Below, in pieces: positions 1 through 64,000 of a stretch of 64,000 bases of DNA; positions within the stretch are counted from its first letter, which is position 1; each line of letters opens with the position of its first letter. The notes under the pieces are model-generated. The model saw only the letters and a list, made by a program, of their open reading frames with translations. It did not search any database and was not told the origin of the DNA. Made by a program: the position numbers and the translations under genes. The DNA is from Candidatus Agathobaculum intestinipullorum (GTDB lineage: Bacteria > Bacillota > Clostridia > Oscillospirales > Butyricicoccaceae). The stretch is taken from contig DWZQ01000015.1 of assembly GCA_019117485.1 (NCBI GenBank), forward strand, positions 1 through 64,000, in the 5' to 3' direction.

Positions 1-2
1 CC

Positions 3-335
3 AAGTATTACTGGGGCTGGGCGGCGGTGCTGCTGATTTTGGCGGCGGCGGTGCTGCTGCCGGTCTGGGGTTTCCGCATTGCGCGGCGGCAGACCGGCCT
101 GCTCGCGCGCAGCGTGTGCATGGGCGTGATGGCGACCTTTGCGCTGCAAACCCTGATGTATGTGCTGCAAAACTGCGGCATTATCCTGATTGCGAGCTAC
201 GGGCTGCCGCTGCTGTCTTACGGCGGCAACTATCTGTGCCAGACTATGCTGCTGCTTGGCCTGCTGCTGTCCGCACAGCGGTCGGGACAGCTGGAAAGCG
301 GCCTTGCGCCGCAAAGCTCGCGCTCGGTACAATGA
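3..335 (+). CDS. FtsW/RodA/SpoVE family protein, C-terminal fragment (5' end outside window)
   Basis: C-terminal motif ASYGLPLLSYGGNYL typical of SEDS proteins; frame open to window edge. Confidence 0.75.
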   Translation, partial: KYYWGWAAVLLILAAAVLLPVWGFRIARRQTGLLARSVCMGVMATFALQTLMYVLQNCGIILIASYGLPLLSYGGNYLCQTMLLLGLLLSAQRSGQLESGLAPQSSRSVQ

Positions 336-348
336 GCACATAAAAATA

Positions 349-390
349 CCCTCTGTATAGGTTTGCATTTCCTATACAGAGGGTTTTCTT
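349..390 (+). terminator. Intrinsic terminator, possibly bidirectional between convergent genes
   Basis: ccctctgtatagg / cctatacagaggg stem followed by ttttctt. Confidence 0.85.
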
Positions 391-1912
391 ATTCAGTGGG
401 AGCCACAGCACTGTCGCCGCCCTCGGGTGCGGGCGGGATCAGGAACCAGAACGCGATACCGCCCGGCACGTTCTCCGCACCGCAGTTTCCGTGCAACGTG
501 TCCGCGATGGCGCGCACCAACGACAAGCCAATGCCCGTGCCGCCCGCCTCGCGCGTGCGGGCGCGGTCGGTGCGGTAGAACTTCTCCCAGATCTTGGGCA
601 ACTCATCCTCCGGCAGCCCCTCGCCCTCGTTGAACACGGTCAGACGGGTACCTGCATCGGTCTGCGCGGCAGAAATTTCGATATGGCCGCCCGCCTCGGT
701 GTACCGGATGGCGTTGGACAGGTAATTCATCAACACCTGCTGAAGCAGGTCGCCATCCGTGCGGACGGTGACCGTTGTGTTGTCATACTGCACGACCAGC
801 CCGCGCGCTTCGCACAGCACAGCAGTCTTGTGCACCGTCTCGGCGCACAGCGCGTGCAGGTCGATATCCTCCAGATAGGGCTGCTCCGCGCCCAACTCCA
901 ATTTAGACAGGCTAAGCAGCTGCATGACCAGCTTATTCATATGATCGGCTTCGTCCGCGATGGTGTCGCAATAGAACTTGCGATCCTCGGGGTCGTCGGC
1001 CACGCCTGCGGTCAAGCCCTCGGCGTAGCCTTGGATGAGCGCGATCGGCGTTTTCAGCTCGTGCGACACGTTGACGATAAACTCGCGCCGCATCGCGTCA
1101 ATACGCTCCTTTTTCTCAATTTCCTGCGCCAACTGGTCGTTGGACTGTTTCAGTTCTCCGATGGTTTGCTCCAGATAGGCGCTCAGCCGGTTGAGCGACT
1201 GGCCGAGGCGGTCGATCTCATCGCTGCCGCCGGTCTGGCATTTTTGGGAAAAGTCCAATTCGCTCATGCGGTCGGCTACACCGGCCATATTGACCAGCGG
1301 CCGTGTAAACTGCCGCGAAATGAAATAGCCGCAGATCAGGCAGAACAATAACGCAACACCGCCCGCAATCAGCAGAAATACCAGATTAAGCGAAGAATTC
1401 TGCTCGATAAACGCATAGGGTACATAGGCAAACAGGCATTGCTCCGCAGATTTATCCAGCGAACCCACCAGACAGAGATATTGGTCACCGTCCCAGAGCT
1501 TGACGCTCAAAAACTGGTAATTATGCCGCCTGAGCACTTCCGTGTTGCAATTTTGCGCAATTGACCGCAGGATAGCATAGCCGCGCAGGTCGAAATCCGG
1601 CTGCAAGGCACCCTGCCCATTGCTCGCGCCGGAAACAAATGAGGAATATTGCACCACACCGTCCGATGAAACGACGGCCAACCGGATAGTGCTCCGGTTT
1701 TCGTAACTGTCCAGTACGGTAGCGATCTCCTCCATATCGCCCGTGTAACTGGAGCGGATGCTCTGATAGGCGTTGCGCAGTTCATTGCGCCGCGTGAGCA
1801 TGTAGTAATCCTGATAGAAAAACAGGTTGAGCAGCAGCAGCATGCCGATAAAGACCACCGCAACCGCGCTGATTACAGCAAAAAACTGAAAGCGAATTGA
1901 ACGGCGTTTCAT
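389..1912 (-). CDS. Two-component sensor histidine kinase (HAMP, HisKA, HATPase)
   Basis: NVSHELKTPIALIQGYAEG H-box, GGTGIGLSLVRAI G-box, N-terminal TM segments. Confidence 0.95.
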   Translation of the reverse strand: MKRRSIRFQFFAVISAVAVVFIGMLLLLNLFFYQDYYMLTRRNELRNAYQSIRSSYTGDMEEIATVLDSYENRSTIRLAVVSSDGVVQYSSFVSGASNGQGALQPDFDLRGYAILRSIAQNCNTEVLRRHNYQFLSVKLWDGDQYLCLVGSLDKSAEQCLFAYVPYAFIEQNSSLNLVFLLIAGGVALLFCLICGYFISRQFTRPLVNMAGVADRMSELDFSQKCQTGGSDEIDRLGQSLNRLSAYLEQTIGELKQSNDQLAQEIEKKERIDAMRREFIVNVSHELKTPIALIQGYAEGLTAGVADDPEDRKFYCDTIADEADHMNKLVMQLLSLSKLELGAEQPYLEDIDLHALCAETVHKTAVLCEARGLVVQYDNTTVTVRTDGDLLQQVLMNYLSNAIRYTEAGGHIEISAAQTDAGTRLTVFNEGEGLPEDELPKIWEKFYRTDRARTREAGGTGIGLSLVRAIADTLHGNCGAENVPGGIAFWFLIPPAPEGGDSAVAPTE

Positions 1913-1914
1913 AG

Positions 1915-2595
1915 TCAGCCCTCAAAGCGGTAGCCATAGCCTCGCACGGTTGCGATCATGGAACCGCAATCGCCCAGCTTGGCGCGCAGTTTTTTCACAT
2001 GGGTATCGACTGTACGCAGGTCGCCGAAGTAGTCGTAGCCCCACACGGCATTTAAAATGCTCTCTCGTGACAACGCGATCGCGCGGTTGTTCTTGAAATA
2101 GACCAGCAACTCGTACTCCTTGGGTGTCAAGTCGATGGCCGAACCATCCACCGAAACCTCACGCCGCAGTTCATTGATCGACAACGCGCCAAACTGTTCG
2201 ACCGGTGCGCCTGTGCGCCCCTCGCGCTTGAGCAGCGCGCGTACACGCGCGGCCAACACGATCGGGGAAAACGGCTTGGTGACATAATCGTCCGCGCCGC
2301 CCTCCAACCCGCGCACCTGGTCAGCGTCCTCGGCGCGGGCGGTCAGCAGCATGACGGGCAGGTGCTTGCCGCCACACTCCTGCGCGCGTAGCTCACGCAA
2401 TATTTCGAAACCGTCCATACCGGGCATCATCACATCCAGAATGGCAAGGTCAAGCCCGGCATGTTTATTTTCTAAAATATGCAACGCCTCGGTGCCGTCC
2501 GCAGCCTCGACGATGGTGTGTCCATCCCGCTTGAGGAAGTCGCTGACCAGTCGGCGGATGCGCGCCTCGTCATCCGCAATCAAAATCGTAGACAT
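1915..2595 (-). CDS. OmpR/PhoB-type response regulator (start chosen at MSTILIADDEARIRR)
   Basis: Receiver domain (DD, LAILDVMMPG, K) plus winged-helix; adjacent to histidine kinase. Confidence 0.95.
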   Translation of the reverse strand: MSTILIADDEARIRRLVSDFLKRDGHTIVEAADGTEALHILENKHAGLDLAILDVMMPGMDGFEILRELRAQECGGKHLPVMLLTARAEDADQVRGLEGGADDYVTKPFSPIVLAARVRALLKREGRTGAPVEQFGALSINELRREVSVDGSAIDLTPKEYELLVYFKNNRAIALSRESILNAVWGYDYFGDLRTVDTHVKKLRAKLGDCGSMIATVRGYGYRFEG

Positions 2596-2694
2596 AGCAA
2601 TCCCACCTTCATTCTTTAATACAGATTGAGTATACGGCCGCAATTTGTCCGTTGTGTGAACAAATCCGGGCGGAATGGTGGTTTTTACACAGGC

Positions 2695-3558
2695 TCAGCC
2701 GTCCGCCCCGTCCTGCTCCAGCACCAGCCGATAGAGGGCGTTTTTCTTGACGCCAGCCGCAGCGGAAACCGCTTTGACCGCGTCCTTCTGTGTCTCACCG
2801 GCGGCCACGCGGCGGCGCACCTCATCGGCGGCAGCAGAAAGGCGTGCATCCTCGGTTTCCAGCGTGTCGGCCGCCGCAGGCGCGCCCTCGACCGTCAGCA
2901 CAAACTCACCGCGCGGCGGCGTTTCGTCAAAGTAGGCGACCGCCTCGTCCAGCGTCATACGCAGGGTCTGCTCGTGCAGCTTGGTCAGTTCGCGCGAAAG
3001 CGCAATGCGCCGCCCGCCGCCGAACGCTGCGGCAAGGTCGCGCAGCGTCGCACACAATTTATGCGGCGCTTCGTAGAAAATCATCGTGCGCGTTTCTTCT
3101 TTGAGCGATTCCAGATGCTCACGCCGCGCTTTTTTGTTCACCGACAGAAAACCCTCGAAGCACCAGCGGCCGGTCGGCAGGCCGGAGGCGGCAAGCCCGC
3201 ACACGGCGGCACAGCAGCCGGGAATCGGCACAACCGGCACGCCGTTTGCGGCGCACAGCGCGACCAAATCCTCGCCGGGGTCGGATACGGCAGGCGTGCC
3301 CGCATCGGTGACGAGCGCGCAGCTTTCGCCCGCCAGCAGCTTTTGCAGCACCTCCTCGCCGCGCGCACGTCGGTTGTGCTCATAGTACGAGATGAGCGGC
3401 TTGCGCGGCAGAGCACAGGCCGTCAGCAGTTTTTGGGTCACGCGTGTGTCCTCGGCGGCGATGAAATCAACCGAGGAGAGCACCTCGCGCGCACGGGGCG
3501 ACAGGTCGCCCAGATTGCCGATTGGCGTAGCGACCAGATACAGGATAGCTTCACTCAT
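2695..3558 (-). CDS. rsmI: 16S rRNA (cytidine1402-2'-O)-methyltransferase
   Basis: LYLVATPIGNLGDLSPRAREVL, AAEDTRVTQKLL, ALVTDAGTPAVSDPG. Confidence 0.95.
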   Translation of the reverse strand: MSEAILYLVATPIGNLGDLSPRAREVLSSVDFIAAEDTRVTQKLLTACALPRKPLISYYEHNRRARGEEVLQKLLAGESCALVTDAGTPAVSDPGEDLVALCAANGVPVVPIPGCCAAVCGLAASGLPTGRWCFEGFLSVNKKARREHLESLKEETRTMIFYEAPHKLCATLRDLAAAFGGGRRIALSRELTKLHEQTLRMTLDEAVAYFDETPPRGEFVLTVEGAPAAADTLETEDARLSAAADEVRRRVAAGETQKDAVKAVSAAAGVKKNALYRLVLEQDGADG

Positions 3559-3578
3559 AGCAATATTTCCTCAATATA

Positions 3579-4268
3579 TTATTTTCCGTATATTCTTTGA
3601 TATTCTTCACTATCCACCAGCAGCGGCGGCTCAACGTTCAGCCCCTCCGGGCTGCCGCCCTTGCGACACTCAACCAGCACCGCGCTCGGTGCTGCCGCGG
3701 CATTCTGATGCACAAACCGCAGCCGCTTGGGCACGAGCCTCACGCGGTCGAGCGCCTGAAGCAGCACCCACAACCGCTCGGGACGGAATACAAAGGCCGC
3801 TTTGCCGCCCGTGTGCAGCACAAAGGACGTGGCAACGGCAACTTCTTCAACCGTGCAAGTGCCTTCCTGCCGGGCGGTGCGCTTTTCCGGTGAGGGCGCG
3901 CTTTTGCCCGCCGTGCGGTCAAAATAGGGCGGGTTACAGATAACGTAGTCCATACTGCCATGCGGAAAAATCGTGCGGATCGCACGCAAGTCGCCCTGCA
4001 CAGCGGTGATATCCACGCCGTTATCCGCGATGGATGCACGGAACAGCTCGAGCGGTTCCGGCTGCAATTCCAGCCCGGTGATTGTAAGGTCAGGACGATA
4101 GATCAGCAGCGCGAGCGCACCCGTACCGCAGCCAAGATCGAGCACCTTGGCATTGCGGCGCGGTTTGGCGAACGACGAGAGCAGCACGCTGTCCTGCCCG
4201 AGTTTGAAAAAGCGGTCGTCCTGCCGCAGCGTCAGGCCGTTCGGCAGCGTTTCGATGGTTTGCGGCAT
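3579..4268 (-). CDS. Class I SAM methyltransferase, tRNA1(Val) adenine-N6 (TrmN6) family
   Basis: VLDLGCGTGALALL and NPPYF motifs; start at MPQTIETLPNG. Confidence 0.9.
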   Translation of the reverse strand: MPQTIETLPNGLTLRQDDRFFKLGQDSVLLSSFAKPRRNAKVLDLGCGTGALALLIYRPDLTITGLELQPEPLELFRASIADNGVDITAVQGDLRAIRTIFPHGSMDYVICNPPYFDRTAGKSAPSPEKRTARQEGTCTVEEVAVATSFVLHTGGKAAFVFRPERLWVLLQALDRVRLVPKRLRFVHQNAAAAPSAVLVECRKGGSPEGLNVEPPLLVDSEEYQRIYGK

Positions 4269-4332
4269 GGTTCTCCTTCCTCCTTGCACCGATGCGAAAG
4301 GCCGGCCAGCCGGCCGGCCTTTTGACATCGGT

Positions 4333-4710
4333 TCATGCTTTGTCGGTATACCGCCGCGCGTGCTCCTTGAGCTTGTCGAACGTCTCCGCGCTGATGACAT
4401 GCTCGATGCGGCAGGCGTCCTCGGCGGCGGTTTCGGGCGATACGCCCAGAATGGTCAGCAGCTCGGTGAGCACGGTGTGGCGCTCGTAGATGGTTTCTGC
4501 AATCTGCAAGCCGGACTCGGTCAGCCCGAGCAGGCCGTTCTGGTCGATCGAAACATAGCCGTTGTCCCGCAATAGTCCCACCGCACGGCTGATGCTCGGC
4601 TTGGAGAAGCCGGTGTAGTGCGCCACGTCGATCGAGCGCACCTGTCCGTTGCGCTGCATAAGCACAAGGATGGCTTCCAGATAATTTTCCGCACTTTCCT
4701 GAATTTTCAC
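4333..4710 (-). CDS. DtxR/MntR-family metal-dependent transcriptional regulator
   Basis: ENYLEAILVLMQRNGQVRSIDVAHYTGFSKPSISRAVGLL; ERHTVLTELLTILGV. Confidence 0.9.
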   Translation of the reverse strand: MKIQESAENYLEAILVLMQRNGQVRSIDVAHYTGFSKPSISRAVGLLRDNGYVSIDQNGLLGLTESGLQIAETIYERHTVLTELLTILGVSPETAAEDACRIEHVISAETFDKLKEHARRYTDKA

Positions 4711-4931
4711 GGGGCGGCCTCCTTTTTTCGGGCAATCCAGTGCCCGCCAATGGTTGCTTTTATTGTAGCATGCCCGGCGTTTTTTGGCAATATCAGCGCG
4801 GCGCGGCCAAACGGGGAAAACGACAGGAAAGATAGGCTTTCCATTTGTTTTGCCGCTGTGCTATAATAAATCATATAGCAGCAGCCGGCCGATTGGCAGC
4901 TGCCGCAATGGACAAAAAGGAGGGAGCGCTC

Positions 4932-5831
4932 ATGGAGCAGCATCTGTTCAACAATACGCAGATCCTCGCGTGGCTGCAATATTTTTCGGAAAACACGCAG
5001 GTCGATCTGGAAAAGGTCAAAATCCTCGACATCACCCGCAAGAACAAAAACCTCATCCCGACCGTCGAATCCAACGACGCGGTGCTCGTGTTCACCGAGG
5101 CCGGCCACGCGGACATCTTCTACCGCATGTGGGATGCCGGGCTGGGCGAGTGCGACGTGTGGTACAACACCGGCTCCGACCCCTCCGGCCCGATCGAGCA
5201 TAACAAGCTGCGCGACATGATCAACCGCGGCATCAACGCCTCGGCGGCCATGTTGATTTTGAACCCCAACGCCCGCTCGACCTACAAGATCGGCATGCGC
5301 AACTCGAGCTTTTCACGCGGGTCGATCCACTACGTCGGCAGCGAAATCCGCGCGGTCATCCTCAATAAGATGCACATCGCGTCGAACGATACGGTCTGCA
5401 TCATCTCGGGCGAGTCGATCGCGGTCGAGTCCGCCATCATCGCGGGCGAAGGCACGGTCATTGCGGTTGAGTATAACCAGAACGACCGCCGCACGATGGA
5501 GGAAAACATCGAGCAGTTCGGCCTGAACAATATCCAGATCATCGACCATGTCGACGACGAAACCATGAAGGACTTACCTGTGCCCAGCCTGACCATGCTG
5601 GTGGCTTCTGCGAGCATGGAGCAGGAGATCGAGTGCCTGCTGCGTCTCAACCCGCACATGGAGTTCGTTATCTATACGCTCGACTTCCGCTGCGCCGCGT
5701 CCATCCCGGATTTGTTTGCACGCTATGGCATCGGGGAGACCGAGGTCATCCAGATTGCGGTGTCCAAACTCACGGGCAAGCACACCTTTGTCACCGAACC
5801 CGCCCCGTGGCTGATCTCTGGCAAAGCCTGA
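4932..5831 (+). CDS. Stand-alone CobL/CbiE-CbiT-like protein (precorrin methyltransferase fold), function uncertain
   Basis: C-terminal CbiT-like GSEIRAVILNKMHI...ESAIIAGEGTVIAVEYNQNDRRTMEENIEQFGLNNI; no neighbouring corrinoid genes. Confidence 0.65.
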   Translation: MEQHLFNNTQILAWLQYFSENTQVDLEKVKILDITRKNKNLIPTVESNDAVLVFTEAGHADIFYRMWDAGLGECDVWYNTGSDPSGPIEHNKLRDMINRGINASAAMLILNPNARSTYKIGMRNSSFSRGSIHYVGSEIRAVILNKMHIASNDTVCIISGESIAVESAIIAGEGTVIAVEYNQNDRRTMEENIEQFGLNNIQIIDHVDDETMKDLPVPSLTMLVASASMEQEIECLLRLNPHMEFVIYTLDFRCAASIPDLFARYGIGETEVIQIAVSKLTGKHTFVTEPAPWLISGKA

Positions 5832-5876
5832 ACCTGTCCGCATGAGAAAAACATCTGTTTTTGTGCGAAATGACGA

Positions 5877-5905
5877 TTGACAGGTTGTTATCTCTTTATT
5901 ATAAT
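5877..5905 (+). promoter_or_regulatory. Sigma-A promoter TTGACA-17-TATAAT upstream of T-box leader
   Basis: Exact consensus -35 and -10 with 17 bp spacing. Confidence 0.9.
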
Positions 5906-5911
5906 AAAGTG

Positions 5912-6180
5912 CAGTTATGAAAAACATCCCAAAGATGATGAGGGAGACAGTAGGATCGTTTCCAAACGCCAAAGCGAGCCGGGGTATGGTGCAAGCCCGG
6001 CGCCAGTAGGACGATGCCGAAGATCACTCCGGAGTTGCAGCCCGAACCCCACAGGAAGTAGGTGCTGACGGTTTTCCCCGTTACAGGAAGCGCGTATGAT
6101 GGTACGCTGTAAATGGGTGGTATAACGTGGGCTGATGCAGGCTTCCGTCCCTTTACAAAGGGACGGAAGCCTTTTTTGTC
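5912..6180 (+). promoter_or_regulatory. T-box leader, likely Ile (ATC) specifier, controlling the 2-oxoacid:ferredoxin oxidoreductase operon
   Basis: AGTAGG, GAGCCGGGG..GGTGCAAGCCCGG distal stem I, GAAG-ATC-A specifier region, AAATGGGTGGTATAACGTGG T-box, terminator ggcttccgtccctttacaaagggacggaagccttttttt. Confidence 0.85.
6139..6178 (+). terminator. T-box-associated intrinsic terminator
   Basis: ggcttccgtccc tttacaaa gggacggaagcc tttttt. Confidence 0.9.
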
Positions 6181-6215
6181 CCCCATCGGACAACAACATA
6201 ACAGGAGGAAGCGAC

Positions 6216-6791
6216 ATGAAAAACATGGTGGAAATCCGCTGGCATGGCCGCGGCGGACAGGGCGCCAAAACCGCCTGCCTGCTGCTGGCAGACGCGGCGT
6301 TCGCCTCAGGTAAATATGTACAGGGCTTTCCGGAATACGGCCCGGAGCGCATGGGCGCGCCGATTACAGCCTATAACCGCATTTCGGACGAGCGCTGCAC
6401 GATCCACTCCAACATTTACGAGCCGGACTACGTCGTCGTAGTCGACGAAACGCTGCTGCAATCGGTCGACGTGACGCATGGCTTAAACCCCAAGGGCGCG
6501 ATTGTTATCAACACGCACAAATCGCCTGACGAGGTGCGCCCGCTGCTGCGCGGTTATGAGGGCCGCGTCTACACGATCGACGCGCGCGCCATTTCCGAAC
6601 GCACGCTCGGCAAGTATTTCCCCAACACGCCCATGCTCGCCGCAATCGTCAAAGTCAGCGGCGTGCTCGACCCGTGGCGCTTCCAGTCGGATATGGAAGC
6701 TTCGTTCAAGCATAAGTTTTCCACCAAGCCGCAGGTCATCGCAGGCAACATGGAGTGCCTGACCCAGTCTCTCAAGGAGGTGCGCGGATAA
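6216..6791 (+). CDS. 2-oxoacid:ferredoxin oxidoreductase, gamma subunit
   Basis: VEIRWHGRGGQGAKTACLLLADAAF...FPEYGPERMGAPI. Confidence 0.93.
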   Translation: MKNMVEIRWHGRGGQGAKTACLLLADAAFASGKYVQGFPEYGPERMGAPITAYNRISDERCTIHSNIYEPDYVVVVDETLLQSVDVTHGLNPKGAIVINTHKSPDEVRPLLRGYEGRVYTIDARAISERTLGKYFPNTPMLAAIVKVSGVLDPWRFQSDMEASFKHKFSTKPQVIAGNMECLTQSLKEVRG

Positions 6792-7096
6792 TGGCAAAGT
6801 GCGCAAAGGATATTAGCGAACAGTCGCCGTGGCAGGATCTGACCCCGGGCGGCGAAATTTATGAGGGCGGCACCGCCCGCCTGACCATGACCGGCGAATG
6901 GCGTGCCAACATCCCGGTCTGGCACGAGGAAAAGTGCAAGCAGTGCCTGCTGTGCGCGCCGTTCTGCCCGGATTCGTCCATCCCGGTGACAGACGGCAAA
7001 CGTGCGGATTTCGATTTTGACCACTGCAAGGGCTGCGGCATCTGCTGGAAGGTGTGCCCCTTCGGCGCGATCGACTTTGTGAAGGAGGAAAAGTGA
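6791..7096 (+). CDS. 2-oxoacid:ferredoxin oxidoreductase, delta (2[4Fe-4S]) subunit
   Basis: CKQCLLCAPFCPDSS and CKGCGICWKVCPFGAI; overlaps flanking genes. Confidence 0.95.
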   Translation: MAKCAKDISEQSPWQDLTPGGEIYEGGTARLTMTGEWRANIPVWHEEKCKQCLLCAPFCPDSSIPVTDGKRADFDFDHCKGCGICWKVCPFGAIDFVKEEK

Positions 7097-8295
7097 TGAG
7101 CATCCGAGACCGGCTTTCGGGCAACGAGGCGGTTGCCTACGCCATGCGGCAGATCAACCCGGACGTGTTCGCCGCCTTCCCCATCACGCCCTCGACCGAG
7201 ATCCCGCAGTACTTCGCGCAGTATGTCGCGGACGGCAAGGTGGACACCGAATATGTGACCGTTGAGTCCGAGCACTCGTCGATGTCGACCTGCATCGGTG
7301 CATCGGCGGCTGGTGTGCGCGCCGTGACCGCAACTTCATCCTGCGGCCTTGCCTATATGTATGAACTGCTGTATGTGGCGGCGTCCTCCCGTCTGCCGAT
7401 CACGCTGGCGTGCGTCAACCGCGCGCTGACCGGCCCGATTAACATCAATAACGACCATTCGGACTCGATGGGTACGCGCGACGCGGGCTGGATTCAGCTA
7501 TACGCCGAGAATAATCAGGAAGCCTACGACAACTACTTGCAGGCCATGCGCATTTCAGAAACCCCGGATGTGCGCCTGCCGATCATGGTTTGTCAGGACG
7601 GCTTCATCACCTCGCACGCAGTCGAGAACATCCTGCTCGAAGAGGACGACGCGGTCAAAGCGTTCGTTGGTGAGTACCACCCCGAGCACGCGCTGATCGG
7701 CCGCGAAACGCCGCTCGCCGTCGGCCCGTACGATGTTTCGCCCTACTACATGGAGCACAAGGTGCAGCAGGCCGAGGCGATGAAGAACGCCAAGCGGGCG
7801 ATTCTTGACGTTGCAGCCGATTTTGAAAAGACCTTTGGCCGCAAGTACGGCTTTTTTGAGGAATATCAGATGGAGGACGCGGAAGTTGCCATCGTGCTGA
7901 TCGGCTCGACCGCAGGCACGGCCAAGGCATGCATCGACCAACTGCGCGCGGCAGGCCGCAAGGTCGGCCTTATCAAAATCCGCGTGTTCCGCCCGTTCCC
8001 AGCCGAGGAGCTGGCGCAGGCGCTCAGCCACGTCAAGGCGGTTGCCGTGATGGACAAGAGCGAGGGCTTTTCCGCCTGCGGCGGCCCGATTTACGCTGAA
8101 ACCTGCGCTGCCTGCTACGATCTGGACACCCGTCCGGTGCTGATCAACGTGGTGTACGGCCTCGGCGGCCGCGATGTGGCGACCGAGGACATCGCACGGG
8201 TATTCGACCACCTGTTCCTGCTAACCGAAAACGGCGGCAAGGGGCCGAAATACATCCACATGGGCCAGCGCAGCAGCGAAAAGGAGGTGCTCTGA
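7096..8295 (+). CDS. 2-oxoacid:ferredoxin oxidoreductase, alpha subunit (PorA/VorA-like)
   Basis: GNEAVAYAMRQINPDVFAAFPITPSTEI; PININNDHSDSMGTRDAGWIQLYAEN. Confidence 0.95.
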   Translation: MSIRDRLSGNEAVAYAMRQINPDVFAAFPITPSTEIPQYFAQYVADGKVDTEYVTVESEHSSMSTCIGASAAGVRAVTATSSCGLAYMYELLYVAASSRLPITLACVNRALTGPININNDHSDSMGTRDAGWIQLYAENNQEAYDNYLQAMRISETPDVRLPIMVCQDGFITSHAVENILLEEDDAVKAFVGEYHPEHALIGRETPLAVGPYDVSPYYMEHKVQQAEAMKNAKRAILDVAADFEKTFGRKYGFFEEYQMEDAEVAIVLIGSTAGTAKACIDQLRAAGRKVGLIKIRVFRPFPAEELAQALSHVKAVAVMDKSEGFSACGGPIYAETCAACYDLDTRPVLINVVYGLGGRDVATEDIARVFDHLFLLTENGGKGPKYIHMGQRSSEKEVL

Positions 8296-8296
8296 C

Positions 8297-9232
8297 ATGG
8301 CGTACAATCATAAAAAGGAACTGTCCAAGCCCGAGCGCTTTGTCGGCGGCCACCGCCTGTGCGCGGGCTGCGGCGCGGGTTTGGTATGCCGCGGTATGCT
8401 GCGCGCGCTCGACGAGGGTGACAAGGCGGTCGTGTGCAACGCAACCTCGTGCCTTGAGGTTTCGTCCTTCCTGTACCCCTACACCGCTTGGGAGGATTCC
8501 TACATCCACTCCGCGTTCGAGAACGCGGCCGCGACCTGCGGCGGTGTCGAGGCCGCGTACAATGTGCTCAAACGCAAGGGCAAGCTGGATGGCACTTATA
8601 AATTCCTCGCCATCGGCGGCGACGGCGGCACCTACGACATCGGTTTCCAGTCGCTGTCCGGCGCGATGGAGCGCGAGCATGATATGGTTTATTTCTGCTA
8701 CGATAATGAAGCCTACATGAACACCGGCATCCAGCGTTCATCGTCCACGCCGCGCTTCGCCAGCGCGACGACCACGCCGTCCGGTACGGTGTCGGTTGGC
8801 AAAAAGCAGAACAAGAAGAACCTGACCGAGATTATGGCCGCGCACAATATTCCCTATGTTGCGCAGACCACCTTCCTCAGCAACTTCAAGGACTTTCACG
8901 AAAAGGCGCACCGTGCGATCTACACCGAGGGACCGGCGTTCGTCAACGTCATGTCGCCCTGCCCGCGTGGCTGGCAGTATTCGCCTGAGCTGCTGCCCGA
9001 AATCTGTAAAATGGCGGTCGAAACCTGCGTCTGGCCGCTCTATGAGATCATCGAAGGGCGTTGGCACCTGAGCTACATGCCGAAAAACAAGCTGCCGGTG
9101 ACCGAGTTTATGAAGTTACAGGGTCGCTTCAAGCATTGTTTCAAGCCCGGCAACGAGTGGACGCTCGAAGCCGCGCAGCAATACGTCGACGAGCAGTGGG
9201 AGAAGCTACTCGAACGCTGCGAAAACGCATAA
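8297..9232 (+). CDS. 2-oxoacid:ferredoxin oxidoreductase, beta subunit (ThDP-binding)
   Basis: CAGCGAGL, GGDGGTYDIGFQSLSGAMER, NEAYMNTGIQRSSSTP. Confidence 0.95.
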   Translation: MAYNHKKELSKPERFVGGHRLCAGCGAGLVCRGMLRALDEGDKAVVCNATSCLEVSSFLYPYTAWEDSYIHSAFENAAATCGGVEAAYNVLKRKGKLDGTYKFLAIGGDGGTYDIGFQSLSGAMEREHDMVYFCYDNEAYMNTGIQRSSSTPRFASATTTPSGTVSVGKKQNKKNLTEIMAAHNIPYVAQTTFLSNFKDFHEKAHRAIYTEGPAFVNVMSPCPRGWQYSPELLPEICKMAVETCVWPLYEIIEGRWHLSYMPKNKLPVTEFMKLQGRFKHCFKPGNEWTLEAAQQYVDEQWEKLLERCENA

Positions 9233-9243
9233 AAGAAATAAAT

Positions 9244-9288
9244 GCAAAAGCCGTTTCGCGCCTTTTGAGGTACGAAACGGCTTTTGTG
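9244..9288 (+). terminator. Intrinsic terminator of the oxidoreductase operon
   Basis: aaaagccgtttcg / cgaaacggctttt hairpin. Confidence 0.8.
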
Positions 9289-9290
9289 TG

Positions 9291-9480
9291 CTCGCGCGAT
9301 AGCGCGCATAAATCAGAAGTGGACGGCAAGCCGCTCGCTTCATCAAAAGCCCAGCTCTGCCGGGCTTTTGATACCAGTGCGAAGCAAAGTTTCGCGCGTC
9401 GGAACTTTGCGCAGTTTGGGCGGCGTCCGCGCGCTGCGCGGCGCTGCCCTTCGCACCGAAAACGTGTTTTCGGGCGAGCA
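9291..9480 (-). repeat. Multi-hairpin intergenic repeat, copy 1
   Basis: Reverse complement aligns with copies 2-4: CCAAACTGCGCAAAGTTCCGAC..GCGAAACTTTGC and GGTATCAAAAGCCCGGC..GCTGGGCTTTTGAT. Confidence 0.85.
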
Positions 9481-10386
9481 TCAGTCATGCGGCCGCCGAT
9501 AAAAATTGCCTGCCACCTGATCGGTTTTCAGGATGTTGACAAAGGCATGCGGGTCAATCTCACGCGCAGCGCGCGCCACCTCTTTTACCTGATCGCTGGC
9601 GATCACCGAATAAATCAGATCGCGCTCTTCTCCGTTGTACAGGCCGGTGCCATGGAACAGCGTCGCGCCGTGGTGCGTGGTATCCTTGATGTGCTCGTAG
9701 ATATCCTGCGCACGGTTGGAAATGATAAACAGCGTGTTGCGCTTGAAACGCTGGTCAAGCATATTGACAACCTGCGTCGAAGCAAACTGAAATATGATCG
9801 AATAGAGCGCCTTGTCCCAGCCGAACAGCGCGCCTGCAACCACAAGCATCAGGCAGTTGCCGATGAAAATATAGTTCCATGCATCCACGTTCAGCCGCTC
9901 ACTAAGGGCAACCGCAATAAAGTCGGTGCCGCCACTGGTCGCGCGGCCAAGCAGGCACAGGCTGATAGACAGGCCGCTGAAAATACCGCCGAAGATGGAG
10001 ACGAGCAGCACATCGTCCGTCAGCGGCATGGAGGGGATGATATCGGTCAGCACGCTCGTCAGCGCAATCATCAGACAGGAATAGATCGTAAACCGTTTGC
10101 CGATCAGCCGGTAGCTGACCACCGCAGGCACAGCGTTGAGCAACAGGTTAATCGCAGTAAACGGCAGCGCGATACCTGCAAACTGCTGCGCGCTGCGCTG
10201 GATGAGCAGGGTCAGGCCGTTAAACCCGCCGGGGAACAGGCCGCCTGCATCGACAAAACTCTTGATATTGACCGCCATGACGACCGAAGCCAGCACGATC
10301 AGGAACAGACGGCGCGCCTGTCCGGCGAGCGGCGGCTCCCAGCCTGCGGCCGGATGGCTGTTAACGGATGACGGTTGCTTGTTCAT
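9481..10386 (-). CDS. YitT/DUF2179 family membrane protein
   Basis: INIKSFVDAGGLFPGGFNGLTLLIQR, GGTDFIAVALSE, C-terminal DUF2179-like domain. Confidence 0.9.
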   Translation of the reverse strand: MNKQPSSVNSHPAAGWEPPLAGQARRLFLIVLASVVMAVNIKSFVDAGGLFPGGFNGLTLLIQRSAQQFAGIALPFTAINLLLNAVPAVVSYRLIGKRFTIYSCLMIALTSVLTDIIPSMPLTDDVLLVSIFGGIFSGLSISLCLLGRATSGGTDFIAVALSERLNVDAWNYIFIGNCLMLVVAGALFGWDKALYSIIFQFASTQVVNMLDQRFKRNTLFIISNRAQDIYEHIKDTTHHGATLFHGTGLYNGEERDLIYSVIASDQVKEVARAAREIDPHAFVNILKTDQVAGNFYRRPHD

Positions 10387-10500
10387 CGCGATCCCCCTTT
10401 TCGCCTTAGCTTGGACAGCTTACGCTTATTTTATCACAACGACGCGCCGAAGTTAACCGACTTCTGCGCGCCGTTGCGAAAAATTATATGCGGTGATCCG

Positions 10501-11025
10501 TCAGCCCTGCGGCGGCTGGCCATCCTGCGGGGGGATGGGCGGCTGTTGCGGCTGCACCGGGGGCGTAGGCGGCTGCGGTGCCCGATTCTGCGGCTGTGCC
10601 GGCGGGACGGGCGGCTGCTGCGGCAGCGGCCCCATCTTCCGGTTGATCTCCTGCGTATTGCGGCACAATACCAGCAGCAGAAGGGCAAATTCATAGGTGA
10701 TGCGCGCGACGATATTACCGCCAACGAACAGCAGCAGTGCAAGGAAGAAGTGCGTAAACAACAAAATCAAGCTGTAAACGCCCAGCGCGACCACAGTGAT
10801 GCAGTACAGCGCGCGCAGCAGCGCCTCCGTGAAGAAATGCCGGAAGTTCAGGATATCGTGCAGGTGGGCAAGCGCGCCCGCATAGCGGTTTGGCTGGCGC
10901 ACAAACAGGAAGTAGAGTGCGAGGCCACCTGTCACGATGACAATCAGCGCAAGGATAGGCAGCGCGACCGTGAAAAACGGGGAATAGGTATAGGTCTGCG
11001 TATACATATAGGGATAGCTGGACAT
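10501..11025 (-). CDS. Hypothetical membrane protein with Pro/Gln-rich C-terminal tail
   Basis: Two or three TM segments then PPVPPAQPQNRAPQPPTPPVQPQQPPIPP tail. Confidence 0.7.
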   Translation of the reverse strand: MSSYPYMYTQTYTYSPFFTVALPILALIVIVTGGLALYFLFVRQPNRYAGALAHLHDILNFRHFFTEALLRALYCITVVALGVYSLILLFTHFFLALLLFVGGNIVARITYEFALLLLVLCRNTQEINRKMGPLPQQPPVPPAQPQNRAPQPPTPPVQPQQPPIPPQDGQPPQG

Positions 11026-11195
11026 GGGTTCCTCCTGATAAACTCTGGACTGCGCCGCAAGCCTTCTTTATGGACGAATGCGGCACTTTCCTTGTAGTTT
11101 TTGTGTATTGAGTGTAACATATCTGGGAAAATGTTGCAAGTTAATTCAAAATGATGTACCCTATTAGGGAGAACGCAAAAACGGAGAGGGATTGC

Positions 11196-12290
11196 ATGAA
11201 GATTTTGCACACCACACCCGCGCAGGACGGGTATTTTATGCCGGCGGAGTTCGCCCCGCACGAGGGCTGCTTGATGATCTGGCCCGAGCGCGCGGACTCA
11301 TGGCAATATGGCGCATATGCCGCGCGGCGCGCCTTTCTCAAGGTGATCGAGGCCATTTCCGAAAGCGAAAAGATGACCGTGCTCTGCTCAGAAGCGCAGT
11401 ACGACAACGCCCGCGCCCAGTTGCCGGAGCGCGTGCGGCTGGTCGTGATGGAAACCGACGACGCTTGGGCGCGCGATGTAGGGCCGACGTTCGTCGTCGA
11501 CGGCAAGGGCGGCCGCCGCGGCATCGACTGGGGCTTTAACGCATGGGGCGGCGACGTGGACGGCCTGTATCCCAGCTGGGAGCGCGACAACCGCGTCGCG
11601 CGCAAGTTCTGCGACCTGCTGGAAAACGACTGCTACAACAAGCGGGACTTTATCTGCGAGGGCGGCTCAATCCACGTCGACGGCGAGGGCACCGCGCTCG
11701 TCACCGAGGCATGCCTGTTGTCCGCCGGGCGCAACCCGGACTTGTCCCGTAAGCAGATCGAGCAGGTGCTGTGCGATTATCTGGGCGTTTCCAAGGTGAT
11801 CTGGCTGCCGCGCGGCATCTATAACGACGAAACCAACGAACACGTCGACAATGTGAGCGCGTTTGTCGCGCCCGGTGAGGTCGTACTGGCGTGGACGGAC
11901 GACCAAACCGACCCGCAATACGAGCTGTCCGCGGCGAGCCTTGCCGCGCTGGAAGCCGCAACCGACGCGAAGGGGCGCAAGCTCCGCGTACACAAGCTGC
12001 CGCTACCCGCGCCCGTCACCATCACGGCGGAGGAGTGCGAAGGGCTTGACCTGTGCGACGGCGAGCCAACGCGCACACCGGGCGAACGGCTGGCGGCAAG
12101 CTATGTCAATTTCTATATCGCAAACGGTGCGGTAGTCATGCCCGCCTTTGGCGACCCGATGGACGAAAAAGCGCAGGAAATCCTGCAAACGCTGTTCCCG
12201 ACGCGCAAAGTGATTGCCATCCCCGCGCGCGATATCCTGATCGGCGGCGGCAACATCCACTGCATCACACAGCAGATCCCAAAAGCATAA
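11196..12290 (+). CDS. aguA: Agmatine deiminase
   Basis: MPAEFAPHEGCLMIWPERADSW; WARDVGPTFVVD; CEGGSIHVDGEG; GGGNIHCITQQIPK. Confidence 0.96.
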   Translation: MKILHTTPAQDGYFMPAEFAPHEGCLMIWPERADSWQYGAYAARRAFLKVIEAISESEKMTVLCSEAQYDNARAQLPERVRLVVMETDDAWARDVGPTFVVDGKGGRRGIDWGFNAWGGDVDGLYPSWERDNRVARKFCDLLENDCYNKRDFICEGGSIHVDGEGTALVTEACLLSAGRNPDLSRKQIEQVLCDYLGVSKVIWLPRGIYNDETNEHVDNVSAFVAPGEVVLAWTDDQTDPQYELSAASLAALEAATDAKGRKLRVHKLPLPAPVTITAEECEGLDLCDGEPTRTPGERLAASYVNFYIANGAVVMPAFGDPMDEKAQEILQTLFPTRKVIAIPARDILIGGGNIHCITQQIPKA

Positions 12291-12302
12291 GGAGAGGACA
12301 AG

Positions 12303-13166
12303 ATGAGCAAAGTAACGGTAGCGGCCATCCAGATGCCCTACGGGCTGGAAACCGCGGTGGAAAAGGTACGCGAGGCGGCCGCGCAGGGCGCACAAATCAT
12401 TTTGCTGCCCGAGCTGTTTGAAAACTGGTATTTCTGCCAGGAAAAAAACTATGAAAACTACCATCTGGCAACGACGCTTGAGGAAAATCCGGCGATCAGC
12501 GTGCTGCGCACGGTTGCGCACGATTTCCACGTCGTGCTGCCGGTCAGCTACTATGAACGCGTGGGAAACACAACGTTCAATACGGTAGCCATCATCGACG
12601 CGGACGGCACCATCCTCGGCCAGTACCGCAAAACCCACATCCCGGACGACCATTTCTATCAGGAAAAGTTCTATTTTACGCCCGGCGACACCGGTTTCCG
12701 CGTGTGGGATACGGCCTATGCGAAAATCGGTGTGGGCATCTGCTGGGACCAGTGGTTCCCGGAGTCCGCGCGCTGCATGGCGCTGATGGGGGCGGAACTG
12801 CTGTTCTACCCGACGGCTATCGGCTCCGAGCCGATTCTCGACTGCGACTCGATGCCGCACTGGCGGCGCTGCATGCAGGGGCATGCGGCGGCGAACATCA
12901 TGCCGCTCGTCGCGGCCAACCGCATTGGCACCGAAGTGGTCACGCCCTCGCCGGATAACCAGAACCAGACTTCCAGCCTGACCTTCTACGGCTCGTCCTT
13001 CATCGCAGACGAGACCGGCGCGCTGGTTGAGCAGGCCGGGCGTGACGCGGACGAAATCCTGACGCACACCTTTGATCTGGACGCCATCCGTGAATTGCGC
13101 CGCAGCTGGGGCGTGTTCCGCGACCGGCGGCCGGAGATGTACGGCGCAATGGGGCATTTTGGCTGA
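12303..13166 (+). CDS. aguB: N-carbamoylputrescine amidase
   Basis: Nitrilase family: ILLPELFENWYFCQE, YRKTHIPDD, GVGICWDQWFPESAR. Confidence 0.95.
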   Translation: MSKVTVAAIQMPYGLETAVEKVREAAAQGAQIILLPELFENWYFCQEKNYENYHLATTLEENPAISVLRTVAHDFHVVLPVSYYERVGNTTFNTVAIIDADGTILGQYRKTHIPDDHFYQEKFYFTPGDTGFRVWDTAYAKIGVGICWDQWFPESARCMALMGAELLFYPTAIGSEPILDCDSMPHWRRCMQGHAAANIMPLVAANRIGTEVVTPSPDNQNQTSSLTFYGSSFIADETGALVEQAGRDADEILTHTFDLDAIRELRRSWGVFRDRRPEMYGAMGHFG

Positions 13167-13207
13167 AAAAGCGCCGTGCTTGCACCTTTGGCGCGATAAC
13201 CTTTGCA

Positions 13208-13252
13208 TAAACAAACCCGCGGGCAGCGCAATGCGTTGCCCGCGGGTTTTCA
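13208..13252 (+). terminator. Intrinsic terminator after aguB
   Basis: aaacccgcgggcaacg-type stem: cccgcgggcagcg caat gcgttgcccgcggg tttt. Confidence 0.85.
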
Positions 13253-13435
13253 GTTTGTGTCATTTTCCGGTGAGTCGGCCATATTAGATAAAGCATAGCG
13301 AATACATTCATTGATAAATGCATTGCGGCTCATGTCATATTTATTGGCGGCAGCTTCCACCTGTGCAAGTAGTTCTGTATCTAATCGGATAGAAACCTGC
13401 TCGGTTCGATATGGCTTCGGAATAAAATTCCCCAT
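13250..13435 (-). CDS. Ribbon-helix-helix (CopG/Arc-like) small protein
   Basis: EQVSIRLDTELLAQVEAAANKYDMSRNAFINECIRYAL. Confidence 0.8.
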   Translation of the reverse strand: MGNFIPKPYRTEQVSIRLDTELLAQVEAAANKYDMSRNAFINECIRYALSNMADSPENDTN

Positions 13436-13532
13436 TTTAATGCACCACCTCTTGCAAAGAGTGTAGTTTATATTGTATCCTAATTATATGGTTTAAAATA
13501 AACCACATAACACAACACAACGAGGTGGGAAC

Positions 13533-13706
13533 ATGGCAGAATTTTGTTTGGACTGTTTCAACAAGCTGAATGACACCAACTACACAAAATGGGACGTAAA
13601 GTTATCATGGGGGCGGGACTTTTGTGAGGAATGCTGCGAATTCAAGCATGTGGTGGTGGTAATACGCGACCACCGCTCATTTTTGCACTGGTTCTTCCGT
13701 CACTGA
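13533..13706 (+). CDS. Cys4 zinc-ribbon-like microprotein, copy A (57 aa)
   Basis: MAEFCLDCFNKLNDTNYTKWDVKLSWGRDFCEECCEFKHVVVVIRDHRSFLHWFFRH; SD gaggtggg; paralogue at 44981. Confidence 0.8.
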   Translation: MAEFCLDCFNKLNDTNYTKWDVKLSWGRDFCEECCEFKHVVVVIRDHRSFLHWFFRH

Positions 13707-13708
13707 CC

Positions 13709-13742
13709 CGCAAAAAAAGACCGGCATAGCCGGTCTTTTTTG
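13709..13742. terminator. Bidirectional terminator between convergent genes
   Basis: aaaaaaagaccggcatagccggtctttttt. Confidence 0.9.
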
Positions 13743-15233
13743 TTATGATTCCTGCCTTGCCTGCTCAATTTCCGCAAGCAGGTGTTTTTGCGTATCGTCA
13801 AACAATAAACGCTTATTGTGTGCGAAATACGCTTCGCTCCCGAAGTTCTGGATAAACCACGAGGTAAAGTAATTCGCGGTTAGCTCGGTGGCGAACAGCA
13901 CCATCTCCTGACTGTCCCCCAGCGCTTCGTCGAGGAAAGCAAACGCGTTTGCCAGTGCGCGGTCGGTTTGGTCGGCCGCGTCCGCGCGCGCCTGCACGTC
14001 GGACTGGAATTTCTCCTTGAGATAGTCGAACGCGCGCCCAGTCGGGATTTTTTCCAGCGATAAGCCCTGCCGCATCGCGTCCAGCCGTTCGACTTCGCGC
14101 GCGGCGATAAACAGCGCGTCACGGTCGGTCGAGCCAGCCGCCCGGCGGCGGGACAGCGCGGCACGCTTGTCGTCCAGTAACGTGCCGATGGTCTTTTCGC
14201 CCTCGCGGATGTGGATCAAATCCTGATGCAGTGCGTCGGTCAGGCCGTCCAGACGGTAAACATTGCGCGCACTGTCAGCCAGCCGTGCAAGCAGCAGGCC
14301 GAGCACGCCCAGCTTTTCGTCAAACGGTGCGCCGGACAGCTCGGAGGCGCGCACGCGCTCCCAAGTGCCGTCAAGAATTTCCTCGACGCGGTAAACGCGC
14401 TTATATTTGTCATATAATTGCAGGTAGTTGGCAAAATCGCTTGCTACGCGCGGCAGCTGCAAGTATTGCTCGACCACCTGCCGATCTACCGGCAGGCCGA
14501 GGGATTCATACACCTGCATCAGCTCGGACAAGTCCTCCCAGCCGCGCGCGGTGACAAATTGCAGGCCGTCCGCAGTTGCCTCCACGCGATAGAAGTGATC
14601 ACGCCGGATTTCCAGATAGGACAAAATCGCGCCGTGGATGCCACGCCGGTAAGCGTATTCCTTCCATACCGCGAAGTCCTCCTCCACGTCGATGCGCTTG
14701 ACGCGGTCGAGCGTAACGACGTCAAACTCACGCACGGATTTGTTGTATTCGGGCGGGTTGCCCGCAGCAACCACCACCCAGCCCGCAGGCAGCTGCTGGT
14801 TGCCGAAGGTTTTGCACTGCAAGAATTGCAGCATCATAGGCGTGAGCGTTTCAGAAATGCAATTGATCTCGTCGAGGAAGAGGATGCCCTCGGCAACGCC
14901 CGTGCGCTCGATCTCACGATAGACCGAGGCGATGATCTCACTCATCGTGTAGGCCGTAACCGCGTATTCCTGCCCGCCAAACTTCTCGTGCTCAATATAG
15001 GGCAGGCCGAGCGCGGACTGGCGCGTGTGATGGGTCAGGGTGTAGGACACCAGCCCCACGCCGGTTTCCTCCGCGATCTGCTCCATAATCTGCGTTTTGC
15101 CGATGCCCGGCGGGCCCATCAACAGGATGGGGCGCTGCCGGATGGGTGGGATGCGGTACGCACCGAACTCATCGCGCGCGAGATAGGCGCGCAGCGCGTT
15201 TTTGATCTCGTTTTTGGCTCGTTTGATATGCAT
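13743..15233 (-). CDS. MoxR-like AAA ATPase
   Basis: Walker A GPPGIGKTQ, Walker B ILFLDEINC, sensor VVVAAGNPPEYN. Confidence 0.92.
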   Translation of the reverse strand: MHIKRAKNEIKNALRAYLARDEFGAYRIPPIRQRPILLMGPPGIGKTQIMEQIAEETGVGLVSYTLTHHTRQSALGLPYIEHEKFGGQEYAVTAYTMSEIIASVYREIERTGVAEGILFLDEINCISETLTPMMLQFLQCKTFGNQQLPAGWVVVAAGNPPEYNKSVREFDVVTLDRVKRIDVEEDFAVWKEYAYRRGIHGAILSYLEIRRDHFYRVEATADGLQFVTARGWEDLSELMQVYESLGLPVDRQVVEQYLQLPRVASDFANYLQLYDKYKRVYRVEEILDGTWERVRASELSGAPFDEKLGVLGLLLARLADSARNVYRLDGLTDALHQDLIHIREGEKTIGTLLDDKRAALSRRRAAGSTDRDALFIAAREVERLDAMRQGLSLEKIPTGRAFDYLKEKFQSDVQARADAADQTDRALANAFAFLDEALGDSQEMVLFATELTANYFTSWFIQNFGSEAYFAHNKRLLFDDTQKHLLAEIEQARQES

Positions 15234-15281
15234 ATAAAACCTCCGGTTTCCTCGTTGGAAACGTGTGTTTCGCTGTATTCG

Positions 15282-16568
15282 TTATCCGCGCACGATTTCA
15301 TCCTCACGCAGCACGGCGCGAATCGCCCACGGCGGGACGTTGTCGGGATACGCGCCGCCCTCCAGCATCACGAAGGCAGCGTCATACTTCGGCCGTTTTT
15401 TGGGGTAAACCCCCAGCCCATCGGTGAAATAGAGCAACCCGCGCAGATGATGGAAAGCGCCTTCGCTCACCAGCCGGTTGATGTGCTCGAACACCGGCCG
15501 GAAATCGGTCGCGGACTGGCCGATCAATTCAAAATGCGCCATATAATCAGCCAAATCGTGCGCGTTCGTGATGCGCTTGTCCGCGCGGATCTGGTCGTCG
15601 CACTGGATAATGCGCAGGTTGATGTGCCGGAAAAAGCTTTCGCTGTCCTGCAATAATTCATAGGTGCGCGTAAGGAAACTGCGCACCAGTTCGCCCGAAG
15701 TGGACATGGAGGTGTCGACCGCGATGACGAAATCCTCAATTTTGCGCACCTCGCGCGTTTCGAGCGGCTCGATGAGCGGCATGTTGCCGAAGTGTCGCAG
15801 GCCGTAGGCATAATAGCCGTAATCGAACGAATCCGCATCCACCGCAACCTCTTCACGCAGGGCGGCGAACCGCCGCAGGAAAGCGCGGTAGTCGGTCGTG
15901 TGCCGGGTGGCGACGGACAGCTGCTCACGCACGGCCTCTCCTCCAGCCGCCTGATTCGAGAATACGGTCTCCATCGCAGTCTGGGTGCGCTCGGCGCGCT
16001 GCTGCCACTGCCGGTCCTGCTCGTCGTCGCCCTCCTCCGGCCAGAGCGTGTGCTCGTCGACCGCGAACACGCGTGCGAGCGTGGCGCAGTCGTAAGAATT
16101 CAGACGGTCACGCCGGAATTGGCGGTAGACCGCCTCGGCGGTCAGTACGGGCATTTCCGCGCGCAGGCTGCGGTACAGGTTCTGCCGCCGCACGGATGGG
16201 CGCTCCACCTGCAAGCAGCGGTAATCCAGCGTATCCAAAATGCTTTCTACTGCCACGTCGCAGGCCAAATCCCACAAATCGCGGTCACGGCCGCGCGTTT
16301 TAGCCGGATGGCGCAGCAGGCAGTGGAACACGCTGTGCAGATAGGCGCGGTTGACGCGCGGACGGCCGCGCTCCAACTGCTGTGCAAGCCACGCGCCGTT
16401 AAAATACAAGCTCTTCGCGTCGGTTGCGAGGGTAGCGGTATCAAACCCGTCCGAGACAGCAAGCGCAGACAGCGCTGCATCCAGAAAAGGCAGGCTCATA
16501 TATAATTCCGTGCGGGCGGAGAACAAAATCTCACGCCCAAGGACGTTCCAGCGTTCGCTTTGGGACAT
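15282..16568 (-). CDS. VWA-like domain protein with N-terminal DUF2201-type (pseudo)metallopeptidase domain
   Basis: MIDAS-like FVIAVDTSMSTSGELV; N-terminal LHSVFHCLLRHP segment. Confidence 0.85.
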   Translation of the reverse strand: MSQSERWNVLGREILFSARTELYMSLPFLDAALSALAVSDGFDTATLATDAKSLYFNGAWLAQQLERGRPRVNRAYLHSVFHCLLRHPAKTRGRDRDLWDLACDVAVESILDTLDYRCLQVERPSVRRQNLYRSLRAEMPVLTAEAVYRQFRRDRLNSYDCATLARVFAVDEHTLWPEEGDDEQDRQWQQRAERTQTAMETVFSNQAAGGEAVREQLSVATRHTTDYRAFLRRFAALREEVAVDADSFDYGYYAYGLRHFGNMPLIEPLETREVRKIEDFVIAVDTSMSTSGELVRSFLTRTYELLQDSESFFRHINLRIIQCDDQIRADKRITNAHDLADYMAHFELIGQSATDFRPVFEHINRLVSEGAFHHLRGLLYFTDGLGVYPKKRPKYDAAFVMLEGGAYPDNVPPWAIRAVLREDEIVRG

Positions 16569-16580
16569 GGGAAGGCTCCT

Positions 16581-17552
16581 TTACAGGTCGAAAGTCTTGG
16601 CACGGCCTTTGGCAGCGGCCTTGCCAGTCGCAGCGAGCAGCACGGACAGGGCCGCGGTCTGTTCCTTTTCGCGGGCAGCGTCGCAGGCTGCGGAAACGTC
16701 CACGGCGGTCAGCACGCCGAGCGACAACAGGAACGAGATCGCCGCACTCTCACCAGCGGCAGCACAGCTGCGCAGCAACGCGCCGCCGTGCGCGCGCAGA
16801 CAGTCGAGATAAGTCCCGCGCGCAGTATCCGACAGGGCATAGGGCACGGACAGCCGCCGCGCGGCCACCCGCGCCGCGACCACGAAGTCATGCCGCTCGA
16901 GCAAACCAGTGAGCGCAAGGTCGTATTGTCGGAAACTCAGCACACCTGCATCGAAGCACTGGCGGTAGCCATAGCCGGCGCCGTGGATGCGGCGCTGGAA
17001 GATGTGCGCGGGGGACAAGTCCTCCAACTCCTCGGTGTAAGCTGGGAACAACAGGCGCGCAGACGCGGATGCGTCAAAGCGCACGTCCAGCTCGCCCGCG
17101 TGCTCGCCCAGCAGCTTTTGCAGACAGGTCGGGGCGGCGGGGTTGGCGCACAGCACAACCGCGCACAGCGCACGGCAATTCATCAATGCGCCGCCGCCAA
17201 ATTCCGTGACCGCGCCGGAAAGCGTCAGCGTTTCCAGCCGACGGCAATTGTAAAACGCATAGCTGCCCACGCTTTGCAGATGTGCAGGCAGCGCCACCGA
17301 CCGGATGGCGTTCGCGTCATGCGCAGGCTCCGACCCGCCGCAGGTAACACGCACGGGAAAGGTCTCACGGCCGGAAAGGTCGGGCGCGCGCTCACTGAGC
17401 GCGTAAGCGCCCAGCTGCACAACCGGCGCGCCGTCGATGGTATCCGGCAGATGTACCGCGTCGTCGCGCGTCTCGCACCGCAGGATGGCGATGCCGTCCG
17501 GCACGCGCGCGCAGGTCAGCAACAGGTCGTTTTCACCCTCGATGATGTGCAT
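16581..17552 (-). CDS. BspA-type leucine-rich-repeat (LRR_5-like) protein in operon with VWA/AAA
   Basis: LPAHLQSVGSYAFYNCRRLETLTLSGAVTEFGGGALMNCRAL. Confidence 0.75.
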   Translation of the reverse strand: MHIIEGENDLLLTCARVPDGIAILRCETRDDAVHLPDTIDGAPVVQLGAYALSERAPDLSGRETFPVRVTCGGSEPAHDANAIRSVALPAHLQSVGSYAFYNCRRLETLTLSGAVTEFGGGALMNCRALCAVVLCANPAAPTCLQKLLGEHAGELDVRFDASASARLLFPAYTEELEDLSPAHIFQRRIHGAGYGYRQCFDAGVLSFRQYDLALTGLLERHDFVVAARVAARRLSVPYALSDTARGTYLDCLRAHGGALLRSCAAAGESAAISFLLSLGVLTAVDVSAACDAAREKEQTAALSVLLAATGKAAAKGRAKTFDL

Positions 17553-17703
17553 GGCGCGTCCCCCCCTTTCCTTCGCCTCTCGTCTGGACTGATTATAGCA
17601 CAGCCGCCGCGGTGCGGCAAGGCACGGCAGCCGCACCGCGAGCGGCGCTTCTCATGATAAGAAAATATCACCGCAATAAAATATAAAAATTCTCAAATTA
17701 TGC

Positions 17704-17732
17704 TTGACAAAACGCCCCGACGCGCATATACT
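17704..17732 (+). promoter_or_regulatory. Sigma-A promoter TTGACA-17-TATACT for the trpB leader
   Basis: Consensus hexamers, 17 bp spacer. Confidence 0.88.
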
Positions 17733-17742
17733 TGGAGCATAC

Positions 17743-18026
17743 CGAAAAACCAATGACGAAGACGAGTAGCAGGGAAACCAACCCTCCAAGAGAGCCGCGG
17801 ATGGTGTGATCGCGGCAGGCGAGGCCCTTGTGAATGGACTTTAGCAGGGCAAGGCGAAAGGCCGCAGCGGCCGAGTAACTGCGACGGGGACTCCGCCCGT
17901 TATCCGGGGAGCGTACATTGTCGGATGTGCGAAAACGAGCGGGCGCAACAGCGTCAACTTGGGTGGTACCGCAAGAGTTTATTTGACTCCTGTCCCATGA
18001 TAACATGGGGCAGGAGTTTTTTTATT
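17743..18026 (+). promoter_or_regulatory. T-box leader, Trp (TGG) specifier
   Basis: GAGAGCCGCGGATGGTGTGATCGCGG distal stem I, GTGAA-TGG-A specifier, AACTTGGGTGGTACCGC T-box, terminator gactcctgtcccatg..catggggcaggagttttttt. Confidence 0.93.
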
Positions 18027-18066
18027 CCGTTCATCACATATTTTCATATAAAGGAGAGAACCTACC

Positions 18067-19437
18067 ATGGCAAAGATTCCGCACAGACTGTATTTGACCG
18101 AAGACCAGATGCCGACGCAATGGTACAACCTGCGCGCTGATATGAAGGAACAGCCCGACCCGCTCCTCCATCCGGGTACGCACGCGCCGCTGCCCGAGGA
18201 TGCGCTCTATCCGATCTTCTGCGAAAAACTCGCGCATCAGGAGATCGACAGCACGACCCGTTACTTCGATATCCCCGAGCCGGTACTCGATATGTATAAG
18301 CTGTACCGTCCGTCGCCGCTGTGCCGTGCGTACAACCTCGAAAAGGCGCTCGACACCCCGGCAAAGATCTATTACAAGTTCGAGGGTAACAACACCTCGG
18401 GCAGCCACAAGCTCAATTCCGCCATCGCGCAAGCGTACTACGCCAAGGAGCAGGGCCTCAAGGGGCTGACGACCGAGACCGGTGCGGGCCAGTGGGGCAC
18501 AGCGCTCTCCGAGGCGTGCGCATACTTCGGCCTCGACCTCAAGGTCTATATGGTTAAGGTATCCTATGAGCAGAAGCCGTACCGCAAGGCGGTTATGCAG
18601 ACCTTCGGCGCAGACGTGACACCCTCACCCTCCAACACCACCGAGGCGGGTCGCGCCATCCTTGCGCAAAACCCGACAACCGGCGGTTCGCTGGGCTGCG
18701 CGATCTCCGAGGCGGTTGAAGTGGCCACCACACACGAAGGCTACCGCTATGTGCTCGGCTCGGTTCTCAATCAGGTGCTGCTGCACCAGTCGATCATCGG
18801 CCTGGAGAGCAAACAGGCAATGGAGATGCTGGACGAATACCCGGATATCGTCATCGGCTGCGCGGGCGGCGGCTCCAATCTGGGCGGCCTGATTGCGCCG
18901 TTCATGCAGGATAAGCTGACCGGCAAGGCCGACCCGCGTATCATCGCGGTCGAACCGGCATCCTGCCCGTCGTTCACCCGCGGCAAGTACGCCTACGACT
19001 TCTGCGACACCGGCCATGTGACCCCGCTGGCGCGTATGTACACGCTGGGCAACGGCTTTATGCCCGCCGCCAACCATGCGGGCGGCCTGCGCTACCACGG
19101 CATGAGCCCAATCCTGTCCAAGCTGTACCACGACGGTTACATGGAGGCGACTTCGGTCAAGCAGACCGATGTATTCGACGCAGCCGTGCAGTTTGCCAAG
19201 GTTGAAACCATCCTGCCTGCACCTGAGTCCAGCCATGCAATCCGCTGCGCGATCGACGAGGCGCTCAAGTGCAAGGAAACCGGCGAGGCCAAGACCATCC
19301 TGTTCGGCCTGACCGGCACGGGCTACTTCGATATGACCGCCTACGAGTCCTATCTCGCGGGCACGATGAAGGACCACATCCCGACGGACGAGGAATTGCA
19401 GACCGGTTTTGACACCCTGCCGGCGCAGCCGGAATAA
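18067..19437 (+). CDS. trpB2: TrpB-like PLP-dependent enzyme (TrpB2-type tryptophan synthase beta chain)
   Basis: YKFEGNNTSGSHKLNSAIAQAYYAKEQGLKGLTTETGAGQWGTALSEAC; long N-terminus of TrpB2. Confidence 0.93.
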   Translation: MAKIPHRLYLTEDQMPTQWYNLRADMKEQPDPLLHPGTHAPLPEDALYPIFCEKLAHQEIDSTTRYFDIPEPVLDMYKLYRPSPLCRAYNLEKALDTPAKIYYKFEGNNTSGSHKLNSAIAQAYYAKEQGLKGLTTETGAGQWGTALSEACAYFGLDLKVYMVKVSYEQKPYRKAVMQTFGADVTPSPSNTTEAGRAILAQNPTTGGSLGCAISEAVEVATTHEGYRYVLGSVLNQVLLHQSIIGLESKQAMEMLDEYPDIVIGCAGGGSNLGGLIAPFMQDKLTGKADPRIIAVEPASCPSFTRGKYAYDFCDTGHVTPLARMYTLGNGFMPAANHAGGLRYHGMSPILSKLYHDGYMEATSVKQTDVFDAAVQFAKVETILPAPESSHAIRCAIDEALKCKETGEAKTILFGLTGTGYFDMTAYESYLAGTMKDHIPTDEELQTGFDTLPAQPE

Positions 19438-19470
19438 CCGTCGGCCAAATAAACGAAAAAGGGGGCGGCG

Positions 19471-19830
19471 ATGGCCGTGGCGGAGCAGCTGCTGGAAAGC
19501 ATCGTTTCATGGGCGATCCTGCTGTTTGAGTATGTTGGCGTGATCGTCATTGTGGTCGCAGGCGCGCGGGGCGTATGGTATTACATCCACCGCGACCCGC
19601 TCACCCGACTGTCGCTGGCCAAGGGGCTGTCCCTCGGGCTGGAATTCAAGCTCGGCAGCGAAATTTTGCGCACGGTCATCGTGCGCGAGTTCAAGGAGAT
19701 CGGGCTGGTCGGCGCGATTATCCTGCTGCGCGCGGCGCTGACCGTGCTCATCCACTGGGAAATCAAAAACGAGGAGCAGGCCGCCGAGGAACGGCAGAGC
19801 AAGGCCGAACCGCCCAATATGGTATCCTGA
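19471..19830 (+). CDS. DUF1622 family membrane protein
   Basis: Hydrophobic helix then GLSLGLEFKLGSEILRTVIVREFKEIGLVGAIILLRAALTVLIHWEI. Confidence 0.85.
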   Translation: MAVAEQLLESIVSWAILLFEYVGVIVIVVAGARGVWYYIHRDPLTRLSLAKGLSLGLEFKLGSEILRTVIVREFKEIGLVGAIILLRAALTVLIHWEIKNEEQAAEERQSKAEPPNMVS

Positions 19831-19887
19831 CGAATACAGCGCCCGCCTGATCGAAGGCGGGCGCTTTGTTATACCACGCGCTGGGCG

Positions 19888-19916
19888 TTGACGACGCGGC
19901 GCGCGCCACTTATAAT
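19888..19916 (+). promoter_or_regulatory. Promoter TTGACG-17-TATAAT
   Basis: Near-consensus hexamers with 17 bp spacer. Confidence 0.85.
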
Positions 19917-19978
19917 GTGATACAGGGGACGCGGGCCAGTTCCCGTGTCCCCTATTTAATTATAAAGGAGCGTTTATG

Positions 19979-20440
19979 ATGCTGGAAGTTGGCATGAAAG
20001 CACCCGATTTCACCCTGCCCGACAAGGATGGCAACGAAGTCCGTCTGTCTGCCTTTCTGGGTAAAAAGGTGATTTTATATTTTTATCCCCGCGATAACAC
20101 GCCGGGCTGCACGCGGCAGGCTTGCGCCTTTGCGCAGCACCACGCAGCGCTGACGGATAAGAACGCCGTTGTCATCGGCGTGAGCAAGGACTCGGTCGCC
20201 TCGCACCTGAAATTCGCGCAGAAGTACGAACTGCCGTATGTATTGCTGTCCGACCCCGAGCGGCAGGCCATAGAGGCCTACGGCGTCTGGCAGGAAAAGA
20301 AGTTGTATGGCAAGGTCAGTATGGGCGTGGTGCGCACGACCTTCCTGATTGACGAACAGGGCGTGATCGAAAAAATCATGCTCAAGGTCAAGCCGGATAC
20401 CAACGCGGAAGAAATTCTGGCGTATCTGGGCGGGGCATGA
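19979..20440 (+). CDS. bcp: Thioredoxin-dependent thiol peroxidase (BCP-type peroxiredoxin)
   Basis: GMKAPDFTLPDKDGNEVRLSAFLGKKVILYFYPRDNTPGCTRQACAF. Confidence 0.95.
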   Translation: MLEVGMKAPDFTLPDKDGNEVRLSAFLGKKVILYFYPRDNTPGCTRQACAFAQHHAALTDKNAVVIGVSKDSVASHLKFAQKYELPYVLLSDPERQAIEAYGVWQEKKLYGKVSMGVVRTTFLIDEQGVIEKIMLKVKPDTNAEEILAYLGGA

Positions 20441-21207
20441 GCATGCGCATCATCATCTCCCCCGCCAAGAAAATGAACGTTGACACGGACACGCTGCCGT
20501 GGCGCGACCTGCCGCAGTTTTTAGGCCGCGCAGAAACGCTTTATGACCGTCTGCGCGGCATGGACGAAACCCGGCTCAAAGCCCTGTGGAAGTGCAGCGA
20601 CGCGATTGTGCGGCAAAATGTCGAACGGCTACGGCAAACCGACCTGCGCACCCGGCTGACGCCTGCCATTCTGTCCTACGAGGGCATCCAATACCGCTAT
20701 ATGGCGCCCGGTGTATTTACTGCCGAGCAGCTTGCGTATGTGCAGGGGCATCTGCGTATCCTGTCCGGGCTGTATGGCGTACTGCGCCCATTTGACGGCG
20801 TCACGCCTTACCGGCTGGAAATGCAGGCCAAGCTGCAAACTGCGGACGCAGACGACCTCTACGGCTTCTGGGGCGGCAGCATCGCGGACAATCTGTATGC
20901 CGAAACCGACTGTATCGTCAACCTTGCATCTAAGGAGTACAGCGTGTGCATCTCCCGGTACAAAAAGCCGGGTACGAGGTTCATCACCTGCGTGTTTGGA
21001 GAGGAAAAGGGCGGGAAAATCATCGAAAAGGGCACGCTGTGCAAGATGGCACGCGGCGAAATGGTGCGCCATCTCGCCGAGTGCGGCGCGGAAAGCCCGG
21101 ACGCACTGCGGTCGTTCTCCGCGCTGGGATATGCCTACGCGCCGGAACATTCGGACGCGGAAACTTATGTGTTCTTGTTGCAAAAGGCGGCAACACACGG
21201 GGAGTAA
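20437..21207 (+). CDS. yaaA: Peroxide stress protein YaaA
   Basis: MRIIISPAKKMN; YEGIQYRYM..; FWGGSIADNL; KRA-type C-terminus. Confidence 0.93.
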   Translation: MSMRIIISPAKKMNVDTDTLPWRDLPQFLGRAETLYDRLRGMDETRLKALWKCSDAIVRQNVERLRQTDLRTRLTPAILSYEGIQYRYMAPGVFTAEQLAYVQGHLRILSGLYGVLRPFDGVTPYRLEMQAKLQTADADDLYGFWGGSIADNLYAETDCIVNLASKEYSVCISRYKKPGTRFITCVFGEEKGGKIIEKGTLCKMARGEMVRHLAECGAESPDALRSFSALGYAYAPEHSDAETYVFLLQKAATHGE

Positions 21208-21208
21208 C

Positions 21209-23341
21209 ATGGATTTTTCACAGTTTATGGCGCGTTTTGGCCTGACGCTGGACGCGCAGCAGCAGGTGGCGGTGCAAACAATCGACGGGCCGGTGCTGCT
21301 ACTTGCCGTGCCGGGCAGCGGCAAAACCACTACGCTGGTCGCGCGGCTGGGTTACATGCGCCATGTGCGCGGCATCCCACCGGAACGCATTTTGACCATG
21401 ACCTACACGGTCGCGGCGGCGCGCGATATGCAGGCGCGGTACGCTGCCCTGTTCGGCGCAGAGGAAGCCGGACAGTTCGCCTTCCGCACGATCAACGGCG
21501 TGTGCAGCCGCATCATCCGCCGGTACGAGCGCATGCTCGGGCGCACGGCGTTCCGGCTGCTGGAGGACGGCGGTGAGAAAACCGCGCTCATCAGCGAGTT
21601 GTACCGCGCCCAAAGCGGCGAATTTGCCACCGAAAGCACGGTCAAATCCCTGCAAACCGCACTGACCTATGCCAAAAACCAGATGCTGCAAGGCAACGCA
21701 CTGACTCAGATCGAGGTCGAAGGGGTTGATTTTGCGGCCTTTTTCGCGGCTTACAACAAAGCGCTGCGCGCGCGGCAGCAGATGGATTACGACGACCAGA
21801 TGGTCTACGCCCTGCGCATCCTGCGGCAATATCCCGAAGTGCTGCGCGCCGTGCAGGCGCAGTACCGCTATTTCTGCGTCGACGAGGCGCAGGACACCTC
21901 GAAAATCCAGCATGCCGTCATCCAGCTGCTGGCCGGGCAGGACGGTAATTTGTTTCTGGTCGGCGATGAAGATCAGAGTATTTACGGCTTCCGCGCGGCC
22001 TACCCGCAGGCGTTGACCGAATTTGATAAGGTCTATCCCCACGCCAAAGTGCTCTACATGGAGCAGAACTACCGCTCGACACGGCAGATCGTCGAGGTGG
22101 CGGACGCGTTCATTCAGAAGAACAGAAACCGCCGTCCCAAGCACATGCGGGCAACGCAGGGGGACGGCCCGGCCGTGCGGGCGCATCCGGTCTACGACCG
22201 GCAACGGCAATATGGCTGGCTGTGCAAGCTGGCGCAGGATTGTACCATGGAAACCGCCGTACTCTACCGCGATAACGACAGCGCGCTGCCGCTCATTGAC
22301 CGGCTCGACCGGCTGGGGCTTGCCTACCGCTGCCGTCAGGTAGACAGCCTGGTTTTCTCGAACCATGTTGTGCGGGATATCACGGATATCATCCGCTTTG
22401 CGCAAAACCCGTGCGACGGCGAAACCTTCCTGCGTATCTACTACAAGCTGGGCGCGGGCATCAGCCGCCTGATGGCGCAGGTCGCGGCCGACCGCGCCGC
22501 CATGGAGGGCGAGACATTGCTATCCTTTATCGCGGGGCTGTCCTCTGCCTCGGCTTGGACACAGAAGCAGTGCCGCGCGCTGCAAACCCATCTGGCAAAC
22601 CTGCTGGACGAACGGGCGGACAAGGCCGTTTACCGCATCGTACACTTCATGGGCTATGGGGATTATCTTAACGAGCGCGGTGGCGACCTGTCCCGCGCAG
22701 ACATTTTGGAAGCGCTGGGCACACAGGAGTCAACACCCGCGCGCCTGCTGGAACGTCTGGAAGAACTGCGTGCGGTCGTGCAGCGCGGCGGCACGGACGC
22801 GGACTGCCCATTCATCCTGTCGACCATCCACTCCAGCAAGGGGCTGGAATATGAACGGGTTATCCTGATGGACGTGGCCGACGGCCTGCTGCCCAAGGCG
22901 CTGCCAGGCCCGCAGGCATCCAAAGAAGATCTGGATGCCTACGAAGAGGATAGACGGCTGTTCTACGTCGGCATGACCCGGGCAAAGCGCGATCTATCCA
23001 TCTTAACTTTCCGCAAACCGGGCGAGGATTCGGCATTTGCCGACGAGCTGTTCCCGCCCGAACCTGGGACAGCAGCGGTTCCGGTGCCTCCGGCGCAGGC
23101 TGCTGCGTCTACATCCGCTGCCAGAACGATGGCCGTTGCACCGGACATGTCCGTGTGTGACACAGGGGCACACGCCCCGGTTTACCGACCGGGCGCACGG
23201 GTTCGCCACAAGGTCTTCGGGTCGGGCACACTGGTCAGCCGTTTGGGCGACATCGCCGTGATCGACTTTGACAGCGGTCAAACCAAAAAACTCGCGATAT
23301 CGGTTGCGCTGCGGGCAGGGCAGCTGCGGCCCGAAGCATAA
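21209..23341 (+). CDS. UvrD/PcrA-family ATP-dependent DNA helicase
   Basis: VPGSGKTTTLVARLGYM, FCVDEAQDTSKIQ, VGDEDQSIYGFRAAYP, STIHSSKGLEYERVILMD. Confidence 0.95.
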   Translation: MDFSQFMARFGLTLDAQQQVAVQTIDGPVLLLAVPGSGKTTTLVARLGYMRHVRGIPPERILTMTYTVAAARDMQARYAALFGAEEAGQFAFRTINGVCSRIIRRYERMLGRTAFRLLEDGGEKTALISELYRAQSGEFATESTVKSLQTALTYAKNQMLQGNALTQIEVEGVDFAAFFAAYNKALRARQQMDYDDQMVYALRILRQYPEVLRAVQAQYRYFCVDEAQDTSKIQHAVIQLLAGQDGNLFLVGDEDQSIYGFRAAYPQALTEFDKVYPHAKVLYMEQNYRSTRQIVEVADAFIQKNRNRRPKHMRATQGDGPAVRAHPVYDRQRQYGWLCKLAQDCTMETAVLYRDNDSALPLIDRLDRLGLAYRCRQVDSLVFSNHVVRDITDIIRFAQNPCDGETFLRIYYKLGAGISRLMAQVAADRAAMEGETLLSFIAGLSSASAWTQKQCRALQTHLANLLDERADKAVYRIVHFMGYGDYLNERGGDLSRADILEALGTQESTPARLLERLEELRAVVQRGGTDADCPFILSTIHSSKGLEYERVILMDVADGLLPKALPGPQASKEDLDAYEEDRRLFYVGMTRAKRDLSILTFRKPGEDSAFADELFPPEPGTAAVPVPPAQAAASTSAARTMAVAPDMSVCDTGAHAPVYRPGARVRHKVFGSGTLVSRLGDIAVIDFDSGQTKKLAISVALRAGQLRPEA

Positions 23342-23357
23342 ACCGGCAGGAAAAAGC

Positions 23358-23398
23358 AACAAGGGACGCTCACACGCGTCCCTTGTTGCTTTTTATCT
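23358..23398 (+). terminator. Intrinsic terminator
   Basis: agcaacaagggacg ctcacac gcgtcccttgttgct tttta. Confidence 0.9.
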
Positions 23399-23404
23399 TC
23401 CCTA

Positions 23405-24235
23405 TCATAACGGATGAAACACCGGCTGCATCTGTTCAAAAGTGCAAAACTGCCGAAAACCTAGATCGCGCAGCAGCGCACGCGCTTCCTCTATGTGGGT
23501 ACCCAAATGCGCCGGGGCATGGCTGTCGCTGCCGATTGTCAGGATGGTACCGCCCAGTTCCCGGTACAACTGCAAAATGGCAACGGAAGGCGTGGTATCA
23601 GTCAGCCCATAGCGGTGGGACGAGGTATTCACCTCGATCCCCTTGCCGTCCGCGATCACGCGGCGCAGAATGGCTTCGACCAGCGGTCGCACCCGCTCGA
23701 ACGGATAAACACCTTGCTTGTCATACCGCGTGATCAGGTCAAGGTGCCCCAGCACGCTGTATCCCTGATACTGCTGCACAACAGCGAGCAGTTCCTCATA
23801 GTACCGTTCATTGTACTCCTGCTGTGTGCACCCACGCTGGAACTCCTGCGTCCAAAACTCCTGATTTTCTACCTGATGGATGGACAGGATGACAAAATCC
23901 AGAGGATAGCGCGTCAGCAGCGCGCGAAACTGCGGGATGGTATGCGTCTGGATACCAAATTCCAACCCCACGCGGATACGGATGCGATCGCCGTAGCGAC
24001 TCTGCATATCGCGCAGCGCCGCCATATAACGGGGATAATCCACATTTGCCAGCGGCTGGCTGCCACGGTAGGCGATTTCCTCCCCTGCATCCCAATCCTT
24101 TTTGATACCGTAATCCACATGGTCGGTGATGCAGATTTCGTCCATCCCCATGCCAATGGCATCCCGGATGACCTGTTCAAGCGGATAGGTCGAGTCGTCG
24201 CTGTATTCCGAATGTACATGATAGTCTGCAAACAT
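23405..24235 (-). CDS. PHP-domain histidinol-phosphatase
   Basis: MFADYHVHSEYSDDSTYPLEQVIRDAIGMGMDEICITDHVDYG; GSDSHAPAHLG. Confidence 0.92.
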   Translation of the reverse strand: MFADYHVHSEYSDDSTYPLEQVIRDAIGMGMDEICITDHVDYGIKKDWDAGEEIAYRGSQPLANVDYPRYMAALRDMQSRYGDRIRIRVGLEFGIQTHTIPQFRALLTRYPLDFVILSIHQVENQEFWTQEFQRGCTQQEYNERYYEELLAVVQQYQGYSVLGHLDLITRYDKQGVYPFERVRPLVEAILRRVIADGKGIEVNTSSHRYGLTDTTPSVAILQLYRELGGTILTIGSDSHAPAHLGTHIEEARALLRDLGFRQFCTFEQMQPVFHPL

Positions 24236-24450
24236 GGCGTACCTCCGTCCGGTTTTGATATCCCAATGCGGCGCGTTTCTGCTGCCCAATACTGATTATA
24301 CCATATCCCCTGCCGGATTGGTACGCCAACCGCTGTTATGCCAACCATTGCAGTTTTTTATCCTACGCATGGCAAAGCCCCGCAAAATGCAGAAAGCATT
24401 TCCCATCCGCCCGCCGGTATGCTATAATAAACCTATTGGAGGGCAAAAAC

Positions 24451-25032
24451 ATGAAGATTTATCCCCATCTGCGCGTGCTTTGGGGCGCGCTGGCAGTTTC
24501 CGCTGTACTCAATCTGGCGGCGCTGAGCACGTCGATGCAGGTGCTTTTGGCTGCAAATGTACTCAATCTGCTGTGTTACGGTGTGATCGCCTATGTGCTC
24601 TACCGCCTGTCGGACGAAAGCGAATTGCTCGGTCGTTCCTTCCCGGCGCAGCTGCTGTCGATTTCACTGATCGCGTTGGCACTGGTCGTCACCCAGCTGT
24701 CGCATGGTAACGTTATGTTGCAAAATTTTATGTCGCTGCTGTCGCTTGCGGGCAGCGTGGCCGGATTATTGAGCGAGTATTACCTGTACTGGGGTCTGGA
24801 CGAGCGCATCATCCCGCACGCCTACAACTATCCCGCGCGGCGTATCCGCTGGTGTCTGTATGCCCCTCTACTCGGCGCGATGACGGCCAGTCTGTTTATG
24901 CTGTCTGCACAGCCGGTGCTGATGCTGGTGGGTATCGTAATCCAACTCGGCGCACAGGTCGTGCCGCTGGTGCTTTTATGGCAGTACATGCGCGCGGTAC
25001 AGGCGCGTGAGGACAATCCTCTGACGTTTTGA
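24451..25032 (+). CDS. Hypothetical polytopic membrane protein
   Basis: Five or more hydrophobic segments; SD ggagg; promoter tataataa upstream. Confidence 0.75.
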   Translation: MKIYPHLRVLWGALAVSAVLNLAALSTSMQVLLAANVLNLLCYGVIAYVLYRLSDESELLGRSFPAQLLSISLIALALVVTQLSHGNVMLQNFMSLLSLAGSVAGLLSEYYLYWGLDERIIPHAYNYPARRIRWCLYAPLLGAMTASLFMLSAQPVLMLVGIVIQLGAQVVPLVLLWQYMRAVQAREDNPLTF

Positions 25033-25072
25033 CGCAAAAAAAGGCGGCCACAAGGCCGCCCTTTTTTGCACT
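25033..25072. terminator. Intrinsic terminator
   Basis: aaaaaaaggcggccacaaggccgccctttttt; a second ggaaccgcc-type hairpin follows at ~25090-25122. Confidence 0.85.
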
Positions 25073-25150
25073 CACCTCACATCAAACAGAAAAGAACCGC
25101 CTCAAAAATGGCGGTTCTTCTCATAAAAGTCCACTTCTGGCAACGACGTT

Positions 25151-26752
25151 TTATGCGTTTTCCGAGAACTCTGCCAGCCGCAGGTTATCGTTGTGGTCGA
25201 GCGCGTAGGTGATATTCCACGGCGAGGAGAACAGCAGCAGGCTGTTGCCCTTGAGGTCTTCGACGATCTTGGTGTCGCTGGTCAGCTGTAACGCCTTGAT
25301 ATCAAAGCCCTCCTCGTCGTTCTCCACCCAGCGCACATGCTCATACGGCAGGTTTTCACGGGTGATCTCAACGTTATACTCATTTTTCAAGCGATATTCG
25401 AGCACCTCGAATTGCAGCACACCCACCACGCCCACGATAACCGACTCCATACCGGCGCCCGGCTCGCGGAAGATCTGGATTGCGCCTTCCTGCGCAATCT
25501 GCTCGACACCCTTGACGAACTGCTTGCGCTTGAGCGTGTCCTTTTGCCGTACAGTGGCGAACAACTCGGGCGCAAACGTCGGGATGCCCGAATAGATGCA
25601 CTTGCGCTTGGGGTCGCACACCGTATCGCCGATCGAGAACACGCCGGGGTCAAAAATGCCGATAATATCGCCTGCATAGGCCTCGTCCACGATCGAACGA
25701 TCCTGCGCCATCAGCTGTTGCGGCGCGGCGAGTACCATCTTTTTGCCACTCTGCACATGCAGTACGTCTTGCCCGCGCACAAATTTGCCCGAGCAAATGC
25801 GCATGAACGCGATACGGTCACGGTGCGCCTTGTTCATATTCGCCTGAATCTTGAACACAAAGGCAGAAAAGTGATCCTCAAACGGGTCGACCACGCCGAT
25901 ATCTGCGGTGCGCGCAGTCGGCGGCGGGGTCATCTGCAAAAACTTTTTGAGGAACGGCTCAACGCCGAAATTGGTCAGCGCCGAACCGAAGAACACCGGC
26001 GACAGCTTGCCCTCGTGCACGGCTTTCAAATCGAACTCGTCTCCTGCACCGCTGAGCAGTTCAACGTCGTCGATCAGCGTCTGGTACTGGTCCTCGGGCA
26101 GCAGCCCTTCCAGTACCGGGTCGTCAATCGACAGACGCTGCGCCTTGACCTCGTGACGGAAATCCGCGCCCTCGAACGCGATGACTTCGTCGTCCATACG
26201 GTCGTACACGCCCTTGAACCGCTTGCCCGAACCGATCGGCCAGTTGACCGCGAACGTGCCGATGCCCAGCTCGTTCTCGATTTCCTCCAAAAGCTCATAC
26301 GGATCACGCGACTCTCGGTCCATCTTGTTGATAAATGTGAAGATCGGCACACCACGCATCGCACATACCTTGAACAGCTTGCGCGTCTGCGCCTCAACGC
26401 CTTTTGACGCGTCGATAACCATGACGGCCGAGTCGGCCGCCATCAGTGTGCGGTAGGTATCCTCGGAAAAGTCCTGATGCCCCGGGGTATCGAGGATGTT
26501 GATACACTTTCCCTCATAGCGGAACTGCAGTACCGACGAGGTGACCGAAATACCGCGCTGCTTTTCGATCTCCATCCAGTCGGAAACCGCGTGGCGGCTG
26601 TTCTTCTTACCCTTGACCATGCCGGCCTCCTGAATGGCGCCGCCATACAGTAGGAACTTCTCCGTGATGGTGGTTTTACCGGCGTCCGGGTGCGAGATGA
26701 TCGCAAACGTACGCCTGTTTTCGATTTCTTTTTTCAGTTCTGCCACTGACAT
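25151..26752 (-). CDS. prfC: Peptide chain release factor 3
   Basis: SHPDAGKTTITEKFLLYGGAIQEAGMVKGKK; DTPGHQDFSEDTYRTLMAADSAVMVID; NKMDRE. Confidence 0.97.
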   Translation of the reverse strand: MSVAELKKEIENRRTFAIISHPDAGKTTITEKFLLYGGAIQEAGMVKGKKNSRHAVSDWMEIEKQRGISVTSSVLQFRYEGKCINILDTPGHQDFSEDTYRTLMAADSAVMVIDASKGVEAQTRKLFKVCAMRGVPIFTFINKMDRESRDPYELLEEIENELGIGTFAVNWPIGSGKRFKGVYDRMDDEVIAFEGADFRHEVKAQRLSIDDPVLEGLLPEDQYQTLIDDVELLSGAGDEFDLKAVHEGKLSPVFFGSALTNFGVEPFLKKFLQMTPPPTARTADIGVVDPFEDHFSAFVFKIQANMNKAHRDRIAFMRICSGKFVRGQDVLHVQSGKKMVLAAPQQLMAQDRSIVDEAYAGDIIGIFDPGVFSIGDTVCDPKRKCIYSGIPTFAPELFATVRQKDTLKRKQFVKGVEQIAQEGAIQIFREPGAGMESVIVGVVGVLQFEVLEYRLKNEYNVEITRENLPYEHVRWVENDEEGFDIKALQLTSDTKIVEDLKGNSLLLFSSPWNITYALDHNDNLRLAEFSENA

Positions 26753-26933
26753 TTTCCTCCCGATCGTTTGAAAAACCAAATATTTCGCGAAATGTTCACA
26801 AAACGTTCACAAAACTCCGCTATTATAAAAATCGTGGAAAGCGTAAGATCCCCCCACATGTTCTTGCTTTCTACTCTCTATCCTACCTTTTATTGCGGGA
26901 ACGGCCGGACGGAAGTCCGGCCGTTCCTGTTTT

Positions 26934-27132
26934 ATGCGCTTCGCGCTCGATCGAAAGCACGCTTTCGATCGAAGGGGACGCACCGCGCTCCGCGCGGATG
27001 CGTCCAAACTGCGAAAAGTTCCGACCGGCGAAACTTTTCGCAGTCCTTGTATCAAAAGGCCGGCCAAGCTGGCCTTTTGATGGGAGACGGCGCATGCGTG
27101 CCGTCTCCTTGTTCATGCGCGGCTGCGCCGCG
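26934..27132 (+). repeat. Multi-hairpin intergenic repeat, copy 2
   Basis: GGGGACGCACCGCGC..GCGCGGATGCGTCC; GCGAAAAGTTCCGAC..GCGAAACTTTTCGC; TTGTATCAAAAGGCCGGC..GCTGGCCTTTTGAT. Confidence 0.85.
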
Positions 27133-27165
27133 GGAAAAGTAGGGATAAAGCAGAAAATCCGTGCG

Positions 27166-27765
27166 TTAAAGATCTCGACGGCCTTCGAGCGCACGCGTCA
27201 GCGTAACCTCATCGACATATTCCAGATGCCCGCCGACCGGGATACCGTAAGCCAGCCGCGTGATGCGGATGCCGAACGGCTGCAACAGCCGCGAAATGTA
27301 CATTGCCGTCGCCTCGCCCTCGGTGTCCGGGTTGGTGGCGAGGATGACCTCCTCGGTGTCCTCGTCCGCCACGCGCTGCACCAGTTCGCGGATGCGGATA
27401 TCATCCGGCCCGATGTGCCCCATCGGGGACAGTGTACCGTGTAGCACATGATATAACCCGTGATACTCCTTCGTGCGCTCGAACGCAATCACGTCGCGCG
27501 GCTCTGCCACGACACAGATGGTTTTCTGGTCGCGGCTCTGGTCGGCGCAGATTGGACAGGTCTCGCTGTCCGCGAGGTTCTGGCAGCGCGCGCAGGTGAA
27601 CGTTTTGGCCTTGGCCTCGCGGATCGCGTTGGCAAAACGCTCAGCGTCCTCCTTGGGCAAGTCAAGCACATGGAACGCCAGCCGCTGCGCAGTTTTTTGT
27701 CCAATACCGGGCAACTTTGCAAATTCCTCGATCAGCCGCTCAACCGGCGGCGCGAAAAAATCCAT
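27166..27765 (-). CDS. recR: Recombination protein RecR
   Basis: LIEEFAKLPGIGQKTAQRLAFHVL; CxxC zinc motif; TLSPMGHIGPDDIRIREL. Confidence 0.97.
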   Translation of the reverse strand: MDFFAPPVERLIEEFAKLPGIGQKTAQRLAFHVLDLPKEDAERFANAIREAKAKTFTCARCQNLADSETCPICADQSRDQKTICVVAEPRDVIAFERTKEYHGLYHVLHGTLSPMGHIGPDDIRIRELVQRVADEDTEEVILATNPDTEGEATAMYISRLLQPFGIRITRLAYGIPVGGHLEYVDEVTLTRALEGRRDL

Positions 27766-28118
27766 CAGAACAGGCCGCCCAGACCACCGCCCATGCCGCC
27801 GGTGACCGCGCTCATCTGGCTCTGGCTCTTCTCGTTCGCGACCTTGAGCGCCTCGTTGACTGCCGCAACGACCAAATCCTGCAACATGTCGATGTCATCC
27901 GGGTCGACCACGTCGGGCTTAATCTCGATGGATTTAAGCGTCGAGGTACCGGTCACGGTCGCAGTTACCATACCGCCGCCCGCCGAGCCGGTCGTCTCCA
28001 TCTGCGCAATCTCTTCCTGCGCCTTCATCATGTTTTCCTGCATTTTCTGCGCCTGCTTCATCATTGCCTGCATGTTCATGCCGCCGCCGAAGCCGCCAAA
28101 ACCCTTACCCTTTGCCAT
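27765..28118 (-). CDS. YbaB/EbfC nucleoid-associated protein
   Basis: [59 protein letters not shown]. Confidence 0.95.
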
Positions 28119-28132
28119 TGGTTATGTCCTCC

Positions 28133-29779
28133 TCAAAGTTCTTTTACTTGGATGTCAAATGCTTTCGCCCGGCCGATCAGCTCGTCGACCGCGGCGTTTT
28201 TTTGTTCTATCGGCTCGTCGCCCGCCTCGCGTACCTTGACCTTGATCGGCGCTCCCGCGAGCGCAGCTGCCTGTTCCCTGATAACTTTCATCGTCGGTTC
28301 CGCCTTGGCCAGCATGACCGTGATGCCGTCCTCACACAGGATAACTAGTGCGCCGTCCTCCAAAACGCCCTTGCCGGACAGTTTGAGGTTGGTATATGCG
28401 CCTGTATTGATCTTACCGGATAACGCATCAAGCAGCTGCGGCCACTGCGGCCACGCGGCTATCGCCGGTTTGTCCGGCTGCTTGGGTTTGGGCGCGGCCT
28501 GCGCGGACGCCTCATCCGCCAGCCATCCGGGCGCATCACGGTCGTCCGGCGGGGGTGGCGCGTCCTCATCACCCGGCGGGGGCGGCATATCCTCTGCCTG
28601 CCGCGCCACCGTCTGCGCTGGGGCTGCCGCAACCGGCACGCCGTGTTTCAGCTTTTCCTCAAGCGCTTCGACGCGTCCGCCGAGCGAGTCGTACTGCTCC
28701 GCGCCCAGACTGCACAGCCGCACCGCACAAAGCTCTGCCTCGACGCGGCGGTTCGCTGCGCTGCGCATACGGTCGAGCGCTTCGCCAATCACCCGGCTCC
28801 ACGCGATCAACGTCGAGCTTGCCAGCCCGTCGCACAGCTTCTGCAAGCTTTTCACCGAATATGCGGGGGAAATCAAGGCCGACACATCAGTTTTACTGGT
28901 TTTGACCAGCAGCGCGTCGCGGATCAGGCCGAGCATCTGGTCGTACACCGCCGCAAGGTCGCGGCCTGCGTTGTAATAATCGTCAATCAATGCGACTGCC
29001 GCTGCAAGATCACCGGTTTTCAGGTGTTCGGCAAGGCGGATGCCGTCGTCCTGCCCGAGAACGCCAAGCGCCGCAGTCACGGCCTGCTCATCCACCGCCC
29101 CGGCAGCCGCCGCGCGGTCGAGCATAGAAAGCGCGTCGCGCATGGCGCCGTCGGCCAGACGGGCGATCAGCCGCGCCGCACCCTCGGTCAATTCGATGCC
29201 CTCGCCTGCGGCTACATCCAGCAGACGTCGGGCAATGTCCTCCGCACCGATGCGCCGGAAATCGAACCGCTGGCATCGCGACAGGATAGTCGCGGGCACC
29301 TTATGCAGCTCGGTCGTTGCCAGAATAAACAGCACATGCTCGGGCGGCTCTTCAAGTGTCTTGAGCAGCGCGTTAAATGCACCGATAGACAGCATATGCA
29401 CCTCGTCGATGATGAACACACGCTTTTTGACCTGTGCAGGCGTATAACGCGTCTCGTCGCGCAGGTCGCGGATGTTGTCCACACCGTTGTTGGATGCCGC
29501 GTCGATCTCGGTCACGTCCAGCACGGAGCCGTCCAGAATACCACGGCAGGCCGCGCACTCGTTACACGGGTCGCCGTTTACCGGATGCTCACAGTTGACC
29601 GCACGCGCCAATATCTTAGCGCAGGTGGTCTTGCCTGTGCCGCGCGTGCCGGTAAACAGATAGGCGTGGCTCAGGCGACCGGATTGCAGCTGTGCGCGCA
29701 GCGTGTCCGTGATGTGCTGCTGCCCGATCACGTCCGCAAAGGTCTGCGGCCGCCACTTGCGGTATAGTGCCTGATACAT
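28133..29779 (-). CDS. dnaX: DNA polymerase III subunit gamma/tau
   Basis: MYQALYRKWRPQTFADVIGQQHITDTL; GTRGTGKTTCAKILARAVNC. Confidence 0.97.
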   Translation of the reverse strand: MYQALYRKWRPQTFADVIGQQHITDTLRAQLQSGRLSHAYLFTGTRGTGKTTCAKILARAVNCEHPVNGDPCNECAACRGILDGSVLDVTEIDAASNNGVDNIRDLRDETRYTPAQVKKRVFIIDEVHMLSIGAFNALLKTLEEPPEHVLFILATTELHKVPATILSRCQRFDFRRIGAEDIARRLLDVAAGEGIELTEGAARLIARLADGAMRDALSMLDRAAAAGAVDEQAVTAALGVLGQDDGIRLAEHLKTGDLAAAVALIDDYYNAGRDLAAVYDQMLGLIRDALLVKTSKTDVSALISPAYSVKSLQKLCDGLASSTLIAWSRVIGEALDRMRSAANRRVEAELCAVRLCSLGAEQYDSLGGRVEALEEKLKHGVPVAAAPAQTVARQAEDMPPPPGDEDAPPPPDDRDAPGWLADEASAQAAPKPKQPDKPAIAAWPQWPQLLDALSGKINTGAYTNLKLSGKGVLEDGALVILCEDGITVMLAKAEPTMKVIREQAAALAGAPIKVKVREAGDEPIEQKNAAVDELIGRAKAFDIQVKEL

Positions 29780-29811
29780 GCGCCAACTCCTCTCCTGCCC
29801 GTGATACCACA

Positions 29812-29840
29812 AAAGAGGCGGGCGCAAGCCCGCCTCCCAG
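29812..29840 (-). terminator. Probable terminator downstream of SRP RNA / repeat copy 3
   Basis: On minus strand GAGGCGGGC ttgc GCCCGCCTC TTTTGTGG. Confidence 0.6.
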
Positions 29841-29850
29841 CGTTCTCCTG

Positions 29851-30008
29851 CGCGCTACGCGCGCCATTTGATAAAAAGTCTGGCTCCGCCGGACTTTTTA
29901 TACCAGTCGGAGCAAAAGTTTCGCTTGTCGGAACTTTTGTCCCGTTTGGATGTATCCGGGCATCGCCCGGTACATCCCACTCGCTTGAAAGCGTGGTTTC
30001 AAGCGAAA
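29851..30008 (-). repeat. Multi-hairpin intergenic repeat, copy 3
   Basis: Reverse complement: GGGATGTACCGGGC..GCCCGGATACATCC; CAAAAGTTCCGAC..GCGAAACTTTTG; GGTATAAAAAGTCCGGC.. Confidence 0.85.
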
Positions 30009-30014
30009 TCTGTT

Positions 30015-30311
30015 CAGCGCCCCACAAGACCGCACGCGAGCGATTCGAAAGCGTGCTCCCGGCTGCCTTTCTGCGGTTTGGGCTCAAGATCGGCAGATCT
30101 GCGGCACACGATGGTTTCCGCTTAATGCTGCTCGGTTCCCCGCCTGACATGGTTCACAGTCCTCCGTTGCGCAGTACCGGTCTCTCATCACCCTGTTGGC
30201 AGCTGCCTCGCCACGCGCACGTCCCTCTTCGCCCGCATCATCCCCGCTGTAGCGGATTGCGGGTACAGGACACCGCTAACGCCCCGATGTGTGCGGCCTT
30301 GTGCGGCGCTG
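30015..30311 (-). ncRNA. ffs: Signal recognition particle RNA, large Firmicutes type with Alu domain
   Basis: Minus strand contains GGTGTCCTGTACCCGCAATCCGCTACAGCGGGG (Alu side), TGTGAACCATGTCAGGCGGGGAACCGAGCAGCATTAAGCGGAAACC..GTGTGCCG (S-domain helix 8), and complementary ends CAGCGCCGCACAAGGCCGCAC / GTGCGGTCTTGTGGGGCGCTG; located upstream of dnaX. Confidence 0.95.
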
Positions 30312-30351
30312 AACAGATATTCGGTTGTTAGTTTATGCGTTTTGTCGGTCG

Positions 30352-32916
30352 TTATGCTTCGGGGTCATCCGGCGAAGGTGTGACAGGCTCCTCACCGCCA
30401 CCAGTTTCGCCGCCGGTGCCACCACCGGTTTCGCCACCAGTGCCACCGCCGGTTTCGCCACCAGTGCCACCGCCGGTTTCACCACCGGTACCGCCACCAG
30501 TTTCGCCGCCGGTGCCGCCGCCGGTTTCACCACCTGTGCCGCCGCCGGTTTCGCCACCAGTACCACCGCCGGTTTCACCGCCAGTTTCGCCACCTGTGCC
30601 GCCGCCGGTTTCACCGCCGGTGCTACCACCTTCCGGATCACTCGGTGTCACAGCTTCCCCTGTCTCGGGATCAATGGAGGGGTCGTTAGGATCAGCCGGT
30701 TTCTCTTCCTCCGGCTTCTTTTCTTCTTCCTTCTCCTCCTCTTCCTCTTCCTTCCAATCAGTTACGCCGACCTTCGCGAAGTTGTAGCTGGTGGTAATGC
30801 CCTGATGGCTACAAGTCTCCGTCGGCACCTCATCGTTCCAGAAGCGGCCGGATGCTGCGCGGCCTGCCGCGCGGCAAGCGCCGGACGCCAGCAAACCAGT
30901 ATCCATACAGTAGGTCACGGTTGTGAAGTCCTGCGGGTGCGAGTCAAACACAAGACCGGAGTCGCCCGCGTGTACTTTTTGCATCACCTTGAGCCAGATT
31001 GCCGCTGCATTGCGGCCATACAAGCCATTCAGCGTGTAGTTGTGTTCATAACCGACCCATACCGCACCGGAATACTGCGGCGTTACACCGCAGAACCAGA
31101 TATCGGTATTCGAGGTCGTCGTACCGGTCTTACCAGCGGTCTGCACGCCCGAGATCTGCGTGCCGGACGCAGTACCGTACGCGGTAACGTTCTGCATGCA
31201 CTCGAGCATATAGTACGCCGTGCGCACATTTTCAAAGCCCAAATCGGTGCTGGGGGTGTTTTCAATGACGATATTGCCTTCGGAGTCGAGCACCTTGGTA
31301 TAGGTGCGCGTGCCGCCGAAAACGCCTTCATTGATGAAGGAGGAGAATCCCCCCGCCATTTCGCGCACGGTCACGCCATCAGTCAGCGCGCCGAGTGCCA
31401 GCGGCGAGTAGTCGATATCGCTCTTAACGGTGCCGTCTTCGTAGGTGCGGCTGCCAACCAGCTGGATGCCCAACCGCTGGGTCATGAAATCGTAGGACGC
31501 TTGCGGCGTCAGCATGTCCATAACCTGCACGGCAACGGTGTTAACCGAACTGGTGATACCGCTCTTGATCGACAATGCGCTGCCGGTCGGCATTTTGCCG
31601 TCGTTCATCGGCCACGGCTTTCCGTCGTCTCCGATATAGAGCGGCTTGTCATATACCGTGGTCGAGGGGGTAATGATACCCTTATCCATCGCCGGGCCGT
31701 ATGTCGACAAGGGTTTGATCGACGAACCGGGCTGTCTGCGCGCATCGGTCGCAAACGAGAAGCCGAGTTTATCGTTCTTTTCACCGCGGCCGCCTGCAAT
31801 ACCCTTGATATTACCCTGTTTATCGGTAATGACCATCGCGCTTTGTGGGCGCTCGCCGTATTTTTCGGTGTTCGGGAAGTTGGAATCGTCCGCCCAGACC
31901 TCGTCCAGCGCCTTCTGCACGTCGAGGTCGATCGTTGCATAGATCTTCAGGCCGCCCGAGTTGACCATATTTCTGGCCACCGTTTCGGAATAGCCCTTCT
32001 GCTCCATCAGATCGTTGACGAGATCCTTAACGACCGCATCGGTAAAGTAGGTGTAAGGCTCGCCCACTTCTTCCACATAATCCTCATAGGGACGGTAAAC
32101 CAGTTCCTCTGCCAGTGCAGCATCATGGTCAGCCTGCGAAATCATGCCCAGTTCGAGCATTTTATCCAGGATGTCGCCCTGACGCTCCTTGACCTTATCG
32201 GGATGGTTGTATACGTCATAAATCGACGGGTTGTTGGTCAGGCCCGCGAGAACCGCACATTCGGCCAGCGTCAGCTCGGATACGTCCTTATTGAAATAAC
32301 GGTCGGCCGCGGTCTGCACGCCATAGCAGCGGTAGCCGAGGTAGATCGTATTAAGGTACATGGTCAGGATGCGGTCTTTGTCGTTGATCTCATTCTCCAG
32401 CGCAATCGCGCGGAAAATTTCATTGATCTTACGCTTGACCGAGTAATCCTTCTCGTCGGTCGCATTTTTGATCAGCTGCTGCGTGATCGTCGAGCCACCG
32501 TACTGGTCGCCGCCGACCAGCCAGCCCTTGACCGCGCCCAGCGTGCGCTTCCAGTCCACGCCGCTGTGCTTATAAAAGCGTTCGTCCTCGATGGCGACGG
32601 CAGCATCCTTCAGATACTGCGGGATTTTTTCACTGTCGACCCACTCGCGGCTTTCCAAACCGCTGAGCGTGGCATACAGCGTTTCTGTGCCCGTTTCGTC
32701 GTCGACTGCATAAATGAACGAGTTCAGATTCAGGCCGAGGTTCGTGCTTAATTCGACCGCCGTCTCCTGCGCGGACGGGTTGATGTACGAATGGATATAA
32801 TATGCAAATGCCATGCCGCAGAAGCAGGCGCACAGCACACCGATGAGCAGCAGCGTCAAAATCACACGGGAGATTACACGCAAGACGCCGTGCCCTCTTT
32901 TTTTGCCATTTGCCAA
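30352..32916 (-). CDS. Class A penicillin-binding protein (PBP1A) with C-terminal GGETGGGT repeat tail; TTG start proposed
   Basis: EDERFYKHSGVDWKRTLGA, GGSTITQQLIKN, RRQPGSSIKPLSTY, GKTGTTTSNTD; SD AAGGAGGAG before TTG (track ORF begins with GTG at 32997). Confidence 0.93.
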   Translation of the reverse strand: MANGKKRGHGVLRVISRVILTLLLIGVLCACFCGMAFAYYIHSYINPSAQETAVELSTNLGLNLNSFIYAVDDETGTETLYATLSGLESREWVDSEKIPQYLKDAAVAIEDERFYKHSGVDWKRTLGAVKGWLVGGDQYGGSTITQQLIKNATDEKDYSVKRKINEIFRAIALENEINDKDRILTMYLNTIYLGYRCYGVQTAADRYFNKDVSELTLAECAVLAGLTNNPSIYDVYNHPDKVKERQGDILDKMLELGMISQADHDAALAEELVYRPYEDYVEEVGEPYTYFTDAVVKDLVNDLMEQKGYSETVARNMVNSGGLKIYATIDLDVQKALDEVWADDSNFPNTEKYGERPQSAMVITDKQGNIKGIAGGRGEKNDKLGFSFATDARRQPGSSIKPLSTYGPAMDKGIITPSTTVYDKPLYIGDDGKPWPMNDGKMPTGSALSIKSGITSSVNTVAVQVMDMLTPQASYDFMTQRLGIQLVGSRTYEDGTVKSDIDYSPLALGALTDGVTVREMAGGFSSFINEGVFGGTRTYTKVLDSEGNIVIENTPSTDLGFENVRTAYYMLECMQNVTAYGTASGTQISGVQTAGKTGTTTSNTDIWFCGVTPQYSGAVWVGYEHNYTLNGLYGRNAAAIWLKVMQKVHAGDSGLVFDSHPQDFTTVTYCMDTGLLASGACRAAGRAASGRFWNDEVPTETCSHQGITTSYNFAKVGVTDWKEEEEEEKEEEKKPEEEKPADPNDPSIDPETGEAVTPSDPEGGSTGGETGGGTGGETGGETGGGTGGETGGGTGGETGGGTGGETGGGTGGETGGGTGGETGGGTGGETGGGTGGETGGGEEPVTPSPDDPEA
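30390..30630 (-). repeat. In-frame tandem repeat encoding (GGTGGETG)n tail of the PBP
   Basis: ~24 bp unit accaccggtttcgccaccagtgcc repeated about ten times with synonymous variation. Confidence 0.9.
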
Positions 32917-33126
32917 TTCGGTCTCCTCCTTGCCCGCTCTCGTTTTTCCGTCCATACTGGTTCGGACGCGGGCAGCATCCGTTTTGTTCCCCGGCACGGG
33001 GATTTTTTGCGGTTTACACCGCTATGCGGGAACCATCCCCCAGGCTACCGATTCCGGGTGGGACAGTTGTTCCGAGTTATTATACCACACAAAACCGCAC
33101 ATTAAAAGCCCGTTTCATAGGGATGG

Positions 33127-33158
33127 GCAGTTTTATGCCGTAGCCGCCGCGGCTATTA
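33127..33158 (-). promoter_or_regulatory. Candidate distal promoter for the PBP gene (second -10-like copy near 33076-33082)
   Basis: Minus strand TTGGAA-17-TATAAT; a second TGTGGTATAATAA lies ~75 bp downstream. Confidence 0.55.
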
Positions 33159-33269
33159 TACCACAGAATGCCGCAGATTCCAAACAAATTTTGCACCGCC
33201 CTACGAATAATTTGCATTTTCGTGGGAATACTCAAGGAAAACCCAACAAAACGGTAAGGGGGATTTCCC

Positions 33270-33602
33270 ATGATGCAGGGCTTTTACATGCTCGCGCTGC
33301 AACGTGCCCGACGGCAGCGCCGCATCGCGCTGACGGCCTGTGCGGCGGCGCTCATCAGCGCTTTTTTGGCCGCGCGCGTCTGGTTTGCGGCGCCCGCCAT
33401 GCCCGCTGCGGCCTCGGCCGAGCCATATGTCGCGCTGAGCGAAAACGGGCAGTTGGTCGTCTTGCGTGGCGGCGAAATCGTGCTGCGCACCGCGATCGAC
33501 ACCCGCACGCTGCCGCAGGCCGACCGCGAAGTGCTCGACGAAGGGATCGTGCTCGACGACGAGGTTGCGCTGGCGCGGCTGCTGGAGGACTACGGCTCGT
33601 AA
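33270..33602 (+). CDS. Hypothetical protein with one TM segment (BofC C-terminal-like)
   Basis: EPYVALSENGQLVVLRGGEIVLRTAIDTRTLPQADREVLDEGIVLDDEVALARLLEDYGS. Confidence 0.65.
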   Translation: MMQGFYMLALQRARRQRRIALTACAAALISAFLAARVWFAAPAMPAAASAEPYVALSENGQLVVLRGGEIVLRTAIDTRTLPQADREVLDEGIVLDDEVALARLLEDYGS

Positions 33603-33675
33603 CCGCGCAGCCGTCTTTTTTGCGGCATAACCCTCCCCCGCGCTGCATACCGTAGTGCCAGAGGGGGCGTTACTT

Positions 33676-34515
33676 ATGTTCATCACCATCACCCGTGACA
33701 CGCTGTACCGCATTGGCGCGGCGGCGGGCGTATGCGCGCTGCTGGTCGCGCTGTTCTTCCTCGTCCCGCACGAGGATGGCAGCGCGGCGCAAGCCGCGGC
33801 CGAGGCGGAAAGCGCCGTGCCTGCGTCCATCAGCGACTGGGGCCTGTCCTTTCAAACCGAGGGGCAACCGCCCGTTGGCAACGTACCGGCCGACACGCTG
33901 CTGCAATGGGACGCCTACTATGTCGGCGACACCAGCAAAAACACCATTTACCTGACCTTTGACGCAGGCTACGAAAACGGCAACACGGGCGCAATCCTTG
34001 ACGCACTGAAAAAGCACAACGCGCCCGCCTGCTTCTTTGTTGTGGGCAACTTCATCGACTCCGCACCCGATCTGGTGCAGCGCATGGTTGATGAGGGGCA
34101 CATCGTCGGCAACCATACGCTGCACCATCCGGATATGTCGGCCATCGCGGACAAGGAGGCATTCGCTGCCGAACTGAACGGACTGGAAGAGAAATTCACC
34201 GCACTGACCGGCCAGCCGATGCAGAAATTCTACCGCCCACCGCAGGGCAAATTCAGCGAGGAAAACCTAAAACAGGCGCAGGGGCTGGGTTATACAACGG
34301 TATTCTGGTCGCTGGCATATGTGGATTGGTACACCGACAACCAGCCGACCGACGAACAGGCGTTTTCCAAGCTGATGCCGCGCATCCATAGCGGCGCAAT
34401 CGTGCTGCTGCACTCAACCAGCGAAACCAACGCGCGTATCCTCGACGAGCTGCTCACCCGCTGGGAAAACGAGGGCTATGTGTTCGGCAGTCTGGCCGAC
34501 CTGACGGCAGGCTAA
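33676..34515 (+). CDS. Polysaccharide deacetylase family protein (PdaA-like)
   Basis: IYLTFDAGYENGNTGAILDALKKHNAPACFFVVGNFI; HTLHHPDMS; YRPPQGKFSE. Confidence 0.93.
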   Translation: MFITITRDTLYRIGAAAGVCALLVALFFLVPHEDGSAAQAAAEAESAVPASISDWGLSFQTEGQPPVGNVPADTLLQWDAYYVGDTSKNTIYLTFDAGYENGNTGAILDALKKHNAPACFFVVGNFIDSAPDLVQRMVDEGHIVGNHTLHHPDMSAIADKEAFAAELNGLEEKFTALTGQPMQKFYRPPQGKFSEENLKQAQGLGYTTVFWSLAYVDWYTDNQPTDEQAFSKLMPRIHSGAIVLLHSTSETNARILDELLTRWENEGYVFGSLADLTAG

Positions 34516-34739
34516 TCAGCGCAAGCGGCTTCCTCTGCGTCCTGCATTGCCTGCTCAAGCGCACCGCGGACATCCGCAAGGCTCATGCGGATGCCCGCGG
34601 TTTCGATGCGCTCGGAAAGCCCTGCCACCGCGCCGAACAGTCGCAGATAGGCAGCTTTATAGTGCAATTCAGACGGATTACCCATGTTACTTTCGGTTAT
34701 CAGATTCACACTCATCACCTCGCCCTTATTATGTGCCAT
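34512..34739 (-). CDS. Hypothetical small protein (start may be the internal MSVNLITESN)
   Basis: ORF divergent from XRE regulator; plausible coding composition. Confidence 0.55.
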   Translation of the reverse strand: MAHNKGEVMSVNLITESNMGNPSELHYKAAYLRLFGAVAGLSERIETAGIRMSLADVRGALEQAMQDAEEAACAD

Positions 34740-34801
34740 TTTGACGCAAAAGGCAAGTATCTCTTATCCAACCGATATACTTAATTTCATGAGGTGGTGG
34801 A

Positions 34802-35017
34802 ATGAAGCTGCGTATCAAAGACCTAAGGGAAGACCGCGATTTCAGTCAGGAAACTGTCGCACAAGCACTTCACATCCCCCGCGCAACCTATTGCAATTAC
34901 GAAACCGGCCGCCGCAACATCCCCAATGACCTGTTATGTGCCTTGGCCGACTTTTATAATGTCAGTTTGGACTACCTGCTTGGCCGTTCGGATGATGCTT
35001 CTCCCTTCCGCAAATAA
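34802..35017 (+). CDS. XRE/Cro-type helix-turn-helix regulator
   Basis: IKDLREDRDFSQETVAQALHIPRATYCNYETGRRNIPNDLLCALADFYNVSLDYLLGR. Confidence 0.93.
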   Translation: MKLRIKDLREDRDFSQETVAQALHIPRATYCNYETGRRNIPNDLLCALADFYNVSLDYLLGRSDDASPFRK

Positions 35018-35126
35018 CCGCACCGACAGGTGCGGTTGTTTTTTGCCCCGGCTACACGCTGCTTGTGTTTTCGCGCCCGCCTGTGCTATACTGATAACAG
35101 GGCAAGACAAGAAAGGAAGGAATCCT

Positions 35127-36248
35127 ATGGAAAAAGCCAAGGTCTATTTTGCGGATTTCCGCACGACACTAACCGAAAATTTGCAGCAAAAGCTGACCCG
35201 CCTGATGAAAACTGCGGGCATGGACAGCATCGACTTTGACAAGAAGTTTACCGCTATCAAAATCCACTTCGGCGAGCCGGGTAACCTCGCGTTCCTGCGT
35301 CCGAACTGGGCAAAAACCGTTGCGGACTTTGTTAAGGAGCGCGGCGGCAAGCCGTTCCTGACCGACTGCAACACACTGTACGTCGGCGGACGCAAAAATG
35401 CGATCGACCATCTCGACTCGGCCTACCTCAACGGCTTTTCGCCGTTCTCCACCGGCTGCCACGTCATCATCGCGGACGGCCTGAAGGGCACGGACGAAGC
35501 CTATGTGCCGGTCGAGGGCGGCGAGTATATCAAGGAAGCCAAGATCGGACAGGCCATTATGGATGCCGATGTCTTTATCTCGCTGACCCACTTTAAAGGG
35601 CACGAAGCCAGCGGCTTTGGCGGCTGTCTGAAAAATATCGGTATGGGCTGCGGCTCACGCGCGGGCAAGATGGAGCAGCACAACGCGGGCAAGCCGTATG
35701 TACGGCAGAAGCACTGCATCGGTTGCGGCATGTGCACGCGCATCTGCGCCCACAGCGCCATCACCATTACGGACAAAAAGGCTTCCATCGACCATGATAA
35801 GTGCGTCGGCTGCGGCCGCTGCATCGGCGTTTGCCCGATGGATGCCATCAGCTGCGGCTACGACGAGTCCAACATCGTTTTGAACCGCAAAATCGCAGAG
35901 TACACCAAGGCGGTTGTCGACGGCCGCCCGTGCTTCCATATTTCGCTCGTTATCGACGTGTCGCCCAACTGCGACTGCCATGCCGAGAACGATGTCGCCA
36001 TCGTGCCGAACATCGGCATGTTCGCGTCGTTTGACCCGGTCGCGCTCGATCAGGCATGCGCAGACGCGGTCAACGCCGCACCGGTCAACCCGGCCAGCCT
36101 GCTGTGCGACGAGACTGAGCACCACCACATCGACGACCCGGAAGATCACTTCCACGCCGTCCACCCGGACACCAACTGGCAGTCCGCGCTCGAGCACGCG
36201 GAAAAGCTGGGACTGGGCACCCGTGAATACGAACTGGTGAAGATCTGA
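35127..36248 (+). CDS. DUF362 domain-containing 4Fe-4S protein
   Basis: KIHFGEPGNLAFLRPN; CIGCGMCTRICAHSAI and CVGCGRCIGVCPMDAI. Confidence 0.93.
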   Translation: MEKAKVYFADFRTTLTENLQQKLTRLMKTAGMDSIDFDKKFTAIKIHFGEPGNLAFLRPNWAKTVADFVKERGGKPFLTDCNTLYVGGRKNAIDHLDSAYLNGFSPFSTGCHVIIADGLKGTDEAYVPVEGGEYIKEAKIGQAIMDADVFISLTHFKGHEASGFGGCLKNIGMGCGSRAGKMEQHNAGKPYVRQKHCIGCGMCTRICAHSAITITDKKASIDHDKCVGCGRCIGVCPMDAISCGYDESNIVLNRKIAEYTKAVVDGRPCFHISLVIDVSPNCDCHAENDVAIVPNIGMFASFDPVALDQACADAVNAAPVNPASLLCDETEHHHIDDPEDHFHAVHPDTNWQSALEHAEKLGLGTREYELVKI

Positions 36249-36257
36249 CAGCACATA

Positions 36258-36296
36258 TAACAAAAAGCGAGGCAAATGCCTCGCTTTTTGTTTTGC
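36258..36296. terminator. Intrinsic terminator
   Basis: caaaaagcgaggcaaatgcctcgctttttgtttt. Confidence 0.9.
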
Positions 36297-36299
36297 ACG

Positions 36300-36638
36300 T
36301 TATATCCGGTTCATTACCGCAGGCAGCACCAGCTTGCAGCCGACCATCAAAAACAGTACACCAGCCAGAACCCCTTTCGCCTTCCCGTCCCCCAGCTGTT
36401 CGCCAAGTCGGGCAAAGCTCCGCTGCATTCTCTCCTCTTTCTCTTCCAAACGGCCGAGCAGCAAACGCGCCAATAACTCGAGCACGCGGATGGTTTGCCA
36501 AAATGTCCACGCAAGCAGCAGCACAAAGCCGAAAAGCGACCGTTCCTGCGGAAAGGCAAACAGCACAAGACAGAATATCCAGCCCGCAATTGTTGCAAAG
36601 CAGTGCAAAATTACGCCGAACCGAACGAGATCCCTCAC
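36300..36638 (-). CDS. Hypothetical membrane protein, translationally coupled to aroF (GTG start overlapping its TGA)
   Basis: VRDLVRFGVILHCFATIAGWIFCLVLFAF...; GTGA overlap at 36635-36638. Confidence 0.65.
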   Translation of the reverse strand: MRDLVRFGVILHCFATIAGWIFCLVLFAFPQERSLFGFVLLLAWTFWQTIRVLELLARLLLGRLEEKEERMQRSFARLGEQLGDGKAKGVLAGVLFLMVGCKLVLPAVMNRI

Positions 36639-37654
36639 TGCGGCATCATTGTCCTTCCTTCGAACGCCGCGCGGCGTTTGATATCCTCCATCACCGCGTC
36701 GAACTGCGGCAAGTTGAGCGACTGTGCGCCGTCGCACAGCGCGCACTTGGGGTCGTTGTGCGCTTCGATGATCAGGCCGTCCGCACCCGCGGCGATGGCC
36801 GCGCGCGACAGCGGCTGAACCATATCGCGCCGTCCGGCGGCATGGCTCGGGTCGATGATGATGGGCAAATGGCTGAACATTTTGACCAGCGGCACCGCGG
36901 AAATATCCAGATTGTTGCGGATGATCGTCTCAAACGTGCGGATGCCGCGCTCGCACAGGATGACGTTCTGGTTGCCGCCCGCAAAGATATACTCCGCAGC
37001 CATCAAAAATTCCTCCATCGTGGCCGACAGGCCGCGCTTTAAGAGGATGGGCTTATCCGAACGCCCCAGCTCCTTGAGCAGCATAAAATTCTGCATGTTG
37101 CGCGCACCGAGCTGGATGATATCAACGTCCGCGAACAGGTCGAGGTGCTTTTCGCTCATAATTTCAGTCACGATCGGCAGGCCGGTCTGACGCTTGGCCT
37201 CGAGCAGCAGCTTCAGCCCCTCAGCCTCCAGCCCCTGAAAGGAGTAAGGCGAGGTGCGCGGCTTGAACGCGCCGCCACGCAGGAAGGACGCACCCGCCTT
37301 TTTCACCGACTCGGCCACCTCGACGATCTGCGCCTCGCTCTCCACCGAACACGGCCCAGCCATGACGTTAAAGTACCCCGCGCCAATCTTGCGTCCGGCA
37401 ACCTCGATGACCGTGTCCTCCGGGTGGAACTTGCGGTTCACCGCCTTGAACGGCTCGGATACGCGCTGCACGCGCTCGACCACGTCATAAGCCAGAATGT
37501 CCCTTTCGTCAATCTGCGTGGTATCGCCCATCAGGCCGAGGATGGTGGTATGCTGGCCCTCGGAATAGTTGATGCGCAACCCCATTTCCGTAAAATGCTG
37601 CATCAACCGTTCGACATGTGCCTTGTCGCTGTTCTGCTTGAGTACAACGATCAT
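36635..37654 (-). CDS. aroF: 3-deoxy-7-phosphoheptulonate synthase (AroF/KdsA-like class)
   Basis: GPCSVESEAQIVEVAESVKKAGASFLRGGAFKPRTSPYSFQG; LPIIIDPSHAAGRRDMV. Confidence 0.95.
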   Translation of the reverse strand: MIVVLKQNSDKAHVERLMQHFTEMGLRINYSEGQHTTILGLMGDTTQIDERDILAYDVVERVQRVSEPFKAVNRKFHPEDTVIEVAGRKIGAGYFNVMAGPCSVESEAQIVEVAESVKKAGASFLRGGAFKPRTSPYSFQGLEAEGLKLLLEAKRQTGLPIVTEIMSEKHLDLFADVDIIQLGARNMQNFMLLKELGRSDKPILLKRGLSATMEEFLMAAEYIFAGGNQNVILCERGIRTFETIIRNNLDISAVPLVKMFSHLPIIIDPSHAAGRRDMVQPLSRAAIAAGADGLIIEAHNDPKCALCDGAQSLNLPQFDAVMEDIKRRAAFEGRTMMPQ

Positions 37655-37786
37655 TTTGATTCACTCCTTTGTCCGTTTGAAATTTGATTCTTTGCCAGTA
37701 TACCACCAAAATGCACAAAAAGAAAGGACGTTTTTCTACAAATCGCCCTTTCCTTTTAATTCGGTTGTATGTGGAGTTGCACAGTG

Positions 37787-38488
37787 TTAACCGTTCGCCT
37801 GCGCCGCCTTGAGTTCCTCATACTTCTGCTTGACTGCTGTGCAGAATTCATCCCAGCGGCCGTCGTTAATCAGCTTTGCCGGACAGACCTTGCCGGAAAA
37901 GTCCTCATGCTTTTTCAGCGCCTTATCCGGATTCAAGTCATACTCAAGCAGCAGCCGTGCGCACAGCCTTTCCGCGTTGATGAGCGTCTGCTCATAGTTG
38001 CCATCCTCGTTAACGCACATCTCAATGCCAACGCCGTTCATATTGCCGCCGTTTTTCTCCATCTGGTCGCCCGCGTGGTAGGCGGTCTCGTTGTCAGGCA
38101 AATGGTGGTAGATCTCGTGATCGTCCACCGTGTAATGCCACGACACGATGCCCGACTCGGCATTCGCGTTCTGGTGGATAAACGAATTGTGCGCCGCCGC
38201 ATCCGCCCCGGCGGAAAAATTATCCGTTTCGTGGATGACCAGATACTTGATCTCACGCTTTTCGCCCGGCCGCGCACGGCAGCCCTCGGGCAGATAATCC
38301 GTGTAAACCGGAATATCCTCAATATAGGTCAGGCCCGCGTCCGGCTGCGGCGGGCGGCTGATTACGCGGTGCGTCAGCATGCCTGCCACAAATGATATAA
38401 TCACCAGCCCGAGCAGCAGCAGCGCGCCCACGCCGCCCGTCCGTTTGCCTTTTTTCCGGCTGCTTGTATGGAAACCTGTTACTTTCAC
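37787..38488 (-). CDS. N-acetylmuramoyl-L-alanine amidase
   Basis: YLVIHETDNFSAGADAAAHNSFIHQN...SWHYTVDDHEIYHHLPDNETAYHAGD. Confidence 0.92.
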   Translation of the reverse strand: MKVTGFHTSSRKKGKRTGGVGALLLLGLVIISFVAGMLTHRVISRPPQPDAGLTYIEDIPVYTDYLPEGCRARPGEKREIKYLVIHETDNFSAGADAAAHNSFIHQNANAESGIVSWHYTVDDHEIYHHLPDNETAYHAGDQMEKNGGNMNGVGIEMCVNEDGNYEQTLINAERLCARLLLEYDLNPDKALKKHEDFSGKVCPAKLINDGRWDEFCTAVKQKYEELKAAQANG

Positions 38489-38627
38489 GCTGTCTTAACT
38501 CCCCCATGTCCGCTTTGTGTGTTTCTTATTGTACTACGATTCGCGCTTTTTTTCAAAGGTTCGACTGTAAACTTTTTATGTCCTTGTATCGCCGCATGCA
38601 GACGTGTGTAAAATCCGCAAGAAAAAC

Positions 38628-38656
38628 TTGCATTTCTGCGGTTTCTGGGCTATAAT
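38628..38656 (+). promoter_or_regulatory. Promoter of polyamine operon TTGCAT-17-TATAAT
   Basis: -35 TTGCAT 38628-38633, -10 TATAAT 38651-38656. Confidence 0.8.
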
Positions 38657-38663
38657 AAATTCA

Positions 38664-39020
38664 CTCGGAGAGGCAAAGCCTTTCAGCAGAATTCTTTGAC
38701 CGCCCTTCCCCCGCCGGGAAGGTGCCAAGGCCATACGGACAGCCGGGTCAAATGCCGCACATGGCAACTTTGTTGCCTTATTGAATTTTATAAGTTGGCT
38801 GCTTAAAAGCCGTGTGCCGCGGGCGCATCACACTTGTGAAACAATCAATAAGAGTAGTAAAAGTAGATTCTTGCTATATAGACTCTTTCCTCTTCCAAAG
38901 ACAGACGGTCCGGGAAAATCCGGCCCAAAGAGAGAGATTGCCTTCCTCAAGTGTAAGTTCGTCCCGCTGCCGCGGGGCTTTTCTTTTGCTTGAGGATTTT
39001 TTATTTTTGTGAGGATAACG
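38664..39020 (+). promoter_or_regulatory. Structured ~350 nt leader of speD operon (candidate riboswitch/attenuator)
   Basis: Hairpin GAGAGGCaaaGCCTTTC; three-way junction closed by TTTGACC/GGTCAAA; hairpin GGCAACtttGTTGCC; terminator before SD. Confidence 0.65.
38944..39009 (+). terminator. Intrinsic terminator immediately 5' of speD
   Basis: CCTCAAG ... CCCGCtgccGCGGG ... CTTGAGG ATTTTTTATTTTT. Confidence 0.8.
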
Positions 39021-39022
39021 AT

Positions 39023-39790
39023 ATGCAGAGCAAACTCAAACTCTACGGGTTCAACAACCTGACCAAAGCGCTTTCCTTTAACATCTATGACGTCTGCTAC
39101 GCCAAAACCGAGCGCGAACAGCGCGACTACATCGCGTATATCGACCAGCAGTATAACTCCGAACGCCTGACCGGCATCCTCGAGCGCGTCACAGAAATGA
39201 TCGGCGCGCATGTGCTGCATATCTCCAAGCAGGATTACGACCCGCAGGGCGCCTCGGTCACCTTCCTGATTGCGGAGGAGCACATGAAGCCCGCCGCACT
39301 CGAGCCGGATACGATCGTGGCGCATCTCGACAAAAGCCATGTCACCGTGCATACCTATCCGGAGTACCATCCGGACACCTGCCTTGCGACCTTCCGCGTG
39401 GATATCGATGTGGCGACCTGCGGGGAAATCACGCCCCTGTCCACGCTTGATTACCTAATCGGCTCGTTTGACTCGGATATCATCACGATGGACTACCGCG
39501 TGCGCGGCTTCACCCGGGACATTGAAGGCAAAAAGCTGTTCATGGATCATCATATGACGTCTATTCAGGACTATATCGACCCCAAGACGCTTGACCGGTA
39601 CGATGCCATGGACGTCAACGTCTACCAGTCCAACCTGTTTCACACGCGGATGCTGCTCAAGGAGGTCGATTTGCAGAACTATCTGTTCAACACCGATATC
39701 TACGAGTTGCCGCCCAAGACACGCCTGAAAATCCACTCCGACCTGCGGCGTGAGATGATCGAGATTTTCTCGGGCAAAAACGTCTACTAA
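39023..39790 (+). CDS. speD: S-adenosylmethionine decarboxylase proenzyme (E. coli-like class)
   Basis: [54 protein letters not shown]. Confidence 0.96.
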
Positions 39791-39799
39791 TGCTGACGC

Positions 39800-39965
39800 T
39801 TCGGTCGGAAATACATTTCCGACCGAGGGGACGCACCGGACAACGTCCGGATGCGTCCGTTGCGCCGATTTGCGCGCCAATCCGGCACACAAATCGGCTC
39901 CCTTGTATCAAAAGCACGGGCAAAGCCCGCGCTTTTGATGGAAATATGCGCTTTACGCGCAATAT
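39800..39965 (+). repeat. Multi-hairpin intergenic repeat, copy 4 (inside the spe operon)
   Basis: GGGGACGCACCGGAC..GTCCGGATGCGTCC; CCGATTTG..CAAATCGG; TTGTATCAAAAGCACGGGC..GCCCGCGCTTTTGAT. Confidence 0.85.
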
Positions 39966-39988
39966 CCCTTCCGAAAGAAGGTTTTATA

Positions 39989-41449
39989 ATGGATCAATCC
40001 CGCGCGCCGATCAAGGAGGCGCTCGAACACTTTAAGGATATGCGCATCGTGCCGTTTGATGTCCCCGGACACAAGCGCGGCCGCGGCAACCCAGAACTGA
40101 CGCGGTTTCTGGGCGAACAGTGCATGACGGTTGACGTAAACTCCATGAAGCCGCTCGACAACCTGTGCCACCCGGTCAGCGTCATTCGTGAGGCGGAAGA
40201 ACTGGCCGCCGAGGCCTTCGGCGCGGCGCACGCCTTCCTGATGGTCGGCGGCACCACCTCGTCCGTGCAGTCGATGGTTTTAAGCGTCGTCGCACGCGGC
40301 GATGAGATCATCCTGCCGCGCAACGTACACCGCTCGGTCATCAATGCGCTGGTGCTGACCGGCGCCATCCCGGTTTATGTCAACCCGCAGATGAACGACC
40401 GGCTGGGCATTTCGCTGGGCATGTCGGTTGCGGACGTGAAAAAGGCAATCGAAAAGCACCCCTCGGCCAAGGCCGTGCTGGTCAACAACCCGACCTATTA
40501 CGGCATCTGCTCCGACCTAAAGGAGATCGTGCGGCTCGCGCACGCGGCGGGCATGAAGGTGCTGGCCGACGAAGCCCACGGCACGCACTTCTATTTTGGG
40601 GAAAACATGCCAGTGTCCGCCATGGCCGCGGGCGCCGACCTTGCTTCGGTTTCCATGCACAAATCGGGCGGCAGCCTGACGCAGTCGAGCTTCCTGCTGT
40701 GCGGCCCGGATATGAACGCCGAATACGTCCGCCAGATCATCAACCTGACACAGACGACCTCCGGCTCGTACCTACTGATGGTCAGTCTGGATATTTCGCG
40801 CAAAAACCTTGCGCTTTATGGCAAAGATATTTTTAATCGGGTGACACGACTGACCGAGTACGCCCGCGAGGAAATCAACCAACTGGGCGACTATTACGCC
40901 TACGGCCGCGAGCTGATCGACGGGGACGCGGTCTGTGACTTCGACGTGACCAAGCTGGCCGTCAACACGCTCGACGTTGGTCTTGCAGGCATCGAAGTCT
41001 ACGACGTGCTGCGCGACTTTTACGACATCCAGACCGAGTTCGGCGACCTCGGCAACCTGCTGGCCTATGTCTCGGTCGGCGACCGTGAACGTGACCTCGA
41101 GCGTCTGGTCGCGGCGCTGTCCGACATCCACCGGCGCTATAAACGCGACAAGGCAACGCTCATGCGACAGGAGTACATTGCGCCGCAGGTCGTCGCCGCC
41201 CCGCAGGAAGCGTTCTACGCGGACAAGCAGGCCGTCCCGCTGGAGGAAGCCTCCGGCCGTATCTGCGCCGAGTTTGTTATGTGCTATCCGCCCGGCATCC
41301 CGATCCTTGCCCCGGGCGAACGCATCACCCGCGAGATCATTGATTATATCCGCTACGCCAAAGACAAAAACTGCATGTTGCTGGGCACCGAAGACCCGGA
41401 AGTGAACGATTTGCAGGTCATCCGCGGCGTGGTCAGCCCCGGTGTCTGA
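39989..41449 (+). CDS. Orn/Lys/Arg decarboxylase (fold type I), probable arginine decarboxylase
   Basis: PFDVPGHKRGRGNPELTRFLG; VLADEAHGTHFYFGENMPVSAMAAGADLASVSMHKSGGSLTQSS. Confidence 0.93.
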   Translation: MDQSRAPIKEALEHFKDMRIVPFDVPGHKRGRGNPELTRFLGEQCMTVDVNSMKPLDNLCHPVSVIREAEELAAEAFGAAHAFLMVGGTTSSVQSMVLSVVARGDEIILPRNVHRSVINALVLTGAIPVYVNPQMNDRLGISLGMSVADVKKAIEKHPSAKAVLVNNPTYYGICSDLKEIVRLAHAAGMKVLADEAHGTHFYFGENMPVSAMAAGADLASVSMHKSGGSLTQSSFLLCGPDMNAEYVRQIINLTQTTSGSYLLMVSLDISRKNLALYGKDIFNRVTRLTEYAREEINQLGDYYAYGRELIDGDAVCDFDVTKLAVNTLDVGLAGIEVYDVLRDFYDIQTEFGDLGNLLAYVSVGDRERDLERLVAALSDIHRRYKRDKATLMRQEYIAPQVVAAPQEAFYADKQAVPLEEASGRICAEFVMCYPPGIPILAPGERITREIIDYIRYAKDKNCMLLGTEDPEVNDLQVIRGVVSPGV

Positions 41450-41465
41450 ACAAGGAGAATGTTTC

Positions 41466-42323
41466 ATGCGACTCACCTTTACCGAAATGCACACGCCGAC
41501 CGTCGGCCTGCAAATTCAGGTCGACCGGCAGCTTTACACCGAACAGAGCGACTTCCAGCGCATCGACGTGTTCGAGTGCGAAGAATTCGGCCGTTTTTTG
41601 ACGCTCGACGGCTATATGATGCTGACCGAGCGCGACGAATTTATCTACCATGAGATGATGGTACACGTCCCGCTCGCTGTGCTGGGCGACCAGATCAAAA
41701 AAGTGCTGGTCATCGGCGGCGGCGACGGCGGCTGCGTGCGCGAGCTGTGCCGCTATCCGCACATCGAGCATATTGACCTCGTCGAAATCGACGAGCGCGT
41801 GGTCGCGGTGTGCAAGGAATTTTTGCCGACCGTCGCGTGCAGTCTGGACGACCCGCGCGTGCACATCCTCTATCAGGACGGGCTGAAATACATCCGCCGC
41901 ATTGAGGATGCGTATGACCTCATCATCATCGACTCGACCGACCCGTTCGGCCCGGGCGAAGGGTTGTTCACCATGGAGTTCTATGGCAACTGCTACAAAG
42001 CGCTGAAAGAGCATGGCGTGCTGGTCAACCAGCACGAAAGCCCGTTCTATAAGGGTGACGCGCTCGCCTGCCAACGCGCGCACCGCAACATCGTCCACTC
42101 GTTTGAGCTGTCCCGCCTGTTTCAAGCGCACATACCGACCTACCCGTCCGGCCACTGGCTGTTCGGTTTCTCGTCCCGCGGCGTGCATCCGGTGCATGGC
42201 CTCGACGCGGATGCATGGAACGCCCGCGGCATCGAAACCAAGTATTACAACACCAATCTGCACAAAGGTGCGTTTTATTTACCGAATTACGTTCAAAAAC
42301 TACTGGAAAAAGTGGAGGAATGA
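41466..42323 (+). CDS. speE: Spermidine synthase family (polyamine aminopropyltransferase)
   Basis: TEQSDFQRIDVFECEEFGRFLTLDGYMMLTERDEFIYHEMM; VLVIGGGDGGCVREL. Confidence 0.96.
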   Translation: MRLTFTEMHTPTVGLQIQVDRQLYTEQSDFQRIDVFECEEFGRFLTLDGYMMLTERDEFIYHEMMVHVPLAVLGDQIKKVLVIGGGDGGCVRELCRYPHIEHIDLVEIDERVVAVCKEFLPTVACSLDDPRVHILYQDGLKYIRRIEDAYDLIIIDSTDPFGPGEGLFTMEFYGNCYKALKEHGVLVNQHESPFYKGDALACQRAHRNIVHSFELSRLFQAHIPTYPSGHWLFGFSSRGVHPVHGLDADAWNARGIETKYYNTNLHKGAFYLPNYVQKLLEKVEE

Positions 42324-42326
42324 TTT

Positions 42327-43586
42327 ATGGGAAAAGCACTCATTATCGGCTGCGGCGGTGTCGCCTCGGTTGTCATTCACAAATGCTGCCAGAACAGCAG
42401 CGTATTTGAGGAAATCATGATTGCCTCGCGCACTAAGTCCAAGTGTGACGCAATCAAGGAAAAGCTGGATGGTACCACTCCCACCAAGATTCGCACCGCC
42501 AAGGTCGATGCGGACAATGTAGACGAGCTGGTAGCGCTCATCGACGAATACAAGCCGGATATCGTGATGAACATTGCCCTGCCCTATCAAGATTTGACCA
42601 TCATGGATGCGTGCCTCAAGTGCGGCGTCAACTATATGGACACGGCCAATTATGAGCCGGAGGATACGGACGATCCCGCGTGGCGCGAAATTTACGAGAA
42701 GCGCTGCAAGGAAGCGGGCTTTACTGCCTACTTTGACTACTCGTGGCAGTGGGCATACAAGGAAAAGTTCGAAAAGGCCGGTCTCACCGCGCTTTTAGGC
42801 TCGGGTTTTGACCCGGGTGTGACGCAGGCTTACTGCGCCTATGCTCAAAAGCACCTGTTCGACCAGATCGACACCATCGACATCCTCGACTGCAACGGCG
42901 GCGACCATGGCTATCCGTTCGCCACCAACTTCAACCCCGAGATCAACCTGCGTGAGGTTTCCGCGCCCGGCTCCTACTGGGAGGATGGCCACTGGGTCGA
43001 GATTCCGGCGATGTCTATCAAGCGCGAATACGACTTCGATCAGGTCGGCAAAAAGGATATGTACCTGCTGCACCATGAGGAAATCGAATCGCTGGCGAAA
43101 AATATCCCCGGCGTTAAGCGCATCCGCTTCTTTATGACCTTCGGCCAGTCGTACCTGACCCACATGAAGTGTCTGGAGAACGTCGGCATGCTGTCCACTG
43201 CCCCGATCGAATTTGAGGGACACCAGATCGTGCCGATCCAGTTCCTCAAGGCGCTGCTGCCCGATCCGGCCACCCTCGGCCCGCGCACCAAGGGCAAGAC
43301 CAACATCGGCTGCATCTTCACCGGCAAGAAGGACGGCAAGGAAAAGACCGCCTATATCTACAACGTCTGCGACCATGAGGCGTGCTACCGCGAGGTCGGC
43401 TCGCAGGCCATCAGCTATACGACCGGCGTGCCCGCGATGATCGGCGCGGCGATGCTGATGACCGGCAAGTGGAACAAACCCGGCGTGTATACGGTCGAGG
43501 AGTTTGATCCCGATCCGTACATGGAAGCGCTGAACAAGTGGGGCCTGCCGTGGCAGATCAACGAGAACCCGGCGCTGGTGGACTGA
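42327..43586 (+). CDS. Saccharopine dehydrogenase family, carboxy(nor)spermidine dehydrogenase
   Basis: ALIIGCGGVASVVIHKCCQ; YFDYSWQWAY; GSGFDPGVTQAYCAYAQKH. Confidence 0.93.
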   Translation: MGKALIIGCGGVASVVIHKCCQNSSVFEEIMIASRTKSKCDAIKEKLDGTTPTKIRTAKVDADNVDELVALIDEYKPDIVMNIALPYQDLTIMDACLKCGVNYMDTANYEPEDTDDPAWREIYEKRCKEAGFTAYFDYSWQWAYKEKFEKAGLTALLGSGFDPGVTQAYCAYAQKHLFDQIDTIDILDCNGGDHGYPFATNFNPEINLREVSAPGSYWEDGHWVEIPAMSIKREYDFDQVGKKDMYLLHHEEIESLAKNIPGVKRIRFFMTFGQSYLTHMKCLENVGMLSTAPIEFEGHQIVPIQFLKALLPDPATLGPRTKGKTNIGCIFTGKKDGKEKTAYIYNVCDHEACYREVGSQAISYTTGVPAMIGAAMLMTGKWNKPGVYTVEEFDPDPYMEALNKWGLPWQINENPALVD

Positions 43587-43587
43587 T

Positions 43588-44718
43588 ATGAAATTTACCG
43601 AACTGCCCACGCCCTGCTTCCTTGTGGACGAAAACCGTCTGGTGCAGAACTTAGCTGTACTGCGCGACGTTGCCGAACGCACCGGCGCAAAGATCTTACT
43701 CGCACAAAAGGCGTTTTCCATGTTCGCAGTCTATCCGCTGCTGCGTGAATATCTGGCAGGCACCACCGCGTCCGGCCTGTACGAAGCGCGGCTCGGACAC
43801 GAGGAATTCGGCGGCGAGACCCACGTCTACTCCCCGGCCTATGCCGAGGGCGAATTTCAGGAGCTGCTGCACTACGCCGACCACATTGTGTTCAACTCGT
43901 TCACCCAGTGGAAGGCCTATGGCAGCCTTGCGCGTGCGGCTGGCAAAAGCTGCGGCCTGCGCGTCAACCCGGAGTGCTCGACCCAGCCCGCCGAGCACGC
44001 AATCTACGACCCCTGCGGCCCAAACTCCCGTCTGGGCATCACGCAGGAAAATTTCCAGCCCGAGCTGCTGACCGGCATCGACGGCCTGCACTTCCACACC
44101 CTGTGCGAGCAGAACGCAGACGATCTGGTACGCACAGTCGCAGCGTTTGAAGAGCGCTTCGGCGAGTACATGGAGGGCATGAAGTGGCTCAACCTTGGCG
44201 GCGGCCACCACATCACGCGCGACGATTATGACGTGGAAACACTGGTGAAGTGCATCAACGACCTGCGCGAAAAATATAACGTGCAGATTTATCTCGAGCC
44301 GGGTGAAGCCGTTGTGCTGAACGCAGGCTATCTCGTGGCGACCGTGCTGGAAGTGATGAAAAACGGCAAGGAAATCGCCATTCTGGACACCTCAGCCGCC
44401 TGCCACATGCCAGACGTGCTCGAAATGCCCTACCGTCCGCCCGTGTTCCGCGCGGATGAGCCGGGCAAAAAGGCGTTCACCTACCTGCTGACCGGCCGCT
44501 CGTGCCTTGCGGGCGACGTGATCGGAGAATACTCGTTCGATACCACACTGCGCCCGGGCGATCAAGTCGTATTTGAGGACATGGCGCTGTACACCATGGT
44601 CAAAACCAATACCTTTAACGGCGTGCCGCTCCCGCTGCTTGCGGTTCGCCGTGCGGACGGCACAGACGAAGCCGTGCGGATGTTTGGCTATGAGGATTTT
44701 AAACACCGGCTTTCTTAA
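43588..44718 (+). CDS. nspC: Carboxynorspermidine decarboxylase
   Basis: TPCFLVDENRLVQNLAVL; KILLAQKAFS; GLHFHTLCEQ; LEPGEAVVLNAGYLVATVL. Confidence 0.95.
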   Translation: MKFTELPTPCFLVDENRLVQNLAVLRDVAERTGAKILLAQKAFSMFAVYPLLREYLAGTTASGLYEARLGHEEFGGETHVYSPAYAEGEFQELLHYADHIVFNSFTQWKAYGSLARAAGKSCGLRVNPECSTQPAEHAIYDPCGPNSRLGITQENFQPELLTGIDGLHFHTLCEQNADDLVRTVAAFEERFGEYMEGMKWLNLGGGHHITRDDYDVETLVKCINDLREKYNVQIYLEPGEAVVLNAGYLVATVLEVMKNGKEIAILDTSAACHMPDVLEMPYRPPVFRADEPGKKAFTYLLTGRSCLAGDVIGEYSFDTTLRPGDQVVFEDMALYTMVKTNTFNGVPLPLLAVRRADGTDEAVRMFGYEDFKHRLS

Positions 44719-44732
44719 AATAAAGACCAGCC

Positions 44733-44885
44733 TCACGGCTGGTCTTTTTCATCCTTTAAGTGCTTTCGCAACACCATATTGATATATTGTGAAACGGAAC
44801 GGTCATCCTGCTCCGCGAGTACGCGGATTTGCTGCACAACATCTGCATCCAGCGTAATCGAAACCTTAACCTTTAATTCTTTCAA
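44733..44885 (-). CDS. Ribbon-helix-helix small protein, TTG start (not in ORF track)
   Basis: Translation (L/M)KELKVKVSITLDADVVQQIRVLAEQDDRSVSQYINMVLRKHLKDEKDQP; SD gaggtg. Confidence 0.75.
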   Translation of the reverse strand: MKELKVKVSITLDADVVQQIRVLAEQDDRSVSQYINMVLRKHLKDEKDQP

Positions 44886-44980
44886 CCGTTACACCTCACT
44901 TTTTTACACTATACCATCTTATGCAACGTAATATTGTAAAATGCGATAAAGTAGTATAAAATCGTATTGAGGTGAATCGA

Positions 44981-45160
44981 ATGGCTGAATTCTGCTTGGA
45001 CTGCATGAACCGCATTGACGAGGCTCACTATACCCGCGCTGACGTAAAATTATCCTTTCTCCGCGAATTGTGCGAAGGCTGCGGCGAGTACAAACGCGTT
45101 GTAACCGGCTTCCGCGACCCACACGGCGCGCTGCTATGGCGGTTGATTTTCCGCAAATAG
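44981..45160 (+). CDS. Cys4 zinc-ribbon-like microprotein, copy B (59 aa)
   Basis: MAEFCLDCMNRIDEAHYTRADVKLSFLRELCEGCGEYKRVVTGFRDPHGALLWRLIFRK; paralogue of 13533-13706. Confidence 0.82.
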   Translation: MAEFCLDCMNRIDEAHYTRADVKLSFLRELCEGCGEYKRVVTGFRDPHGALLWRLIFRK

Positions 45161-45165
45161 AACAA

Positions 45166-45200
45166 CCCGCAGGGAATTTCCCTGCGGGATTTTCTTTTTT
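45166..45200. terminator. Intrinsic terminator
   Basis: aacccgcagggaatttccctgcgggattttctttt. Confidence 0.9.
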
Positions 45201-46857
45201 ATTCAGTTTTCGGAAAGCGCAGCGTAATCGCAGTACCCTCCCCGAGCGCGCTTTGCAGGTCTATCTGCGCATGGTGCAACGCCGCGCCATGCTTGACAAT
45301 CGACAACCCCAATCCCGTGCCGCCGCTTGCGCGGCTGTGGCTTTTGTCGACGCGGTAGAACCGCTCAAACACACGCTGCTGGTCGGCAGGCGCGATACCG
45401 ATGCCCGTGTCGGACACACGCACAAACGGTGCGCCGTTTTCCGTGCCAGTTTCGAGCGTCACGCTGCCCTGCGGTCGGTTGTAGGTAATCGCGTTATCCG
45501 CGAGGTTAAAAACCATTTGCTCCAGCGTGCGGCGCTCACCGGACACCGTAACCGGCGCCCCCTGCACCGACAGCGTGACCTGCTGCTCCGCCGCCTTATG
45601 CGCCAGTCGGTCTCGCACCGTACCGCACAGGCTTGCCAATTCAACCGGCTCAAACGGCAACGGGCTGCCGCCCTCGTCCAACCGCGAAAGACGGATAATG
45701 TCCTCGATCAGTTGCAGCAGGCGCATCGCCTCGGTGCGGATTTTACCCGCAAAACGGCTGACATCCTCCGGCCGCGCGATGCCATTCTCTACGATCTCCG
45801 CATAACCCATGATGCTGGTCAACGGGGTTTTCAGTTCATGGGACACATTCGCGGTAAACTCCTGGCGCTGCCGTTCCGCCTGATCACGTTCGGTGATATC
45901 AACCACAAGCAGCACCGCTGCATGCCCCTGTCCAGTACCCTCGACTGCGTTGGCTGACAGCGCGTACACGCGCCCGTCGCGCTCCATGCGGCCGTGCGTG
46001 CTCTCGCCGCCGAGCGCGGTTTCCACCGCGCGGATATATTCGGCATCGCGGCACAGCGTCAGGTAACTGCCCGCAGCCGTATCCTTTGGAAACAGCTCGC
46101 GCACCGCGCGGTTGGCAAACAGGATTTCCCCCTGCGCGGAAAACAGCACCAGCCCCTCGTCCATACGGGCGGTGATATCGTCAAACTCCACCTGCCGCCG
46201 TTCCAACTCGCGCAATTGCGCTGCAATGCGGCGATTTTGCTTATCCATGCGGTGCAGTAGCGGGGAAAGCTCGTCATAAGCGTCGTTTTTGAGCGGCTCG
46301 TGCAGGTCGAGCGTGACAATCGGTGCGAGGAACACATGCGTCAGCCAGCTCGCGAGCAGCACGGCCACCAGCAAGGCCAGCAGCACAATCAGCACCATCC
46401 ACGGGGAAGCTGTGGATAACGCGCCAAATGCACTGTCCGCAGTCGAGGCCACGCGCAGCACCGTACCGTCATTCAGCCGGACGGCATAGTAGTAGGTCTG
46501 CTCGGCAAGCGTATCGGACAGGCGGCTGGACTCGCCTACGCCGTTTGCAAGCGCATCTGCAATTTCCGGCCGGGCGGCGTGGTTTTCCATCGTGACAGCA
46601 TCGGTCTGGTTGTCATACAGCACTGTGCCGTCCGCCGCAACCAGCGTGATGCGGTCAGCGTACACATGACCAATGCGTCGGAGCTCCTCCTCCCCGCCTT
46701 CGGCCGATGCAACCACAATATAACTGCATTCGTCGCGCAAGCGGTCGCGCAGGTCATGTGTCAGCCCAACATGCACCGCCGCGAGCAGCAAAGAAACGGT
46801 GACCAGCAGCGTGACCAGCGCCGTCAGGAAAATGCTGCTGAAAACGCGCTTTCTCAT
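45199..46857 (-). CDS. phoR: PhoR-like sensor histidine kinase
   Basis: FTANVSHELKTPLTSIMGYAEIVENG; ASGGTGLGLSIVKHGA; linked to pst locus. Confidence 0.9.
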   Translation of the reverse strand: MRKRVFSSIFLTALVTLLVTVSLLLAAVHVGLTHDLRDRLRDECSYIVVASAEGGEEELRRIGHVYADRITLVAADGTVLYDNQTDAVTMENHAARPEIADALANGVGESSRLSDTLAEQTYYYAVRLNDGTVLRVASTADSAFGALSTASPWMVLIVLLALLVAVLLASWLTHVFLAPIVTLDLHEPLKNDAYDELSPLLHRMDKQNRRIAAQLRELERRQVEFDDITARMDEGLVLFSAQGEILFANRAVRELFPKDTAAGSYLTLCRDAEYIRAVETALGGESTHGRMERDGRVYALSANAVEGTGQGHAAVLLVVDITERDQAERQRQEFTANVSHELKTPLTSIMGYAEIVENGIARPEDVSRFAGKIRTEAMRLLQLIEDIIRLSRLDEGGSPLPFEPVELASLCGTVRDRLAHKAAEQQVTLSVQGAPVTVSGERRTLEQMVFNLADNAITYNRPQGSVTLETGTENGAPFVRVSDTGIGIAPADQQRVFERFYRVDKSHSRASGGTGLGLSIVKHGAALHHAQIDLQSALGEGTAITLRFPKTE

Positions 46858-47540
46858 GCATGGCCTCCCATGCGGTAGCCCACGCCGCGCACGGTCTCGA
46901 TACATGCACTGGCCGGGCCCAGCTTGTGGCGCAGCGTGCGGATATGGACATCTACGGTGCGTGTCTCGCTCTCGCTGCCATAGCCCCAGATATTTTCCAG
47001 CAGCACGTCACGCGTCAGCACCGCGCCGCGGTTTTTCATCAGCAGACACAGCAGCTGATATTCCTTCAGCGTCAGCTGCACCTCCTGCCCACCGACAAAC
47101 ACGCTATGCGCGCGCTCGTCGACACAAATATCGCCCACGGCCAGCGGCCGGTCGTCCACGCCCCCCGGCTCGCCCGCCTGCGTGCGGCGCAGCACTGCCC
47201 GGATACGCGCGACCAGTTCCATCATGCCGAACGGCTTGGCGACATAGTCGTCCGCACCGCTGTCCAGTCCGACCACCTTATCGTACTCGGTGTTTTTCGC
47301 GGTCAGCAGGATGACCGGCACCGACGCGGTCGTCTCCTGCGCGCGCAGCCGCCGCAGGATGGCGATGCCATCCTCTCCCGGCAGCATAATATCCAACAGG
47401 ATCAATGTAGGCGCCTCATTTTTGAGCGCGGCAAATAGGGCCTGCCCATCGGCAAAGCCCTTTGCATCCATCCCGGTGTTTTGCAGCGTGTAGACGACCA
47501 GCTCGCGGATTCCGTCGTCATCCTCCACGCAATAGATCAT
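46854..47540 (-). CDS. phoP: PhoB/PhoP-like response regulator
   Basis: MIYCVEDDDGIRELVVYTL; LILLDIMLPGEDG; winged-helix C-terminus. Confidence 0.9.
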   Translation of the reverse strand: MIYCVEDDDGIRELVVYTLQNTGMDAKGFADGQALFAALKNEAPTLILLDIMLPGEDGIAILRRLRAQETTASVPVILLTAKNTEYDKVVGLDSGADDYVAKPFGMMELVARIRAVLRRTQAGEPGGVDDRPLAVGDICVDERAHSVFVGGQEVQLTLKEYQLLCLLMKNRGAVLTRDVLLENIWGYGSESETRTVDVHIRTLRHKLGPASACIETVRGVGYRMGGHA

Positions 47541-47587
47541 GGTGTTTCCTCCTCCAAAACCGCCGGAACAGCCGTCCCCTTGCGGTT

Positions 47588-48231
47588 TTATCGCTCGGTT
47601 TTGTGTGTGCCCGTGATGGAAAACTCCACCCACTCGGCGATGTTGGTCGCATGGTCGCCAATGCGCTCCAGATACTTGGCGATCATCAGCACATCGAGCA
47701 CGCGCTCGCCGTCGCCCGGATTCTGTGCAATCGCCGCAATCAGATCCTGCCGGCACTCAACAAACAGGCAGTCGACCACGTCGTCGTACTCGATGACACT
47801 CCACGCGAGTGTCAGGTCGCGGCGCACAAAGGCGTCCAGACTGTCGGTGACCATCTTGATGGTCGCCTGCGCCATCTGCTCAATGTGCTCGTCGTGGCCG
47901 CAGGCATCGGGTAGCAGCTCCACGATCTCGGCGATATCGCTTGCCTGGTCGCCGATGCGCTCGATATCGGTAATCATTTTGAGCACCGACGAAATCAGCC
48001 GCAGGTCGCTCGCGACCGGCTGCTGCTGCAACAGCAGCTTCAGGCACATCGACTCGATCTCGCGCTCCTTGCGGTCGATCTCATGGTCGATGCGGATAGC
48101 GGCAGCGGCCAACTTAACGTCGCCGCCCAGCAGCGCTTTGACCGCGCTGGCGATCGCATTCTCGCACAGCGCACCCATCGCCACCAGTTCATTATTCAGC
48201 TCAGCGAGCTGGGTATCAAAACGGTTGCGCA

Positions 48232-48232
<1 letters not shown>
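47588..48232 (-). CDS. phoU: Phosphate transport regulator PhoU
   Basis: FDTQLAELNNELVAMGALCENAIASAVKALL; duplicated helical repeat. Confidence 0.95.
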
Positions 48233-48987
<755 letters not shown>

Positions 48988-48999
48988 CGCGTTATTTCC

Positions 49000-49884
49000 T
49001 CACTTTTTGGTCAGCTTCCGGGCAATCAGTGCCGAAAGAGCGTTCATCAGCAGCACGACCACCAGCAGCACCACCGCGGTCGCATAGGCTTCGTTCATGT
49101 GCAGACCCTCGCCGGACAGCACATACATATGGATGGCCAGCGTGCGGCCGGACTGGAACAGGGTCGGAATCTGCGCCATCGTACCCGCGGTGAAAATCAG
49201 CGCCGCAGTCTCGCCGACGATGCGGCCGATGGCAAGGATAATGCCGGACAGGATGCCGGGCATCGCCGCCGGGAGCACAATGCGGAACACTGTGCGCAGA
49301 CGTCCTGCGCCGAGGCCGAACGAGCCTTCGCGGAAGGAATCGGGCACTGCCATGAGTGCTTCCTCCGCTGTGCGCATGATGAGCGGCAGGATCATGATTG
49401 CCAGCGTCATCGCGCCCGAGAGCAGCGAGTAGTTCCACTTCAGCCGCGTAACAAAGAACAGCATGCCGAACAGGCCGTACACGATCGACGGGATACCGGA
49501 CAGTGTTTCGGTCGTGATGCGGATGATACCGACCAGCTTATTGCCGCGCGCGGCATATTCGTTCAGGTAAATCGCCGTGAACAGCCCCAGCGGCACCGCG
49601 AGCAACAGCGCCAGCAGCGTCATCTGCACGGTGGTGATGATCGCAGGCATCATGGATACGTTATCGGAATTGTACGTCCACGCAAAGAGCGAGGGCTTGA
49701 GATGCGGGATGCCGCGAATCAGGATGTATGCAATCAGGAACAGCAGCACGGCAAATGTCAGCGTAGCCGCACCGTATACCAAGCCCTTTTGCAGTTTGGC
49801 GCGGCGGCGGCCATAAACGCGCGGCTTTGCATCTTTTTTTGCCGCAGCGCGCTTGCCGGTCGCGGCAGTCGTTTCGCCGGTCAT
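49000..49884 (-). CDS. pstA: Phosphate ABC transporter permease PstA
   Basis: YLNEYAARGNKLVGIIRITTETLSGIPSIVYGLFGMLFFV. Confidence 0.96.
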   Translation of the reverse strand: MTGETTAATGKRAAAKKDAKPRVYGRRRAKLQKGLVYGAATLTFAVLLFLIAYILIRGIPHLKPSLFAWTYNSDNVSMMPAIITTVQMTLLALLLAVPLGLFTAIYLNEYAARGNKLVGIIRITTETLSGIPSIVYGLFGMLFFVTRLKWNYSLLSGAMTLAIMILPLIMRTAEEALMAVPDSFREGSFGLGAGRLRTVFRIVLPAAMPGILSGIILAIGRIVGETAALIFTAGTMAQIPTLFQSGRTLAIHMYVLSGEGLHMNEAYATAVVLLVVVLLMNALSALIARKLTKK

Positions 49885-50780
49885 GCGTCTTTCCTCCTTT
49901 TGAGCACAGAAAACGTCAGGTTAATGAGCAGGATGAACACGAACAGCACCACGCCCGTGGCGATGAGCGCCTCGCGGTGCAGGCCGGAGGCATAGCCCAT
50001 CTCCTGCACGATGTTCGCAGTCAGGGTGCGGATGCCGGCGAGCATGTTGCCGGTCAGGCGCGGCTGGTTACCTGCGACCATAATCACCGCCATCGTCTCA
50101 CCGACGGCGCGGCCGATGCCGAGCACAATGCCTGCCAGCACGCCGGACTTAGCGGCCGGCAGCATAACGGTGAACACCGCGCGCTCATGCGCCGCGCCCA
50201 TGGCGACCGCGCCTTCGTAGTACGCATTCGGCACTGCGCGCAGCGCCGCCTCGGACACACCGATGATGGTCGGCAAAATCATGATGCCCAGCAGGATAGA
50301 CGCCGCCAGGATGGACGAACCGGAGATATCCTCGCCAAACAGCGCCGCCACATTGCGAACCGCCGGCACGATGACCACCATGCCGAAAAAGCCGTATACG
50401 ATCGACGGGATGCCGGCCAGCAGCTCGGTGCAGGGCTTGAGCAGTCCATAGATCCGCTTGGGACAGTAGAACGCCATGAAGATGGCTGTCAGCAGGCCGA
50501 TCGGTACGCCGATAATGATCGCGCCCGCCGTGATGTAAATGCTGCCGACGATCATCGGCAGGATGCCGTAAATATCGTTACCCGGTTTCCACGTCGTACC
50601 GGTCAGGAAATCCAAAACGCCAATCTCCCGGATCGCGGGCAGGCCGTTTGCAAACAGGAAAACGCAGATCAGCGCAACTGCCAGAATGGACGCCAACGCG
50701 CACACCAGAAACACGCCGTGCATCACCGTTTCCAGCAGGTTTTTCATGCCGCCCGTGCGTCGGGCCGCGGATTCATTCAT
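49881..50780 (-). CDS. pstC: Phosphate ABC transporter permease PstC
   Basis: CTELLAGIPSIVYGFFGMVVIVP; AVGETMAVIMVAGN. Confidence 0.96.
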   Translation of the reverse strand: MNESAARRTGGMKNLLETVMHGVFLVCALASILAVALICVFLFANGLPAIREIGVLDFLTGTTWKPGNDIYGILPMIVGSIYITAGAIIIGVPIGLLTAIFMAFYCPKRIYGLLKPCTELLAGIPSIVYGFFGMVVIVPAVRNVAALFGEDISGSSILAASILLGIMILPTIIGVSEAALRAVPNAYYEGAVAMGAAHERAVFTVMLPAAKSGVLAGIVLGIGRAVGETMAVIMVAGNQPRLTGNMLAGIRTLTANIVQEMGYASGLHREALIATGVVLFVFILLINLTFSVLKRRKDA

Positions 50781-50848
50781 GATTTTTCACCCCATAGCAG
50801 CGGGAAAGGGCGAAACCCATTCCGCCCTGTCTCCCTGTTCCGTTTTCG

Positions 50849-51742
50849 TTACGCGACGTCCGCCCAGTCGGTGGTTTCGCCGACGTAGATGCTCTTAATC
50901 TGATCCATCGTCAGGTTGGTAACCGTGTTCTCCGGGTTAACAACAACCGCGATGCCGTCCAGCGCAATGGCCGTGCCGGTCAGCTCTGCCTTTTCCTCGT
51001 CCTTCAGCTCACGCGACGCCATGCCAATAGCAAAGGTGCCGTCCATCGCGCCGGTCATGCCCGAGGTGGAGTCCGAAGTCTGGAGTTCGATCTTCGCCTT
51101 GGGGTTAGCCGCCTGATATGCTTCGATCAGCTTTTCCATCACCGGGGAAACCGAGGACGAACCGCCAACCGCGATCTGACCCTCCGAGCCATCGGTCGTG
51201 AAGGCTTCCGCCTCGTCGTTTACCTTGATGTAGCCTTCTTCCTCAACGATTGCCTGACCGTCTGCGCTCATGATGAAGTTGATGAAATCCTTCGCAACGC
51301 CGGTCGGCTCGCCCTTGGTGGCAATGTTGAACGGACGGGACAGCTTGTAGTCGCCGCTCTTAACCGTATCAACCGTGGCATCCACACCGTCTACCTGAAT
51401 CGCCTTCACCGTATCGTTCAGCGAACCGAGCGAAACATAACCGATCGCCTTGGCGTTGCCTGCTACGCTCGTCAGCACAACGTCGGTCTTGTTGGCGATT
51501 TCCGCCTCGACCGTGGTGTTATCACCGTTATCGTCCTCAACACCGGTCAGCTCAACAAACGCGCTGCGCGTGCCGGAGCCATCCTCACGGGAAATGACCG
51601 TGATCGCGCCGCCTGCACCAGAGGTGCTGCCGTCCGCCGCGCCTTCGTCGCCTGCACCGTAGGAATCATTCGTACCGCCGCAGCCAGCCAGCGCACCGCA
51701 CAGCATCAGGCCTGCCAGCAGCAGGGAAACACTCTTTTTCAT
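50849..51742 (-). CDS. pstS: Phosphate-binding lipoprotein PstS, circularly permuted domain order
   Basis: Lipobox ALAGCGG; ITVISREDGSGTRSAFVEL precedes AVGGSSSVSPVMEKLIEAY. Confidence 0.93.
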   Translation of the reverse strand: MKKSVSLLLAGLMLCGALAGCGGTNDSYGAGDEGAADGSTSGAGGAITVISREDGSGTRSAFVELTGVEDDNGDNTTVEAEIANKTDVVLTSVAGNAKAIGYVSLGSLNDTVKAIQVDGVDATVDTVKSGDYKLSRPFNIATKGEPTGVAKDFINFIMSADGQAIVEEEGYIKVNDEAEAFTTDGSEGQIAVGGSSSVSPVMEKLIEAYQAANPKAKIELQTSDSTSGMTGAMDGTFAIGMASRELKDEEKAELTGTAIALDGIAVVVNPENTVTNLTMDQIKSIYVGETTDWADVA

Positions 51743-51794
51743 AATGTAGATTTCTCCTTTGCAATTTTGATCTTGTTTGTTTACAAGAACATAT

Positions 51795-51864
51795 TACAAA
51801 CCCAATGTAAAATCCAAAAGCCGCGCTATGTAAAATGCGCGTTAAGCCCATTCTCTTGTGTAAA
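51795..51864 (-). promoter_or_regulatory. Candidate PhoP box cluster upstream of pstS
   Basis: Minus strand TTTACA ... TTAACG-N5-TTTACA ... TTTACA-N5-TTTGTA. Confidence 0.6.
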
Positions 51865-51876
51865 ATGCGCAAAAAA

Positions 51877-51920
51877 GGGCGGCAAAGCATACGCTTTGCC
51901 GCCCTTTTGACGGAAATCAT
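51877..51920. terminator. Intrinsic terminator
   Basis: aaaagggcggcaaagcatacgctttgccgccctttt. Confidence 0.85.
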
Positions 51921-53539
51921 TATTTTTTCCGAACAAAGATACAACGCTTTTTACGGAAATAACCCAGATAGAGCACCGCCGCCGCCATCGACCAGAAATA
52001 GGCCATCATATACGGCACTTCGAAAATATTTTCGAAATAGCAGTGCACCAGCACGCCGCACATCCCCGCGAACATGGATACCGCCAGCACGCGCGTGCGG
52101 TCGGATTCGTTGTAGCCTGTCCTCCCAATGGAGCGCAGGCACCACAGCGCCATGCCGATGAGCAGGATGATGAAGAAAATCAAACCAACATACCCCATCT
52201 CGACCAGCGTCTTGAGATAGTAGTTATCCATATAGAAATACTCGAAGGTTTCGGTTTCCTCGATGATCTTGTTCTGCATCGCCACTGCACCGCCGAACCG
52301 CCCAAGGCCGAAGCCCAAAACCGGGTTGGAGGTGTGCAGCAGCTCAAGGCCAGTCTCCCACCGCACCATGCGGCCCGCGCGCTGGCTGGCCTCCATATAA
52401 TCGGCGGTGAACATATAGGTGATGCGGGTTGCAATCGACGGGATGGCAAGCAGCGCGCCCGCACCGGCCACACCCATCAGCGCAATCAGGCGGCGGTCGA
52501 GGAAGATCGCAAACACAACAACCGCAACCGCAAGGCCGCCCCATGCGCCCTTGGAAAAGGTAAAGATACAGCACAGGCACATCATACCGGTCACGCCGAC
52601 GGCCAGCACCTTGATCCACATTTTCTTGCAGTAGTACGCCAGCCCCGCCGCCATCGGCGCAAACAGCACCAGCAGGCTGCCCATGATGTTCGGGCTGCCG
52701 GTCAGCGAATAGACGCGTGTGCGCACGCTCTCCTCGGTCTGGGAGACCCAGCCCGCCGGGATGGGCGCGGCAATGATATACTGGTAAATGCCGTGCAGCG
52801 CAATCGCCACCGCCATGACCAGCAGCGCACCGTAAAAGATGGCAAAATCGCGGTCATCCTCGATCAGACGGGTGACAAGGAAAAACCAGAACAGGTACTG
52901 CACCACCGCGCGATATCCGTCCAGCGCAATCGACGGGTAGGGCGACACCGCGCACATCAGGAAAAATCCCACGCCGATGAACAACAGCAGATAGGCATCG
53001 ACCGGCGTTGCGCGCGACTGGATGGGCGCGCGCCTCATCGCGGTATGCCATAGGATATAGGCGAACGCCGCAAGCATCAGACACTCGTCCCACACCGAAC
53101 CGACAAAACCAGGCAAATACCCCTTGGTCATAGATAGCCACCGAATAAGCACGTCCAACGGCAAATACATCGCCAGACATACCAGCAGCAGACCGCGCAC
53201 GCCGAAAAACCGGAACACCCGGCCGACAATGCCGCCGCCGAGGAAGGTCGAAACCGGACTCCAAATGGCCAAACAGACGCGGTAAATCAGGCTGTTCGCC
53301 GCCGCGTCACCCAAGCGCTCCACCAAACGCCGCAGCGCGGCGACCGCACGCGCGTAGCCACTGTTGGCCGCGGTGCAAATGGGAGCAGCGCAAAAGCCGT
53401 CCCAGATGCGGCGGAAGCGCGAATCCGGGTAGGCTGCGGCGATACGCCGGAAAAAACCTGCAATCGCGCCCTCGTGGTACCACGCGCGCAGGCAGAGCAG
53501 CGCCCGCACGAGCAGGCTGTTTTCAAACATCGCTTTCAT
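51920..53539 (-). CDS. O-antigen ligase/Wzy-like polytopic membrane protein
   Basis: Many TM segments; NPVLGFGLGRFGGAVAMQN loop; GSPNIMGSLLVLFAP. Confidence 0.85.
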   Translation of the reverse strand: MKAMFENSLLVRALLCLRAWYHEGAIAGFFRRIAAAYPDSRFRRIWDGFCAAPICTAANSGYARAVAALRRLVERLGDAAANSLIYRVCLAIWSPVSTFLGGGIVGRVFRFFGVRGLLLVCLAMYLPLDVLIRWLSMTKGYLPGFVGSVWDECLMLAAFAYILWHTAMRRAPIQSRATPVDAYLLLFIGVGFFLMCAVSPYPSIALDGYRAVVQYLFWFFLVTRLIEDDRDFAIFYGALLVMAVAIALHGIYQYIIAAPIPAGWVSQTEESVRTRVYSLTGSPNIMGSLLVLFAPMAAGLAYYCKKMWIKVLAVGVTGMMCLCCIFTFSKGAWGGLAVAVVVFAIFLDRRLIALMGVAGAGALLAIPSIATRITYMFTADYMEASQRAGRMVRWETGLELLHTSNPVLGFGLGRFGGAVAMQNKIIEETETFEYFYMDNYYLKTLVEMGYVGLIFFIILLIGMALWCLRSIGRTGYNESDRTRVLAVSMFAGMCGVLVHCYFENIFEVPYMMAYFWSMAAAVLYLGYFRKKRCIFVRKK

Positions 53540-53544
53540 AGGCC

Positions 53545-54048
53545 TTACTCGCCGATCTGTACCGAATCAATGTTGCCGGTCGTTTCGAAGTCATTGGTCT
53601 TGACGATCATCGTGCGGCCCGCGCGAATCTCCTGCGTGCCGATAGACGGTGCAGCCGTACCCTCCGGCACCGTGGTTTCGATCGTGAAGATGATGTCCTT
53701 CTTGCTCGGGTCCAGCGCGTCGACGATACGGCCGTCCGCCGTCGTTACCTGCTGGACATAGTCCTCAATCTTCACATCGGTGATGGTCGCGGTGGTGTAC
53801 GAGCTGCCGCTGACAATCTGCTTGCCAACCTGGTCATTGCGCTCAATCTCAGCCACAAGGAAAGGCGTTGCGCCGCGCACGCGCACAATTGCCGTCATCG
53901 GCATCTGCTTGGCCGTTGCGTCGGCAATCTGCGGCGCGAACAGCTTATAACCCACGCCCACGGCGACGGCAATCACAGCCAGCAGCACCAGCAGGTCGAC
54001 GATGTTGACCACGCCGAACAGCTTGCCTTTTTCATTGATGATTTTCAT
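53545..54048 (-). CDS. DUF4330-type single-pass membrane protein
   Basis: KGKLFGVVNIVDLLVLLAVIAVAVGVGYKLF. Confidence 0.8.
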   Translation of the reverse strand: MKIINEKGKLFGVVNIVDLLVLLAVIAVAVGVGYKLFAPQIADATAKQMPMTAIVRVRGATPFLVAEIERNDQVGKQIVSGSSYTTATITDVKIEDYVQQVTTADGRIVDALDPSKKDIIFTIETTVPEGTAAPSIGTQEIRAGRTMIVKTNDFETTGNIDSVQIGE

Positions 54049-54145
54049 ATTTATCCTCCGTTGATGGTTTTCGGCCGGGGCTTGCCGCGTGGGAAGCCGC
54101 CGCATGATAGATGATTATACCACAGCGGCCGGTACGCTTCAAGGC

Positions 54146-54358
54146 TTATCCCGCCAATTCCTGCCACCAATCGACCAGTTTACAGCGAAATTCCACCTTT
54201 TCGCAATCTTCCTTTTGCGCAACCGTCTCATCGCACGCCACCGAAAACGCCGTGCACCACCATGCCGCCTTGGGCGGCAACGGCGCACACGCGCCGGCCA
54301 ACAACACGCTGCATGCGGTCACAACCGCGACCGCCGTCCGTTTTGCCTGATCTCCCAT
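54146..54358 (-). CDS. Small secreted Cys-rich protein (signal peptide plus about 45 aa)
   Basis: MGDQAKRTAVAVVTACSVLLAGACAPLPPKAAWWCTAFSVACDETVAQKEDCEKVEFRCKLVDWWQELAG; start abuts ispE terminator. Confidence 0.5.
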   Translation of the reverse strand: MGDQAKRTAVAVVTACSVLLAGACAPLPPKAAWWCTAFSVACDETVAQKEDCEKVEFRCKLVDWWQELAG

Positions 54359-54370
54359 AAAAAACACCGC

Positions 54371-54412
54371 CTTCCGTAACTGGTGTCCCCAGTATGCCCG
54401 GAAGGCGGCAGC
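54371..54412 (-). terminator. Intrinsic terminator of ispE (minus strand)
   Basis: Minus strand CCGCCTTCCG ... CGGAAGGCGG TGTTTTTT. Confidence 0.75.
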
Positions 54413-54422
54413 AATATACAGT

Positions 54423-55325
54423 TTATCCCACGATTTCGGTCAGGAACGTATCGGCGAAGCGGTGGGACAGCATTTTCGCCGCGGTCTTGGCGCGCCCCTC
54501 GTCGGCAAACAGGCCGAACACGGTCGGCCCCGAGCCGCTCATCAGCGTGCCGTCCGCGCCGTTTTCGGCCAAAAACGCCTTGATCTCGCCTACCTGACGG
54601 CGTTTGGCCACAATCACGTCCTCCATTACGTTGGACAGGCGGCTGCAAATCCCCGCGAAGTCCCCCTGCTCAATCGCGCGCAACATGCCCTGCGTATCCG
54701 GCCGGTCCTTCAGCTCAATCGCGTCGATGGCTGTGTACACCTCCTTGGTGAACACGGCAAACGGCGGCTTGCACAGCACGACCCAGCAATGCGGCATGGG
54801 TTTGAGTGCGGTCAGCTGCTCGCCAATGCCCTCGGCCAGCATCGTGCCGCCGCGCAGGCAATACGGGATGTCCGCCCCCAGCTTCAGCCCCATTTCGCAC
54901 AGTTCGTCATCGGACAGACCGGTCTCATGCAGCGTGTTCAGACCGCGCAACACTGCCGCCGCGTCGGTTGACCCACCGGCCAGCCCTGCCGCGATCGGGA
55001 TACGCTTTTCGATGTGGATTTCGCAGGTCTCCAGCAGTGTACCCGTGTGCGCATAGAACAACTCTGCCGCACGGTATGCGAGATTGCTCTCATCCAGCGG
55101 CAAATAGGGCAGGTTACAGCTCAAGAGGATGCCGCGCGGCTTTTTTTCGCCATGCGTCACCACAATGTTGATATCATCGTGCAGCCCGACCGACTGCATC
55201 ACCATCTGCACCGTGTGGTATCCGTCCTCGCGGCGGCCTGTCACATCCAGCGTCAGGTTGATCTTGGCGCGTGCCTCCACCGTGGTTTCGGCCTGCGTGA
55301 TTTCCGTTTTGTTCGTAAAAAACAT
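54423..55325 (-). CDS. ispE: 4-diphosphocytidyl-2-C-methyl-D-erythritol kinase
   Basis: ARAKINLTLDVTGRREDGYHTVQMVMQSV; IPIAAGLAGGSTDAAAVL; MSGSGPTVFGLF. Confidence 0.96.
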   Translation of the reverse strand: MFFTNKTEITQAETTVEARAKINLTLDVTGRREDGYHTVQMVMQSVGLHDDINIVVTHGEKKPRGILLSCNLPYLPLDESNLAYRAAELFYAHTGTLLETCEIHIEKRIPIAAGLAGGSTDAAAVLRGLNTLHETGLSDDELCEMGLKLGADIPYCLRGGTMLAEGIGEQLTALKPMPHCWVVLCKPPFAVFTKEVYTAIDAIELKDRPDTQGMLRAIEQGDFAGICSRLSNVMEDVIVAKRRQVGEIKAFLAENGADGTLMSGSGPTVFGLFADEGRAKTAAKMLSHRFADTFLTEIVG

Positions 55326-55338
55326 GGCTTCTCCCTGC

Positions 55339-56136
55339 TTACTTTGATAGTGGCACCTGCTCCGGCTTGCGGCCGCGGAACACGGTGACCGTCGTAAAAC
55401 CTGCTTCCAGCGCATTGGCTGCACAGTCATCCACCCCACGGCCAACCGTATCCAACGTGTGCGAATCCGAGCCAATCGAAATGCGCTCACCGCCCATACG
55501 GCGGTACTCATACAGGATATTCTGCGGCGGGCCGACTTTTTTCTGCCACCCGGCAAGCCCCGCGGCGTTGAGTTCGAGCGCGTAGCCGTGGTCGATGCAT
55601 GCCCGCAGCACCTGCTGCACCCGATCCATATACTGGTCAAAGGACGGCACATAGTCGCCGTGCTTCATCACGCGTAACGGATAATCAATATGCGCGAGCA
55701 CGTCAAAGCCGCCGAATGCCTCCAGCTCAAGCACCTGATCGAAGTATTCCTGCAAAAACGCGTCGCAATCCAGATGCGCGTAATCATGGAAATAAATATC
55801 CAGATCGTTGGGCATAGCGTGCAGCGAACCGATTACCATATCCAGCTCTATCGTGCGCAAAAACGCGCTTGCGTCCGGGTTTGCATGCGGCTGACCCACC
55901 TCAATGCCCGCGAGCACCTCAATACCCTCGGTCTGCTTGGCCGCGCGCGCGTCGCGCAGGCAGGCGGCAAGATCCCGGTTTTCCGCCGGGCCGCGCGTGC
56001 GGTAGAAGTCGAGGTGGTCGGTCAGGCCGATGATGTCCAGCCCGGCCGCACGGCAGGCACGCACCTTATCCTCAACCGTCTGCGGATAGGCGGCGTCCGC
56101 CGAATACCCGGTATGCATATGCAGATCGACCCGCAT
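55339..56136 (-). CDS. PHP-domain phosphoesterase, histidinol-phosphatase-like
   Basis: MRVDLHMHTGYSADAAYPQTVEDKVRACRAAGLDIIGLTDHLDF; GSDSHTLDTVG. Confidence 0.9.
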   Translation of the reverse strand: MRVDLHMHTGYSADAAYPQTVEDKVRACRAAGLDIIGLTDHLDFYRTRGPAENRDLAACLRDARAAKQTEGIEVLAGIEVGQPHANPDASAFLRTIELDMVIGSLHAMPNDLDIYFHDYAHLDCDAFLQEYFDQVLELEAFGGFDVLAHIDYPLRVMKHGDYVPSFDQYMDRVQQVLRACIDHGYALELNAAGLAGWQKKVGPPQNILYEYRRMGGERISIGSDSHTLDTVGRGVDDCAANALEAGFTTVTVFRGRKPEQVPLSK

Positions 56137-56153
56137 AGATGGTTTCCACCTTT

Positions 56154-57044
56154 CTAAATGTACATCAGCGCCGTCTCAACAAAGAAGAAAACGATTGCCG
56201 CCGTCATGCCCACATTGACAAATACGACGCGTATCGACGGCGCGCACGGCCCGTGCTCCCATATCTGCGCCTTGCGCCCGCGCACGAGCAGCACAATGCC
56301 CGCAATGGCCAGTATCGGCCAGCTCAGCGCGTACAGGATGGGCATCAGCCCGCCCTCCGGCAACAGGAAAACGACAAACGAACCGTACAGATTCATCAAA
56401 ATATGCAGCAGCACGGGCATTTTGAGCGTACCCGTGTAAAAATACGCATAGGCCAGCAGCAACCCCAACAGGAACGCATAGCAGAACTGCGACAGGTTTG
56501 CGTGGTACAGCCCGAATAGCAGCGCCGAAACGAACGCCGCTGGCTTCTGCCCGTAACGCGCCAGCCGACCGGCCAGCAGTCCACGGAACAAAATCTCCTC
56601 ACACAGCGGGCCGAGAATACAGCCGCCCAGCAGCACGACGGAAATCGGCATTTCGCTGATCGCTTCTCTGACCAGATCGACCGGCTCCAGCATCGCCACG
56701 CGGTAGACCAGATCGTTCAGCCAGTTGCCAACCAGCGAGCCGACCCACATCAGCGCAATGCCGATGACAAACCACCGTCCCAGTCGGCGCACAGAGAAGG
56801 GCCGCTGCGTACGCGGCGGCACAGGGATCTTGCGGCACAACCAGAATACCAGCGGCAGCGCGGGCAGATAATAGCCCACAAGGGTAAGCAACATATAGGC
56901 CCCCATGCCGCCCAACAAGCGCCCGGCCAGTGCCTGCCACGTCAGCCACAGCTGCCAGACCAGCATGATCACACTGGTCAGCACCAGCGACCAGCCCAGC
57001 CGCGCACAGTATTTGCGTTCCTGTCGAAGTCCTGTTTGCTGCAT
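56154..57044 (-). CDS. CPBP (Abi/CAAX) family intramembrane metalloprotease
   Basis: LGPLCEEILFRGLLAGRLAR; ALLFGLYHANLSQFCYAFLLGLLLAY. Confidence 0.93.
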   Translation of the reverse strand: MQQTGLRQERKYCARLGWSLVLTSVIMLVWQLWLTWQALAGRLLGGMGAYMLLTLVGYYLPALPLVFWLCRKIPVPPRTQRPFSVRRLGRWFVIGIALMWVGSLVGNWLNDLVYRVAMLEPVDLVREAISEMPISVVLLGGCILGPLCEEILFRGLLAGRLARYGQKPAAFVSALLFGLYHANLSQFCYAFLLGLLLAYAYFYTGTLKMPVLLHILMNLYGSFVVFLLPEGGLMPILYALSWPILAIAGIVLLVRGRKAQIWEHGPCAPSIRVVFVNVGMTAAIVFFFVETALMYI

Positions 57045-57111
57045 ATCGTCCTCCCTGACGGCAGAAAAACAGGGCAAAGCACTGTGCCCCGCCCCGTTTT
57101 TTCACTTGTCT

Positions 57112-58323
57112 TTACTTGGCCTCGTTCACCAGACGCTCGGTATCCTTTGCGATCATCAGCTCCTCGTTGGTGGGGATGACCAGCACGCGCACGCGCGCCC
57201 AATCGATGGAGATATCCATCTGGCGGCCACGGTACTTGTTCTTCTCCGGGTCGATCTTGATGCCGAGGTATTCCATGTGCTCGCACACGTCCCAGCGCAC
57301 CGAACGGTCGTTCTCGCCCACGCCCGCGGTGAAGATAATCGCGTCTACGCCGCCCATTTCGGCAATATACGAGCCGATGATCTTCTTAACGGACAGGTTG
57401 AACATATCCTTGGCCAGCGCCGCGCGCGCACTGCCGTCAGCCACAGCGGTGTCCAGATCGCGGAAGTCGGACGACACGCCCGAAATGCCCAGCATACCGG
57501 ATTTCTTGTTCAGGATATTGATGACGTCGCCCGCGCTCATCTGCTCATGCTCGGCCAGGAACTCGATGATAGCAGGGTCGATGTTGCCCGCACGGGTACC
57601 CATCGGCAGACCGTCGAGCGGAGTGAAACCCATCGAGGTATCATAGCTCTTGCCACGGTTGATCGCGCAGATGGACGAGCCGTTGCCCAGATGGCAGGTG
57701 ATCAGGCGCAGCTCCTCAATCGGGCGGCCGAGCATTTCGGCTGCCTGCTGGGAAACATACTTATGGCTGGTGCCATGGAAGCCATAGCGACGGATCTTGT
57801 ACTTTTCGTAGTACTCATACGGGATGGCATACATGTAGTGCGACTGCGGCATGGTCTGGTGGAACGCGGTGTCGAATACAGCGACCATCGGCACATCCGG
57901 ACCCATAACCTCGCGGCAGGCCTGAATACCGATCAGGTTGGGCGGGTTATGCAGCGGTGCGAGCGGTACGCAATCCTCGATCGCCTTGAGCACCTTTTCG
58001 GTGATGATGACGCTGTCTGAGAAGAACTCGCCGCCGTGTACCACGCGGTGGCCGACTGCGTCGATTTCGCTCATCGAGGAGATAACGCCCTTTTCCGGGT
58101 CGAGCAATACGTTAATGACAGACTGGATAGCCTCCTTGTGGGTGGGCATCGGAATGTCAAACTTAAACTTTTCGTCGGTCTTGTTGCCGGTGTGGGTAAG
58201 TACGCCGTCGATGCCGATGCGCTCGCACAGGCCCTTAGCCATAACCTCGCCGGATTCGGTGTCGAGCAGCTGATATTTCAGCGAAGAGCTGCCGGCGTTG
58301 ATAACCAGAACTTTCATTTGCAA
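57112..58323 (-). CDS. ackA: Acetate kinase
   Basis: [43 protein letters not shown]. Confidence 0.97.
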
Positions 58324-58470
58324 AACTCCCTTGTGCCGTATTTGGCGGCTTGCACAAAGCCGCGGAAGCCGATATAATAAAGCTATATTCTTATATTACA
58401 CGATTTGACGCAAATGTACAAGCCATTTTTTCCTATTTTGCCTGTTCTTTTGCCTTGGAGGGGCCGATTT

Positions 58471-59673
58471 ATGACCGTCTGCGGCGTTGTTGCCGAGTAT
58501 AATCCCTTTCACGCGGGCCATGCGTACCATCTGGCCGAAACAAGGCGCCGCCTTGGCGCGGATTCGGCCATCGTCTGTGCGATGAGCGGCAACTTTGTGC
58601 AGCGCGGCGACCTTGCCGTGCTGGAAAAATACCGCCGCGCCGAGGCCGCTGTGCAGTGCGGCGCCGACCTTGTGCTGGAAACGCCGCTTTCCGCCTGCCT
58701 GTGGTCAGCGTCCGGCTTTTCGTTCGGCGCGGTATCCCTGCTGGACGCGCTGGGGTGCGTCACGCACCTGTCCTTCGGCGCGGAGCAGGCCGACCTTACG
58801 CTGCTGCGTCGCGCCGCTGATTTATCCCGCGCGGAGGGTGCGCACGCGGACGCGCTGCGGCAGGCGCTCGCGACCGGGCTACCCTATGCTGCGGCGATGC
58901 AGCAGGCGGTTTCCGCCGCCGATCCGGAAGCGGGCGCGTTGCTCGCCACCCCAAACAACACGCTTGCTGTTGAGTACCTGTGTGCACTGGACACGCTGGG
59001 CAGCCACATCCAGCCGGTTGCCATTCCGCGTGTCGGCGGCGCGCACGATAGCAACACCCCGGTTTGCGGACTCCCGTCAGCCTCTTTCCTGCGCGGCCTG
59101 CTGGCACAGGGCGAACGGGATGCCTGCCGTCCGCTGATGCCCCCTGCGGCCTTTGCCGTGCTGGCGCAAGCCGCTGCGCAAGGTGCAGCGCCGGTGCTGC
59201 GCAGCGCGGTCGACCAAGCGCTGCTGTCCCACCTGCGGCGGCTGTCCCCCGACGAACTTGCACGCTTTTGCGGCGGCGACGGGCTGGAAAACCGCCTGTG
59301 GACGGCGATACGGGACAATACCAGTTTTGCTGCCATCTGCACCGCCGCACAAACCCGCCGCTACCCGCTGGCACGGGTGCGCCGTGCACTGCTGCGCGCG
59401 TGGCTTGACCTGCCGCTTGATATCCCGCCGACGGCAGACTACGTCCGCGTGCTCGCGGTTGGCGCGCGCGGCCGTGATATCCTACGCCGGATGAAAACCA
59501 CCTGCGTGCTGCCGGTCATCGTCAAACCGGTCACGGAACGCACGCTGCCGGCTGCGCTCCAGCCCCTGCTTGCGCACGACGCGCTCGCGGACGACCTATA
59601 CGCCCTCGCCTACCCCAACCCGACCCTGCATGTGGGCGGCGGCCGCTACCGCAAAACCCCATTCTGTCTGTAA
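58471..59673 (+). CDS. tmcAL: tRNA(Met) cytidine acetate ligase family nucleotidyltransferase
   Basis: MTVCGVVAEYNPFHAGHAYHLAETRRRLGADSAIVCAMSGNFVQRGDLAVLEKYRRAEAAVQCGADLVLETP. Confidence 0.93.
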   Translation: MTVCGVVAEYNPFHAGHAYHLAETRRRLGADSAIVCAMSGNFVQRGDLAVLEKYRRAEAAVQCGADLVLETPLSACLWSASGFSFGAVSLLDALGCVTHLSFGAEQADLTLLRRAADLSRAEGAHADALRQALATGLPYAAAMQQAVSAADPEAGALLATPNNTLAVEYLCALDTLGSHIQPVAIPRVGGAHDSNTPVCGLPSASFLRGLLAQGERDACRPLMPPAAFAVLAQAAAQGAAPVLRSAVDQALLSHLRRLSPDELARFCGGDGLENRLWTAIRDNTSFAAICTAAQTRRYPLARVRRALLRAWLDLPLDIPPTADYVRVLAVGARGRDILRRMKTTCVLPVIVKPVTERTLPAALQPLLAHDALADDLYALAYPNPTLHVGGGRYRKTPFCL

Positions 59674-59719
59674 GCCACCAACGATAGACAAAAAATCTGA
59701 CTTTTAGGAGGGAGAACCG

Positions 59720-59941
59720 ATGATGCAATGTCCGTACTGTGGGAAAGAAATGCTCGACGGCAAGTTGCTGGGCGACCATAAGGCGCTCAAGTGGCAGCCG
59801 CGCGACAAACAGATGCTGTTCGGCCTGTGGGCCTGCGGGGGACTGACCGTCGGCTCCCACACGCCCACGCAGCGCGCCGAAGCGCGCGCGTGGCACTGCT
59901 CGTACTGTAAAAAACTAATGATTGATCTGGAAAACTGCTGA
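59720..59941 (+). CDS. Small zinc-ribbon protein (PF20097-like)
   Basis: MQCPYCGKEMLDGKLLGD...WHCSYCKKLMIDLENC; SD aggaggg. Confidence 0.75.
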   Translation: MMQCPYCGKEMLDGKLLGDHKALKWQPRDKQMLFGLWACGGLTVGSHTPTQRAEARAWHCSYCKKLMIDLENC

Positions 59942-59984
59942 CCAAATCCGACGTGATGCCCTGAGGACGCGGTACTGCACAACG

Positions 59985-60020
59985 AAAAAGCGCTGCCACT
60001 TGGCAGCGCTTTTTGTTGTT
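59985..60020. terminator. Intrinsic terminator
   Basis: aaaaagcgctgccacttggcagcgctttttgttg. Confidence 0.9.
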
Positions 60021-60081
60021 GGAATACCCGCCCCGCATGGTGCACCTATCACCAGAGCGAGTTCTCCCCTATTCAGATTTC

Positions 60082-62529
60082 TTAGAACGCGAAATTGGTC
60101 TTGACACGCCAGATGTTCTGCGCATACTCGGCAACCGAACGGTCGGACGCGAAGCGGCCGGAGTTTGCAATGTTCATCAGCGACATATAGTTCCAATTCT
60201 CCGCGTGACGGTACATCTCGCCCACGCGCTCCTGCGCAATCGCGTAGGAGGAGAAGTCCTTCAGGCTCATATAGCGGTCAGCCGGACCGCCGTTGCCGCC
60301 GTGCAGCAGCAGGTTCGCGATGTCGGTGTAGTCAACGCCATCGCCAAAGCCGTGGATCATGTGGTCAAGCACACGCTTGATGACCGGATCGTTCTGGTAG
60401 ATCAGCATCGGCTCATAGTTGCCGGACGCTGCCAGCGCCTCCGCCTCGGGCGTCTCCATGCCGAAGATGAAGATGTTCTCGCGGCCGACTGCCTCGCAGA
60501 TTTCGACGTTCGCGCCATCCATCGTGCCGATGGTGAGCGCGCCGTTCATCATGAACTTCATGTTGCCCGTACCGGATGCTTCCTTGCCCGCGATCGAGAT
60601 CTGCTCGGAAACCTCGGCTGCCGGCATGATCATCTCAGCCAGCGATACCTTGTAGTCCTCAATGAACACAACCTTGAGCTTGCCGCCGATATCCGGATCG
60701 TTGTTGATCATGTTCGCGATCGAATTGATCAGGCGGATGGTCTTTTTCGCCACTGCGTAGCCCGGCGCAGCCTTGGAGCCGAAGATAAACGTGCGCGGCA
60801 CGAAATCCATGCCCGGGTTGTCCTTGAGCTTGTGGTACAGCGAAATGATGTGCAGGATATTGAGCATCTGGCGCTTGTACTCATGCAGGCGCTTGACCTG
60901 TACGTCGAAGATCGAGTCCATGTTGACCTCGATGCCGTTGTGCTCCTTGATATAGTCGGCCAGACGCTGCTTGTTGTCGCGCTTAATCTCGCCCAGACGC
61001 TTGAGCAGCACCTTGTCGTCGCCGTAGTTGGCGAGTACCTGCAACTCGGACGGGTGCTTGCGATAGCCCTTGCCGATCTTGCTCTCGATCAGGGCAGCCA
61101 GCTCCGGGTTGGCCTCGCACAGCCAGCGGCGGTGTGCAATGCCGTTGGTGACGTTGCAGAACTTGGAAGAGTAAATCTTGTAGAAATCGTTGAATACACG
61201 GTCCTTGAGGATCTCGGAGTGCAGCGCGGAAACGCCGTTGATCGAGAACGAGCCGGCGATTGCCAGATGCGCCATGCGGACGGTGTTGTCCGACACGATG
61301 GCCAGCTTGGAGATCTTCTGGAAATCGTTCGGGAAGTAGTTCCACAGCTCCTTGCAGAAACGCTCGTTGATCTCATAGATGATCTGCATGATGCGGGGCA
61401 TCAGCTCCTGCACCAGCGATACCGGCCAGCACTCAAGCGCCTCGGGCATAACGGTGTGGTTGGTGTAAGCGACCGACTGGCTGGTGATATTCCATGCGTT
61501 CTCCCAGCTCATGTCGTTTTCATCCATCAGGATGCGCATGAGTTCGGGGATGACCAGCGTCGGATGGGTATCGTTGATGTGCAGCACATGCTTGTGCGCG
61601 AAGTTCGCCAGCGTGCCGTACTTGGCCTTGTGCTTGGCGCAGATGTCCTGCAAGGTAGCGGACACGAGGAAATACTGCTGCTTCAGACGCAGCGACTGAC
61701 CCTCGCGGTGGTTATCCTCCGGATACAGCACCATCGAGATCGTCTCTGCCATCGCGTGCTTCTCGAGCGCCTTGAGGTACTCACCGGACGAGAACAGCTT
61801 CATGTCCAGAGCGATCGGGCTCTTGGCCTCCCACAGACGCAGGCAGGCGATGTTGTTGGTGTCATAGCCCGAAATCGGCATGTCGTACGGGACAGCCAGC
61901 ACCGGGGTATAGTCATGATACTCAACAACCAGCTTTCCCTGATCGTTGAAATAGGTGTTGACCGTACCGCCGATCTTAACCTCACGGGTGTCGTCCATGG
62001 CCGGGATATGCCAAACGTCACCGGAAGCCAGCCAGGAGTCCGGCAGTTCGACCTGCTGGCCGTCCTCGATCTTCTGCTTGAAGATACCGTGCTCATAGCG
62101 GATGGAATAGCCGGTGCCGCGCACGCCGATCGAAGCCATGCCGTCCATATAGCAGGCGGCAAGGCGACCCAGACCGCCGTTACCCAAACCCGGGTCGGCC
62201 TCTTCCTCAAAGATATCGGCCATCTCATAGCCCATTTCCTTCAGGGCTTCGGTCATGGCGGGCAGGATGCCCAGATTGTAGGCGTTATTGCGCAGGCTGC
62301 GGCCTACAAGAAATTCCATGCACAAATAGTGCACCTGTCGCTCCCCATATTTTTCGACCTCATTCTGAGTCTCGATCATGTGCTCGGTGAGCGCGTCGCG
62401 CACAACCAGCGCGCAGGCCTCGTAAATCTGTTCCTTGGAGGCATCTGCAACCTCACGCCCGAAGTGGCGCTGCAACTTGCCTGCAATAGCCTCCTTCAAA
62501 GCGGTTTTTGTGTACTGATACTTTGGCAT
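60082..62529 (-). CDS. glgP: Glycogen/starch/alpha-glucan phosphorylase
   Basis: EEEADPGLGNGGLGRLAACYMDGMAS; QVKRLHEYKRQMLNILHIISLY; EASGTGNMKFMMNGALTIGTMDGANVEI. Confidence 0.97.
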   Translation of the reverse strand: MPKYQYTKTALKEAIAGKLQRHFGREVADASKEQIYEACALVVRDALTEHMIETQNEVEKYGERQVHYLCMEFLVGRSLRNNAYNLGILPAMTEALKEMGYEMADIFEEEADPGLGNGGLGRLAACYMDGMASIGVRGTGYSIRYEHGIFKQKIEDGQQVELPDSWLASGDVWHIPAMDDTREVKIGGTVNTYFNDQGKLVVEYHDYTPVLAVPYDMPISGYDTNNIACLRLWEAKSPIALDMKLFSSGEYLKALEKHAMAETISMVLYPEDNHREGQSLRLKQQYFLVSATLQDICAKHKAKYGTLANFAHKHVLHINDTHPTLVIPELMRILMDENDMSWENAWNITSQSVAYTNHTVMPEALECWPVSLVQELMPRIMQIIYEINERFCKELWNYFPNDFQKISKLAIVSDNTVRMAHLAIAGSFSINGVSALHSEILKDRVFNDFYKIYSSKFCNVTNGIAHRRWLCEANPELAALIESKIGKGYRKHPSELQVLANYGDDKVLLKRLGEIKRDNKQRLADYIKEHNGIEVNMDSIFDVQVKRLHEYKRQMLNILHIISLYHKLKDNPGMDFVPRTFIFGSKAAPGYAVAKKTIRLINSIANMINNDPDIGGKLKVVFIEDYKVSLAEMIMPAAEVSEQISIAGKEASGTGNMKFMMNGALTIGTMDGANVEICEAVGRENIFIFGMETPEAEALAASGNYEPMLIYQNDPVIKRVLDHMIHGFGDGVDYTDIANLLLHGGNGGPADRYMSLKDFSSYAIAQERVGEMYRHAENWNYMSLMNIANSGRFASDRSVAEYAQNIWRVKTNFAF

Positions 62530-62568
62530 GGTGTCTCTTGTCTCCTCACTTTGTTTGCTTGATCTGTG

Positions 62569-63999
62569 TTACCAGCCCAGGGCAGAGTGGTAAACCTCAA
62601 TGTATCTATCTGCCGAGCTGCCCCAGCTGAAGTCGCTCTGCATTCCCTGCAACATCAGCTTTTTCCAGGCGGGTTTATTATAACGGAATACGCCGCAGGC
62701 CTCGCGGATGACGTGCAGCATGTCATGCGCATTGTAGCTTGCGAAGGTAAAGCCGTTGCCCGTGCCCGCGTAATCGACGAACGCCTGCACGGTGTCCTTC
62801 AGGCCGCCGGTTTCGCGCACGATCGGGATCGTGCCGTAGCGCAGTGCAATCATCTGCGCCAAACCGCACGGCTCGAACTTGGACGGCATCAGGAACATAT
62901 CCGCGCCCGCATAGATGCGGTTGGCAAGGTCGCCCGAGAACATGATCGACGCGGAAATGTTGTTCGGATAGCGGCGCTTGGCCTCGAGGAACATCTGCTC
63001 GTACCGCCAGTCGCCCTTGCCCAGCACGATCAAACGCAGATCATCGGACAGGATGTCGTGCAGCACGGCCTCGAGCAGGTCGAGGCCCTTCTGGTCGACA
63101 AAGCGGGTGACCATGCCGATGACCGGCGTGTTCTCGTCGCCCTCGATGCCGCACAGCTTGAGCAGCTCGAGCTTGTTGACCTTTTTGTCGTCCGGGTTAT
63201 TGGGGCCGTAGTTTTTGAAAATCTTGGGGTCGGTTTCCGGGTTGAAGGCGTCCATGTCGATACCGTTCAAAATGCCATGCAGCTTATAGCTGTTCATGCG
63301 CAGCACGGAATCGAGGCGGTAGCCGTAGTATTCGGTCTGGATCTCGCCAGCGTAGGTGGGCGAAACCGTGGTCACCGCAGTCGAGGCCACGATCGCGGCC
63401 TTCATCAGGTTAACATCGCCATCCATCGCCATGAAGCCCGAGCGGAAGTGCGCGTCGTCGATGCCGAGCACATACTCGAGGATTTCGCGGCCGTAGCGAC
63501 CCTGATACTGGATATTATGGATGGTAAACACGGTTTTGATGTTCTCGTAGAACGGACGGGAGGAGAACATCAGGTTATAGTACACCGGCACGAGCGCACT
63601 CTGCCAGTCATTGCAGTTGATGACGTCCGGCTTCCAGTCGAGGTCGGGCAGCACCTCCAGCACGGCCTTGGAGAAGTAGGCGAAGCGTTCCGCGTCGTCA
63701 TACTCGCCGTAGATCTGGCTGCGGGCAAAGTAATACTCGTTGTCGATGAAATAGAAGGTTACGCCGTCCGCCTCATAGCGGAACACGCCGCAGTACTGGT
63801 TGCGCCAGCCCAAACGGACGTAAGCGTTTTTCAGGTAAAAGAACTTTTCGCGCCATTCCTGCCCAATCGCGGAGTACAGTGGGCAGAACACACGCACGTC
63901 ATGCCCTTTTGCGGCCAGCGCCTTGGGCAGCGAACCGGCCACATCGCCCAAACCACCGGTTTTGACAAATGGGGCGCATTCGCTGGTGACGTACATTAT
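62569..63999 (-). CDS. glgA: Glycogen synthase, N-terminus cut by window edge
   Basis: YVTSECAPFVKTGGLGDVAGSLPKALAAKGHDVRV; MPSKFEPCGLAQMIALRYGTIPIVRETGGLKDTV. Confidence 0.96.
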   Translation of the reverse strand: MMYVTSECAPFVKTGGLGDVAGSLPKALAAKGHDVRVFCPLYSAIGQEWREKFFYLKNAYVRLGWRNQYCGVFRYEADGVTFYFIDNEYYFARSQIYGEYDDAERFAYFSKAVLEVLPDLDWKPDVINCNDWQSALVPVYYNLMFSSRPFYENIKTVFTIHNIQYQGRYGREILEYVLGIDDAHFRSGFMAMDGDVNLMKAAIVASTAVTTVSPTYAGEIQTEYYGYRLDSVLRMNSYKLHGILNGIDMDAFNPETDPKIFKNYGPNNPDDKKVNKLELLKLCGIEGDENTPVIGMVTRFVDQKGLDLLEAVLHDILSDDLRLIVLGKGDWRYEQMFLEAKRRYPNNISASIMFSGDLANRIYAGADMFLMPSKFEPCGLAQMIALRYGTIPIVRETGGLKDTVQAFVDYAGTGNGFTFASYNAHDMLHVIREACGVFRYNKPAWKKLMLQGMQSDFSWGSSADRYIEVYHSALGW

Positions 64000-64000
64000 T

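Follow-up and report, generated by a model that had tools for sequence, protein, structure and literature searches.

Hairpin arrays behind stop codons in Agathobaculum: a probable new family of mosaic palindromic repeats

The 64,000-nucleotide stretch of DNA that we analysed (hereafter the window), taken from a 2.1 Mb Agathobaculum genome, contains four arrays of hairpins. We assign these arrays, with a probability of about 0.62, to a new genus-restricted family of non-autonomous mosaic palindromic repeats. On this reading a copy would be a string of near-perfect DNA hairpins lying flush behind a stop codon or the 3′ end of an RNA gene, and would end before the ribosome-binding site or the terminator of the next gene. 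Copies would have spread, at least in the past, by means of a putative enzyme, with the folded hairpin tips as its probable recognition target. Complementarity of their arms would be maintained at the DNA level, either through hairpin-templated correction (template switching) or because copies exchange whole hairpins; selection on RNA pairing would not be the main cause. An earlier note on this DNA had described the four arrays, and had overlooked their abutment on stop codons, their shortage of G-U pairs, their spread through the genus and a sister array with the same P4-P6. The arrays and their relevant neighbours are as follows.

9292-9478, minus strand: copy c1, covariance-model match; hairpins P1 ~9477-9452, P2 9450-9418, P3 9414-9378, P4 9372-9342, P5 ~9341-9315, P6 9307-9292
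26947-27132, plus strand: copy c2, covariance-model match; hairpins P1 26947-26972, P2 26976-27005, P3 27009-27043, P4 27051-27081, P5 27083-27108, P6 27118-27132
27166-27765, minus strand: recR (named from its own sequence), neighbour of c2
28133-29779, minus strand: dnaX, neighbour of c3, used to fetch orthologous sites
29850-30006, minus strand: copy c3, with P1, P2, P3, P4 and P6, without P5
30030-30296, minus strand: large SRP RNA (RF01854), upstream of c3, used as G-U control
39801-39967, plus strand: copy c4, covariance-model match; hairpins P1 39801-39826, P2 39829-39858, variant P3 ~39865-39897, P4 39906-39940, fused P5/P6 ~39942-39967

Copy c1 comes after the TGA (9481-9483) of a gene at 9481-10386 (minus strand). 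Copy c2 lies between the 3′ end of recR and prfC and is antisense to both, and c3 lies between the 3′ end of the SRP RNA and a hairpin GGAGGCGGGC..GCCCGCCTCTTTT (29837-29811) in front of dnaX. A scan for intrinsic terminators around c1-c3 found no more of them than in shuffled sequence. Copy c4 occupies the gap between a speD-like gene (stop codon 39788-39790) and a decarboxylase gene (start 39989). Upstream of these two genes, the window also contains a match to Rfam RF02440 (SpF59, 'ldcC RNA'; 38697-38758, plus strand; 61 bits, cut-off 37.2). This RNA was described from streptococci, and the match is possibly a polyamine-gene leader outside that group.

P1 is formed by TCGATCGAA-loop-TTTCGATCGA. 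P2 (GGACGCA CCGCG..CGCGG A TGCGTCC) contains a single unpaired A, P3 reads AAAAGTT-CCGACNNGCGA-AACTTTT and P4 reads GTATCAAAAG..CTTTTGATG. P5 and P6 follow P4, and P6 is the end of the element. Of 66 copies, all 66 have the bulged A in P2 and nearly all have the P3 loop; the 5′ arms are variable, with 25 distinct versions for P1 and 42 for P2. The unpaired A and the P3 loop are strand-specific features, which suggests that something probably reads one folded strand. A covariance model (R1), built with three of the four window copies and without c4, matched c1-c4 with 133.8, 130.8, 128.7 and 95.9 bits (E 4e-34 to 9e-24). The places, the end-to-end alignment and the P1-P4 architecture (with P5/P6 where present) given in the earlier note were recovered, as was the deviating P3 of c4. 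Since four other species (G021, G012, G007 and G004) have the latter at the corresponding junction, it is an inherited variant and not noise.

The family extends well beyond these four copies, contrary to the absence of further copies that the earlier note had named as a refutation. In the own genome, 22 R1 matches exceed 65 bits, 18 of which lie outside the window, and 53 are found at E up to 0.1, the weaker ones including reverse-strand echoes and partial arrays. All 25 Agathobaculum genomes contain matches, with at least 52 in the richest one. None was found in the 12 other genera of the family that were searched, and a single weak match (E 4.6e-4) appeared in one of 24 order-level genomes; most of the genomes compared are MAGs. 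In a collection of 85,488 species, the exact P3 pattern AAAGTTCCGACNNGCGAAACTTT matched 74 stretches, all titled Agathobaculum, including the cultured A. desmolans ATCC 43058, except those belonging to one Eubacteriales MAG (S27M_St_5). The pattern had no match in viral contigs, hence no sign of carriage by phages was seen there. The Rfam comparison proposed in the earlier note placed the element below the gathering score of every family, and relaxed thresholds gave chance-level matches only. A literature search, with subscription journals outside its coverage, gave nothing relevant on such repeats in Agathobaculum or Butyricicoccus.

The sister array, named type B as opposed to type A for the arrays described above, is composed of the hairpins TATAGGGG..CCCCTATA, GTTCC..GAAAC and GATACCC..GGGGTATC. 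It has P4-P6 in common with type A and uses the same junctions; its hairpin B3 and P4 compete for the same GTATC. Exact matches to GTATCAAAAG elsewhere in the genome, considered as type A candidates, were mostly genes or members of the type B family. With the type B model (R2), each of the 25 congeners gave 2-28 copies, and none of 15 other genera gave a match. Type B copies include the following.

L179, 3068-3168, minus strand: type B copy (model R2)
L149, 3268-3369, minus strand: type B copy (model R2)
L241, 924-1024, plus strand: type B copy (model R2)

The position of the arrays was analysed relative to genes called by a simple coding-score script, from which starts and ends were taken. 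An upstream gene was called for 93 copies and is co-oriented with the array in 73 of them. In these 73 copies, P1 starts at a median distance of 2 nt after the stop codon (quartiles 1-3). Among the 35 copies with at least 20 nt of room, 27 are no more than 4 nt away from the stop codon, where the null predicts 2.5, so that this abutment does not merely result from short gaps. Junctions typically show TAA or TGA, then 0-5 bases and the first stem, and a few copies have the stop codon within the stem of P1. For reversed copies, P1 is 21-24 nt from the start codon in seven cases. When both neighbours were called, 3 of 86 copies lay between divergent genes, and copies in tandem contexts were co-oriented in 51 cases and reversed in 17. 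The own genome taken separately gives 11 versus 6, which is not significant; its sites include pheS/pheT, rplI/dnaB, purE/purC, rpmH/rnpA, SRP RNA/dnaX and a speD-type operon, as named from their sequences.

Hairpins at gene ends, with a P5 stem that is often A/T-flanked, evoke ordinary intrinsic terminators or the degenerate ends of a known insertion sequence. This explanation is very improbable, given that arrays also occur inside operons, have no Rfam match and are found in a genome without a Y1 transposase, and that a separate T-tailed hairpin often comes after the array. The presence of this hairpin after the array in several places suggests that the array is probably inside the transcribed 3′ region rather than being the terminator. 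The flush position behind stop codons, the scarcity of copies between divergent genes and the 3:1 co-orientation also fit a cis-acting structured RNA of 3′ UTRs or operon spacers (stabilising, ribosome-stalling or processing) that would be selected on RNA folding, as do the conserved strand-specific features. A quarter of the tandem copies are nevertheless reversed, and this explanation was confronted with the pattern of base changes in the stems.

In a structure-aware alignment of 13 copies from the own genome, comprising 44 pairs in P1-P4, paired cells amount to 94.0% compared with 80.5 ± 1.0 in shuffles, and cells with two-sided changes to 63 compared with 16.7. Two-sided changes affect 28 of the 44 pairs (11.7 in shuffles), in agreement with the earlier claim that changes fall in pairs which preserve the stems. 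The covariation score is 0.362, against 0.123 in shuffles and at most 0.082 when partners are slid. Covariation is therefore significantly above chance, as it is in structured RNAs.

In RNA helices, changes go via G-U, which is tolerated far more than A-C. A G-U on one strand is an A-C on the opposite strand. Pairing that is kept on double-stranded DNA should therefore show no difference between the two, because the strands interchange them. In the variable pairs of P1, P2, upper P3 and P4 of the 66 type A copies, we counted 2361 Watson-Crick pairs, 20 G-U, 38 A-C and 18 others. The same count on the large SRP RNA, in 20 of these genomes, gave 642, 63, 2 and 12, respectively; the Fisher p of ~1e-14 for this comparison is too small because the copies are related, and more generally copies, species and pairs are not independent, which makes such p-values too small. 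The G-U deficit is not made by the covariance model, since the model should favour G-U over A-C. Orthologous copies showed 84 two-sided Watson-Crick changes, 23 G-U, 32 A-C and 14 others, and their unpaired columns differ at 19%. For type B, 46 two-sided cells were found versus six one-sided ones, all at one pair, and in the sister species G000 and G016, over four junctions, 15 pairs changed on two sides and 10 on one side.

The arrays thus lack the preference for G-U over A-C that characterises structured RNA. Since G-U does not exceed A-C, unlike in the SRP RNA, the pairing appears to be kept at the DNA level: judging from these sequence counts, it is probably strand-symmetric and so a matter of DNA. 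Where the earlier note had left the choice between selection on a folded RNA and on hairpin DNA, the RNA half finds no support in the counts (20 G-U to 38 A-C, where the SRP RNA has 63 to 2), and the hairpin DNA half fits. There is a better reading than selection on a folded RNA, and we consider a structured RNA family unlikely. Template switching yields two-sided changes in one event (PMC8794818).

We compared four junctions in up to 25 species, and found the array present, absent, reversed or swapped for type B at orthologous positions. Between the SRP RNA and dnaX, type A is present in nine species including the window genome, in one of which another repeat breaks up P4. Five species carry type B there, whose P4 and P6 are those of type A; the array is absent in G002, and in G009 an array is reversed and placed beyond the dnaX hairpin. 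At the recR site, type A is restricted to G000 and its close relative G016, G017 has type B, two species have a single P1 hairpin and several others are array-free. At the speD junction, six species have type A and G008 has a remnant made of P1+P2; type B, whole or in part, occurs in six, and G005 has a 27 nt array-free gap. Between pheS and pheT, type A occurs in seven species and type B in about ten; G019 and G013 have both, first type B and then a reversed type A. The gap of G006 is array-free and 18 nt long. Between the ACT and DUF711 genes, five species have type A and eight a gap of 16 nt. Overall, array-free gaps measure 16-27 nt. Among P4 alleles, compared for exchange between copies, some inner sequences recur at different places and most of the 52 occur once, a pattern that exchange and new change would both explain. 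By eye, no clean or consistent target duplication was seen at four junctions, where the flanks of array-free junctions have diverged. At these shared points, the arrays thus behave as mosaic units, which are gained, lost and substituted for one another.

Many copies are old, having been kept vertically at one junction in 2-6 species, and some absences are likely losses. This is likely the case at the ACT site, since the leader common to G000/G016 and to distant species is gone in nearer relatives. Vertical retention at one junction also fits a resident functional element, and the 3:1 orientation bias in tandem contexts together with the strand-specific bulge could reflect a role of the transcript; both count against a mobile repeat. 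Long-term retention at the pheS-pheT, rplI-dnaB, purE-purC and SRP-dnaX junctions would likewise suit a structured RNA, but many congeners have no array at the same junctions, or have another array instead. The strand-symmetric pairing and the combination of constant tips with variable arms could also be explained by protein-binding or cruciform DNA sites (for gyrase, a nucleoid protein or a recombinase), that is, by selected double-stranded palindromes that are not themselves mobile; deletion of whole arrays could then account for some empty junctions. This is improbable: an ordinary sequence-specific site would not have 5′ arms as variable as those of P1 and P2, nor would it need six consecutive hairpins, and the two orientations and the exchange of types A and B are better explained by movement or recombination.

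Other sequences were noticed around these junctions. In the pheS-pheT loci L226 and L231, from two species that are not closely related, the ribosome-binding site of a GTG start codon lies in the loop of a palindrome AAAAATTC-AAGGAG-GAATTTTT, beside a reversed type A array. G011 and G024 (L198, L199, L237 and L238) have AT-rich degenerate repeats AATTAGTAATTAGTAATGAG.. in gaps where congeners have arrays. A third short repeat, ~GGTGAATTGC..GCAAGAG.AG.TGGCC, is found upstream of dnaX in G007 (L158) and after recR in L155 and L159, and once sits inside a P4 loop. The SRP-dnaX gap of G008 (L165) contains, upstream of dnaX, two copies of a GGCGTGGATTGAAAT-like sequence that resembles a CRISPR repeat.

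Known repeats provide partial parallels to a mobile mosaic family. REP/BIME elements are dispersed intergenic palindromes of mosaic organisation, located near ORF 3′ ends and mostly after unidirectional or convergent genes (PMC3733652, PMC12306157). The arrays are likewise dispersed intergenic palindromes near gene 3′ ends, and resemble them in the mosaic combination of hairpins and in the alternative complementary residues of their stems. However, a REP/BIME unit is a single one of 20-40 bp, whereas the arrays have five or six different hairpins in a fixed order with mostly longer stems, and G-T pairs, reported as frequent in REPs, are not enriched in them. Neither GTAG nor a conserved terminal CGTC flanks the hairpins in our alignments: P4 is preceded by (T/G)GT, and the CGTCC of P2 belongs to a variable stem. 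No RAYT (Y1_Tnp, PF01797) was found in the own genome; across Agathobaculum, 5 of 25 genomes had any PF01797 match, 4 of them over the cut-off. This search gave no mobiliser, and no mobilising gene was identified.

Bacterial MITEs such as ERIC, RUP and NEMIS (PMC2229807) are, like the arrays, non-coding, shorter than 200 bp, dispersed in both orientations, foldable, and present or absent at orthologous sites. The arrays differ by having local and serial hairpins, without TA ends or terminal inverted repeats joining the ends; in folds, no consistent helix joined both ends, a short flanking helix in c2 aside. The intergenic, CerM-associated CIR repeats of Caulobacter (reviewed in PMC2229807) are nearest to the arrays in having serial arms: theirs are joined by a linker, with a conserved tip motif and an unclear mobility mechanism. 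They have two arms instead of five or six, a GANTC tip that was not seen in the arrays, and a host from another phylum. The double-hairpin or repetitive hairpin elements of organelle DNA, reported for example from sponge mitochondria (PMC2800124), are also mobile-looking hairpin units of intergenic DNA, with one or two hairpins. The earlier note had hesitated between a MITE/REP-like element and a structured RNA. MITE/REP-like describes the behaviour well (dispersion, both orientations, presence/absence, mosaicism); as a formal class, REP fails for want of a GTAG tag and of a RAYT in the own genome, and MITE for want of terminal inverted repeats. The arrays work like REP/BIME elements and are best filed as a new family beside them.

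As for mechanism, we tentatively propose, as a somewhat doubtful extension, that the element is mobile in the form of a folded multi-hairpin DNA strand, that an enzyme outside the known Y1/RAYT class directs it to stop codons, and that hairpin-templated copying keeps its arms complementary. If true, strong 'RNA-like' covariation would arise without selection on RNA. A transcribed row of hairpins behind the stop codon may, as a consequence, affect translation termination or mRNA decay. REPs located at most 15 nt from the stop codon are reported to stall ribosomes, according to the discussion of that study in PMC12306157, and a similar side effect of the arrays is plausible by analogy.

Covariation is usually regarded as all but proving a functional RNA. 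The repeat family described here shows strong covariation, yet with SRP RNA as control from the same genomes its pairing is strand-symmetric and so probably a matter of DNA. Comparing G-U with A-C counts is thus a cheap check for false RNA families. With hundreds of copies in 25 species, including orthologous and array-free sites, this set would allow template switching, hairpin conversion and selection to be separated directly. Finally, the flush location of the arrays behind the stop codons of housekeeping genes raises the question of translation termination and operon expression in these gut butyrate producers.

Follow-up and report, generated by a model that had tools for sequence, protein, structure and literature searches.

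What does the long untranslated leader of a clostridial polyamine operon do? In the window (the whole 64,000-nucleotide stretch of DNA analysed, from Candidatus Agathobaculum intestinipullorum), about 360 nt separate a promoter from the start of speD at position 39023. The first-pass annotation, made from the letters alone, took them for a candidate riboswitch or attenuator leader ending in a transcription terminator. The best-supported reading remains that of a polyamine-operon leader that senses a ligand and terminates transcription, ligand binding itself being a prediction. The RNA is, with reasonable probability, a cis-acting polyamine riboswitch working as a genetic OFF switch, of a class undescribed in the literature searched. 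If so, it would explain polyamine sensing in many of these bacteria and offer an example of a large RNA pocket selective for a polycation with hardly any features, and a supposed small RNA (sRNA) would have to be re-annotated as a cis switch.

The operon and its promoter

The genes downstream of the leader (here and below on the + strand, unless stated) are speD, encoding S-adenosylmethionine decarboxylase (39023-39790; TIGR03331, 410.7 bits, cut-off 255.8); a putative speA-type Orn/Lys/Arg decarboxylase of the aspartate aminotransferase fold (39989-41449; LdcC/ADC/ODC matches below cut-off); speE, encoding spermidine synthase (41466-42323; TIGR00417 and NF002010, over cut-off); the gene of a carboxy(nor)spermidine dehydrogenase (CASDH, 42327-43586; NF043000, 423.5 bits, below the cut-off of 800); and nspC, encoding carboxy(nor)spermidine decarboxylase (CASDC, 43588-44718; TIGR01047, over cut-off). 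The operon (39023-44718) combines two routes to spermidine, one SAM-dependent (speD, speE) and one SAM-free, by way of carboxyspermidine (CASDH, nspC); they may be redundant or may lead to different triamine products. Its proteins are 92-98% identical to those of the nearest named relatives, two uncultured Agathobaculum (L116, L087).

The promoter TTGCAT-17-TATAAT (38628-38656; -35 at 38628-38633, -10 at 38651-38656), proposed in the first pass, was borne out. The spacing is 17 nt, the -10 element is perfect, and the pattern TTGCAW-17-TATAAT (TTGCAT or TTGCAA) is kept in most loci of the same genus, where the only conserved promoter seen is this one, upstream of the RNA. The -35 element has only three of six matches, so that a simple promoter scan makes no call here. 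The leader as a whole folds to -129.3 kcal/mol, as compared with -103.7 ± 5.4 for shuffled sequences (z -4.8).

A conserved RNA larger than its Rfam entry

A search against 4227 Rfam families gave a single match in the leader, RF02440 (SpF59_sRNA / ldcC RNA), of which positions 38697-38758 are a clear member (61 bits, gathering cut-off 37.2); the next best matches were at chance level, and SAM-I, SAM, lysine, guanidine and the other riboswitch and T-box classes gave no Rfam match even at E 10. The Rfam comparison suggested in the first pass therefore does find a family, but one that is an uncharacterised entry over a peripheral piece and not a known riboswitch class. Indeed, RF02440 is filed as 'Gene; sRNA', the Streptococcus sRNA SpF59 (ldcC RNA), with no function given. 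It covers only a side domain of 54-62 nt, namely the peripheral three-way junction (54 nt in the entry itself), while the conserved RNA is a leader element of about 210 nt, about four times longer.

Homologous loci, at least 166, were collected from RF02440 matches and from one exact-pattern search of the GTDB species set. Because this pattern specifies 21 nt of the core, part of the conservation inside it is imposed in L019-L137, whereas conservation outside it is not. Among the loci listed, the conserved stretch reaches from helix P1 to UUGCUAUAUAGACUCU and includes the near-invariant segments UUAUUGA, UUUUAUAAGUUGG, ACUUGUGAAA, UCAAUAAGAGUAGUAAAAGU and UAUAUAGACUCU. A covariance model (R1) was built from a sequence-only MAFFT alignment of 51 diverged copies (A1). 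It matches the whole conserved RNA, i.e. the candidate aptamer domain, at 38682-38887 (157.6 bits, E 1.1e-38), the sole match in the genome. Of 400 genomes sampled from the phylum, 24 (about 6%) have a match to R1 and 18 a match to RF02440, and the seven copies that R1 adds all precede SpeD or SpeA. Several copies found by R1 only are without the RF02440 domain yet have the 3' core, which indicates that RF02440 models a dispensable side domain. The elements drawn in the first pass stood, but the second domain and the pseudoknot (38778-38887), at least equally conserved, had been missed.

Secondary structure and pseudoknot

The overall architecture in relatives comprises an outer stem, a three-way junction, a second domain of several helices and a pseudoknot. 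When a model of 60 pairs including the pseudoknot was applied to A1, 91.0% of the cells were paired, as compared with 85.5% (sd 0.3) after shuffling and 30-46% with slid partners; its covariation score was 0.200 versus 0.104 for shuffled alignments, a value reached in 0 of 500 shuffles. Pairs changed on both sides occur in P1, P2, P3, P4, P6, P8 and P9, the last being poorly aligned in A1 (41% paired). P5 and P7 are almost invariant and show little covariation, and their pairing therefore rests on complementarity and conservation. The sequence comparison thus points to a conserved, covarying structured domain in the 5' leader, as expected of a riboswitch.

P1 is formed by 38686-38694 and 38866-38874. 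The three-way junction (38695-38752) is made of P2 (38695-38701/38746-38752), P3 (38702-38725) and P3b (GGC 38729-38731/GCC 38742-38744), and is supported by covariation. The first-pass drawing of this region, with TTTGACC/GGTCAAA closing the junction around an inner hairpin (38704-38722) and a GGC/GCC arm, agrees with relatives, in which all these pairings are kept with compensatory changes: five of five pairs of P3 have changed on both sides, as has the P2 pair of columns 26-98 in A1, and P3b passes from G-C to A-U in L018, a change visible also in L016. A CGG/CCG core pairing suggested by RNAalifold was rejected, since the GGC/GCC arm better accounts for the few changes seen (G-C to A-U, L018).

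The hairpin GGCAAC-TTT-GTTGCC, present at 38763-38777 as first noted, is P4, with changes on both sides in six of six pairs. It was also considered as an early terminator and discarded, being a conserved helix within the aptamer with no U-tract after it. In the second domain, P5 (38778-38784 with 38845-38851) is nearly invariant and always paired, and P7 joins UUUUAUAAGU (38786-38795) to its 3' strand ACUUGUGAAA (38832-38841), is mostly invariant and has 95-98% of its cells paired. P7 encloses the hairpins P8 and P9 (38797-38828; from folding and A1), and hairpin P6 is missing from the window copy. The pseudoknot pairs AGAGU (38851-38855) with ACUCU (38882-38886), in 98% of the cells, and crosses P1; its second strand belongs to the conserved segment 38866-38886, which combines the 3' strand of P1 with the invariant UAUAUAGACUCU. 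Both strands are invariant in most copies, and double changes restore the pairing in L141 (AGCGU/ACGCU) and in L099 and L190 (UGAGC/GCUCA).

When each strand was confronted with mismatched partners, a control whose partners share base composition and ancestry with the test pairs, the own-partner helix score of P1 was 15.7 versus 12.1 (sd 0.24), and the complementarity of the outer stem P0 over many loci was -15.99 versus -12.18 (sd 0.22). In most loci the strands of P0 lie 5' of P1 and 3' of GACUCU. P0 is well supported, and it can include GACUCU, thereby competing with the pseudoknot. An arrangement in which GACUCU pairs only with an upstream AGAGUC, in P0, and forms no pseudoknot was rejected because in L141, L099 and L190 GACUCU changes with the inner AGAGU, not with the upstream strand. 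The support for P0 goes beyond GACUCU itself; both helices are therefore kept and may alternate, and they could be alternative states of the switch. In the window, the segment before P1 (38667-38684) forms either the 5' hairpin GAGAGGC-AAA-GCCTTTC, which is present at 38668-38684 as first described, or the 5' side of P0 with approximately 38885-38896, and its details are uncertain.

Terminator and antiterminator

The terminator CCTCAAG/CTTGAGG (38945-38995), with a U-tract up to 39008, was confirmed 14 nt 5' of the ATG at 39023; the whole element (38945-39008) has a folding energy of -29.1 kcal/mol. Its 5' arm carries CAAGUGU (38948-38954), which is complementary to ACACUUG (38830-38836), a run overlapping the 3' strand of P7 and forming the 5' partner of an antiterminator. 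Of the 149 segmented leaders among the loci listed, 142 gave an intrinsic terminator call. A few of these calls are plainly mistaken or far off; most place the terminator 20-190 nt 3' of the motif and just 5' of the gene. The 5' arm reads CAAGY or CAGGY followed by UGUG, GAUG and similar sequences, the complement of the 3' strands of helices P9 and P7 (...CACA/CAUC..ACUUG).

This complementarity co-varies with the aptamer. The duplex of the arm with its own aptamer strand has a mean energy of -15.39 kcal/mol, as compared with -13.05 (sd 0.26) for the arms of other loci, again sharing composition and ancestry, and -8.74 for shuffled arms. The best aptamer sites for the arm fall on the ACUUG strands of P9/P7 in 98 of 132 cases, and loci with CAUC before ACUUG tend to have GAUG or AAUG in the terminator arm (p 2.5e-5 by a Fisher test that ignores relatedness). 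The strands being shared, the aptamer fold (P7, P9) and the antiterminator are mutually exclusive, as are the antiterminator and the terminator, from which it follows that ligand binding to the aptamer should terminate transcription. These predicted alternative folds are what the expression platform of a riboswitch would have, with energetics that are only partly supportive: nearest-neighbour folding, which models neither ligand nor pseudoknot, favours the aptamer fold over the antiterminator by a median of 6.1 kcal/mol over 114 loci and by 2.8 in the window, and for most loci it therefore does not predict the ON state as the minimum.

Genes under the RNA and distribution

The first recognised gene 3' of the RNA encodes SpeD in 68 cases, a SpeA-type decarboxylase in 43, CASDH in 28 and PotA in 16, which accounts for all 155 listed copies with enough DNA, i.e. 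the loci left after setting aside ten that end within 580 nt of the core and the mis-anchored L016 (the same copy as L184, which precedes SpeD). Conservation in the leaders of relatives, a point on which the first-pass reading could have failed, was thus found upstream of polyamine genes in every testable listed copy, and the gene associations point to polyamines without exception. CASDH-first operons are found in Paenibacillus and Bacillus relatives, and NCBIfam confirmed PotA and PotD of L021. In L084, an ORF of 132 amino acids, PII protein-like by eye, lies between the RNA and potA, approximately 200-600 nt after the core.

In the window's family, R1 is found in 44 of 87 genomes, half of them, and SpeD in 42; both occur in 37 genomes, the RNA only in 7, SpeD only in 5 and neither in 38, all association counts being inflated by the relatedness of the genomes. 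The RNA occurs commonly among gut Clostridia, Paenibacillus and Bacillus relatives. Its association with polyamine genes extends over Oscillospiraceae, Lachnospiraceae, Paenibacillus, Bacillus and relatives, Acidaminococcus and a MAG labelled Spirochaetes, and the RNA itself is present also in MAGs labelled Synergistaceae.

Proposed switch and ligand

The observations that carry the argument are a conserved structure with covariation, an association with polyamine genes only, a terminator, and an antiterminator complementarity that co-varies. From them we infer direct binding of a ligand, its identity and the direction of the switch. The nascent leader would fold into the aptamer of about 210 nt, with P1, the three-way junction, the P5/P7 domain and the pseudoknot. 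At high polyamine levels (the polyamine sensed being most likely spermidine or a similar triamine), ligand binding would stabilize this fold; P7 and P9 would then retain the ...CACUUG strand, leaving the 5' arm of the terminator free, and transcription would stop before speD. When polyamines are low, CACUUG would instead pair with CAAGUG of the arm, and this antiterminator would block the terminator and allow transcription of speD-speA-speE-CASDH-CASDC.

The same RNA precedes speD/speE (SAM-dependent), CASDH/CASDC (SAM-free) and potABCD (uptake) genes, sets that share only polyamines as product or substrate, which makes the polyamine pool their common denominator. As to pathway fit, SAM, decarboxylated SAM (dcSAM) and MTA are unsuited to CASDH or potABCD, and agmatine, arginine and lysine to CASDH or speD. 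The first-pass list of ligands is accordingly narrowed: polyamines are favoured, and SAM/dcSAM, MTA and agmatine/arginine are unlikely, because SAM-free CASDH-CASDC and potABCD operons are under the same RNA. Spermidine or a close triamine is the first choice, with a somewhat better than even chance taken by itself, followed by putrescine and by a general polyamine response.

Alternative explanations

A structured, conserved leader with a terminator has the same anatomy as protein-binding leaders, and small-molecule binding is here a prediction; a polyamine-sensing regulatory protein might bind the RNA and stabilize the terminator or the antiterminator, as in PyrR or ribosomal-protein leaders. 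A size of about 210 nt, long invariant single-stranded stretches and a pseudoknot are, however, typical of aptamers, and known protein-binding attenuators are smaller. Furthermore, no regulator gene travels with the RNA in the operons inspected, and the RNA is present in very different Bacillota as well as in the MAGs labelled Spirochaetes and Synergistaceae, so that we hold a protein-dependent attenuator to be unlikely, if still the alternative with most in its favour. Attenuation mediated by the ribosome on a leader peptide has a precedent in Enterobacteria, where polyamine genes are under control of the speFL type, but the window's leader contains no upstream ORF with a Shine-Dalgarno sequence except frames of one and four codons at its very end, and loop lengths vary in relatives without keeping a frame; among the explanations considered, this is the least probable.

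That speD uses SAM, and SpeA-type enzymes arginine or lysine, would suit a riboswitch for another ligand (e.g. SAM, dcSAM, MTA, agmatine, arginine, lysine or a divalent cation). The SAM-free and uptake operons under the same RNA, and the lack of Rfam matches to SAM, lysine, guanidine and other classes at E 10, make such a ligand improbable, slightly more so than a protein. The SpF59 label, finally, would imply a leader transcribed alone and acting in trans on other mRNAs, in line with the Rfam type and with the listing of pneumococcal F59 as an sRNA with a lung phenotype (PMC4387999). Against this, the RNA lies directly 5' of polyamine genes in all testable listed copies, the terminator arm co-varies with it, and in the window's family it goes with speD; a purely trans-acting RNA is thus very improbable, an additional trans role besides that of a cis leader being compatible with the data.

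Relation to known RNAs

The favoured reading, a polyamine-responsive cis leader, can be set beside what is on record for pneumococcus. F59, the source RNA of RF02440, was reported as an sRNA located between SP0915 and SP0916 (PMC3395615); a later list treats F59, srn235 and Spd_sr49 as one RNA of 327 nt, at 869478-869804 (PMC12323649). It is just 5' of SP0916, a polyamine decarboxylase gene (PMC3395615, PMC12323649); a counterpart of the window RNA stands likewise before a pneumococcal polyamine operon, in an organism whose polyamine genes cadA, speE, lys9, nspC and aguAB have been treated together (PMC5872165). A separate short F59/srn235/Spd_sr49 RNA is what a prematurely terminated leader is expected to look like, and F59 may well be one.

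The sole polyamine riboswitch class found described is a rare SAM-I offshoot, the spermidine riboswitch of Salvail et al. 2023, with a four-stem aptamer and 13 members, mostly in Bacillus relatives; its authors state that there must be further classes (PMC10853860). If the present reading is right, both are OFF switches with an intrinsic terminator and antiterminator ahead of polyamine genes (speE, speB, speD and ldcC in the earlier class), and the window RNA would work like that class without being a member of it. Membership was rejected, as there is no SAM-I match up to E 10 and the covarying structure differs; the window RNA has another architecture, with a pseudoknot, and a far wider distribution. 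The odc1 and potE motifs of Brewer et al. 2021 are likewise candidate structured leaders linked to polyamine genes, but odc1 is an element containing an upstream ORF and potE is about 200 nt from its gene, and both are set apart from the window RNA by their described genes and sequence (PMC8632094).

No description of the RNA as a riboswitch was found in the literature searched, motif papers included and Weinberg et al. 2017 (224 motifs) excepted, and the Rfam alias 'ldcC RNA' implies that someone has already noticed the link with a decarboxylase gene; the claim of novelty is limited by both. Within these limits, the RNA is probably a polyamine sensor, most likely for spermidine, that occurs naturally, is widespread and has so far gone undescribed. 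On balance it is also likely to be a second natural class of polyamine (spermidine) riboswitch, structurally unrelated to the first and far more widespread. Such a class would have an aptamer of about 210 nt with several helices and a pseudoknot, would be set over SAM-dependent and SAM-free synthesis and uptake, and would stand concealed in Rfam behind a 54-nt streptococcal 'sRNA'.

Variant copies

Five relatives (L187, L188, L189, L190 and L191) are shortened or strongly diverged. They keep the 3' core (CUUGUGAA, GUCAAUAAGAGUAGUAAAAGU, P1 and ACUC) and are without the RF02440 three-way junction; they may show the minimal ligand-binding core. In some of them the loss includes the RF02440 domain or goes beyond it, and their expression platform may be a different one. 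A distinct sub-group 5' of speD (L060, L080, L092, L129) has GGACCUCUUGCCCGUGGGCGUG, or a sequence close to it, in place of UAUAUAGACUCU at the 3' end and no clear terminator close to the motif, and its expression platform may differ as well. Three copies before SpeA (L022, L024, L029) are without P1 and the usual pseudoknot strand, and keep the CAAG-type terminator arrangement. Elsewhere in the window, the large bacterial signal recognition particle RNA is encoded on the - strand at 30030-30296 (RF01854, 143.5 bits).
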